Shown here piece by piece: positions 1 to 38,624 of a DNA stretch of 38,624 bases; the stretch's first letter is position 1, and each line of letters starts with the position of its first letter. The stretch covers positions 1-38,624 of the forward strand of contig NZ_JAGAYD010000004.1 in NCBI RefSeq assembly GCF_017940685.1, written 5' to 3'. The notes below the pieces were generated by a model. The model was not told the DNA's origin. It ran no database searches and was given only the letters and a program-made list of their open reading frames with translations. Both the position numbers and the translations under genes were made by a program. Source of the DNA: Butyrivibrio sp. Lineage in GTDB: Bacteria > Bacillota > Clostridia > Lachnospirales > Lachnospiraceae.

Positions 1-3
1 ATG

Positions 4-489
4 TTCATGGCCTTCGGAAGGGGCCCCTTAAGTTCTACGGTCCGGATGCTCCCTGCCCTGGTTTTGCTGATTGTTTTTGGTTTTGAGACATTAGCCGCAA
101 ACGCCATTTTCAAACGCTCCATGCAGTTTTTTTATCGCATGTGAGAGAAAGCCAGCAGGGCAGGTGAAGTTTTTTCATCATAATGGTCATACGGTGCGCA
201 GCACCTGCAGGAAATAGTAAAAGCCCATATCCAAGCTCGAGGAGTTTGGATATGGGCTTTTCTTATTTCCTTACCGCTCGCCACAGCGAGCGATGACCAT
301 TATGAGCCGTAGTTCTGTGATCTGCCCTGCGTGAGCGGTCGAGCATGCGTAATCGAGAAAAAACTGCAGGAGAGTTTAAGAAAAGTTTCGTTTGCGGATA
401 GCGAAAAACTGAAAATAATAGTAAAGCCGGGGCAGGGAGCACCTACTCACCGTGGGCAGAACTTAAGGGGACTTCCGAAGGCTCATGAA
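4..489. repeat. Giant imperfect palindrome (~486 bp)
   Basis: The two halves of this stretch are reverse complements of each other over nearly their whole length, with small indels. Matching blocks include CTTCGGAAG near 12 and 473, CCCCTTAAGTTCT near 25 and 458, GCTCCCTGCCC near 48 and 430, CCGCAAACG near 95 and 389, TGCAGTTTTTT near 122 and 358, GCAGGGCAG near 155 and 321, and CATAATGGTCAT at 179 and 293. The centre is the perfect 16-bp stem 219-234/246-261. No transposase or convincing long reading frame lies inside. It could be a fold-back (MITE-like) element, a structured RNA gene, or a fossil of two inverted copies of one sequence. The function is unknown. Confidence 0.8.
219..265. terminator. 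Terminator-like hairpin at palindrome centre
   Basis: A perfect 16-bp stem (219-234 with 246-261, core AAGCCCATATCC) closes an 11-base loop. On the plus strand the 3' arm ends in TTTT. The left flank carries AAAA, so it could stop transcription from either side. It forms the apex of the larger palindrome. Confidence 0.5.
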
Positions 490-622
490 AAAAGCGGCTC
501 CCTCTCAATGTCTCAAAAGTATGAACTTATGGGGAGGGCAGTATGGCCTAAGGGTTGGTGGTGGCGGCGCCCTGAAAGGAAAGACCCGGAGTGGGCAGTC
601 TGGTGGCGGAGGCGCCAACTAA
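485..622 (+). CDS. Possible 45-residue Gly-rich small protein
   Basis: An ATG at 485 opens 45 codons ending in TAA at 620-622. The product begins MKKAAPSQCLKSMNLW and continues as a Gly/Arg/Lys/Ser-rich tail with two GGGGA blocks, ending GGGGAN. It has one cysteine and is basic. The start lies at the outer edge of the right arm of the large palindrome. GAAGG sits only three bases upstream of the ATG and AAGGGG about 13 bases upstream, so the ribosome binding site is poor. The family is not recognised. It may be a small basic peptide, the remnant of a longer gene, or chance coding in a GC-rich patch. Confidence 0.22.
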   Translation: MKKAAPSQCLKSMNLWGGQYGLRVGGGGALKGKTRSGQSGGGGAN

Positions 623-650
623 GCCACCCAGTGGCCTGGCGGCAGAGCTG

Positions 651-716
651 ACAACAGAACCGTCCCCCTGTCAGGTTGCGCGCAATAAGACAGTAGAACC
701 GTCCCCGTGTCTTGTT
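651..716 (-). repeat. REP-like GGACGGTTCT repeats, locus 1 (2 copies)
   Basis: Two copies of the dispersed element are present in reverse orientation, read on plus as GAACCGTCCCC at about 657 and 697. The second keeps the full form with flanking GACAGTA and GTGTCTTG. The same element recurs at four other places in this window, always between genes. Confidence 0.85.
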
Positions 717-956
717 TTTGCTAAAAAATAAGAAACTGTAAACACTTACATTGTTTTCCATAAACTAATCATAAAGAAAAAGAGTGCGATAACTGCTATA
801 TCTTAAACGATTTCGAAAAAATATTAACGAAGTCTAAAGTGGGAATTAAGCCTTCGTAAAATGACAAAATTTTGGTCAAATATGATGGTTCATATGATTT
901 TGGTGGGTGTAAAGTTGCACTTGTGTTAAACAGAAAACAAAAAAACAAGATTATTT
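717..956. other. AT-rich intergenic stretch, no gene seen
   Basis: This AT-rich sequence leads into the surface protein gene. No RNA gene, long hairpin or clear sigma-A promoter could be assigned. Reading frames overlapping it are short and lack ribosome binding sites. A promoter for the downstream gene is presumably here but is not recognisable by eye. Confidence 0.5.
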
Positions 957-971
957 ATGAGGTGGATGAAA

Positions 972-3698
972 ATGAAAAAGAACAATGTAAAGTCACAGAT
1001 GATCAGGGTTGCAGCATTTGGTTTAAGCATGAGCATGGCTTCACAGCCTGTAGTTGCTTTTGCTGCTGAGGAAAATGAAAGCGCTTTCAACAATACGGAA
1101 GAGATCACACTTGATCAGGAAACAAATTCAACTGAAGAGTCAGCTGCTGAGGAAGCTGTTAAAGAGTATCAGGAACAGACAGACGAGGTTGCAGCAGAAG
1201 TAAGTGATGTAAACGATGCAGTTGATAATCTTATAGAGAAGAAATACGAAAAAGAAAACAGCAAGGTTGATACTTACAGAGATGAGCTGAACACAGCAAA
1301 CGATGCTATTTCGTCAAGCGACAACATCATTGAAAGCGACATCGAAAAGCTTGAAGAGATAAATGAAGAGCTTAAGGATGGAACAATCGAAGCTGGTGCC
1401 ATCGTAGCAGAGAACAGCAAGAACGTTAAGGAAGCTAAGGACGAGCTTACAGAAAAGAGTGCTGAGATTGATGCAGCTACTGAGGCAATCAAAAATGCTT
1501 CAACAATTTCTGAGGCAAATGCTACTTATGATAAGGTAGAGGAGCTTGCAAAAGAGGCTGAGACTTCTTATGAGGAAGCAGCTAAGAAGTCAGAGGAGCT
1601 CACAAAGAAGTTTGAGGAAGCCCAGAAGGCTGTAGAAGAAGCACAGGCTCGCTATGAAGAGGCAAATGCAAAGACTTCTGAGGATCTTGAGGCTGCAAGA
1701 GCTGAGCTTGCTGATGCTCAGAGAAACCTTGAGCTTTTACAGAATGAGGCAGACAAGGCAATTGAGAACGCCAAAGAAGAGCTTGAGGATGCCAAGGATG
1801 CAGCAGAGGCTAAGGTAGAGGCAGCTGATAAGAAGTACGAAAAGGCTAAAGAGGATCTTCAAAAGAAGAGAGAAGTAGTAAAAGAGAAGCAGGAAAAGCT
1901 TGAGGAAGCTAGAGATGAAAAGGATGTAGCAAAGAAAAAGGTAGAAGATATCAAGGAAGCAATCAAGAAGGCTGGACAGGGCCTTGATCCTGCAGAAATT
2001 GCTGAGCTTGAGTACCAGCTTGCTCTTGCTGAAAGTGCTCTTCAGACTGCAGAAGAGAACTACGATGATGTAGTTGAGGATGTAGAAGAGGCAAGAATTG
2101 CCAGCGAGGAAGCTGCTAGTGTAGAAGAGAGTGCAAAGAAAGCTGTAGAAAAGGCTCAGGCTAAGTATGATGAGCTTTCTGCAAAGGTAACAAAAGAGCA
2201 GAGAGCTGAGGCTGCAAAGATCACAAAAGATCTTGACAAGGCCAATAAGGAACAGAAAAAGTCTCAGAAGAACCTTGAAAAGGCACAGAATGCAATTGTG
2301 AAGTTAAGTGAGGATTACAAGAAGACTTTTGCGAATATGAAGGAGGCAGCTGCAAAGCTTTACGACAAGGATACAAAAGCTAAGGATAAGGAGAAGCTTG
2401 CAAGGAAGGTAGCAGATTATAATAAGCGTCTTGATCAATACTTGGAGGATATAGATGCAAATCAGGTAATTGTAAACACTGAATCTGAAAATATAAGAAA
2501 GAATCAGGTTGCAATAGCTGACCTTCAAAGAGAATACGATGAGAAAGCAAAGCCTGTCATCGAGGAAGCAGCTGCTAAGACAAAGTTTGATAAGAAGAAC
2601 GAAGCATATGAGCAGGCTAAATTAACTGCAGAGACCAAGAAGCTCGCTTATGAAGCAGCAGCACAGGAGCTTGCAGACTACGAAGAAGATATGGAAGCTC
2701 TTAAAGAGGAAATTACTGACCTCAAGGAAGAGATCAATGCTGCAAAGGGCGATACAACAGAGCTTGAAAAAGAGCTTAAGAAGGCAGAGAAAGAGCTTAA
2801 GAAGGCAAACGACAACGTAGATAAGGCTAAGAAGGCTCAGAAGAAGGCTTCTGAGGCTAAAAGGAAGGCTGCAGATTATGCCAACAAGGTAAAGAAAGAA
2901 GTAATCGCTGCTAATAAGAAGGCACAGGCTGATATCAAGAAGGCAGAGAAAGCTTATGCAGCAGAGGAAGCAGCATATAACCAGCTCATTGATGAGGCTG
3001 ATGATGCTCTTTCAGAGGTAGAGAAGGCTCAGGCTAAGGTAGATGATCTTGAGGATAAGATTGCTGACCTTGAGAGAACTATGCCTGGTGTATCAGAGAA
3101 GAAGAGCATGGACCTCTTTGTACTTGAGGCTCTTAAGGGAGAGCTTGAAACTGCAAACAAGGACCTTGCTGACAAGAAGACAATTCTTGATGAGATCAAC
3201 AAGAAAGTAGATGTAGCTAAGGCTGCAAGAGATAAGAGAGTTTCTGACCTTACACCTAAGGGAAGCGATGATGATAACCAGGGCGGAAATGGCAACGGCG
3301 AGAGCCAGATTCCTACATTCATCCCTGTAGCTACAAGAACAACAGTAGCACAGACTGCACAGGCTACACCTGTAGTAGCTGCTGCAACAACAGGCAGACA
3401 GACAAGAAGAGCAGCTCAGGCTGCAAACGCAGAGGCTAACGCAGATGCAGAGGCACAGAACGCAGTAGCAGCAACAGAGGCAACAACTGATGTAGCAGCT
3501 CCTGTTCAGAATACAGAGACAACAGCTCCTACAACAAACATCGAAGATGGCGAGACAGCACTTGCTGCTGAAGTACCTGCTACTAAGAAGTCAGTATTTC
3601 CATGGTTCATTGCCGCAATCCTTGCAGTAGTTGGAATATCCACAGAGGAGTACATGAGAAGAAAGCACCTTGCCAAAAAGGCAAAGGACAATAAATAA
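972..3698 (+). CDS. Long coiled-coil surface protein with C-terminal anchor
   Basis: The product is about 908 residues. ATGs occur at 957, 966 and 972; the last is chosen because AGGTGG at 960-965 stands six bases before it and the resulting N-terminus is a normal signal peptide (MKKNN..., hydrophobic run, then VVAFA before AEE). Residues ~60-770 are almost continuous Lys/Glu/Ala-rich heptads typical of coiled coils. An Asp/Gly/Asn-rich hinge (GSDDDNQGGNGNG) follows, then an Ala/Thr/Gln-rich low-complexity stretch. The end is one membrane segment (FPWFIAAILAVVGI) and a basic tail. No LPXTG motif or catalytic domain is visible. It is probably an elongated wall-spanning structural or adhesive protein. 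It stands alone, with a terminator 40 bases downstream. Confidence 0.9.
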   Translation: MKKNNVKSQMIRVAAFGLSMSMASQPVVAFAAEENESAFNNTEEITLDQETNSTEESAAEEAVKEYQEQTDEVAAEVSDVNDAVDNLIEKKYEKENSKVDTYRDELNTANDAISSSDNIIESDIEKLEEINEELKDGTIEAGAIVAENSKNVKEAKDELTEKSAEIDAATEAIKNASTISEANATYDKVEELAKEAETSYEEAAKKSEELTKKFEEAQKAVEEAQARYEEANAKTSEDLEAARAELADAQRNLELLQNEADKAIENAKEELEDAKDAAEAKVEAADKKYEKAKEDLQKKREVVKEKQEKLEEARDEKDVAKKKVEDIKEAIKKAGQGLDPAEIAELEYQLALAESALQTAEENYDDVVEDVEEARIASEEAASVEESAKKAVEKAQAKYDELSAKVTKEQRAEAAKITKDLDKANKEQKKSQKNLEKAQNAIVKLSEDYKKTFANMKEAAAKLYDKDTKAKDKEKLARKVADYNKRLDQYLEDIDANQVIVNTESENIRKNQVAIADLQREYDEKAKPVIEEAAAKTKFDKKNEAYEQAKLTAETKKLAYEAAAQELADYEEDMEALKEEITDLKEEINAAKGDTTELEKELKKAEKELKKANDNVDKAKKAQKKASEAKRKAADYANKVKKEVIAANKKAQADIKKAEKAYAAEEAAYNQLIDEADDALSEVEKAQAKVDDLEDKIADLERTMPGVSEKKSMDLFVLEALKGELETANKDLADKKTILDEINKKVDVAKAARDKRVSDLTPKGSDDDNQGGNGNGESQIPTFIPVATRTTVAQTAQATPVVAAATTGRQTRRAAQAANAEANADAEAQNAVAATEATTDVAAPVQNTETTAPTTNIEDGETALAAEVPATKKSVFPWFIAAILAVVGISTEEYMRRKHLAKKAKDNK

Positions 3699-3740
3699 GC
3701 CAACCTCTAATAAATAATCAAATACATAAAACACAGGAAG

Positions 3741-3766
3741 AGCGGACCTTTTGGGTTCGCTTTTTC
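3741..3766 (+). terminator. Intrinsic terminator after the surface protein gene
   Basis: The stem AGCGGACC/GGTTCGCT (one G-T pair) with a TTTTG loop is followed by TTTTTCT. It separates the surface protein gene from the cobalamin operon. Confidence 0.8.
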
Positions 3767-3783
3767 TGTTATTATCAGAAAAG

Positions 3784-3812
3784 TTGTGGTATTATATCAA
3801 TAATCATATACA
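3784..3812 (+). promoter_or_regulatory. Sigma-A promoter of the cobalamin operon
   Basis: TTGTGG at 3784-3789 and TATACA at 3807-3812 are separated by 17 bases and lie immediately before the riboswitch. Transcription would begin near 3819. Confidence 0.6.
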
Positions 3813-3818
3813 GAAAGC

Positions 3819-3998
3819 GGAAGGTGTCTGCGGGAATTAAGTTTCTGCGCAGGTGAAAAGGGAAGCGGGTGCAAGTCCCGCGCGATCTCGTCACCGTGAT
3901 TCGTTAGCTTTTTTCATAACCACTGGAGAAGTCCGGGAAGGGAAAAACAGCGCTGCCATGAGGCTGAAACGATCAGTCGGGAGACCTGCCCGTCGCTG
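3819..3998 (+). ncRNA. Cobalamin (B12) riboswitch
   Basis: The stretch carries hallmarks of the cobalamin aptamer: the early GGTGTCTGCGGG segment, GGTGAAAAGGGAAGC, GGGTGCAAGTCCCGCGC, ACCACTGGAGAAGTCCGGGAAGG-type core segments in order, and the B12 box AGTCGGGAGACCTGCC at 3975-3990. It lies between the promoter and the first gene of a cobalamin biosynthesis operon, the expected place. Binding of adenosylcobalamin is expected to reduce expression of the downstream genes. Confidence 0.95.
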
Positions 3999-4045
3999 CA
4001 TATGGGAAACCAGGCCACGAGGAATTGGCTATGCGAATGGACTTT

Positions 4046-4119
4046 GGCAAAAGAAATCTCTTTTGCCGGTATTTGTGTGTCTATTTACAGCCTCTGCCAA
4101 AAGCGGAGGTGTTTGTTTA
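4046..4119 (+). promoter_or_regulatory. Riboswitch expression platform: two hairpins
   Basis: Two hairpins lie between the B12 box and the cbiK start. The first pairs GGCAAAAGA (4046-4054) with TCTTTTGCC (4059-4067). The second pairs CCTCTGC (4091-4097) with GCGGAGG (4103-4109) and is followed by the T-rich TGTTTGTTTA. The second could be a weak terminator and the first a competing or stabilising stem. Which one switches with ligand cannot be decided by reading. Confidence 0.45.
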
Positions 4120-4183
4120 TGTGTCAGTTTCTATTTCGCGCCTGGAAAAAAGCCAGTATCTGGCGAGAAATTTGGAGGAAATT

Positions 4184-5794
4184 ATGAAAAAGAAACTGAT
4201 GACAATTTTACTTGCAACCGTCATGACTTTGAGCATGGTTACTGGTTGCGCTGGGCAGACCGCTGTTGAGCCTGCAGAGGCTACCGAAGAGGTACAGGAA
4301 GCTGCCAAAGAGGAAGCTCAAGAGGCTACAGAACCTGCCACAGAGGCAAAAGAGGGCGCTCTTGAAGATGGCGAATATTCGGCCAAGTTCACAACAGATG
4401 GATCTATGTTCCATGTAAACGATGCATATAATGATCTTGGAACTCTTACAGTTAAAGATGGTCAGATGACTATCCATGTATCTCTTACATCTAAAAACAT
4501 TAAAAATCTCTTCCTGGGAACAGCTGAGGATGCCCAGAAGGAAGGCGCTGAGCTCCTTCAGCCCACAGTTGATACAGTTACATATGAGGATGGCACAACT
4601 GAGGAAGTTAATGGCTTTGACATCCCTGTCCCTGTACTTGATGAGGAGTTTGATCTTGCTCTTATTGGATCAAAAGATAAGTGGTACGACCACAAGGTTA
4701 TGGTCTCTCTTGCAGAAGGTGATGACGACCAGGCTGCAGCTGATAACGTAGCAGATCTCATCGATTCTATCTACGTTCAGAAGTGGGATGAGACAACTGA
4801 TGAGCGTTGTGCAGAAGCTAAAAAGGCCTGGGATGAGCTTACAGATGCTCAGAAAGAGCTTGTTGAGGGCGAGTTTGCTGATCCTGACTACTTTGGAAGA
4901 GATACAGGAGATGCGTCTAAGGACGATCCATTAAACCAGGATGATATCGGAGAAAAAGAGCTTCTCGTAGTAAGCTTTGGTACTTCATTTAATGACAGCA
5001 GAGCAAATGACATCGGCGGAATCGAGAAGGCCCTGGCAGCTGCATATCCTGACTATTCAGTAAGACGTGCATTCACAGCACAGATCATCATCAACCACAT
5101 TCTTGCAAGAGATGGTGAGAAGATCGACAATATGGAGCAGGCCCTTCAGAGAGCGGTTGATAACGGGGTAAAAGAGCTTGTTGTTCAGCCTACACATCTT
5201 ATGCATGGCGCAGAGTACGACGAGCTTGTAGAGGCACTTGATGGCTACAAGGACAAGTTTGACAAGGTTGTAGTTTCAGAACCTCTTCTTGGTGAGGTTG
5301 GCGCTGACGCCAAGGAAGTTAATGACGACAAGAAGGCTGTCGCTGAAGCAATCGCAGCAGAAGCAGTTAAGACAGCAGGCTTTGGTTCACTTGCAGATGC
5401 AGATAAGGACGGCGTAGCATTCGTATTTATGGGTCATGGAACCAGCCATAAGGCTAAGGTTACATACTCACAGATGCAGTCCCAGATGGAAGAGCTTGAA
5501 TACAGCAACGTATTTATTGGAACTGTAGAGGGTGAGCCTGAGGAGACAGCCCTTGAAAATGTTATCGAAGCAGTAAAGGCAGCAGGCTACAAGAAGGTTG
5601 TTCTTCGTCCACTTATGGTTGTTGCTGGTGACCACGCAAATAACGATATGGCAGGTGATGAGGAAGATTCATGGAAGAGCGGCTTTACTGCCGATGGCTC
5701 TTTTGACGAAGTAACATGCCAGATTGCAGGCCTTGGAAGCATTGCAGATGTTCAGAAGATTTATGTGGAGCATACAGGAAGTGCGATTAAGTGA
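4184..5794 (+). CDS. cbiK: Lipoprotein sirohydrochlorin cobaltochelatase CbiK with N-terminal NEAT-like domain
   Basis: The start at 4184 is set by TTGGAGG eight bases upstream; the frame is open further 5' but that part is riboswitch leader. The 536-residue product has a lipoprotein signal with lipobox VTGC (Cys22) and an acidic Glu/Ala/Thr linker. A beta-rich domain at ~60-178 begins EDGEYSAKF and ends WYDHKVMVSL. A short helical segment follows, then a full CbiK chelatase domain at ~257-536. That domain shows SFGTSFNDSR, QPTHLMHG (His338) and GHGTSH (His418), matching the catalytic histidines known in CbiK, plus GDHANNDMAGDE. CbiK normally inserts Co2+ into sirohydrochlorin in the cytoplasm and is ~260 residues, so the secreted, doubled form is unusual. 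It is the first gene after the B12 riboswitch and overlaps the next gene. Confidence 0.92.
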   Translation: MKKKLMTILLATVMTLSMVTGCAGQTAVEPAEATEEVQEAAKEEAQEATEPATEAKEGALEDGEYSAKFTTDGSMFHVNDAYNDLGTLTVKDGQMTIHVSLTSKNIKNLFLGTAEDAQKEGAELLQPTVDTVTYEDGTTEEVNGFDIPVPVLDEEFDLALIGSKDKWYDHKVMVSLAEGDDDQAAADNVADLIDSIYVQKWDETTDERCAEAKKAWDELTDAQKELVEGEFADPDYFGRDTGDASKDDPLNQDDIGEKELLVVSFGTSFNDSRANDIGGIEKALAAAYPDYSVRRAFTAQIIINHILARDGEKIDNMEQALQRAVDNGVKELVVQPTHLMHGAEYDELVEALDGYKDKFDKVVVSEPLLGEVGADAKEVNDDKKAVAEAIAAEAVKTAGFGSLADADKDGVAFVFMGHGTSHKAKVTYSQMQSQMEELEYSNVFIGTVEGEPEETALENVIEAVKAAGYKKVVLRPLMVVAGDHANNDMAGDEEDSWKSGFTADGSFDEVTCQIAGLGSIADVQKIYVEHTGSAIK

Positions 5795-7394
5795 TCATAT
5801 TATAAAAAGATGCAGGCTCGTTCTTGCAGCAATATTTATTCTGATGCTTACAGGATGCGGCAGAGTTCCAGATGGGGAATATGCCGCATCTGTTACTCTT
5901 ACGGGAGGCAGTGGCAAGGCTTATATCGAGAGCCCTTGCAGCGTCACGGTTTCTGGAAAAGAAATAACAGCTGATATTGTATGGAGCAGCAGAAATTATG
6001 ACTTTATGATGGTTGACGGAGTAAAGTATGAGCCTGTAAATACGGAGGGGAATTCCGAGTTTGTGATTCCCATTGTCCTTGGAAAAGAGATGGCGGTTTC
6101 CGCAGACACAACTGCCATGAGTAAGCCTCATCTTATAGATTACACGCTGAAGTTTGAGATACTTGAAAATGGCAAAGAAGAAGGACAAAGCCAAGATGCT
6201 GAAAGCGCCATGGCAGGTGAACAGAGCGGATCTTCGGAGCCATCAGAAACTTCTAAGCAGGTTCTTGATCTTGAAGAAACCGATGCGGACATCCTTAAGT
6301 TTATATCTGAAAAACTGGGCATAGGGTACGTGTCTACTGATGAGATGCAGTATGCAACAGGTTTTAAGATATACAGGCTGGAGGATGGATTTGATCTTAT
6401 TGCGGTCTGCGATGGCAGATATTATCTGGTGATACCGGAAGGAGCCTCAATTTCAGGGCTTCCTGACTTTGGAGAGGGGATAGTATCTCTTTCGCCCATA
6501 GGAGATTCTGACACCCAGCTCGTTGCAATCACTCAGCCCCTGGACAGCATATACCTTGCTGCCAGCGCAGTAATGTGCCAGTTTGACGCAATTGGGGCAG
6601 TTGATGCGCTAACACTTTCCGGTATTGAGAGGGATGGCTGGTATGTGGAATCTGCGGTAGATGCAATGGACAGCGGATCTCTCCTGTACGGTGGTAAGTA
6701 CAGTGCCCCTGACTATGAGATGATGCTTGAAAAGGACGTAGACCTGGCTGTTGAAAGCACCATGATCCTTCACAGTCCCAAGGTCATAGAAAAGCTTGAA
6801 AAACTGGAGATTCCCACCTTTATCGACTGGTCAAGCTACGAGGACAGCATACTTGGAAGGCTTGAGTGGATCAAGGTTTACGGTCTTCTCACTGGAAAAG
6901 AAAAAGAGGCAAAGGAAGCTTTTTTGCAGCAGCAGGACATGATGGAGAAGGTTGACGCTCACTCCCTTGATGGCAAAACAGTTGCGATTTTCTCAGTAAA
7001 CACAAGGCATCAGATCACCACTAAGAAGGGGAATGACTACCTTGTTAAGATGGTAGAAGCTGCGGGGGGAACATATCTTTTGCCAAAAGGCCTGACTGAC
7101 GAAGACACCAGGTCCCAGGTAACGATAAGTGTTGAGGCATTTTACGATTATGCCAAGGACGCTGATATCCTGATCTACAACGGAGTTATTGAGGATCCAC
7201 CAAAGACGCTGGATGATCTGGCAGCCATGGATGGGACATTTGCAGACTATGGGGCTGTAAAGGCCGGGCAGGTGTACGTAACCACAGGTTCCATGTACCA
7301 GCTTGCCAGTAGGAGCGGAACGATAGCAGAGAGCATCTATGAAGTTCTTTCCGGAAAAAAGGAAGAAACTGAGTATATCTATAAACTTAAGTGA
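5781..7394 (+). CDS. ABC transporter substrate-binding lipoprotein (BtuF/FecB type) with NEAT-like domain
   Basis: The chosen GTG at 5781 overlaps the cbiK stop by 14 bases and has TGGAG ten bases upstream; ATG 5763 is an alternative. The 537-residue product has a lipoprotein signal (lipobox LTGC, Cys26). A domain at ~30-130 runs from PDGEYAASV to HLIDYTLKF and resembles the N-terminal domain of the neighbouring CbiK. The C-terminal half is a class III periplasmic-binding-protein fold, with VDLAVESTMILHSPKVIEKLEKL, IPTFIDWSSYEDSILGRLEWIK and GGTYLLP regions as in cobalamin/siderophore binding proteins. The matching permease and ATPase are encoded further down the same operon. The ligand could be cobalt, a corrinoid or another tetrapyrrole; sequence alone does not decide. 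Confidence 0.85.
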   Translation: MRLSDHIIKRCRLVLAAIFILMLTGCGRVPDGEYAASVTLTGGSGKAYIESPCSVTVSGKEITADIVWSSRNYDFMMVDGVKYEPVNTEGNSEFVIPIVLGKEMAVSADTTAMSKPHLIDYTLKFEILENGKEEGQSQDAESAMAGEQSGSSEPSETSKQVLDLEETDADILKFISEKLGIGYVSTDEMQYATGFKIYRLEDGFDLIAVCDGRYYLVIPEGASISGLPDFGEGIVSLSPIGDSDTQLVAITQPLDSIYLAASAVMCQFDAIGAVDALTLSGIERDGWYVESAVDAMDSGSLLYGGKYSAPDYEMMLEKDVDLAVESTMILHSPKVIEKLEKLEIPTFIDWSSYEDSILGRLEWIKVYGLLTGKEKEAKEAFLQQQDMMEKVDAHSLDGKTVAIFSVNTRHQITTKKGNDYLVKMVEAAGGTYLLPKGLTDEDTRSQVTISVEAFYDYAKDADILIYNGVIEDPPKTLDDLAAMDGTFADYGAVKAGQVYVTTGSMYQLASRSGTIAESIYEVLSGKKEETEYIYKLK

Positions 7395-7404
7395 TGGGAG
7401 AAAA

Positions 7405-8985
7405 ATGGCTAAGAACCTGATGATACAGGGCACCATGTCAGGTGCGGGAAAAAGCATATTGACGGCAGGGATCCTAAGAGTCCTTCATCAGGACGGCTAC
7501 AGGGTAGCGCCATTTAAGTCCCAGAACATGGCTCTTAATTCTTATGTCACAAGGGATGGAAAAGAGATTGGAAGGGCCCAGGCGCTACAGGCTTTTGCGG
7601 CAGGAATGGAGCCGGACTCTGATATGAATCCCATTCTGTTAAAGCCGACAGGAGAGACTGCGTCACAGGTTATCGTAAATGGTCTTCCTGTGGGCGATAT
7701 GAGGGCAGCTGATTATTTCAGGAAAAAGAAAGACTACATTCCGGAAGTATTATCTGCCTACGAAAGGCTTTCATCCCGCGCAGATGTAGTGGTGATAGAA
7801 GGGGCTGGAAGCCCTGTGGAGATCAACCTTAGGGAAAATGACATTGTAAATATGGGCCTTGCTAAAATGCTTGATGCCCCGGTGCTTCTTGCAGGAAACA
7901 TTGATCCTGGCGGAGTTTTTGCGCAGCTCCTTGGAACGGTGCAGCTACTTAGCAGCGAAGAAAGAGAGAGGGTCAAGGGCCTTATCATCAATAAGTTCAG
8001 GGGAGATAAAAAGCTTCTTGATCCGGGACTTTCCATGTTTAGGGATTACTGCGACATTCCATTTGTGGGAGTTGTGCCCTATGCGGAGTTTGAGCTTGAG
8101 GAGGAGGATTCTCTTTCTGACAAGCTTAAGGTTAGCGGCGGTTTTAGAAGCGACATGGCAGGCAGAGATGTTATCAGGATTGCAGTCATAAGGCTTCCTT
8201 TTATCAGCAATTACACGGACTTTGATATCTTTGAGAAGATCCCGGAGGCCCATCTTATTTACACTGACTCAGCAGAGGCTGTTAAGGCTGCAGATATTGT
8301 GGTCCTTCCAGGAACCAAGAATACCACCGGTGACCTTAAGTGGCTTAGGGATAAGGGACTTGATAAGGCGATGATCGCAGCAAGGGAAAAGAATGCAGTG
8401 ATCATCGGAATCTGCGGCGGATTCCAGATGCTGGGCAGAAGGATATTTGAGGAGCCCTGGGAGGGGGCTTCAAAGAAACCGGGAAAACCTTTCGAAAAAC
8501 ATGGTGATATGGAGAATTCTGCGCATCTTCAGGGTCTTGGAGTGCTTTCGGTGGATACTGTGTTTAAGGATCAAAAGACCCTGGTTCAAAGTGAAGGCAC
8601 TCTGTCAGGGGCTGGGGGCGAGTTTTTGGTCCTTAATGGGCTATCCTACAGAGGCTACGAGATCCACATGGGAGTTAGCAGAAACCTGGATGATGGTTGT
8701 GATATGCTTTGCGCCTCAGATGCGCAAAGCCTTGCAGGCAGTAGTGGAATGCTGTGCTGCAGTGGAAACGTTCTTGGAACCTACATCCACGGCTTTTTTG
8801 ACAATGCCAGTGTGACTAAGGCGGTTCTTGATATTGCATCCCGTAAGAAGGGAATTGGGAGCGTATGCGCTGGTCTTGAGGACCTGTGGGTTTATAGAGA
8901 CAGAGAGCTTGATAAACTGGCTGATGTTGTGAGAAACAGCCTTGATATGGAGTACATTTACAAAGTGATAGAGGGCAAAGTGTGA
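7405..8985 (+). CDS. cbiP: Cobyric acid synthase CbiP
   Basis: The ATG at 7405 follows GGGAG and lies ten bases after the previous stop. The 526-residue protein is full length for the glutamine-dependent cobyric acid synthase, which amidates four side chains of adenosylcobyrinic a,c-diamide. Visible motifs are the P-loop-like QGTMSGAGKS, then APFKSQNMALNSY, the substrate-binding KPTGETASQVIVNG, and VIEGAGSPVEINL. The glutaminase half has GICGGFQMLG, containing the cysteine nucleophile, and a late GTYIHGFFDN histidine. It overlaps cbiC by four bases. Confidence 0.96.
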   Translation: MAKNLMIQGTMSGAGKSILTAGILRVLHQDGYRVAPFKSQNMALNSYVTRDGKEIGRAQALQAFAAGMEPDSDMNPILLKPTGETASQVIVNGLPVGDMRAADYFRKKKDYIPEVLSAYERLSSRADVVVIEGAGSPVEINLRENDIVNMGLAKMLDAPVLLAGNIDPGGVFAQLLGTVQLLSSEERERVKGLIINKFRGDKKLLDPGLSMFRDYCDIPFVGVVPYAEFELEEEDSLSDKLKVSGGFRSDMAGRDVIRIAVIRLPFISNYTDFDIFEKIPEAHLIYTDSAEAVKAADIVVLPGTKNTTGDLKWLRDKGLDKAMIAAREKNAVIIGICGGFQMLGRRIFEEPWEGASKKPGKPFEKHGDMENSAHLQGLGVLSVDTVFKDQKTLVQSEGTLSGAGGEFLVLNGLSYRGYEIHMGVSRNLDDGCDMLCASDAQSLAGSSGMLCCSGNVLGTYIHGFFDNASVTKAVLDIASRKKGIGSVCAGLEDLWVYRDRELDKLADVVRNSLDMEYIYKVIEGKV

Positions 8986-9608
8986 GTATAAAAAACATTC
9001 TTCCTTCAGAAATTGAAAAAGAGAGCTTCAGGATCATAAGAAGTGAGCTTGCGGATAGGGGAATAGATATCCCGGCGGAAGTTGAGCCTACTGTTGTGCG
9101 GGTCATCCATACAACGGCTGACTTTGAGTATGCAGATACTATGCGTTTTTCGGAAGGGGCCATTGAAAAGATAAAAAGCGCCTTAAGGTCCGGAGCCCAC
9201 ATAGTAACTGACACGAATATGGCTCTTTCCGGAGTCAGCAAAAAGACTTTGGAGAAGTTTGGTGGATCCGTCCACTGCTTTATGGCAGATGAGGATGTGG
9301 CAAGACAGGCAAAAGAGAGGTCTGTTACAAGGGCCTATGTCAGCATGGGAAAGGCGGCCAGGATGGATGTTCCAACCATATTTGCAATTGGAAATGCGCC
9401 AACAGCTCTTTTGAGACTGCGTGAGCTCTGCGACAATGAGGAATTTCGTCCCATGGCTATAATTGCAGTTCCTGTGGGATTTGTGAACGTGGTGGAAGCA
9501 AAAGAACTTATAATGGAAATGGACATTCCGTATATAGTGAATGTGGGCAGAAAGGGCGGCAGCACTGTGGCTGCAGCTATCTGCAACTCGATCCTGTACA
9601 ACATGTAG
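8982..9608 (+). CDS. cbiC: Cobalt-precorrin-8 methylmutase CbiC
   Basis: The GTG start at 8982 sits in a GTGA overlap with the cbiP stop, with GAGGG upstream. The 208-residue product is the usual size for CbiC, which moves the C-11 methyl group to C-12 to give cobyrinic acid. Family features are RVIHTTADFEYA near the N-terminus (the histidine is the likely catalytic residue), the GAHIVTDTNMALSGV segment, and AIGNAPTALLRL and VGRKGGSTVAAAI in the C-terminal half. Translational coupling to cbiP is likely. Confidence 0.95.
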   Translation: MSIKNILPSEIEKESFRIIRSELADRGIDIPAEVEPTVVRVIHTTADFEYADTMRFSEGAIEKIKSALRSGAHIVTDTNMALSGVSKKTLEKFGGSVHCFMADEDVARQAKERSVTRAYVSMGKAARMDVPTIFAIGNAPTALLRLRELCDNEEFRPMAIIAVPVGFVNVVEAKELIMEMDIPYIVNVGRKGGSTVAAAICNSILYNM

Positions 9609-9626
9609 CAGAAAAAGGGGCAGTTT

Positions 9627-10820
9627 GTGAAGGGGCTTTATATTGAAAAGGGCGGAAAAAAATTAAGATGCGGATACACCACTGGAAGCTGCGCCGCTGC
9701 AGCTTCTAAAGCTGCGCTTATCATGCTCCTTGACATGTGCGATGTACGGAACGTTAGGATCGTAACGCCCAAGGGCCCTGAGTATGTGGCGGAGATTGAG
9801 GATATAAGACGCGATACCAAGACTAATGCCGTAACCTGCGCTGTCACCAAGGACGGGGGAGATGACCCTGACGCCACAAATGGAATGAAGATATATGCCA
9901 CGGTTTCGGTTGAGCCAAATGAGTCAAACTGTAACGTCCCCAATGACTCATTGGTTGAAATCGACGGAGGCTTCGGGATTGGCAGAGTTACACGCCCAGG
10001 CCTTGACCAGCCTATAGGGAATGCAGCCATAAACTCTGTTCCCAGGAAGATGATCGCAGACAGTATCCTGGAAGTGTTAAAGGAGCGAGGCATCATAGGA
10101 GTTAAGGTGAAGGTCCTGATAAGCGCTCCGGAGGGCGAAGAGGTCGCCCAAAAGACCTTTAACCCCAAGCTTGGGATAACAGGGGGCATTTCGATCCTTG
10201 GAACCACGGGGATCGTAGAGCCCATGAGCGATGAGGCAATCCTATCTACCATAAAGGCAGAGATCAGCATAAGGCGGGCTGAGGGAAACAGCATATTGCT
10301 TATGGCGCCAGGTAACTATGGCCTTAAGTTTTTAGCTGACACCTACGGTCTTTCTGAGGATGCGGCGGTGATGTGTTCCAATTTTGTCTATGATACCCTT
10401 TGCTTTGCAAGGGAGGCAGGATTTTCAAAAGTCCTGTTTGCAGGGCACCTTGGGAAGCTTATCAAGGTGGCAGGGGGAGTTAAGAACACCCACTCTGCCT
10501 ATGGGGACCGCAGGATGGAGATACTTGCTGAGGTGACCAGATCTTTTTTGCCAAAGGGCTATAAAGGCAACCTCATAGAGGATATAGAGGGCTGCGTCAT
10601 GACAGATGAGGCAGTCAGGCTTATCACTGAGGCAGGAATGAAAGATGAGGTTTTCAAAGAGGTGGCAGAGCGCATAAAGAGAAGCATGGAAGGTTGGATG
10701 GACGGCCAGATGCAGGTAGAGACCATCGTGTTTAGCAGCGGCTATACAAAGCTTGTTGAAACCGAAGGCGCCGGTGAGATGATGGAGCGCCTTACAGAGG
10801 ATCAGGGCAGGAAGGCTTAA
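9627..10820 (+). CDS. cbiD: Cobalt-precorrin-5B C1-methyltransferase CbiD
   Basis: The GTG at 9627 has AAAAAGGGG six bases upstream. The 397-residue product carries the CbiD signature RCGYTTGSCAAAASKAA at the N-terminus and later GIGRVTRPGLDQPIG, GNAAINSVPR, and LGITGGISILGTTGIVEPMS. CbiD uses S-adenosylmethionine to methylate C-1 after ring contraction and release of acetaldehyde. It lies 18 bases after cbiC and 14 before cbiF. It is specific to the anaerobic, cobalt-early pathway. Confidence 0.96.
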   Translation: MKGLYIEKGGKKLRCGYTTGSCAAAASKAALIMLLDMCDVRNVRIVTPKGPEYVAEIEDIRRDTKTNAVTCAVTKDGGDDPDATNGMKIYATVSVEPNESNCNVPNDSLVEIDGGFGIGRVTRPGLDQPIGNAAINSVPRKMIADSILEVLKERGIIGVKVKVLISAPEGEEVAQKTFNPKLGITGGISILGTTGIVEPMSDEAILSTIKAEISIRRAEGNSILLMAPGNYGLKFLADTYGLSEDAAVMCSNFVYDTLCFAREAGFSKVLFAGHLGKLIKVAGGVKNTHSAYGDRRMEILAEVTRSFLPKGYKGNLIEDIEGCVMTDEAVRLITEAGMKDEVFKEVAERIKRSMEGWMDGQMQVETIVFSSGYTKLVETEGAGEMMERLTEDQGRKA

Positions 10821-10834
10821 GGAAGGCAGGAAAT

Positions 10835-11596
10835 ATGGTTCATTTTGTAGGAGCAGGTCCTGGAGCAGAGGACCTTATAACCATCAGAGGAAAAGAGCAT
10901 CTTGAAAAGGCAGATGTGATCATATATGCCGGATCCCTTGTAAATCCCGGGCTTTTGAAGTGCGCCAAAGAGGGGTGCGCTATCCACGACAGTGCAAGGC
11001 TCACCCTTGATGAGGTCATCGATATTGTTAAGAAGGCAGATGGAGAGGGGAAAGAGATCGTCAGACTCCATACCGGAGACCCCAGTATTTACGGGGCTAT
11101 CAGGGAGCAGATGGACGCCCTTGATGACCTTGGGATCATGTACGATGTGACGCCCGGAGTCAGCTCTTTTTGCGGAGCGGCAGCAGCTCTTAATCTTGAG
11201 TATACGCTGCCAACAGTAAGTCAGAGCGTCATCATCACAAGAATGGACGGAAGAACTGCGGTTCCTGAAAAAGAGTCCTTGGAGTCACTTTCAGAGCATG
11301 GCTCAACCATGGTGTTTTTCTTATCAGCAGGGGATACAAAAAGGCTCTCAGAGCGCCTTATAGCTGCGGGAAGAAGCGAGGATACGCCTTGCGCCATAGT
11401 ATATAAGGCCACCTGGCCCGACGAAAAGAAATTCAGGTGCAATCTTAAGACTCTACCTGAGGTTGCAGCTAAAAATGACATAGAAAAAACGGCTCTTATC
11501 ATAGTTGGAGATGCGGTAGAGCCTTCAGCATATGAGAAATCAAAGCTCTATGATCCGGGCTTTACCACCGGATTTAGAAAAGGGACAGATACCTGA
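10835..11596 (+). CDS. cbiF: Cobalt-precorrin-4 C11-methyltransferase CbiF
   Basis: The 253-residue tetrapyrrole methylase starts MVHFVGAGPGAEDLITIRG, the glycine-rich SAM-binding loop, and has the CbiF/CobM-type IIYAGSLVNPGLL and HTGDPSIYGAIREQ segments. TPGVSSFCGAAAALNLEYTLP is the family's second conserved block. GGCAGG upstream is the likely ribosome binding site. Its TGA overlaps the ATG of the permease gene by one base, placing biosynthesis and transport genes in one translationally coupled unit. Confidence 0.95.
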   Translation: MVHFVGAGPGAEDLITIRGKEHLEKADVIIYAGSLVNPGLLKCAKEGCAIHDSARLTLDEVIDIVKKADGEGKEIVRLHTGDPSIYGAIREQMDALDDLGIMYDVTPGVSSFCGAAAALNLEYTLPTVSQSVIITRMDGRTAVPEKESLESLSEHGSTMVFFLSAGDTKRLSERLIAAGRSEDTPCAIVYKATWPDEKKFRCNLKTLPEVAAKNDIEKTALIIVGDAVEPSAYEKSKLYDPGFTTGFRKGTDT

Positions 11597-12615
11597 TGGA
11601 AAAAGAAAGGAAGATAAGGAGAATAATAGTTTTTTCGGCCCTGACGGTACTGGCCATGCTGGGGATTTTTGCCGGCATAGCTATTGGAAATGTCAGCATA
11701 AGCTTTAAAGAAGCACTACTGGTGCTGACCGGGCAGGGAGCTGGAAAAAATGCCGCCATCATTACGGACATAAGACTTCCGAGAGTCCTTATGACCTTTA
11801 TTCTTGGGGGCGGCCTTGCTGTGTCCGGATTTCTTTTGCAGACCTATTTTGCAAACCCGATCGCAGGCCCTTATATCCTTGGAATTTCTTCAGGAGCCAA
11901 GATGGCTGTTGCCCTGATGCTGATATTTATCGTGGGATCCACTGGCAGAACTTCCAGCATGATGCTAGTAATGGCGGCATTTGCTGGGGCAGTTATCTCA
12001 ACTTTTTTCATCATCATGATATCAAGAGCTGTGCGGAATATGGGAATTCTTCTGGCAGCAGGCATTATGATAGGCTACATTTGCAGCGCCATCACGGACT
12101 TTTTAATTGCCTTTGCTGACGATTCAGATATAGTTAATCTCCACGGTTGGTCCCAGGGAAGTTTTTCGGGAACGGACATGGGGACTGTGAAATACGCAGC
12201 GGTGATCGTATTTACAACGTTTATCCTTGTTATGCTCCTTAGTAAGGCGCTGGATGCCATGAGGCTGGGGGAAACCTATGCAAGAAGCGCTGGAGTTAAC
12301 GTTAAGGCCTGCAGGGTGTTTGTGATCCTGCTTTCCAGCGTGCTATCTGCCTGCGTTACAGCTTTTGCCGGACCTATCTCTTTTATTGGAATTGCAGTAC
12401 CTTTCCTTGTAAGGGAACTTTTAAAGTCGTCTAAGCCCATAGTACTGGTACCAGCCAGCTTTCTTGCGGGTTCGGTTTTCTGCATGTTCAGTGACCTTTT
12501 GGCAAGACAGCTGTTTGCACCTACGGAACTTAATATCTCGGCAGTGACATCTCTTTTCGGTGCACCGGTTGTCATATACATGATGATAAGAAGAAGGGGG
12601 AACCATGAAGCTTAA
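11596..12615 (+). CDS. FecCD/BtuC-family ABC transporter permease
   Basis: The 339-residue integral membrane protein begins one base into the cbiF stop codon. It has about nine hydrophobic segments and the family block DIRLPRVLMTFILGGGLAVSG followed by FANPIAGPYILGISSGAKMAVAL. The ATPase contact region near GPISFIGIAVPFLVREL is also present. Such permeases import cobalamin, heme or metal chelates. Partners are the lipoprotein at 5781 and the ATPase directly downstream, which overlaps by 11 bases. No cbiMNQO cobalt transporter is seen, so this may be the route for cobalt or a corrinoid precursor. Confidence 0.9.
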   Translation: MEKERKIRRIIVFSALTVLAMLGIFAGIAIGNVSISFKEALLVLTGQGAGKNAAIITDIRLPRVLMTFILGGGLAVSGFLLQTYFANPIAGPYILGISSGAKMAVALMLIFIVGSTGRTSSMMLVMAAFAGAVISTFFIIMISRAVRNMGILLAAGIMIGYICSAITDFLIAFADDSDIVNLHGWSQGSFSGTDMGTVKYAAVIVFTTFILVMLLSKALDAMRLGETYARSAGVNVKACRVFVILLSSVLSACVTAFAGPISFIGIAVPFLVRELLKSSKPIVLVPASFLAGSVFCMFSDLLARQLFAPTELNISAVTSLFGAPVVIYMMIRRRGNHEA

Positions 12616-13666
12616 TAGCGCCCAGGCTGGATACGGCAAGAAAATAGTGGTTGATGGCGTTACCCTGGGGATAGGAAAGGGCGAGATCATAACTTTGATT
12701 GGCCCTAACGGCGGAGGAAAATCAACCCTCATAAAGAGCATCAGTGGAAGCCTTAAGCTCATTGGCGGAAGCGTTTTTGTTGATGGAAGCGATCTTGCTA
12801 AGATGTCCGTAAAAGAAATATCAAGGACCATGTCGGTTGTGACCACAGAGAGGGTAAAACCGGTGCTTATGACCTGCAGGGATGTGGTCATGGCAGGAAG
12901 GCTGCCATTTACTGGAGCTATGGGAGTATTTGGGCCTGAGGATGAAAAAGAGACGGCAAAGGCCCTGGAACTTATGAATATCGGACATCTGGCTGATGTG
13001 CCCTTTTCCGATATGAGCGATGGTCAAAAGCAAAGGACCCTCATCGCCAGAGCGATTGCACAGAGTCCAAAGTATCTTGTGATGGATGAACCCACCTCCT
13101 ACATGGATATCAAGCACAGGCTGGAGCTTATGAAGGTTATAAAGGAGCTTAGTGAGAGCGGAATAACAATTGTTATGTCTCTGCACGAGCTGGAACTTGC
13201 CCTGGAGGTATCTGACAGGTTATTACTTGTATACGATGATGGTCATGTTCTTGTAAAGACGCCAGGTGAAGTTATCAGTCAGGGGCTTTTAAAAGAGCTC
13301 TTTGATCTTGACGAAGAGATGTATAAAAAGGTGGTAACCGGGATCAGTGCTGGCATGGAGGAAAGCACCAATGAGGCGAAACCTGATGTCAAGGCTGCTC
13401 CTTCAGATGGCAGAAAGCACTGCACATATTTTGTGAACAGGCAGTGCGAGTATTATCCCTGCCATGAGGTGCCAGATGAGAAGTTTAGCTGTCTGTTTTG
13501 CTACTGTCCTTTGTATGGCGCAAAGGACTGCGGCGGAGAGTATTTCGTAAACGAAAAGGGTATAAAGAACTGCAAAAACTGCGGCTTTGTACATGACAGA
13601 GACAATTATCCTAAGGTTATAAAAAAGCTAAAGGAGAATATGTATGGAGAAGGCGGAAGTAGGTAA
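12605..13666 (+). CDS. ABC transporter ATPase fused to a cysteine-rich metal-binding-type tail
   Basis: The first ~240 of 353 residues are a FepC/BtuD-type ATPase: Walker A GPNGGGKSTL, signature MSDGQKQR, Walker B YLVMDEPTS, and a switch histidine in MSLHELELAL. After a linker, residues ~271-336 hold nine cysteines in the pattern HC, C, PCHEV, CLFCYCPLY, CGG, C and CKNCGF. This resembles the small cysteine-rich domain found as a separate short protein near cobalamin genes in other anaerobes. The arrangement suggests metal binding, possibly cobalt sensing or loading, but this is inference. The gene overlaps the permease by 11 bases and cbiG by 23. Confidence 0.9.
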   Translation: MKLNSAQAGYGKKIVVDGVTLGIGKGEIITLIGPNGGGKSTLIKSISGSLKLIGGSVFVDGSDLAKMSVKEISRTMSVVTTERVKPVLMTCRDVVMAGRLPFTGAMGVFGPEDEKETAKALELMNIGHLADVPFSDMSDGQKQRTLIARAIAQSPKYLVMDEPTSYMDIKHRLELMKVIKELSESGITIVMSLHELELALEVSDRLLLVYDDGHVLVKTPGEVISQGLLKELFDLDEEMYKKVVTGISAGMEESTNEAKPDVKAAPSDGRKHCTYFVNRQCEYYPCHEVPDEKFSCLFCYCPLYGAKDCGGEYFVNEKGIKNCKNCGFVHDRDNYPKVIKKLKENMYGEGGSR

Positions 13667-14726
13667 ATACAAGTTAATATGCTTTACATCCAAGGGTAGA
13701 GAGGTTATGGACAAGCTCTGCGCCAATCTTAGGATCGGGGTAGAAAGATACGTTATGAACAGCCTGATCGCTGGTGGAATGGCAGGTGGCTTTAGCGAAG
13801 CAGGCGCTGAGCAGGGTTTGTCTGAGTGGACTAGGAAAGTCTTTAAGACAGGAAATACTCTGATCTTTATTGGTGCCTGCGGGATTGCTGTGAGGGCCAT
13901 AGCACCATTTATCGAAGATAAGACCACTGATCCCGGGGTTTTGGTAGTTGATGAAAATGCCCGATTTGTTATCCCAATCCTGTCAGGACATCTTGGGGGA
14001 GCTGTGGATGAAGCACATACTGTAGCCAGGATCCTGGATGCTCAGGCTGTCATTACAACTGCCACTGACGTAAGAGGTGAGTTTGCAGTTGATGTATTTG
14101 CAAAGAACAATGACCTTATCATCAGCGATATGAAGAAGGCTAAGGACTTTACAGCAAGACTTCTTGAGACTGGAAGCGGCTCTTTTTATGTGGACCAGGA
14201 GTTTAGAAATGAAATTCTAATTGGAGAAAAACCAGATAATATAATCTTTTCAAAAGAAACGTTTGATATTTATATTTCTCCCTGCGTCTTCCGCGGAGAT
14301 GCCCTTCGTCTGATCCCAAGATCCATAGTTATCGGAATGGGATGCAGGAGGGGAAAGAGCAGTGAAGATTTGACCTTCTTTGCCTGGAAGTGCCTTAACA
14401 GGCTGGGAATAGATAAAAGAGCAATAAAAGCATTGGTATCGGCTGATATAAAAACTGAAGAGCAGGGACTTATAGAGACTGCAGAAGCTTTTGATGCTGA
14501 GTTTAAGACTTTTAGCGAGGTGGAACTGGCAAGACAGGTCGGAGACTTTACCGGGTCTGATTTTGTTAAAGAAACAGTTGGTGTTGATAATGTCTGCGAA
14601 AGGGCTGTGATGGCATATGGATGCAGCAGGATAATTCTTCATAAAGTTGCAGAGAACGGAATGACATTTGCAGCTGGAGTCCTGCCCAAGGCACTTAACT
14701 GGCATTGTATTGATACGGAGAAATAA
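13644..14726 (+). CDS. cbiG: Cobalt-precorrin-5A hydrolase CbiG
   Basis: ATG 13644 lies inside the end of the ATPase gene, with GGAGA seven bases upstream. The 360-residue product has the CbiG core IFIGACGIAVRAIAPFIEDK, VLVVDENARFVIPILSGHLGGA and ITTATD in the N-terminal and central parts. The C-terminal domain starts about IGMGCRRGKSSEDL. CbiG opens the delta-lactone of cobalt-precorrin-5A and releases acetaldehyde. It is an anaerobic-pathway enzyme and is followed directly by cbiH. Confidence 0.95.
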   Translation: MEKAEVGKYKLICFTSKGREVMDKLCANLRIGVERYVMNSLIAGGMAGGFSEAGAEQGLSEWTRKVFKTGNTLIFIGACGIAVRAIAPFIEDKTTDPGVLVVDENARFVIPILSGHLGGAVDEAHTVARILDAQAVITTATDVRGEFAVDVFAKNNDLIISDMKKAKDFTARLLETGSGSFYVDQEFRNEILIGEKPDNIIFSKETFDIYISPCVFRGDALRLIPRSIVIGMGCRRGKSSEDLTFFAWKCLNRLGIDKRAIKALVSADIKTEEQGLIETAEAFDAEFKTFSEVELARQVGDFTGSDFVKETVGVDNVCERAVMAYGCSRIILHKVAENGMTFAAGVLPKALNWHCIDTEK

Positions 14727-15512
14727 ATGAAATTATATGTTGTAGGAATAGGCCCAGGAAGCATTGACAATATGACCATTAGAGCCAAAAAAGCTCTTGA
14801 AGAATGCGATGTGATCGCAGGCTATACAGTGTACTGCGACCTGGTACGGCCCTATTTTCCTAATAAGGAATATATCTCAACTCCTATGATGGGAGAGGAA
14901 AAAAGGGTAAAGATGGCCCTTGATAAATGTGCTGATGGAAATAATGTGTGTCTTATCTGTAGTGGAGATGCAGGAGTATATGGCCTGGCTGGCCTTGCTG
15001 TTTCCATGGCTAAGGAGTTTAAGGGAGTAGGTACAGATATGGAGGTCGCTGGTAGCGTAGAGCCAGTGCGGGTTGAAATAATACCAGGTGTTACCGCTGC
15101 TATCAGCGGAGCGGCTCTTCTTGGAGCGCCCCTTATTCATGACTTTTGCCTCATCAGTTTAAGTGACAGATTAACTCCCTGGGAGCTTATTGAAAAGAGA
15201 CTTAAACTGGCTGCAGAAGCAGATATGACCATAGTTCTTTATAACCCTGAAAGTAAGGGCAGGGCTGGATATCTAAGAAAAGCATGTGATATTTTACTGA
15301 AAATATGTGGTGGCAACAGAGTATGCGGAGTTGCTGGAGAGATTGGAAGAGAAGGTGAGTATTGTCAGGTCATGACGCTTAATGAACTTAGGGATTACAA
15401 GGCAGATATGTTTACCACTGTGTTTATTGGCGGCTCTGGCACGAGACAGGTTGGGGAAAGAATGGTGACTCCAAGAGGTTATGAAAGCGAAGTTAAATCT
15501 CTTTTACGATAA
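14727..15512 (+). CDS. cbiH: Cobalt-precorrin-3 C17-methyltransferase CbiH
   Basis: The gene starts right after the cbiG stop. The 261-residue tetrapyrrole methylase begins KLYVVGIGPGSIDNMTIRA and shows AGYTVYCDLVRPYF, CSGDAGVYGLAGLA and EIIPGVTAAISGAALLGAP. YNPESKGRAGYLRKA is typical of CbiH/CobJ. It methylates C-17 and drives ring contraction. AAGGAGCAG lies after its end as the ribosome binding site of the next gene. Confidence 0.95.
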   Translation: MKLYVVGIGPGSIDNMTIRAKKALEECDVIAGYTVYCDLVRPYFPNKEYISTPMMGEEKRVKMALDKCADGNNVCLICSGDAGVYGLAGLAVSMAKEFKGVGTDMEVAGSVEPVRVEIIPGVTAAISGAALLGAPLIHDFCLISLSDRLTPWELIEKRLKLAAEADMTIVLYNPESKGRAGYLRKACDILLKICGGNRVCGVAGEIGREGEYCQVMTLNELRDYKADMFTTVFIGGSGTRQVGERMVTPRGYESEVKSLLR

Positions 15513-15524
15513 AAGGAGCAGTTC

Positions 15525-17585
15525 ATGAAGGAAAAGATCCTGATTTTTGGCGGAACTACAGAGGGAAGAGAGCTTGCTGATGCTTTTTCAAAGGCTGGTA
15601 TACCACATGTAGTCAGCGTTGCAACTGAATATGGAAAAGAGATAGAGTTAAATTCCGGAGAAGAGAGCCTTATAGTTGGCAGGAAAAATAAGGACGAAAT
15701 AGTATCACTTCTTTCAGATGGTGAGTATTCATTGGTCGTAGATGCCACACACCCTTTTGCAACTCTTGTTTCGTCTGAAATAGAAGTTGCCTGTAGGGAA
15801 ACAAAAACAGAGTATTTGCGCCTAAAAAGGCCTTTGGATAAATGGGATGAAGAAGGGGCCATTAAGGTGGCCTCTGTAGCTGAGGCCTCAAAGGCGCTTG
15901 AAAGCGTTATGGGAAACATTCTCATCTTAACTGGAAGTAAGGATCTAAGTGAGCTTCTGGCCGGGATTTCTGACAGATCAAGAGTTTATGCAAGGGTACT
16001 TCCAAGTGTGGATAGTCTTAATAAGTGCCTGGAGGCTGGCCTTTCCGGAAGGCAGATAATTGCAATGCAGGGGCCTTTTTCTCACGACATGAATGTAGCC
16101 CTAATAAAGGAAGTTGGAGCCAAGGTTATCCTGACCAAGGAAAGCGGCAGTAGCGGCGGTTTTGAGGAAAAGCTCTCAGCTGCAAGGGAATGCGGCGTAA
16201 AGTGTGTGGTAATAGAAAGCCCTGAAAAGGAAGATGTGTCAGATAGGAATTCCTGTAAGTCAGTGAAGGAAGTTCTTGATAGATTACAAATTAAAGACAG
16301 CGAGGGAAGTTGTTGTGATCACAGGATAACCTTGGCTGGAATGGGCCCTGGAAGCAGCGACCTTTGGACTCTTGAGTTTTCGGAGGCTCTTAAGGATGCT
16401 GATATCGTGTTTGGAGCAAAGACAGTACTTGATGAATTGGTGAAACATGATAATAGCACGGTTTTAGATAGTAGTTACAGGAAGAGCATGGCGCCTTCAA
16501 AGGACAGACCATTAGTTTCAGAGTATGATCCTGAGAAAGTACTTGAGTACCTTAAGGAGCATCCTGAGTTTATGAACCCGCTTGTCGTCTACTCTGGGGA
16601 TATATCTCTTTGCAGCGGCGCAAAAAAAGGCGAAAAGTTCTTTTTGGAAAAAGGCTTTATGGTCAAGAAGATATCTGGAATATCATCGGTAGCTCTTTTC
16701 GCAAACAGGTTAGCTCTTTCGCTGGAGGAAACAAAGGTTGTCAGCGCCCATGGCAGGAAGTGCAATGTAAACGGGTTTGCCAAGGAAAATGAGCACCTTA
16801 TCGTGCTGCCATCTGACATAGAGGATGCAAAAAATATAATAGATAGCCTGGACGCGGTCTGCAGCGTTACAGCGGGAATAAATCTTGGTTCTGACGTAGA
16901 TAAGACTTCAGGCACTGGCAGCTTAGGTGAAAAAGTCTTTGAGGTGACAGATACAAAGGAACTTTTAAACTGCCAGGGTAAAGTTCTTTTGTATATTCAT
17001 AATCCCAAGGCTCCTGAAAGAAAGATAAATTCAGGGCTTCGTGACAGCGAAATAACAAGGGGCAATGTGCCAATGACCAAAGAGGACATAAGGGCGTTGT
17101 CCATAAGAAGGCTGGGGCTTAAAAAGAACTCGGTCCTTTGGGATGTTGGAGCTGGAACCGGCTCAATATCCATGGAAGCAGCTCTTTTGGACCCTACAAT
17201 AGATGTCTATGCTGTAGAAAGAAAAGATGAAGCAGTGGGACTCCTTGAGGAGAACAAAAAGAAGTTTGGCCTTTGCAATGTAACTATAGTAAAAGGCCTT
17301 GCTCCTGAGGCTTTAAAGGACCTTCCAAAGCCGGATTCTGTCTTCGTTGGAGGGAGCGGAGGAAACCTCGAGGACATCATTGTGGCTGCAAGGAGCGCAA
17401 ACCCTGATGTAAGCGTAGTTATAAACTGCGTGACGCTTGAAACCATGGCTGAAACCGTGGGAGTTCTCGATAAAAAAGGAATAACTGATGCGGACATTAT
17501 CCAGGTAAACGTAAGTAGCTACGAGAAAAAGGGCTCTTACCACCTGGCAGATGCCCAAAATCCAGTATATATCATCAGTTTTTGA
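15525..17585 (+). CDS. cbiJET: CbiJ-CbiE-CbiT three-enzyme fusion
   Basis: This 686-residue protein joins three pathway enzymes. Residues 3-250 are cobalt-precorrin-6A reductase CbiJ (ILIFGGTTEGRELADAF, VVDATHPFA, QGPFSHDMN, TKESGSSGGFEEK). Residues ~267-500 are the CbiE C5-methyltransferase (LAGMGPGSSDLWTLEF, YSGDISLCSGAKK). Residues ~515-686 are the CbiT C15-methyltransferase/decarboxylase (VPMTKEDIRALSIRRL, SAM motif DVGAGTGSISMEAALL, VFVGGSGGNLEDI). CbiE-CbiT pairs are often fused (CobL), but adding CbiJ is less usual and should couple reduction of ring C to the C-5/C-15 methylations. No frameshift is seen in the open frame. Confidence 0.95.
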   Translation: MKEKILIFGGTTEGRELADAFSKAGIPHVVSVATEYGKEIELNSGEESLIVGRKNKDEIVSLLSDGEYSLVVDATHPFATLVSSEIEVACRETKTEYLRLKRPLDKWDEEGAIKVASVAEASKALESVMGNILILTGSKDLSELLAGISDRSRVYARVLPSVDSLNKCLEAGLSGRQIIAMQGPFSHDMNVALIKEVGAKVILTKESGSSGGFEEKLSAARECGVKCVVIESPEKEDVSDRNSCKSVKEVLDRLQIKDSEGSCCDHRITLAGMGPGSSDLWTLEFSEALKDADIVFGAKTVLDELVKHDNSTVLDSSYRKSMAPSKDRPLVSEYDPEKVLEYLKEHPEFMNPLVVYSGDISLCSGAKKGEKFFLEKGFMVKKISGISSVALFANRLALSLEETKVVSAHGRKCNVNGFAKENEHLIVLPSDIEDAKNIIDSLDAVCSVTAGINLGSDVDKTSGTGSLGEKVFEVTDTKELLNCQGKVLLYIHNPKAPERKINSGLRDSEITRGNVPMTKEDIRALSIRRLGLKKNSVLWDVGAGTGSISMEAALLDPTIDVYAVERKDEAVGLLEENKKKFGLCNVTIVKGLAPEALKDLPKPDSVFVGGSGGNLEDIIVAARSANPDVSVVINCVTLETMAETVGVLDKKGITDADIIQVNVSSYEKKGSYHLADAQNPVYIISF

Positions 17586-17593
17586 GGTTGTTT

Positions 17594-18937
17594 ATGAGCA
17601 GTGTATGTCCTAGAATTCTCATATGTGCCCCTGGAAGCGGAAGTGGCAAGACCCTTGTTACCTGCGCTATTTTGAGGCTCTTAAAAAAGCATGGCTATGA
17701 TCCCTGCAGCTTTAAGTGCGGCCCTGACTATATTGATCCAATGTTTCACAAAAAGGTCCTGGGAATCCCATCGGGAAATCTTGACCTTTTCCTTGCTGGG
17801 GAAGAAGGCGCCCTCCGAAGCCTTTCTGAGGGGATGGAAGGCAGGGACATTGCAGTAATTGAAGGCGTCATGGGGTTTTACGATGGTATGGGAAAGTGCG
17901 AATGTGAAGGCTCTTCCTATGACCTTTGCGTAAGAACAAAGACCCCAGCTATCCTTGTGGTGAACTGCAGGGGCATGAGCAGGTCCATAATCCCCATGAT
18001 CAAGGGATTTCTTGAATATGGCGCATCTTCAATCATACAGGGTGTTATTTTAAATAACATCTCTCCTATGATCGCTTCGGACATATCTGTCCTTATAGAA
18101 AAAGAGCTAAAGATTCCCGTGATGGGATTCCTGCCAAAGCTTGAGGGAGAGGTTCTTAGAAGCAGGCATCTTGGACTTGTGATGCCAGATGAAGTTCCAG
18201 AGGTTTTAGAGATCATTGACAGGGTGGCAGATGAGCTTGAAAAGAGCTTTGATTTGGAAAAGTTTTTTGAAATTGCAAGAAGCGCAAAGCCTATAGAATG
18301 CAGGGAACTAGAGATAACGCGTGTTACCAATAAGACCATAGCAGTTGCAATGGATGAGGCCTTTTGTTTCTACTATGAGGATAACTTAAGGCTTCTGGAA
18401 AAGATGGGAGCCAGGATAAAGCTCTTTTCCCCGATCCATGATGAGCACCTGCCAGAAGCTGATGGCATCATTATTGGCGGAGGCTATCCGGAGCTTCATT
18501 TAAAGGAACTGTCCGATAATTTGCCCATGAGAAATGATATAAAAAGTGCAGCAGCGCGCGGGATCCCAATCCTTGCAGAGTGCGGCGGATTCTTGTATCT
18601 GAAGGATTCTTTCAGGGATAAGGACGGAAAAGTCTATGAAATGGCAGGTGTTTTGCCTGGCCAGGGCTATATGACGGATAAGCTTACCCACTTTGGATAT
18701 GTGAGTGTGGCTGCAGCGCAGGATACGCCATATCTGAATAAGGGAGATACTGTAAGAGGCCATGAGTTCCATTACTGCGACACTACAGATAATGGATGCG
18801 TCTGCACCATGAGTAAACCAGTTGGTAACAGGTCCTGGGAAGGATATCAGGTCAGTGGAAACGTCTTTGCAGGGTTTGCACATCTGTATTACCCATCATG
18901 CCCTGAATTTATAGAGAGGTTTTTGAGAAAGATTTAA
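17594..18937 (+). CDS. cbiA: Cobyrinic acid a,c-diamide synthase CbiA
   Basis: ATG 17594 is preferred over TTG 17582 because GAGG at 17584-17587 precedes it by six bases; the gene begins nine bases after the cbiJET stop. The 447-residue enzyme uses ATP and glutamine to amidate the a and c side chains. Motifs are the P-loop CAPGSGSGKTLV, SFKCGPDYIDPMFH, and VIEGVMGFYDG. The glutaminase half has IIGGGYPELHLKEL and AECGGFLYL, with the cysteine nucleophile, and a late FAHLYY histidine. Confidence 0.95.
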   Translation: MSSVCPRILICAPGSGSGKTLVTCAILRLLKKHGYDPCSFKCGPDYIDPMFHKKVLGIPSGNLDLFLAGEEGALRSLSEGMEGRDIAVIEGVMGFYDGMGKCECEGSSYDLCVRTKTPAILVVNCRGMSRSIIPMIKGFLEYGASSIIQGVILNNISPMIASDISVLIEKELKIPVMGFLPKLEGEVLRSRHLGLVMPDEVPEVLEIIDRVADELEKSFDLEKFFEIARSAKPIECRELEITRVTNKTIAVAMDEAFCFYYEDNLRLLEKMGARIKLFSPIHDEHLPEADGIIIGGGYPELHLKELSDNLPMRNDIKSAAARGIPILAECGGFLYLKDSFRDKDGKVYEMAGVLPGQGYMTDKLTHFGYVSVAAAQDTPYLNKGDTVRGHEFHYCDTTDNGCVCTMSKPVGNRSWEGYQVSGNVFAGFAHLYYPSCPEFIERFLRKI

Positions 18938-18939
18938 GC

Positions 18940-20001
18940 ATGCTTACAAAAGAGAAACTCTTTGAAATTAAGATAGAGCCGCCAAACCCTGATATTCTCA
19001 GGGCTGCAGGCAGGAAGTGGGATGGAATATCCAAGCCTATAGATGGCCTTGGGGACTTTGAAAGGATAGTGGCAAGGATCGCAGCCATTGAAGGGGACAT
19101 TCAGCCTTCAATTGATAAAAGGGTGGCGGTGATATTTTGTGCAGACAATGGCATTGTGGAGGAGGGAATCTCCCAGGCTGGATCTGAGATAACAGCGGCC
19201 GTAGCCAGGGCTCTTGGAGCCGGGATCAGTACTGCCTGCACTTTGGGAAGAAGCGCAAAGGTAGATGTTGTACCGGTGGACATCGGGATTGCCTGTGATG
19301 AGGCTATTGAAGGAGTTATGGACCTTAAGGTCAGAAAGGGCACCAGAAGCTTTTTAAAAGAGCCTGCCATGACCGAAGGGGAAGCCCTTCTTGCTATAGA
19401 AAGAGGAATGGAGCTGGCCTTTGACCTTCATAAAAAGGGCTCTAGGGTCTTAGCTACAGGAGAGATGGGAATTGGCAACACTACAACATCAGCAGCGGTG
19501 TTGTCAGCTCTTTTACATATTGATAGTGATGAGATCGTTGGAAGAGGCTCTGGGCTTGATGATGAGGGACTTAATAGAAAGAGGGATGTCGTCAGGCAGG
19601 GGCTTTTGAAGTATGGTGATGCTGCGGGAGCCTTTGATATCCTGTGCTCTCTTGGAGGCTTTGATATAGCTGGACTTGCGGGACTGTGCATTGGATGTGC
19701 CACTAACCATATGCCAGTGGTTCTTGATGGACTCATTAGTACCACAGCGGCACTGGTGGCTGATATGCTGGTTCCTGGTGTAAGGGACTATCTCATCCCA
19801 TCCCACGAGGGACGCGAAAAGGGCAATGTTCTGGCTCTAAAGGCTTTGGGACTTATGCCGCTTATCAAGGGAAACATGGCCCTTGGCGAGGGAACTGGTG
19901 CCATCATGCTGTTTCCTGTTTTAGACGTTGTGATGGACTACTATCTGGGCGGAGCTAAGTTTGATGACTACAGTATCGATGAATATAAGAGGTTTGACTG
20001 A
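18940..20001 (+). CDS. cobT: Nicotinate-nucleotide:DMB phosphoribosyltransferase CobT
   Basis: The 353-residue product starts two bases after the cbiA stop. It activates the lower-ligand base as alpha-ribazole phosphate. Family features are RKWDGISKPIDGLGDFERIV, FCADNGIVEEGISQ, and GEMGIGNTTTSAAVLSALL. GRGSGLDDEGL and the C-terminal LGEGTGAIMLFP, containing the catalytic glutamate, complete the set. Its TGA shares its last base with the cobU start. No gene for making the dimethylbenzimidazole base is seen in the window. Confidence 0.95.
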   Translation: MLTKEKLFEIKIEPPNPDILRAAGRKWDGISKPIDGLGDFERIVARIAAIEGDIQPSIDKRVAVIFCADNGIVEEGISQAGSEITAAVARALGAGISTACTLGRSAKVDVVPVDIGIACDEAIEGVMDLKVRKGTRSFLKEPAMTEGEALLAIERGMELAFDLHKKGSRVLATGEMGIGNTTTSAAVLSALLHIDSDEIVGRGSGLDDEGLNRKRDVVRQGLLKYGDAAGAFDILCSLGGFDIAGLAGLCIGCATNHMPVVLDGLISTTAALVADMLVPGVRDYLIPSHEGREKGNVLALKALGLMPLIKGNMALGEGTGAIMLFPVLDVVMDYYLGGAKFDDYSIDEYKRFD

Positions 20002-20579
20002 TGATGACGCTTATTGTGGGCGTTCCAGACAGTGGCAAGTCAGCTCTTGCTGAAGAAAAGGTTCTGGAGCAGTCAGGAGAGGGTAAAAGAATATACATCG
20101 CCACCATGATCCCCTTCGGAGAAGAGGGAAGGCAGCGGGTTAGGAGGCATAAAAAGCTCCGGGAAGGGAAAGGTTTTTTCACCGTAGAAGCTCCTGTGGA
20201 GGTTTTGGAAAGTGTAAAGACGATTCAGGGAATTGGCGATGCTACCTGTCTTTTGGAGTGCGTTTCAAACCTTGTGGGGAACGTCATGCACGATGGGGCA
20301 GCAGGAAGAAAGATGCCAGAAGATGCGGGGAAAGACAGCGTTTTTGTATTGGATGACCTGGTGGTACGGCGGGTGGTTTCTGATATCAGGGGGCTTTGCA
20401 GACTTTGCAAAAACCTGGTGGTTGTCACAAACTCTTTTCCCAGTGATGATGCATCCTACGATGATGATACAATAAGATATGTAAAGCTCATGGACCAGGT
20501 GAACAAAGAGCTTATGGGCATTTCAGATATTATTTTCGAGTACAGAGAGGGAGAGTGGATCAGTCGTGAACATATTTAA
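20001..20579 (+). CDS. cobU: Adenosylcobinamide kinase/guanylyltransferase CobU
   Basis: The 192-residue product starts with tandem ATGs at 20001/20004. The P-loop is GVPDSGKSALAE, in the position of the CobU GGxRSGKS loop. RQRVRRHKKLRE carries the histidine that would take GMP. LLECVSNLVGN and VVVTNSFPSD match the other conserved blocks. The enzyme phosphorylates and guanylylates adenosylcobinamide. It overlaps cobS by 14 bases. The sequence diverges from the proteobacterial form but keeps all key blocks. Confidence 0.9.
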   Translation: MMTLIVGVPDSGKSALAEEKVLEQSGEGKRIYIATMIPFGEEGRQRVRRHKKLREGKGFFTVEAPVEVLESVKTIQGIGDATCLLECVSNLVGNVMHDGAAGRKMPEDAGKDSVFVLDDLVVRRVVSDIRGLCRLCKNLVVVTNSFPSDDASYDDDTIRYVKLMDQVNKELMGISDIIFEYREGEWISREHI

Positions 20580-21345
20580 GAGCATTCTCATAGCTTTTTC
20601 CATATATTCCAGGATTCCTGTGCCGACCTTTGAGTGGGGAGACGTAGATTACAGGCATTCTATCAGCTTTCTGCCACTGGTGGGTGTAGTGATCGGAGTG
20701 CTTGTGGGCATTGCGACGATTTTTGAAGACCTTCCGGTATTTGTACTGACTGCAATTTTTTCTGTGATCCCCCTACTTGTAACCGGCGGATTTCATCTTG
20801 ATGGTTTCATGGATGTTTACGACGCCAAGAGCTCTTTTTCCGAAAAGGAAAAGAGTCTTGAGATCATGAAGGACCCTCATATTGGGGCCTTTGCCACCAT
20901 CGGGCTTTTAAAGCTCGTGATCATCTGGGCCGGGGCGCTGTACCTTGTGGTTTACGGCTGGAAGACTGGAAGACATATTGGAGGAGTGTACAGCTATGCA
21001 GCCTCGTTTGTGACAGTCCGGGCGCTGTGTGGCCTTATCAGTATAATCCTGCCCAAGGCCAAGTCCGATGGCATGCTGGTCCGGGAAGCAGGAGATGCCG
21101 CCATCAAGGACAAAGCCATCCTTGGCGCTGAACTGATCATCGCCGGCACTGCCTGGGCCTACGTGGACTGGATGTCAGCAATCTGCTGCGGAGCAGGACT
21201 ATTTGCCTTCAGCACCTACTACTATCTCATGTGCAAAAAGAGATTCGGCGGCGTCACAGGAGACACTGCCGGCTACTACGTAGTAATGTCAGAGCTGGTG
21301 GTTGTGGTGATCCTGGCAGCCATCGGAACAGCCTACTGGCTATAA
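20566..21345 (+). CDS. cobS: Cobalamin synthase CobS (adenosylcobinamide-GDP ribazoletransferase)
   Basis: A GTG at 20566 with GAGAGGGAGAG upstream starts a 259-residue membrane protein with several hydrophobic segments. Conserved CobS blocks are FSIYSRIPVP, FLPLVGVVIG, GGFHLDGFMDVYDA, and KSLEIMKDPHIGAFA. GDTAGYYVVMSEL near the C-terminus matches the family GDxxGA region. It joins the activated nucleotide to adenosylcobinamide-GDP at the membrane. A triple REP array follows directly after the stop. Confidence 0.95.
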   Translation: MNIFKSILIAFSIYSRIPVPTFEWGDVDYRHSISFLPLVGVVIGVLVGIATIFEDLPVFVLTAIFSVIPLLVTGGFHLDGFMDVYDAKSSFSEKEKSLEIMKDPHIGAFATIGLLKLVIIWAGALYLVVYGWKTGRHIGGVYSYAASFVTVRALCGLISIILPKAKSDGMLVREAGDAAIKDKAILGAELIIAGTAWAYVDWMSAICCGAGLFAFSTYYYLMCKKRFGGVTGDTAGYYVVMSELVVVVILAAIGTAYWL

Positions 21346-21452
21346 CAAGACACGGGGACGGTTCTACTGTCTCATTGTGCACAACAAGACACGGGGACGG
21401 TTCTACTGTCATATTGTGCACAACATGACATGGGGACGGTTCTACTGTCATA
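21346..21452 (+). repeat. REP-like repeats, locus 2: three tandem copies in the cobalamin operon
   Basis: Three direct copies with a 39-bp period start at 21346, 21385 and 21424. Each contains GGGGACGGTTCTACTGTC. The array begins on the base after the cobS stop and separates cobS from cbiB. It is the only sizeable gap inside the operon. Confidence 0.92.
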
Positions 21453-21484
21453 AAGTGAAAAACTTAGGATCAAGAATATAGAAA

Positions 21485-22450
21485 ATGGTACTTGAACATT
21501 TAATTGGATTTATTCTAGGAGTCCTTCTGGACCGCATAATTGGTGACCCTCAGGGATTTCCCCATCCCATAAGGCTTATTGGAGCTCTTATCGGATGGCT
21601 TGATAGGAAATTGAACAACGAAAAAAGTGTGCTCCGGGGGGCAGTGACCTGGCTTATTGTTGTATTTATGACAGTGGCGGTGACTTTTGCGATCATGTTT
21701 GGCGCATATAGTATCCATGTAGTCTGCGGCGTCGTGGTAGAGGCAATCCTTACCTGCTATATCCTGGCGGCTAAGAGCCTTTCAGATGAGAGCATGAAGG
21801 TCTACAGGGCCATGGAGACGGCAGATGGCGATGACCTGACAGATGCCAGGAAGGCACTTTCCATGATAGTGGGAAGGGATACTGAAAACCTTGATGAAGC
21901 AGCCATCACAAGGGCTGTGGTTGAGACCATCGCTGAGAATACTTCAGACGGCATCATCGCGCCTCTGATCTATACTTTTCTCGGCGGACCGATCCTTGGA
22001 TTTGCCTACAAGGCAGTAAATACCATGGATTCCATGCTTGGCTATCACAATGACAGATATGAGTATTTTGGCAAGGTGGCGGCTAAGATGGACGACGTAT
22101 TTAACTATATTCCAGCTAGGCTCAGCGCTCTGATGATGGTGGTTGCTGCATTTATTGGCGGAAGAGATTTTAGCAGCAAAAGAGCTTTTTGCGTCTTTAA
22201 GCGTGACCGTTATAACCACAAAAGTCCCAACTCTGCTCAGACTGAGAGCGCCTGCGCCGGAGCTCTTGGAGTACGGCTTGGGGGAGATAGCAGCTACTTT
22301 GGGAAAATGGTCCACAAGCCCTATATTGGGGATGATACAAGGCCTATTGAGAAAGAGGATATTAAAAGAGCTGCAAGGCTCATGTTTTTAACCGAGTATT
22401 TGTGGGTGGCTGTGCTGCTGGCAATAGGAATATTGCTCGTTGCAGTCTGA
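21485..22450 (+). CDS. cbiB: Adenosylcobinamide-phosphate synthase CbiB
   Basis: The 321-residue membrane protein has the CbiB N-terminus GFILGVLLDRIIGDPQGFPHPIRLIG. Other conserved blocks are ARKALSMIVGRDTENLDEAAI, VVETIAENTSDGIIAPL, KAVNTMDSMLGYHNDRYEYFG, and NSAQTESACAGALGVRLGG. It attaches (R)-1-amino-2-propanol phosphate to cobyric acid. It sits downstream of the REP array; AGGA near 21468 is a modest ribosome binding site. Confidence 0.95.
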   Translation: MVLEHLIGFILGVLLDRIIGDPQGFPHPIRLIGALIGWLDRKLNNEKSVLRGAVTWLIVVFMTVAVTFAIMFGAYSIHVVCGVVVEAILTCYILAAKSLSDESMKVYRAMETADGDDLTDARKALSMIVGRDTENLDEAAITRAVVETIAENTSDGIIAPLIYTFLGGPILGFAYKAVNTMDSMLGYHNDRYEYFGKVAAKMDDVFNYIPARLSALMMVVAAFIGGRDFSSKRAFCVFKRDRYNHKSPNSAQTESACAGALGVRLGGDSSYFGKMVHKPYIGDDTRPIEKEDIKRAARLMFLTEYLWVAVLLAIGILLVAV

Positions 22451-22504
22451 TCGAGGATAGATATTGTCATTGCACATTTGGACTTTGGGAAGTGAGATAG
22501 ATAT

Positions 22505-23539
22505 ATGCTCCACGGCGGTGAAGTTTACGACAAAGAAATAGAGCTGGATTTTTCAGTGAGTTTAAATCCCTGTGGATGCCCAGATGAGGTAAAAGATGCT
22601 TTGTGCGGGGCTATTTGTGATATAGATAAATATCCTGATATGGATCAGAGGAAGTTCAGGGAAGCTGTTTCCGGGGCTGAAAAGCTATCGCCTGAGAACA
22701 TCATAGGCGGAAACGGCGCATCTGAGCTGCTTTCAGCTATCGTTAATATGCTTGGACCTTCGAAAGCTCTTTTGCCTGTACCGAGTTTCTATGGATATGT
22801 TCATGCCCTTTCTATGACGCCACAGTGCGAGACTGTGACTTATCAGCTCCGGGAAGATAAGGGATTTGAGCTTGATGAAACGTTTGTGGATGAAATCACC
22901 TGTGCCATAGACCTTGTGATCCTTGGTAATCCCAACAATCCCACAGGAAAGTGCATAAAGAAAGATGTTTTGGAGGCGATACTTAAAAAGTGTAAGGAGA
23001 CAGGGACTGCACTTATTGTAGATGAATGCTTTTTCAGACTTTCGGATAATGGTACAAGCGCCAGAGCCTATCTGGATAGCTATGATAACCTCTACATAGT
23101 TGATGCTTACACCAAGCTCTTTTCAATCCCCGGGGTTAGAGTTGGGTTCTGCCTCTCTAAGCCTGATAACATCGAGAGATTACGGCGATTTTTGCCAGAG
23201 TGGAATATGTCTGTATTTGCCCAGACAGCAGGAATAGCCTGTGCTGAAGACTCGTCAAAAAGCTTCATGGACCGCACAGTTGAAATTATAAGAGCCGAGC
23301 GGGAATACCTTACCTCAGAACTTAGAAAGCTTGGTATAAAGGTCTTTGATTCTGATACAAACTTCCTGCTGGTAAGAATGCCTGAAGATCATGACCTATA
23401 CCATCTGCTCCTAAATCATCACGTTCTTATCCGTGACTGCAGTACCTTCGACGGTTTAGCTGATGGTTTTTACCGTATTGCTATTAAAGATCATGAATCT
23501 AATAAAAAACTCTTACAACTTATTGAATTATGCCAATAA
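22505..23539 (+). CDS. cobD: Threonine-phosphate decarboxylase CobD
   Basis: The 344-residue PLP enzyme opens MLHGGEVYDKEIELDFSVSLNP, the CobD form of the aminotransferase fold. It has VILGNPNNPTGK, IVDECFFRLSD and the PLP-lysine region DAYTKLFSIPGVRVGF. It supplies aminopropanol phosphate for the CbiB reaction, which fits its place as the last gene of the operon. GGGAAGTGAG precedes the ATG. Histidinol-phosphate aminotransferase is a related alternative, but context supports CobD. Confidence 0.92.
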   Translation: MLHGGEVYDKEIELDFSVSLNPCGCPDEVKDALCGAICDIDKYPDMDQRKFREAVSGAEKLSPENIIGGNGASELLSAIVNMLGPSKALLPVPSFYGYVHALSMTPQCETVTYQLREDKGFELDETFVDEITCAIDLVILGNPNNPTGKCIKKDVLEAILKKCKETGTALIVDECFFRLSDNGTSARAYLDSYDNLYIVDAYTKLFSIPGVRVGFCLSKPDNIERLRRFLPEWNMSVFAQTAGIACAEDSSKSFMDRTVEIIRAEREYLTSELRKLGIKVFDSDTNFLLVRMPEDHDLYHLLLNHHVLIRDCSTFDGLADGFYRIAIKDHESNKKLLQLIELCQ

Positions 23540-23542
23540 TCA

Positions 23543-23732
23543 GAAAGTCCGGATCGGAGGGTGGCGAGCTTAAACACACAAGCTTTTGCGATTTTTAAAC
23601 CACGAAGTCGAGACCAATCAATCTTGAGTGCCTATGCACGATAAGATTGATGCTCTGGGCTCGATGGAGTGTTTGGTTTAACATGAGCAAAAATTGTGTG
23701 TTTAAGCTCGCCACCCTCCGATCCGGACTTTC
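23543..23732. repeat. ~190-bp palindrome between convergent cobD and rhaD
   Basis: The first 38 bases (GAAAGTCCGGATCGGAGGG onward) are perfectly complementary to the last 38. Inside, the arms continue imperfectly through TTAAACCA and ATCAATCTT blocks to a centre near 23638. It fills the gap between two convergent genes and would fold on either transcript, so it may act as a bidirectional terminator. It is much longer than an ordinary terminator and could be a fold-back element. Confidence 0.85.
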
Positions 23733-23768
23733 GGCTATTGTCTCAAACTTTAGCTATAACAGTTTTCA

Positions 23769-24593
23769 TCACTTCTCAAAGAGGAATCTCTCAGGAAGAG
23801 TTACATTAAAGTCCCTCGCCAGGTTTCTGAAGTCTGTAGGAGTGATGGTCTGTCTCTTTGTTCCTGTCATGGAAAGAGTCTTGACCAGGATCTCAGCGGA
23901 CTTTTCAACTGTGTGCATAAGTCCGAAGGTCAGATCGAAGTCCTCGCCTGCAGCGAACATTCCGTGGTGAGCCCAGATTGCAACGTCATATTTCTCCATG
24001 AGCTTGCTGGTCTCAACGGCAATCTCGCGGCCGCCTGGAACCATCCAGGGCACAACACCGATTCCGTCAGGAAATACAACAGGGCACTCAGTTGCCATCT
24101 CCCAGAGCTCTCTTGTGAAAGCCTCGTCTGTAAGTGGAAGAACAAAGGTAAGAGCTATAGTGTTTGCTGGGTGTGCGTGATAGATAACGCGGTACTTTCC
24201 ACCGGTTACGCGCTTTTTTACCTCGTGGTTCATAAGGTGGCTTGGAAGCTCAGATGTAGGTCTTCCACCATTTACAAGACCCCACATGATGCGGTAATTT
24301 TCACCCTTTTCATCAACTTCGATTATGCAGAAGCTGTCTTCTGGCTTGATGATCACATTCCTGAAAAACTTTCCAGAACCTGTAACCATAAAGAACTCTC
24401 CGGCAAGATCAGGAACGGTAGTGCCAATTGGCTGCCAGTCCCTTGCCTTAAGGTCATCCTTTACCATATCTACTTCTTCAGGCTTCATCCTGTAGGACAG
24501 ATTTCCGCCGTTTCTTTCGTGCCAACCCTGTTCCCATCCGTCGTTTGCCATGCGGATAAATCCTTGTGTAAATTCAGCGTCTAAAACTTTCAT
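23769..24593 (-). CDS. rhaD: Rhamnulose-1-phosphate aldolase RhaD
   Basis: The 274-residue class II aldolase splits L-rhamnulose 1-phosphate into dihydroxyacetone phosphate and lactaldehyde. It shows the family N-terminus WEQGWHERNGGNLSYR, the zinc-binding YHAHPANTIALT, and IWAHHGMFAAGEDFD with later metal histidines. GAGGAG lies eight bases before the ATG. It is the third gene of the rhaB-rhaA-rhaD operon. Confidence 0.95.
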   Translation of the reverse strand: MKVLDAEFTQGFIRMANDGWEQGWHERNGGNLSYRMKPEEVDMVKDDLKARDWQPIGTTVPDLAGEFFMVTGSGKFFRNVIIKPEDSFCIIEVDEKGENYRIMWGLVNGGRPTSELPSHLMNHEVKKRVTGGKYRVIYHAHPANTIALTFVLPLTDEAFTRELWEMATECPVVFPDGIGVVPWMVPGGREIAVETSKLMEKYDVAIWAHHGMFAAGEDFDLTFGLMHTVEKSAEILVKTLSMTGTKRQTITPTDFRNLARDFNVTLPERFLFEK

Positions 24594-24622
24594 TTCAAAA
24601 TCTCCTCATATTATTGAAGTAA

Positions 24623-25885
24623 TCATACTCTCTTTGAGAGCACATCTTTCTCATATCTTTCAACTTCTGCAAACCACTCGCCATCGCAAGGAGCCCCAGC
24701 GCGCTTGCAGAACTCATTCCAAACATCGCCAAATGGCATTGTCTTAAGCTCTTCCTGGCTTACAAGAAGCTTTGTAAAGTTCTGGCTATCCTGAAGCTTT
24801 TTAAGGTCAGCGTTTGGTGTGAGAAGTGCATTTAAAAGAGCTTTCTGAGTGTTTCTATATCCTGTTACCCATGCACCAATCCTGTTGATTGAAGCATCAA
24901 AGTAATCAAGTGCCATAAATACAGAGCCCTCAAGGCCACCGCAACGAACTATCTCCTTAGCGATTTCTTTTGTCTCATCATCAAACAGCACAACGTGGTC
25001 AGAATCCCAGCGTACAGGTCTTGTGATGTGAAGGGCGATGTTAGGGAAGAAGGATAAAAGCGCAGGGATCTTGTCGCTTACAACCTCTGTTGGGTGGTAG
25101 TGACCGTTGTCCATAAGAGGAATGCACTTGTCCATATGTGTTGCAGCAAAACTGAGAGTAAACTCAGCGCTTCCAACAGTGTAGGACTCAACGCCAATAC
25201 CAAATACCTTGGACTCTACGCAGGGCTTAACTTTGTTGAAGTCGAAGGGCTCAGAGAGGATCTGCTCGATAGAATCCTTGTATCTGTCACGAGGACCCTT
25301 TCTGTCAGCAGGAACATCCTTAAATCCATCTCCTGTCCAGATGTTCATAACGCAGGTCTGGCCAAGTTCTTCTGCGAGATGCTGGGAAATCCTGATACAT
25401 GCCTTTCCGTGATCGATCCAGAACTTTCTTGTCTCCTCATCAGGTGAAGCAAGGGTAAGCGGATCGCATTTTGGGTGAGAGAAGAATGTAGGGTTAAAGT
25501 CGCATCCAAGGCCTCTCTCCTTGCAGAAGTCCACCCATTTCTTGAAGTGCTTGGGCTCAAGCTTATCTCTGTCAACCCAGCCACCGTTCTCATCGTCGAA
25601 AATTGCGTAGCTGGCGTGAAGGTTCATCTTGGCCTTACCAGGGATGAGCTTTAAAACTTCATCGATATCAGCCATGAGCTCTTCGGGAGTTCTTGCTCTT
25701 CCAGGGTAGTTACCTGTTGTCTGGATACCGCCTGTAAGGGGCTTGTTTGGGTCTGTGTCAAAGCCTCTTACATCGTCGCCCTGCCAGCAGTGAAGTGCGA
25801 TCTGCACGTCCTTAAGCTTTTCAATGGCTGCCTCGGTGTCAATTCCGATACTTTTGTACTTTTCTTTTGCCTGTTCGTAACTCAT
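24623..25885 (-). CDS. rhaA: L-rhamnose isomerase RhaA
   Basis: The ATG at 25885 is chosen because GGAGG lies eight bases before it; the upstream TTG would place the ribosome binding site inside the gene. The 420-residue product is full length. Recognisable blocks are IALHCWQGDDVRGFD, GIQTTGNYPGRARTPEEL, KMNLHASYAIFDDE, DFNPTFFSHP, and LLSFFPNIALHITRPVRWDSDHVV. The enzyme converts L-rhamnose to L-rhamnulose with divalent metal. Confidence 0.96.
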   Translation of the reverse strand: MSYEQAKEKYKSIGIDTEAAIEKLKDVQIALHCWQGDDVRGFDTDPNKPLTGGIQTTGNYPGRARTPEELMADIDEVLKLIPGKAKMNLHASYAIFDDENGGWVDRDKLEPKHFKKWVDFCKERGLGCDFNPTFFSHPKCDPLTLASPDEETRKFWIDHGKACIRISQHLAEELGQTCVMNIWTGDGFKDVPADRKGPRDRYKDSIEQILSEPFDFNKVKPCVESKVFGIGVESYTVGSAEFTLSFAATHMDKCIPLMDNGHYHPTEVVSDKIPALLSFFPNIALHITRPVRWDSDHVVLFDDETKEIAKEIVRCGGLEGSVFMALDYFDASINRIGAWVTGYRNTQKALLNALLTPNADLKKLQDSQNFTKLLVSQEELKTMPFGDVWNEFCKRAGAPCDGEWFAEVERYEKDVLSKRV

Positions 25886-25912
25886 TTTGTAATCCTCCAA
25901 TCAATTAAACTT

Positions 25913-27355
25913 TTAAAAGGTCTTTATATCAAAACTTTCAAAGATGCAGTTTCGTGCATCTGCAAGGCTTTTAAATATACCAGCTGTTATCATTTGGATA
26001 ACGAGATTTCCAATGGCTGTACCCTCTATAGGACCAGCATATACTGGAAGGGAAGCGGTCTTTGCTGTAAGTTCATTAAGGTATGAATCCTGGCATCCGC
26101 CTCCGATAATGTTGATACCGGTGATCTTTTTGCCAGTGATGTTTTCAATCTCTTTTATGGTGTCAGCGTAGCACCTGGACAGTCCAAGATATACGCTCTG
26201 CATGATCTGTCCGACGCTTTCAGGAACATTTTGCCCATGTGCCCTGCAGTATTCTTTTATGGCATCGATCATGCTGTCAGGTGAGAGAAAAGAGCTGTCG
26301 TTAACATCAAGTACAGTCTCAAAATCAGAGCATTTCTTTGCCTCTTCTATAAGATCAGGGAAACTGTAGGTTTTGTCAGTAGCGTATTTACTCTTTTTAC
26401 CCTCAACATATTCGCTTCCATTTAGCTCTCGCCTTATGGACTGGATGATCCAAAGTCCCATGATGTTCTTTAAAAATCTGTAGCGGTAGAAGGCTCCACC
26501 CTCGTTGGTGAGGTTCTCTTTTTTGGCGATATCGCTTGTTATTGGAACCGCATTCTCTACACCCAGAAGGCTCCAGGTTCCGCTGGAGAGATATACTGAA
26601 GTTTCATCCCTGGCAGGGACAGCAAGGAACGCTGAGCCAGTGTCGTGGGTTGCTGGTAAAATAACAGTTGATTTAAAACCAACGAGCTCAGAAATCTCGC
26701 CAGTAAAAGACCCAACAGTGGTTCCTGGCAAACTAAGTTTTCCAAAGAGCTTTTTTGGGAGACCAAGCTTTTCTATGATCTCCATATCCCACTCTTTTCC
26801 TTCCGCATTTACGAGGTTGGAGGTAGTGGCGTTTGTATACTCCTGCTTTTTAACTCCTGTGAGCCTAAAGTTAAAGTAGTCAGGGATCATGAGTAGGCTG
26901 TCTGCTTTTTTAATCTGCTCCGGGTTTTCTTTCTTTAGAGCAAGGAGCTGATAGATCGTGTTAAAAGGCTGTTTCTGTATTCCGGTTCTCTTGTAAAGTT
27001 CCTCTTCAGAGACGTATTTTATCAGCTCTTTATCCATATCAGCTGTTCTGCTATCTCTGTAAGCTACTGCGTCTCCCACCATGTTTCCATCTTTATCAAG
27101 AAGAACGTAGTCAACGCCCCAGGTATCGATTCCCACAGTTTCGGGGATCATATTTTCTTTCTTGCAGGCCTTAAGACCATCAATGATCCCGTTCCAGAGA
27201 TTGTCCATGTCCCACACAAGATGTCCATTTTCGCTGCGCTGTCTGTTTTCAAAGCGGTGGATCTCTTTTAGAAGCATCTTTCCATCCTGGACCCATCCAA
27301 TGATGTGCCTTCCGCTGGAAGCTCCGATGTCAATTGCCAGGTAATATCTGTTCAT
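25913..27355 (-). CDS. rhaB: Rhamnulokinase RhaB
   Basis: The 480-residue FGGY-family kinase begins YYLAIDIGASSGRHIIGW (phosphate-1 loop). It has VGIDTWGVDYVLLD, LPATHDTGSAFLAVP, SSGTWSLLGVE, and INIIGGGCQDSYLNELTA (adenosine region). It phosphorylates L-rhamnulose. GAGGT precedes the ATG. It is the first gene of the minus-strand rha operon and diverges from the AraC-type regulator. No rhamnose transporter or mutarotase gene is seen in the window. Confidence 0.95.
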   Translation of the reverse strand: MNRYYLAIDIGASSGRHIIGWVQDGKMLLKEIHRFENRQRSENGHLVWDMDNLWNGIIDGLKACKKENMIPETVGIDTWGVDYVLLDKDGNMVGDAVAYRDSRTADMDKELIKYVSEEELYKRTGIQKQPFNTIYQLLALKKENPEQIKKADSLLMIPDYFNFRLTGVKKQEYTNATTSNLVNAEGKEWDMEIIEKLGLPKKLFGKLSLPGTTVGSFTGEISELVGFKSTVILPATHDTGSAFLAVPARDETSVYLSSGTWSLLGVENAVPITSDIAKKENLTNEGGAFYRYRFLKNIMGLWIIQSIRRELNGSEYVEGKKSKYATDKTYSFPDLIEEAKKCSDFETVLDVNDSSFLSPDSMIDAIKEYCRAHGQNVPESVGQIMQSVYLGLSRCYADTIKEIENITGKKITGINIIGGGCQDSYLNELTAKTASLPVYAGPIEGTAIGNLVIQMITAGIFKSLADARNCIFESFDIKTF

Positions 27356-27411
27356 TGCTATACCTCATCTGATATTTGTAATGTAATGCTGTAACACCCC
27401 TTATATCATGT

Positions 27412-27417
27412 TATAAT
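27412..27417 (+). promoter_or_regulatory. -10 element (TATAAT) before the AraC-type regulator
   Basis: A consensus TATAAT lies in the rhaB-regulator divergent gap, about 80 bases before the regulator start. No good -35 hexamer is visible, which would fit activator-dependent control, but this is inference. No clear rhaB promoter could be assigned on the other strand. Confidence 0.4.
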
Positions 27418-27496
27418 ATAGGACATCAGTGGGACCTTCTAGAACTAAACCTTATCCAAAATGGAACTTTATTTGATATTTTTATCCGGAGTACTT

Positions 27497-28465
27497 ATGA
27501 GAAAAGAAATCCTTGACCACATCTACAAGATCACAGAGGAAGAAGAGAAGATAATTGCAGGAAATGCGGCTATTTCCAAGGAGCTTTACACATCAGAGGA
27601 TGAGTTTGTGGTGGACTCCGCCAAGCTTCTTGAGAAGGGCAAATTCATCGCCATAAGACCCCACACAAGGTTTGCTTACTTCCCTGAACACAGACACAAC
27701 TATATAGAGATGCTGGTTATGCTCCAGGGGAGCCTTACCACCAGGATCAAGGATGGAGATACGATTGAATTAAAAACGGGCGATATTTTACTTATGAATC
27801 GCCACGCAAGGCATGAAATCCTGCCCTGCAGCAAAGATGATCTTGCCATGAACATTATAATCCTCCCGGAGTTCTTTTCCCGAAGCAGCGTCTCTTACGA
27901 CAGGGAGAACATCCTAAGGGACTTTATCATAGCTTCCCTTTCTGAAAAGAACAGGTACAGCGACTTTCTCCTATATCATGCCAAGGGAGTCATAGCTGTA
28001 GAGAATCTTATGGAGAACCTGATCTGGACACTGACAGTCCATCCAAATGACATGAACCAGGTGGTAAATGGCACCATGGATCTTCTCCTTATGAATCTAG
28101 CTGCTCTTTCTGCAGATACCTTAAAGGACATGAGGTCCAAGGGACAGAATATCACCATAGCAGCCCTTGAATACATAGATCACAACTATAAAGATGGAAG
28201 TCTTGAGGAACTTGCAAAGAAGACAGGCTATACCACAGCCCACCTAAGCAGACTATTAAAAAATAACACCGGTAATAATTTTAAGCAGCTCCTGCAGCAA
28301 AGGAAGCTGCAGCAAGCTGCTTATTATTTAGAGAACACCACTCTTACCACAGAGCGGATAATAGAAAACATTGGTTATGAAAACAGCGCATACTTCTACA
28401 AGAAGTTTGCAGAGAGGTATGGATGCCCGCCAAGAGAATATAGGAAAAAGCACCAGTTATCTTAA
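27497..28465 (+). CDS. AraC-family regulator, probably of rhamnose genes
   Basis: ATG 27497 is preferred over 27461 because GGAG lies five bases before it. The 322-residue product has an N-terminal cupin sensing domain (AIRPHTRFAYFPEHRHNYIEMLVML, then TGDILLMNRHARHEI). The C-terminal pair of helix-turn-helix motifs is ALEYIDHNYKDGSLEELAKKTGYTTAHLSRLLKN and IENIGYENSAYFYKKFAERYGCPPREYRK, the AraC/XylS signature. Divergence from rhaB suggests it activates the rhaBAD operon. Its stop overlaps the end of the convergent gene by nine bases. Confidence 0.9.
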   Translation: MRKEILDHIYKITEEEEKIIAGNAAISKELYTSEDEFVVDSAKLLEKGKFIAIRPHTRFAYFPEHRHNYIEMLVMLQGSLTTRIKDGDTIELKTGDILLMNRHARHEILPCSKDDLAMNIIILPEFFSRSSVSYDRENILRDFIIASLSEKNRYSDFLLYHAKGVIAVENLMENLIWTLTVHPNDMNQVVNGTMDLLLMNLAALSADTLKDMRSKGQNITIAALEYIDHNYKDGSLEELAKKTGYTTAHLSRLLKNNTGNNFKQLLQQRKLQQAAYYLENTTLTTERIIENIGYENSAYFYKKFAERYGCPPREYRKKHQLS

Positions 28466-29101
28466 AATGCTATATCCAAAGCTGTTTACAAGGGCATCTA
28501 TTGGCTGTCCTGCTTTGCAGAGAGGACACTCTGATGGAGCATAGGAGTGGTAATTCGGAATTTCTTCTGGATGGAATACGGATAAAACAGGGATTCCCTC
28601 AACTTCTTTTACAGCACTAAAAATAGCACATGCTCCGGAAACAGTAGCTCCGTAGTAGCGTACACCGTCCATGAGACCTTCCAGGGTAAGACCTGTTGCA
28701 AGAGAGCCCATGAGGATCAGTACGTTTTTACCTCTGATAGCCAGCTGGAGATTATCCCTGAAGATTATCTGCCCATTAGGCGCATACTCAGGCGCAAGAA
28801 CGTAGATCGTCTTGTGAGCGTTGGTGTTAAGAACTCCGGCCTTGGTGAGTTCCTCTGCAAGGTAAGTTCCTATAACTTCAGTTCCATCAGCGCACAAAAT
28901 AGTATCAACTGGAGTTCCGAAAGTGTAGTGCATTGCCAGAGCGCTGGCCACGCCATGAGCTTCATTACATCTGGTCTTAAGTGTGCCAATTTCCATGTAG
29001 TTTGTGATGTGAGAATGGGTGGTAGCGTAGTGCCCGGGAATGATCTTAAGAGCAACATTTGAATTCATTGATGCAGGTATTTTTTGATATTCACTTAGCA
29101 T
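28457..29101 (-). CDS. Phosphoribosyltransferase-family protein (orotate PRTase-like)
   Basis: The 214-residue product has an orotate-phosphoribosyltransferase-like layout. CADGTEVIGTYLAEELTKAG is a substrate segment, VLILMGSLATGLTLEGLMDGVRYYGATVSGACAIFS sits where the PRPP loop is expected, and the end is ECPLCKAGQPIDALVNSFGYS, a cysteine-containing tail seen in clostridial PyrE-like proteins. The canonical acidic PRPP motif is not clear, with MGSLATGLT in its place, so catalysis is uncertain. AGGGGG lies eight bases before the ATG. It converges on the AraC-type gene with a nine-base overlap and diverges from ddh. Confidence 0.6.
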   Translation of the reverse strand: MLSEYQKIPASMNSNVALKIIPGHYATTHSHITNYMEIGTLKTRCNEAHGVASALAMHYTFGTPVDTILCADGTEVIGTYLAEELTKAGVLNTNAHKTIYVLAPEYAPNGQIIFRDNLQLAIRGKNVLILMGSLATGLTLEGLMDGVRYYGATVSGACAIFSAVKEVEGIPVLSVFHPEEIPNYHSYAPSECPLCKAGQPIDALVNSFGYSILR

Positions 29102-29234
29102 AAGCAGATCCCCCTTTTCTTTATATTAATCAGTATAACATAATACTAAACTCGAAAAAACAAATCCGCATAATCTGAATATTTTTAGGCAGAAAACATC
29201 AAAAAAATAGATAGCACAGCAGGATAAATGATTG

Positions 29235-29240
29235 TATAAT
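29235..29240 (+). promoter_or_regulatory. -10 element of the ddh promoter
   Basis: TATAAT at 29235-29240 lies 47 bases before the ddh start. TAGCAC 17 bases upstream is a weak -35 candidate. Confidence 0.5.
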
Positions 29241-29286
29241 ACAGTTTAATTGTACGTGATTTATTTTTTAATAGGAGGCAAAAGAA

Positions 29287-30273
29287 ATGAGTATCAGAAT
29301 TGGTATCCTTGGTTACGGTAACCTTGGTAAGGGAGTAGAACTGGCAGTAGCTGCAGCACCAGATATGGAGCTGGTTGCAGTTTTCACAAGAAGAGATCCA
29401 TCTTTTCTTTCAATAAAGACAGCAGGCGTTCCTGTTGTTTCTGTTAATGACGTGGCAGACTACAAAGACAAGATAGATGTTATGATCCTCTGCGGAGGAA
29501 GCGCAACAGACCTTCCTGTTCAGACACCACAGTACGCAAGGATGTTCAACGTTGTAGACAGCTTTGACACACATGCCCGCATTCCAGAGCACTTTGCAAA
29601 TGTTGACGCGGCAGCTAAGGAAGCAGGCAAGGTTGCAGTTATTTCCTGCGGATGGGATCCAGGCATGTTCTCACTTGCCAGAGTTTATTCAAACGCTATC
29701 CTTCCAGATGGCAACGACTACACATTCTGGGGCAAGGGCGTATCACAGGGACATTCTGATGCGATCCGCCGTATCAAGGGCGTTAAGAATGCCAAGCAGT
29801 ACACAATCCCTGTAGAGAGCGCTCTCGAGGCAGTTAGAAGCGGCAAGAACCCTGAGCTGTCCACAAGAGACAAGCACACAAGAGAGTGCTTTGTTGTTCT
29901 TGAGGACGGTGCTGATGCAGCAGCTGTTGAAAAAGAGATAAAAGAGATGCCAAACTATTTCGCTGATTATGACACAACTGTTCACTTCATCAGCGAGGAA
30001 GAGCTTCTTAAGAACCATAGCGGAATGGCTCATGGCGGCTTTGTATTTAGAAGCGGAAAGACAGGGGCTGACAAGGAGCACAATCACATCATCGAGTACA
30101 GCTTAAAGCTTGATTCAAACCCTGAATTTACAACAAGCGTTTTAGTAGCAGTTGCAAGAGCAGCATTTAAGATGCATGCTGAAGGCGCTAAGGGATGCAA
30201 AACAATGCTTGATATTCCTCCAGCAATGCTTTCAGACAAGACTCCAGAAGAACTTAGATCTCATCTTCTTTAA
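29287..30273 (+). CDS. ddh: meso-Diaminopimelate D-dehydrogenase
   Basis: The 328-residue NADPH-dependent enzyme makes meso-diaminopimelate from tetrahydrodipicolinate in one step, for lysine and peptidoglycan. It shows the Rossmann loop GILGYGNLGKGVELAV, then VFTRRDP, CGGSATDLPVQTPQYA, VDSFDTHARIPEHF, SCGWDPGMFSLARVY, and FWGKGVSQGHSDAIRRI, all typical. AGGAGG precedes the ATG by nine bases. It has its own promoter. Confidence 0.97.
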   Translation: MSIRIGILGYGNLGKGVELAVAAAPDMELVAVFTRRDPSFLSIKTAGVPVVSVNDVADYKDKIDVMILCGGSATDLPVQTPQYARMFNVVDSFDTHARIPEHFANVDAAAKEAGKVAVISCGWDPGMFSLARVYSNAILPDGNDYTFWGKGVSQGHSDAIRRIKGVKNAKQYTIPVESALEAVRSGKNPELSTRDKHTRECFVVLEDGADAAAVEKEIKEMPNYFADYDTTVHFISEEELLKNHSGMAHGGFVFRSGKTGADKEHNHIIEYSLKLDSNPEFTTSVLVAVARAAFKMHAEGAKGCKTMLDIPPAMLSDKTPEELRSHLL

Positions 30274-30276
30274 TGC

Positions 30277-30312
30277 TTTAACCCACTAAAAAATGTGGTA
30301 AAATATAACCAC
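30277..30312 (+). promoter_or_regulatory. Weak promoter with a dyad over the -10 region
   Basis: TTTAAC (30277-30282) and TAAAAT (30299-30304) are 16 bases apart. The -10 lies within an inverted repeat GTGGT (30295-30299) and ACCAC (30308-30312), a possible operator for the sulfhydrylase gene. No S-box or T-box RNA is seen. Confidence 0.35.
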
Positions 30313-30352
30313 TTATGAAATCGGAATAATTAAAATTTGGAGGCATTAACAG

Positions 30353-31630
30353 ATGAGTCAGCAGAAAATTGGAACAAGGTGCGTACAGGCGGGATATACT
30401 CCGAAAAACGGAGAGCCAAGGCAGATACCTATTATTCAGTCAACAACTTTTAAGTACGACACCAGCGAGGATATGGGTAAGCTTTTTGACCTTGAGGCCA
30501 GTGGATATTTCTACACAAGGCTTCAGAACCCCACCAATGATCATGTTGCAGCCAAGATAGCTGCACTTGAGGGCGGAACTGCAGCAATGCTCACATCTTC
30601 AGGACAGGCAGCCAACTTTTTTGCCCTGTTTAACATATGCGAGTGCGGAAGCCACATTGTAGCTTCTTCATCAATATACGGCGGAACCTTTAACCTTATT
30701 GCAGTTACCATGGCAAAGATGGGAATCGAGGTTACCTTCGTTTCACCTACAGCCACAGATGAAGAGCTCGACGCTGCATTTAAGGACAACACAAGAGCTG
30801 TATTTGGAGAGACTATCGCCAATCCTGCTCTTACAGTTTTAGACATCGAGAAGTTTGCAAACGCTGCCCACAGACACGGAGTACCTCTTATTGTGGATAA
30901 CACCTTCCCAACACCTGTAAACTGCAGGCCAATCGAGTGGGGAGCAGATATTGTAACTCATTCAACAACCAAGTACATGGACGGTCATGGAGCCGGCGTT
31001 GGCGGAGCAATCGTAGATTCAGGCAAGTTTGACTGGATGGCACACGCAGACAAGTTCCCTGGACTTTGTCAGCCAGACGATTCATATCACGGAATTACAT
31101 ATGCTGATAAGTTTGGAAAAGAGGGAGCCTTCATAACCAAGGCTACAGCCCAGCTTATGAGAGACTTTGGAAGCATCCAGTCTCCACAGAATGCATTTAT
31201 CTTAAATCTTGGACTTGAATCTCTTCACGTACGCATGCCCAAGCATGTTGAGAATGGTCTGGCAGTAGCAAGGTTTTTGGAAAAGCACCCTAAGGTTGTT
31301 AAGGTCAGCTACCCTGGCCTTGAATCAGATAAGTATTATGAGCTTGCTAAGAAATATATGCCAAACGGTGGTTGCGGCGTAGTTTCTTTCGAGCTCGAAG
31401 GTGGCAGGTCAGCAGCAGAGAACTTTATGAAGAAATTAAAGCTTGCTGCTATTGAGACTCACGTGGCAGATGCCCGTACCTGCTGTCTCAACCCGGCAAC
31501 ATCAACACACAGGCAGATGACTGATGAGCAGCTTTCTGAGGCTGGAATCCCAGCAGGACTTGTAAGAATGAGCTGCGGCCTGGAGGACAAGGAAGATCTC
31601 ATCGCAGATCTTGAACAGGCTCTTTCTTAA
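30353..31630 (+). CDS. metY: O-acetylhomoserine sulfhydrylase MetY
   Basis: The 425-residue PLP enzyme of the Cys/Met metabolism family has TRCVQAGYTPKNGEPRQIPI, STTFKY, YFYTRLQNPTNDHVAAKIAALEGG, and ASSSIYGGTFNL. The PLP-lysine region is VTHSTTKYMDGHG. The long form with a large insert before the C-terminal RMSCGLEDKEDLIADL fits MetY rather than cystathionine gamma-synthase. It makes homocysteine from O-acetylhomoserine and sulfide. GGAGG lies about ten bases before the ATG. Confidence 0.93.
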   Translation: MSQQKIGTRCVQAGYTPKNGEPRQIPIIQSTTFKYDTSEDMGKLFDLEASGYFYTRLQNPTNDHVAAKIAALEGGTAAMLTSSGQAANFFALFNICECGSHIVASSSIYGGTFNLIAVTMAKMGIEVTFVSPTATDEELDAAFKDNTRAVFGETIANPALTVLDIEKFANAAHRHGVPLIVDNTFPTPVNCRPIEWGADIVTHSTTKYMDGHGAGVGGAIVDSGKFDWMAHADKFPGLCQPDDSYHGITYADKFGKEGAFITKATAQLMRDFGSIQSPQNAFILNLGLESLHVRMPKHVENGLAVARFLEKHPKVVKVSYPGLESDKYYELAKKYMPNGGCGVVSFELEGGRSAAENFMKKLKLAAIETHVADARTCCLNPATSTHRQMTDEQLSEAGIPAGLVRMSCGLEDKEDLIADLEQALS

Positions 31631-31644
31631 TCTGTACTAATGAT

Positions 31645-31676
31645 GGCCTGTGGCGTGGCAACCACAGGTCTTTTTT
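31645..31676 (+). terminator. Intrinsic terminator after metY
   Basis: The stem GGCCTGTGG/CCACAGGTC with loop CGTGGCAA is followed by TTTTTT. Confidence 0.9.
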
Positions 31677-31697
31677 ACCCCCTGAAAGGAGATTTCT

Positions 31698-32816
31698 ATG
31701 GCACAGATTTTTTTTCCTGAGATGAAAAAGAAACTTGCATTTGGCGCAATGAGGCTGCCCATGAAGGATGGCCAGATTGATAAGGCGCAGGTTTGCGATA
31801 TGGTTGATGCCTTTATTGAAAACGGCTTTAACTACTTTGATACAGCCCACGGCTATCACGACGGACTGTCTGAGACAACTTTAAAAGAGTGCCTCACAAG
31901 CCGCCACGACAGAAGTGAGTACACTCTTACCAACAAGCTCACAGAGCCCTATTTTAACAGCAAAGAAGAGATCCGTCCCTTCTTTGAAAAGCAGCTTGCA
32001 TGGTGTGGAGTTGAATATTTTGATTTTTACCTGATGCATGCGCTTGGCAGAGGCAACTATGACAAGTTCCAAAGATGCGAAGCTTTCGAGGTTGCACAGG
32101 AACTCAAGAAAGAGGGAAAGGTTAAGCACGTTGGTCTTTCTTTCCATGATTCAGCAGATTTTCTGGACAAGATATTAACTGATCACCCTGAGGTAGAGGT
32201 TGTTCAGATTCAGTTCAATTACCTTGACTATGAGGATGACAGAGTTCAGAGCAGAAAGTGTTACGAGGTATGTAAAAAGCACAACAAGCCAATCCTTGTA
32301 ATGGAGCCTGTTAAGGGCGGAAGCCTTGTAAACCTTTCTGATGAGGCTAAAAAGGTTTATGACGACCTTGGAGATATGAGCTATGCATCCTATGCTATCC
32401 GCTTTGTTGCTGGATTTGACCAGATCGCCATGGTACTGTCCGGTATGAGTTCAATTGAGCAGATGAATGATAACATCTCCTACATGAAGGACTTTAAGCC
32501 TCTTTCGGAAAAAGAGATGGAGGCAGTGCAGAAGGTAATCAGGATCACCAAAGGTCTTGACCTTATCCCATGTACCAACTGTCACTACTGCATCGAAGAG
32601 AACCACTGTCCTATGAACATCAGGATTCCTGATCTGTTTAGTTGCCTCAATGACAAGGCAAGCCTTGGATCAGACATAGAGAAAAAATACGCTGAGTTTA
32701 CTGACGGCTTTGGTAAGGCATCTGACTGCGTTAAGTGCGGAATGTGCGAGGCAGTTTGTCCTCAGCACCTAGAGATCAGAGATCTCCTTGAGAAGGTCGC
32801 AGTAGCTTTTGAATAA
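31698..32816 (+). CDS. Aldo/keto reductase with C-terminal 4Fe-4S domain
   Basis: The 372-residue product has an aldo/keto reductase barrel at ~1-285: FGAMRLPM, NGFNYFDTAHGYHDG with the Asp/Tyr catalytic pair, and LTNKL at the catalytic lysine position. FDFYLMHALGRGNYDKF, MEPVKGGSLVNL and LSGMSSIEQMNDNI also match. A cysteine-rich tail follows: CTNCHYCIEENHC and CVKCGMCEAVCP, the latter a classic 4Fe-4S motif. Such fused reductases are common in anaerobes; the substrate is unknown. GAAAGGAG precedes the ATG. A REP-based terminator follows. Confidence 0.92.
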   Translation: MAQIFFPEMKKKLAFGAMRLPMKDGQIDKAQVCDMVDAFIENGFNYFDTAHGYHDGLSETTLKECLTSRHDRSEYTLTNKLTEPYFNSKEEIRPFFEKQLAWCGVEYFDFYLMHALGRGNYDKFQRCEAFEVAQELKKEGKVKHVGLSFHDSADFLDKILTDHPEVEVVQIQFNYLDYEDDRVQSRKCYEVCKKHNKPILVMEPVKGGSLVNLSDEAKKVYDDLGDMSYASYAIRFVAGFDQIAMVLSGMSSIEQMNDNISYMKDFKPLSEKEMEAVQKVIRITKGLDLIPCTNCHYCIEENHCPMNIRIPDLFSCLNDKASLGSDIEKKYAEFTDGFGKASDCVKCGMCEAVCPQHLEIRDLLEKVAVAFE

Positions 32817-32826
32817 GCCACGGGTA

Positions 32827-32934
32827 AGCCACGGGGACGGTTCTACTGTCTCATTGTGCACAACAAGACACGGGGACGGTTCTCTTGACTTATTGTAAAC
32901 AACAAGTCAAAAGAACCGTCCCCGTGTCTTGTTT
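32827..32934. repeat. REP-like repeats, locus 3: two direct and one inverted copy
   Basis: Direct copies containing CACGGGGACGGTTCT start near 32829 and 32869, followed by an inverted copy reading AGAACCGTCCCCGTGTCTTG. The array fills the gap between the reductase and the convergent ammonium transporter gene. Confidence 0.9.
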
Positions 32935-32936
32935 TT
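32863..32936. terminator. Bidirectional terminator built from two inverted REP copies
   Basis: A stem of about 33 bp with one mismatch pairs 32863-32895 with 32900-32932, with a four-base loop. The plus strand ends in TTTTT. It lies between convergent genes, so the repeats appear to serve as their shared terminator. Confidence 0.75.
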
Positions 32937-34704
32937 ATTCTACATCTGCCAGGGCTGCGGCACCTTCTTCACCAGTCCTGATCTTTACTACATTGTCCAG
33001 GCTATATACGAAGATCTTGCCATCTCCGATGTGGCCTGTGTAAAGAGTCTTTTTAGCAGCTTCGATAACGTCCTCAACCGGGATCTTGCTGACAACAACT
33101 TCAAGCTTGATCTTGGGAAGGAGCGTGGCATCCATCTCAACTCCACGATACATGTCGCCAGAGCCTTTCTGGACACCACAGCCCATGACCTGAGTAACAG
33201 TCATTCCGGTAACTCCAAGCTCGTTCATAGCGCGGCGAAGCTTGTCGTAGCGGGACAACTTAGCGATGATGACAACTTTATGTATTCCTGACTCAGTATG
33301 AACAGGTGCTGTAACGACCGGTACTGAAGCCTTCTTCTGGAACTCGGAAGCCTCTTCGTAACCACTTACTCCAAGGTCTGTGTTCTCGTTTACTCCCATT
33401 GTAAGAGTGTTTGAAACGTCCATGATAGCGAATCCTGAGTAAGCTGATGCAAGGCCATGTTCTGTTGAATCAAGACCAAGGATCTCTTCTTCCTCAGTAA
33501 CTCTAAGGCCAAATATCTTTTTGATTGCTACGAATGTGATCGTGATAGTAACTGCTGTCCAGGCTGCTGTTGCTGCAAAACCTGCAAGCTGGACCCCAAG
33601 GAGCTTGAATCCGCCGCCATAGAACAGGCCAACCATCTCGTTTCCTGTTGCGTCTGCAATTGAGTAGCCAGGGGCTGCATTTGTAGCGAAAAGACCTACT
33701 GCCAGAGTTCCCCAGATACCATTTAAGCAGTGAACTGCAACGGCACCCACAGGATCATCGATGTGAAGCTTGTAATCAAGAAACCAAACACCAAAGCATA
33801 CAAGAAGCCCTGCCACAATACCAATGACTATAGCGCCGAAAGCATCTGTTACATCGCAGGGAGCTGTGATAGCAACAAGTCCTGCAAGTGAAGCGTTAAG
33901 ACACATTGAAACATCGGGCTTACCATATTTAAGCCATGTAAAGATCATACATGTAACTGTAGCCAGAGCTGGAGCAATTGTGGTTGTAACAAATACTGAT
34001 CCAAGCTGATCTACTGAAGTGCAGGCAGCGCCGTTAAATCCGTACCAGCCAAGCCAGAGAATGAATACGCCAAGAGCAGCTGCCACAAGGTTGTGACCAG
34101 GGAAAGCATTTACTTTAACTACCTTGCCGTCTTTATCTCTTTCGAACTTACCGATACGTGGTCCAAGGAATGCTGCACCGATGAGAGCTGAGATACCACC
34201 TACCATGTGAATACAGGTTGAACCTGCAAAATCATGGAAGCCAATCTGTGAAAGGAAGCCTCCGCCCCAGGTCCAGTGAGCTTCAATGGGATAAATGATT
34301 GCTGAGATAACTGCCGAGTACACACAATAAGAAATGAATTTTGTTCTCTCAGCCATTGATCCTGAAACGATGGTTGCTGTTGTTGCACAGAACACCAGGT
34401 TAAATACGAAGTTGGACCAGTCAAAGTTTGCATAGTTTGTGAAAATGTCAAATCCAGGTCTTCCGATGAATCCTGCCAGATCTTCACCAAGAAGAAGTCC
34501 AAATCCAATAAGAATGAATACTACAGTTCCAATACAGAAATCCATCAGGTTTTTCATGATGATATTTCCAGTGTTCTTGGCTCTGGTAAAGCCCGCCTCA
34601 CACATTGCAAAGCCTGCCTGCATCCAGAAAACCAGTGCTGCGCCAATTAAGAACCAGACGCTAAATACGGTACCATCTATAGCTTGTAAAATTTCTTCAC
34701 TCAT
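32935..34704 (-). CDS. amt: Ammonium transporter fused to a P-II regulatory domain
   Basis: The 589-residue protein has an Amt channel at ~1-430 with about eleven membrane segments. Family blocks are FWMQAGFAMCEAGFTRAKN, HMVGGISALIGAAFLGPR, FILWLGWYGFNGA, and a late AVAVHCLNGIWGTLAVGLF with the pore histidine. A linker leads to a P-II (GlnB/GlnK) domain at ~475-589: VVIIAKLSRYDKLRRAMNELG, a T-loop with GDMYRGVEM (the Tyr is the usual modification site), and GHIGDGKIFVYSLDNVVKIRTGEEG. The fusion suggests built-in gating by nucleotides and 2-oxoglutarate. GGAGGAG precedes the ATG. REP copies and the left leader-like element lie upstream. Confidence 0.96.
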   Translation of the reverse strand: MSEEILQAIDGTVFSVWFLIGAALVFWMQAGFAMCEAGFTRAKNTGNIIMKNLMDFCIGTVVFILIGFGLLLGEDLAGFIGRPGFDIFTNYANFDWSNFVFNLVFCATTATIVSGSMAERTKFISYCVYSAVISAIIYPIEAHWTWGGGFLSQIGFHDFAGSTCIHMVGGISALIGAAFLGPRIGKFERDKDGKVVKVNAFPGHNLVAAALGVFILWLGWYGFNGAACTSVDQLGSVFVTTTIAPALATVTCMIFTWLKYGKPDVSMCLNASLAGLVAITAPCDVTDAFGAIVIGIVAGLLVCFGVWFLDYKLHIDDPVGAVAVHCLNGIWGTLAVGLFATNAAPGYSIADATGNEMVGLFYGGGFKLLGVQLAGFAATAAWTAVTITITFVAIKKIFGLRVTEEEEILGLDSTEHGLASAYSGFAIMDVSNTLTMGVNENTDLGVSGYEEASEFQKKASVPVVTAPVHTESGIHKVVIIAKLSRYDKLRRAMNELGVTGMTVTQVMGCGVQKGSGDMYRGVEMDATLLPKIKLEVVVSKIPVEDVIEAAKKTLYTGHIGDGKIFVYSLDNVVKIRTGEEGAAALADVE

Positions 34705-34734
34705 ACTATTTCTCCTCCTAGTTATTTAGGTGAC

Positions 34735-34800
34735 CAGCCAAAAGAACCGTCCCCGTGACATGTTGTGCACAATGAGACAGAAGAAACGTCCCTGTGGCTT
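34735..34800 (-). repeat. REP-like repeats, locus 4 (2 copies) upstream of amt
   Basis: Two copies lie between the left leader-like element and amt, reading AAGAACCGTCCCCGTGACA and the diverged GAAACGTCCCTGTGGCTTG. They would be part of the amt transcript leader if it starts at the promoter near 35000. Confidence 0.85.
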
Positions 34801-34811
34801 GCCCGTGGCAC

Positions 34812-34977
34812 GAAAAAGACGATGCAATTTGGCTCATTGCTGTGCTAGCTGCAGCAGTGATGCCCCATTGCATCGTCTTTATAGTCGCAAAACGCTATTT
34901 ACCTGATCACCCAAAACAAAAAACGCCTTAGAGCAACGTGCTGTGCTCTAAGACGCCCTTGTCTTTATGAATTGTAA
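34812..34977 (-). ncRNA. Candidate structured leader RNA upstream of amt
   Basis: Transcription from the promoter at 34977-35005 would first make a hairpin at 34923-34956 (minus strand GCGTCTTAGAGCA paired with TGCTCTAAGGCGT), followed by a T-run. A linker with GTGATCAGGTAAATAG follows, then a second hairpin whose outer stem is AAGACGATGCAAT/ATTGCATCGTCTT, ending in TTTTT. The same order and linker appear in the inverted copy at 38246-38405 (plus strand), while loops and spacers differ. That pattern suggests selection on RNA structure. The transcript heads into the amt-P-II gene, so attenuation by nitrogen status is plausible but unproven. A mobile repeat carrying its own promoter is the alternative. 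Confidence 0.5.
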
Positions 34978-35020
34978 GTTTAAAGGATAAAAAAATCCTT
35001 GTCAAGTACTTTGTATACAA
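34977..35020 (-). promoter_or_regulatory. Promoter and palindrome driving the left leader toward amt
   Basis: On the minus strand TTGACA (35000-35005) and TAAACT (34977-34982) are 17 bases apart. The perfect palindrome TTGTATACAA (35011-35020) lies five bases upstream of the -35. The identical arrangement occurs at 38195-38239. Confidence 0.75.
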
Positions 35021-35030
35021 TTATGCAATT

Positions 35031-35408
35031 TTATTTATAGATGCTAGGAGTATGCATATTGTTGAGCATCGAAAGCAAATAGACACAGTATTGATTCATG
35101 CTGATACCTTCTCTTTTGGCGCTCTCGGCCAGTGACCGATGAAGACTCTTTGGAATTCTAAGCTTGAACTGCCCTGAATACTTCTCGTTGATCTCAGGTT
35201 CATTTATTGCGATTCCTTCTTCTAGTGCAGCTTCGAACCAAGTCTTTTTGGCGTCTTCGGCATTTTTTATTGCTTCTTCCACTGTACCACCCACAGTAAG
35301 GCACCCTGGTAACTCTGGAAATGAGATTACAAATCCTCCTTCATCGGTGTCCTTAACAATCTCCATCTTATATGGCTTTTTCATGTATTCATCAATTGTT
35401 TTCTTCAT
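35031..35408 (-). CDS. hicB: HicB-family antitoxin
   Basis: ATG 35408 is chosen because GGAGGAAGG precedes it at proper distance. The 125-residue product has a degraded RNase-H-like HicB domain (EIVKDTDEGGFVISFPELPGCLTVGGTVEEAIKNAEDA) and a C-terminal ribbon-helix-helix-type DNA-binding part (FKLRIPKSLHRSLAESAKREGISMNQYCVYLLS). It overlaps hicA by 17 bases. It would neutralise HicA and repress the operon at the palindrome in its promoter. Confidence 0.93.
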   Translation of the reverse strand: MKKTIDEYMKKPYKMEIVKDTDEGGFVISFPELPGCLTVGGTVEEAIKNAEDAKKTWFEAALEEGIAINEPEINEKYSGQFKLRIPKSLHRSLAESAKREGISMNQYCVYLLSMLNNMHTPSIYK

Positions 35409-35649
35409 CTGAATCACCTTCCTCCAAGACAACTCTCTTGACCATCTCTACATATACTTTCTTTATTGGTTCGTGCTTTGGAATAGTAATAGGGTTTTTT
35501 CCAGGCTTTCTAAATGTGTAATGACTACTTCCGCTGCTCGGTGCATGAATAGTGTAGCCATATGCCTCCAGGACACGTCTAAGTTCCTCGAATCTTAAAT
35601 CGTTTGATAGTGATAGAATCGCTGCTATAAGTTTGTCCCACTTTGACAT
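35392..35649 (-). CDS. hicA: HicA-family mRNA interferase toxin
   Basis: The 85-residue product has the HicA double-stranded-RNA-binding fold with FEELRRVLEAYGY, the catalytic-histidine segment SSGSSHYTFRKPG, and PITIPKHEPIKKVYV. GAGGTG precedes the ATG by five bases. Toxin-first order followed by overlapping hicB is the common arrangement. Expected activity is ribosome-independent mRNA cleavage when not bound by HicB. Confidence 0.93.
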   Translation of the reverse strand: MSKWDKLIAAILSLSNDLRFEELRRVLEAYGYTIHAPSSGSSHYTFRKPGKNPITIPKHEPIKKVYVEMVKRVVLEEGDSDEENN

Positions 35650-35661
35650 GTTTGCACCTCA

Positions 35662-35690
35662 ATTGTATTTGACACCATATACGGTGTCAA
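35662..35690 (-). promoter_or_regulatory. hicAB promoter with embedded operator palindrome
   Basis: On the minus strand TTGACA (35685-35690) and TACAAT (35662-35667) are exactly 17 bases apart. A perfect 8-bp dyad (TTGACACC and GGTGTCAA around a six-base centre, 35669-35690) covers the -35 and most of the spacer. A bound HicB dimer there would block RNA polymerase. Confidence 0.8.
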
Positions 35691-35740
35691 TATTTTGTAT
35701 TTTTTTATGAAAAATTCCTCTTTTGCTCAGCATAAATCTC

Positions 35741-35812
35741 TTGCATACTGTGGATTAATTCGTTATGATATAACCAACGGTTAGCGAATAGAATAATATA
35801 ACCATTGGTTAT
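35741..35812 (+). promoter_or_regulatory. XRE gene promoter with two operators
   Basis: TTGCAT (35741-35746) and TATGAT (35764-35769) are 17 bases apart. Just downstream are two near-identical dyads, TAACCAACGGTTA (35771-35783) and TAACCATTGGTTA (35799-35811), with centres 28 bases apart. They cover the transcription start and leader, as expected for autorepression. Confidence 0.75.
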
Positions 35813-35831
35813 TGTCAATAGGGAGAATATT

Positions 35832-36176
35832 ATGAATTTTCAGCCTGATAGATTAGTTCAGATACGCCAGAAGCTGGGCATTAACAAGGCAGAGGCAGCC
35901 AAGAGACTTAACATGTCTGCTATGGGTTATGGACGTTATGAGAACGGACAGAGGACTCCTTCGTATCAGACGATATGTTTTATTGCCCAGGTCTTTAACA
36001 CTTCACCGGAATATCTTTGCGGAATGGGTTCCGATGATGCAGCTAAGACAATTGTCATAGATCAGGATGAGGCACCTGAACTATTTAGCATGTTAGAGGA
36101 ACTTGGCTCCAATAGTGACTTGGAAAAGAGAATTCTTGGGTATTACCAAAAAATCAAGAATTCTGTGAAACACTAA
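35832..36176 (+). CDS. XRE-family helix-turn-helix regulator
   Basis: ATG 35832 follows AGGGAG by about seven bases; upstream in-frame codons fall in the operators. The 114-residue product has a Cro/cI-type domain at ~5-65 (LVQIRQKLGINKAEAAKRLNMSAMGYGRYENGQRTPSYQTICFIAQVFNTSPEYL). An acidic C-terminal part probably dimerises. It may repress itself through the TAACC dyads and perhaps the esterase gene 31 bases downstream. It does not look like part of the hicAB unit, which points the other way. Confidence 0.88.
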   Translation: MNFQPDRLVQIRQKLGINKAEAAKRLNMSAMGYGRYENGQRTPSYQTICFIAQVFNTSPEYLCGMGSDDAAKTIVIDQDEAPELFSMLEELGSNSDLEKRILGYYQKIKNSVKH

Positions 36177-36207
36177 ACCGCGTTTTCAAGCGCAGATAGA
36201 GGTGACC

Positions 36208-38142
36208 ATGTTTTATTTCCTGATTATTCTAATAACAATTTTATATATCGCAGTACTTGAGCTGTCCAAGAACATCCTTATCAGCTGGATCATCGCAGTA
36301 GCAGCCTGCGCAGCAATGATCGGTTATCGGGCTTATTGCAAAAAGAAATATGACGCCACTAGGGGCAGTGTTTTTGGGAATATCCATGGCTACGGCCCTG
36401 AGAATAAAAGGCGTGATATGCGCATCAGGGCGGTTTGCGCTATGCTTTTGTTTGTACTTGTACTTACAGCGAACTACTTCTTTACGCAGCCACCTGTTAA
36501 GCGCGTTCCGGTTGTTGATAATAAAAAGCCTGATGTCACGACGGTTGTAACTATAGATCAGGGGCAGCTTACCGGTGTCTATAATAAAGACCACACAGTT
36601 AAGGCATATGGCGGTATTCCTTATGCCAAGCCCCCTGTTGGGGAGCTGAGGTTCAGAGAACCGCAGACCCCTGATAAATGGGAAGGTGTAAGAGCCTGTG
36701 ATCATTTTGGACCTATGGCGATGCAGCCAAGGAGCAGCGTTATTTATGACTCTCTTGCAAGGATTCTGGGCTATCACGACTACCGCATCAGATTTGGGGA
36801 TGAGTATGTTGAAGAGATGAGCGAAGACTGCCTGTACCTTAATATCTTTTCTCCGGAAAAAGAGACTGATGACCTTCTGCCAGTAGTTCTCTATATCCAC
36901 GGTGGTTCTCTTACCACAGGCAAACCTTCCTACACAGAATATCGCGGCGAAGACCTGGCGAAAAAGGGTGTAGTGTACGTCAACTGCGCATACAGGCTGG
37001 GAGTGTTTGGTTACTACGCCGCAGAGGACCTAAAGAAAGAGTCTCCAAACGGCACTACTGGTAACTATGGCCTTCTTGACCAGATAGCAGCTCTTAACTG
37101 GGTATATAACAACATCAAGGCATTTGGCGGAGACCCTAAGAGAATCACCATTGCAGGTGAGTCAGCTGGAGCATCCAGCGTCAATGCAATTTGCGCTTCG
37201 CCCCTTTCCAAGGGGAAATTTCAGTACGCAATTGCTGAATCCAGCTCTGTCCTGCCCAAAGAGCCTTTCCACACTTTCAGATATTACGAGGATGCCATCG
37301 CCACTGGAGACGCAGTCAGAAGCGAGTTCCGGGTAGAAACCTCAGAGGAACTTAGAAATATTCCGGCAAAAGAGCTTGTGACCACCATTACTGATAACTC
37401 CGCTATGACAGTTGATGGCTATGCACTAACCCAGCAGCCCTATCTTACATATGAACAGGGTAAAAACAATGAGAAAGCTCTTTTAAACGGATTCAATGCC
37501 AAGGAGGCTGATGCATTTTTGTTAGACGACGAGGCTACAAGGGACAACTATGTGGAGCTTCTTGCCAAGGACATGGACGACTACGCAGAGGAAATGGCAC
37601 AGGTTGTCCCGTATAACCTGCCACAGCGTGATCAGCACATAATAATTGATAAGCTTGGAGAAGCCAAGGGAGCCCTTAACGTGGCTTACAGTGCTATGTG
37701 GTTTACTTATCCCCACTATGTTTGGAACAACTACATTGTTAAGCAGGGCATTCCGGCTTATGAGTACTATTTTACCAAGACCAATAACGTCCTTACCAAC
37801 TATCATGCAGGAGAACTGCCCTACGCCTACGGCAATCTCTGGCGTCATCCCGGGCTCTACGATGACAGCGACTATGAACTGTCTGAGATCATGCAGAGCT
37901 ACTGGGTAAACTTTATTTATAACGGAGATCCAAACGGTAGCTATCGCCAGACAGATGAACCAGGAGATGGTATCTACAACACAGAAGTAGCTGACAAGCC
38001 CCTTCCTGTCTGGGAGATGAGAAGTAAAGGGCAGGATAAGCTCCTTCAGCTTGATACAACTCTCCAGATGATCGATGATCCAAACCTGGAGATATACAAG
38101 GTCATCGACAAATATATGGATGAAAAGGTCAAGGGCAGATAA
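36208..38142 (+). CDS. Membrane-anchored type-B carboxylesterase
   Basis: ATG 36208 is chosen because AGAGG lies five bases before it. The 644-residue product has three N-terminal hydrophobic segments (MFYFLIILITILYIAVL, ILISWIIAVAACAAMIGY, and AVCAMLLFVLVLTANYFF). An esterase domain follows from ~110: YGGIPYAKPPVGELRF, EDCLYLNIFSP, oxyanion YIHGGSLTTG, and the nucleophile GESAGASS. A likely acid lies at NGFNAKEADAF and the histidine in NYHAGELPYAYG. The domain is the para-nitrobenzyl esterase/cholinesterase type and is likely placed outside the membrane. A role in removing acyl esters from plant or other substrates is possible. It lies 31 bases after the XRE gene. Confidence 0.93.
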   Translation: MFYFLIILITILYIAVLELSKNILISWIIAVAACAAMIGYRAYCKKKYDATRGSVFGNIHGYGPENKRRDMRIRAVCAMLLFVLVLTANYFFTQPPVKRVPVVDNKKPDVTTVVTIDQGQLTGVYNKDHTVKAYGGIPYAKPPVGELRFREPQTPDKWEGVRACDHFGPMAMQPRSSVIYDSLARILGYHDYRIRFGDEYVEEMSEDCLYLNIFSPEKETDDLLPVVLYIHGGSLTTGKPSYTEYRGEDLAKKGVVYVNCAYRLGVFGYYAAEDLKKESPNGTTGNYGLLDQIAALNWVYNNIKAFGGDPKRITIAGESAGASSVNAICASPLSKGKFQYAIAESSSVLPKEPFHTFRYYEDAIATGDAVRSEFRVETSEELRNIPAKELVTTITDNSAMTVDGYALTQQPYLTYEQGKNNEKALLNGFNAKEADAFLLDDEATRDNYVELLAKDMDDYAEEMAQVVPYNLPQRDQHIIIDKLGEAKGALNVAYSAMWFTYPHYVWNNYIVKQGIPAYEYYFTKTNNVLTNYHAGELPYAYGNLWRHPGLYDDSDYELSEIMQSYWVNFIYNGDPNGSYRQTDEPGDGIYNTEVADKPLPVWEMRSKGQDKLLQLDTTLQMIDDPNLEIYKVIDKYMDEKVKGR

Positions 38143-38194
38143 AAAACAAGCTTTGTTATAAACGGAGTAACAGGCCAGAAGCAGAATTGCATAA

Positions 38195-38239
38195 TTGTAT
38201 ACAAAAATACTTGACAAAGTATTTTTCATCCTTTAAACT
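38195..38239 (+). promoter_or_regulatory. Promoter and palindrome driving the right leader
   Basis: The palindrome TTGTATACAA (38195-38204), TTGACA (38211-38216) and TAAACT (38234-38239) with a 17-base spacer match the left copy. Transcription would start near 38246 and run toward the gene at 38551. Confidence 0.75.
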
Positions 38240-38245
38240 TACAAT

Positions 38246-38405
38246 TCATAAAGACAAGGGCGTCTTAGAGCAGGACTATACTGCTCTAAGGCGCTTTTTG
38301 CTTATGAGTGATCAGGTGAATAAGGGACTTACAAATATTAAGACGATGCAATGGGGCATCTTGCTGCGAAAAGCGCGGCATGATCTCGTTGTGTCGTCTT
38401 TTTGT
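38246..38405 (+). ncRNA. Candidate structured leader RNA upstream of the asparagine synthase-like gene
   Basis: Hairpin 1 pairs 38260-38273 with 38281-38294 (14 bp with one G-T, seven-base loop) and is followed by TTTTTG, a good terminator shape. The linker contains GTGATCAGGTGAATA. Hairpin 2 pairs 38340-38353 with 38387-38400 (14 bp with three G-T pairs) with an inner TGCTGCG/CGCGGCA stem, and ends in TTTTT. Relative to the left copy, outer-stem changes keep pairing through G-T pairs. Two terminators before a gene suggest attenuation, or a short independent RNA of about 55 bases. Confidence 0.5.
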
Positions 38406-38421
38406 GTGTAGAGCATTTGTG

Positions 38422-38526
38422 GTGACACGGGGACGGTTCTTTTGTCTCATTGTGTACAACAAGTCAAAAGAACCGTCCCCATGTCTCATTGCACACAATG
38501 AGACAAAAGAACCGTCCCCGTGTCAC
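38422..38526. repeat. REP-like repeats, locus 5: one direct and two inverted copies
   Basis: A direct copy (GACACGGGGACGGTTCTTTT) at ~38423 is followed by two inverted copies (AAAAGAACCGTCCCC) at ~38466 and ~38505. The direct copy can pair with either inverted copy, giving alternative hairpins in the leader of the gene at 38551. Confidence 0.9.
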
Positions 38527-38550
38527 GAAAAATATATGGAGGAAAGAAGT

Positions 38551-38624
38551 ATGTGCGCAATTCTTACATACACCAGGAAAGAGGCTGATGAAGCGTATTT
38601 CAAAGAGCTTCTTGAAAGGACCGC
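38551..38624 (+). CDS. N-terminal fragment of a probable class II glutamine amidotransferase (asparagine synthase-like)
   Basis: The window ends 24 codons into this gene, so it is cut by the window and not necessarily broken. GGAGG lies seven bases before the ATG. The product starts MCAILTYTRKEADEAYFKELLERT. Cys2 directly after the initiator methionine is the nucleophile position of Ntn-type glutamine amidotransferases such as AsnB. The helix ending in ERT is where AsnB proteins lead into the RGPD motif. The assignment rests on this short stretch and is tentative. Confidence 0.5.
   Translation, partial: MCAILTYTRKEADEAYFKELLERT

Follow-up and report, generated by a model that had tools for sequence, protein, structure and literature searches.

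Nested hexaloop hairpins in the terminators of two Butyrivibrio nitrogen-gene leaders: putative single-hexaloop targets of ANTAR antitermination

What controls transcription through two similar non-coding leaders that precede nitrogen genes on one Butyrivibrio contig? We addressed this question for the window, the whole 38,624-nt stretch of DNA that was analysed. An earlier sequence-only reading of the window had proposed a cis-acting attenuator of nitrogen genes, and had offered an ANTAR-type regulator as one option.

Two inverted leaders and the genes that follow them

The two leaders, each about 200 nt long, lie in inverted orientation and consist of a promoter followed by two terminators. 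Every part that the sequence-only reading had described, namely two inverted copies with TTGTATACAA, TTGACA-N17-TAAACT, a linker and two hairpins, was found in place:

38195..38204, + strand: TTGTATACAA palindrome 5' of the asnB promoter, possible operator (sequence match)
38211..38239, + strand: sigma-70 type promoter TTGACA-N17-TAAACT of the asnB-glnN-gltB operon (sequence match)
38251..38266, + strand: hexaloop hairpin 1 of the asnB leader, predicted ANTAR-type antiterminator (dG -3.2 kcal/mol; stem conservation)
38256..38299, + strand: terminator 1 of the asnB leader, its GGGCGTCTT arm common to hexaloop hairpin 1 (dG -28.5)
38308..38322, + strand: linker GTGATCAGGTGAATA of the asnB leader (sequence match, alignment of both copies)
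38345..38360, + strand: hexaloop hairpin 2 of the asnB leader (dG -5.0)
38340..38403, + strand: terminator 2 of the asnB leader, with hexaloop hairpin 2 inside its 5' arm (dG -34.8)
35011..35020, - strand: TTGTATACAA palindrome 5' of the amt promoter (sequence match)
34977..35005, - strand: sigma-70 type promoter TTGACA-N17-TAAACT of amt-P-II (sequence match)
34950..34965, - strand: hexaloop hairpin 1 of the amt leader (folding)
34918..34960, - strand: terminator 1 of the amt leader (dG -22.1)
34896..34910, - strand: linker GTGATCAGGTAAATA of the amt leader (sequence match)
34859..34874, - strand: hexaloop hairpin 2 of the amt leader (folding)
34813..34879, - strand: terminator 2 of the amt leader (dG -34.7)

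The mean column identity between both copies is 81% (alignment of 401 columns). Both leaders fold far more strongly than sequences shuffled with dinucleotide content kept (z -6.72 and -8.84), as none of 200 shuffled versions scored so low. The stems, earlier given as 13-14 bp, proved longer, terminator 1 having a stem of 17-18 bp and terminator 2 a long interrupted one. The G-T replacements noted in the second stem of the right copy are present; these G-U swaps are confined to the 3' arm, the 5' arm being identical between the copies.

Downstream of the leaders lie the following features:

34736..34809, unstranded: REP-like repeats between the amt leader and amt (repeat search)
32935..34704, - strand: amt-P-II fusion gene, ammonium transporter with P-II domain (sequence)
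38423..38524, unstranded: REP-like inverted repeats between the asnB leader and asnB (repeat search)
38552..38624, + strand: start of asnB (asparagine synthase B), which continues on contig C40 (overlap with that contig)

The repeats 3' of both leaders, called REP copies before, belong to a genome-wide family with 73 exact matches to GGGGACGGTTCTNTTG. The asnB gene is truncated by the window edge; the first 141 nt of contig C40 are identical to window positions 38484-38624, and this contig encodes, in order, asparagine synthase B, type III glutamine synthetase (glnN) and the large subunit of glutamate synthase (gltB). Each leader is indeed followed by a nitrogen gene, amt-P-II in one case and, via contig C40, asnB-glnN-gltB in the other.

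Conservation of the linker had been taken as a sign of function. As far as seen, the linker (GTGATCAGGTGAATA or GTGATCAGGTAAATA) is common to the two window copies only; it was not seen in the amt leader L003 of the same genus, and we rejected it as a functional motif on this ground. Duplication within the genome is therefore the simplest reason for its conservation, which, as judged from sequence, looks like the result of a recent event.

Hexaloop hairpins nested in the terminators

The 5' base of each window terminator carries a short alternative hairpin with an AnnGnn hexaloop closed by a C-G pair. In all four, the stem is 5 bp and the six-nucleotide loop has A at position 1 and G at position 4; those of the asnB leader read AAGAC-AAGGGC-GTCTT (hairpin 1) and GATGC-AATGGG-GCATC (hairpin 2). 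Folding indicates that the hexaloop hairpin and the terminator are mutually exclusive, with one stem arm shared. PMC3369931 describes the ANTAR target signature as an AnnGnn hexaloop on a stem of at least 3 bp that overlaps an intrinsic terminator. The sequence-only reading had held that the loops are unlike the paired hexaloops of ANTAR targets. This is correct for the terminator loops themselves, which differ, and there is no second hexaloop 5-12 nt away, but each terminator has an AnnGnn hairpin nested in its 5' arm.

We counted loops in the upstream regions of 80 amt-P-II loci, the best 80 of at least 591, calling alternative hairpins of at least 5 bp. Among 111 terminator-like calls, the loop had 6 nt in 46, vs 5-18 for each other size (3-5 and 7-10 nt). 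These hairpins were unselected for loop sequence, and 37 of the 46 had A at position 1 and 40 had G at position 4. Downstream of the same genes (again the best 80 of at least 591), 353 terminator-like calls gave no peak at 6 nt (41 vs 20-56); A1 together with G4 was present in 9 of these 41 control hairpins, six of the nine looking like real elements. Overall, at least 65 of the 80 amt-P-II leaders (best 80 of at least 591) bear the element. This is the lower figure, because some of the 15 loci scored negative by one script (L077, L090 and L094) appear positive by eye. A2 and G5 are also frequent, the C-G closing pair is constant, and the hexaloop often lies 9-22 nt 3' of the -10 box.

The short stem covaries: 66 cells changed on both sides vs 20.7 +/- 3.5 after shuffling, a value reached by 0 of 500 shuffles, and slid versions gave 0-15. 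When stems were left unselected, pairs 2-5 occurred 230 times vs a shuffle mean of 162 and maximum of 195 (2000 shuffles). Bases of the 5' flank, outside the terminator, covary with the terminator 5' arm. This last observation argues against plain insulating terminators, duplicated along with the promoter and unregulated. Tandem terminators are common, the hairpins are strong and the copies are recent duplicates, as such a reading would have it; it is nonetheless very improbable, since terminators placed 3' of a promoter but ahead of the genes it serves would silence those genes, and since nitrogen genes occur repeatedly downstream (see below).

Control might also act mainly on DNA through the TTGTATACAA palindrome, with the terminators merely reducing basal expression. 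The two copies carry the same TTGTATACAA sequence, and TGTATACA shows enrichment upstream of amt genes (6/79 vs 0.3 shuffled; 3/79 inside the gene). Against this, TGTATAC is commoner in the inside-gene control than upstream (11/79 vs 7/79), and few amt leaders have the palindrome, vs 65 of 80 with a hexaloop (best 80 of at least 591). We rejected TTGTATACAA as a general operator, too rare across leaders, and consider palindrome-driven control extremely unlikely as the main mechanism, although it could coexist with the hexaloop mechanism.

Two hexaloops are present in each window leader and in 11 of the 65 amt leaders that bear the element (best 80 of at least 591); under canonical ANTAR control they would be the published P1/P2 pair, widely spaced. 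We find this unlikely. The gap between the hexaloop hairpins is 78 nt in the asnB leader and 75 nt in the amt leader, vs the intolerance of EutV for longer linkers: as described in PMC8934654 and PMC3369931, a linker lengthened by 20 nt abolishes antitermination in vitro, and 3 or 14 nt impair induction in vivo. Furthermore, 54 of these 65 leaders have a single hexaloop, and the spacing in the double ones varies broadly. A P1 hairpin of the published type was found within 32 nt upstream of 5 of 118 elements vs 8.3 shuffled (3 vs 2.5 with 4-bp stems); L145 and L182, 2 of 40 chosen genus loci, had been dropped as the hexaloop is absent from them.

Distribution of the element and of ANTAR genes

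A model search with listing of downstream genes, as the sequence-only reading had advised, showed that nitrogen genes recur downstream of homologues. In the genus, similar elements lie upstream of glnA, dapL, glnQ, agcS, pyrG, purF, pxpB and others, and in the class upstream of glnN, amt, P-II, asnA-like genes and guaA (26 of the 30 loci returned were examined). The glnA leaders L210, L212, L213 and L214 bear the element. The model, R1, also matches plain terminators: five of nine matches at E<=1 in the window's own genome were judged hairpin-free (L145, L146, L147, L150 and L151), and the script's hexaloop pattern was absent in 6 of 39 genus regions and 3 of 26 class loci matched. Blastn of the whole leader against 250 family genomes gave matches in 14, mostly pieces of 24-53 nt; short pieces were set aside, the window and L003 excepted.

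An ANTAR gene was detected in 36 of 40 family genomes and 56 of 61 genus genomes. Among 42 ANTAR loci fetched, the gene lies directly 3' of type I glnA in all seven whose neighbours were viewed; two of the 42 gave no ANTAR protein by pattern, and 21 proteins of the remaining 40 were aligned. Among Clostridia, 17 of 42 genomes with an ANTAR gene have element matches at E<=1e-5, vs 2 of the 35 others (Fisher 4e-4, genomes counted as independent); the association is weaker at E<=0.01 (31/42 vs 16/35, p 0.019).

Neither the Pfam model nor tblastn found an ANTAR domain in the window's own genome (draft, 94.8% complete, 281 contigs), from which a type I glnA match is likewise missing; the Pfam search gave no match in any of 14 control genomes. 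Convincing elements without a detected ANTAR gene also occur in G264 and G270 (81-83% complete), G300 (95%), G340 (96%) and G344 (97%); those of G302 and G016 are weaker. The six genomes with elements and no detected ANTAR gene, the window's own included, would be compatible with a different binding partner of the short hairpin, either a non-ANTAR protein or, as in a nitrogen-sensing riboswitch, a metabolite. This seems improbable to us, as loop size, A1, G4 and the C-G closing pair fit the ANTAR signature and as elements and ANTAR genes are associated across genomes. Metabolite aptamers are generally larger than a 16-nt hairpin, which counts against a riboswitch. At gathering score, Rfam has no family at either window leader, nor at the elements found in 12 related loci; the sole match at that score in the search was a distant cobalamin riboswitch. 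At E<=1, only sub-threshold miRNA-like or thermometer matches were obtained, the low-E miRNA matches sitting on the REP inverted repeat, below their own families' thresholds.

A candidate switch and its relation to known ANTAR systems

The proposal of a cis-acting nitrogen attenuator gains support from nitrogen genes lying downstream of homologues, from covariation in the stems and from a promoter immediately 5' of the element, and the AnnGnn hexaloop and ANTAR association point to the ANTAR-type option. It is quite likely, on the sequence evidence, that the two intrinsic terminators making up each leader are conditional and under ANTAR-protein control, with one hexaloop per terminator. The terminators hide an ANTAR-type hexaloop; the leaders therefore probably switch nitrogen genes on via blocked termination. 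By default, RNA polymerase would halt at terminator 1 or 2. Under presumed nitrogen limitation, an ANTAR protein would bind the hexaloop hairpin, the first to form at the terminator 5' base. Since the 3' arm of this hairpin is also part of the terminator stem, holding it would prevent the terminator, and amt-P-II and asnB-glnN-gltB would be transcribed. A single hexaloop near the transcription start would act at each terminator, not the published tandem pair. We infer the binding of ANTAR protein to the leaders, the direction of the signal and the presence of such a protein in the source organism.

We further propose, as possible rather than probable, a large clostridial nitrogen regulon of single-hexaloop ANTAR switches at transcript 5' ends, in which an ANTAR protein that works independently of phosphorylation (pseudo-receiver and basic linker) recognises the hexaloop, its activity being governed by the glutamine synthetase encoded on the same transcript. 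In viewed loci the ANTAR gene adjoins type I glnA, and some glnA leaders bear the element; we take this to be the clostridial glnA-ANTAR gene pair, with NitR of Clostridium. We found no published RNA target of the glnA-linked ANTAR protein in the literature. If true, these would be natural ANTAR targets with one hexaloop, bearing directly on the need for a second, and ammonium assimilation in Lachnospiraceae, which abound in gut and rumen, would have a candidate master switch; the sequence model could serve to find further targets.

Known dual-hexaloop antiterminators are EutV/eut, NasR/nasF and AmiR/amiE (Ramesh et al. 2012, PMC3369931). According to that paper, published ANTAR targets require two hexaloops, with a linker of 5-12 nt in eut, and its target hits include P-II and ammonium transporters. 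The leaders described here share with them the six-nucleotide A1/G4 loop, the arm shared with an intrinsic terminator and the nitrogen genes downstream. In contrast, each of their terminators has a single hexaloop where the known targets have two, joined by a linker of 5-12 nt; the hexaloop lies near the predicted transcription start, A2 and G5 are often present and the C-G closing pair is constant. From EutV-RNA crystal structures, one hexaloop was proposed as the minimal ANTAR binding motif (PMC8934654), which predicts that one is enough for binding, and our leaders would be a natural instance. The same paper states that eut antitermination still needs both closely spaced hexaloops, unlike the leaders here. 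Resembling ANTAR antitermination yet failing the dual-hexaloop definition, these leaders are, as predicted from sequence, a new variant of ANTAR target.

Two leaders and a hexaloop hairpin in each terminator

Inspection of the sequence and alignment of the two copies showed that the pair of homologous leaders described in the sequence-only reading is real. Both have the same order of parts: a TTGACA-N17-TAAACT promoter, terminator 1, a linker, terminator 2, REP-like repeats and then the gene. The features concerned, with their neighbours in the window, are as follows.

About 34813-35020, minus strand: left leader, upstream of amt-P-II
About 38195-38403, plus strand: right leader, inverted relative to the left
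35011-35020 and 38195-38204: TTGTATACAA palindrome, immediately before the -35 box of each leader
32830-32928, 34736-34809 and 38423-38524: REP-like inverted repeat, core GGGGACGGTTCT, also found genome-wide
35031-35649 (minus) and 35805-36176 (plus): HicAB-like toxin-antitoxin pair and HTH_3 gene, between the leaders
36202-38142: carboxylesterase gene, next after these
3805-4007: cobalamin riboswitch, at gathering score (89.3 bits)

The left leader precedes an amt-P-II fusion, and the gene after the right leader is incomplete in the window. Contig C40 from this draft genome opens with the final 141 nt of the window and then encodes asparagine synthase B, a type III glutamine synthetase and glutamate synthase. 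Both leaders thus command genes of ammonium uptake and assimilation. The TTGTATACAA palindrome may serve as a DNA operator in the genus. The core of the REP-like repeat has 73 exact matches in this genome, often as inverted pairs.

In both terminators of both copies, the 5' arm can pair alternatively with bases just before or within the terminator, forming AAGAC-AAGGGC-GTCTT in terminator 1 and GATGC-AATGGG-GCATC in terminator 2. The predicted energies of these short hairpins are -3.2 and -5.0 kcal/mol, versus -22 to -35 kcal/mol for the terminators, and folding makes the two structures mutually exclusive through their common arm. The short hairpin would already be whole while the 3' arm of the terminator is still untranscribed. 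Between the copies, terminator 2 shows G-U swaps in its 3' arm and an unchanged hexaloop-bearing 5' arm. All loops have six nucleotides with A at position 1 and G at position 4, and are alike in these respects to ANTAR targets, whose recognition signature is given as such in PMC3369931.

Recurrence and covariation of the hairpin

We collected 500 nt (104 nt for one) upstream of the best 80 amt-P-II relatives of at least 591 found in genome contigs, in which a script detected 111 terminator-like structures. Alternative hairpins with a six-nucleotide loop and a stem of 5 bp or more occurred in 46 of these, compared with 5 to 18 for each other loop size (3, 4, 5, 7, 8, 9 and 10); A1 was present in 37 and G4 in 40 of the 46. 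Downstream of these genes, 353 terminator-like structures served as a control and showed no six-nucleotide peak (41 versus 20-56 for other sizes). A1 and G4 occurred together in 9 of these 41 loops, and six of the nine, all on the gene strand, look like further real elements. Searching with the loop RANGGN and a stem of 3 bp or more gave 76 elements, in 65 of the 80 loci. Several same-genus amt leaders among L152-L158, L160, L161, L163 and L170 carry an extra block after terminator 1, CCGCGGA or CCGGAG followed by GTATACAxGTATTC, absent in the window copies as far as read.

Among 60 distinct hairpins, 66 cells changed on both sides of the stem versus 20.7 +/- 3.5 after shuffling (0/500 as high), and slid registers gave 0-15. 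Because this set was preselected for three pairs, a second test was run with no stem requirement: in 76 distinct cases, pairs 2-5 formed 230 times, versus an average of 162 and at most 195 over 2000 shuffles. These shuffle statistics ignore relatedness among sequences. The 76 amt elements, four of the window and 38 of the genus regulon make a combined set of 118, chosen by stem, in which the loop-closing pair is always C-G.

A promoter scoring above the 95th percentile of shuffled sequence accompanies 73 of the 118, and for 71 of these the distance from the end of the -10 box to the loop is 9-22 nt; in the shuffled control, 4 of 26 such promoters lay within 9-25 nt. The predicted RNA start is thus no more than a few bases from the hairpin.

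Downstream genes and the ANTAR protein

R1, a covariance model of the element (44 sequences, 51 positions), gave nine matches at E<=1 in the window's own genome. The hexaloop hairpin is present in four of them: the two leaders of the window, a match preceding an agcS-type symporter on C241, and a fourth at the edge of C12, with its downstream gene beyond the contig. In genus genomes, elements precede amt-P-II, type I glnA, dapL, glnQ, agcS, pyrG, purF, pxpB, aspA, RidA-like and gamma-glutamyl-GABA hydrolase-like genes, among others. When a sample of these was run against NCBIfam, PxpB scored above its cut-off. Partial sequences of LL-DAP aminotransferase, aspartate ammonia-lyase and agcS fell just or well short of theirs, and RidA, the hydrolase and an amino-acid ABC binding protein also scored below the cut-off. 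GlnQ, pyrG, purF and glnA were named by sequence reading, with Pfam support for glnA at locus L117. Some R1 matches are followed by genes without an evident link to nitrogen (MATE-like transporter, L195; RelA/SpoT-like, L198/L201; permuted ATP-grasp, L221). At class level, the top R1 matches precede genes reading as glnN, amt, P-II, asnA-like and guaA.

Of 40 family genomes, 36 have a match to the ANTAR domain (PF03861), as do 56 of 61 genus genomes, usually in a single copy, and the ANTAR gene follows type I glnA in all seven loci whose neighbours were viewed. These proteins match the solved ANTAR proteins Rv1626, EutV and AmiR. By motif reading, the place of the receiver phospho-acceptor Asp holds Gly in 19 and Ser in 2 of 21 aligned proteins, which makes a pseudo-receiver like that of AmiR likely. 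On average, the 30-residue stretch preceding the ANTAR core contains 10.3 Lys/Arg, compared with 7/29 in EutV, 5/22 in AmiR and 6/29 in Rv1626. We infer that the protein acts independently of phosphorylation; speculatively, it is perhaps controlled by the neighbouring glutamine synthetase.

Among 77 Clostridia genomes, 42 with ANTAR and 35 in which nothing exceeded the Pfam cut-off, R1 matched at E<=1e-5 in 17/42 versus 2/35 (Fisher p 4e-4) and at E<=0.01 in 31/42 versus 16/35 (p 0.019). The two ANTAR-less matches at E<=1e-5 are a real-looking glnN element (L233, G340) and a plain terminator (L239); a third, at 2e-5 (L244), is also a plain terminator, as is one match in an ANTAR-containing genome (L240). 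In 20 hand-picked genomes at E<=0.1, the 13 with ANTAR had 4-12 matches each and the seven without had 0, 0, 1, 2, 4, 8 and 9. Convincing elements with no detected ANTAR gene occur in six genomes (the window's own, G264, G270, G300, G340 and G344). As these assemblies are drafts (81-97% complete), a gene may plausibly have been overlooked. Type I glnA was also not found in the window's own genome, where the only two PF00120 matches are type III (C40 by Pfam, C202 by reading), which fits either a missing stretch or true loss of the locus.

Comparison with dual-hexaloop ANTAR targets

In the open-licence literature we found no description of ANTAR control in Lachnospiraceae, nor of single-hexaloop ANTAR terminators as a natural regulon; the supplementary hits of PMC3369931, outside this search, may include some loci. 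'Single hexaloop' together with ANTAR appeared there only in PMC8934654. P-II and ammonium transporter genes are already named as ANTAR-linked in the main text of PMC3369931.

Of the 118 elements, 5 have another AnnGnn hexaloop no more than 32 nt upstream versus 8.3 expected, and 3 versus 2.5 when the stems have 4 bp, that is, without excess. Pairs of hexaloop terminators in tandem, spaced by about 75 nt, are found repeatedly (L173-L177, L180, L187, L220, L221 and others), several of them at glnQ-type ABC transporter loci in other genomes of the genus. According to the two papers, induction of eut is lost with linkers of 3 or 14 nt (PMC3369931), antitermination in vitro is abolished by 20 extra nt, and the minimal binding motif is one hexaloop (PMC8934654). 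Given this spacing and the lack of any excess of upstream partners, the elements fall outside the published dual-hexaloop definition: the linkers described for eut targets measure 5-12 nt, whereas the two hexaloops of the window leaders lie 78 and 75 nt apart.
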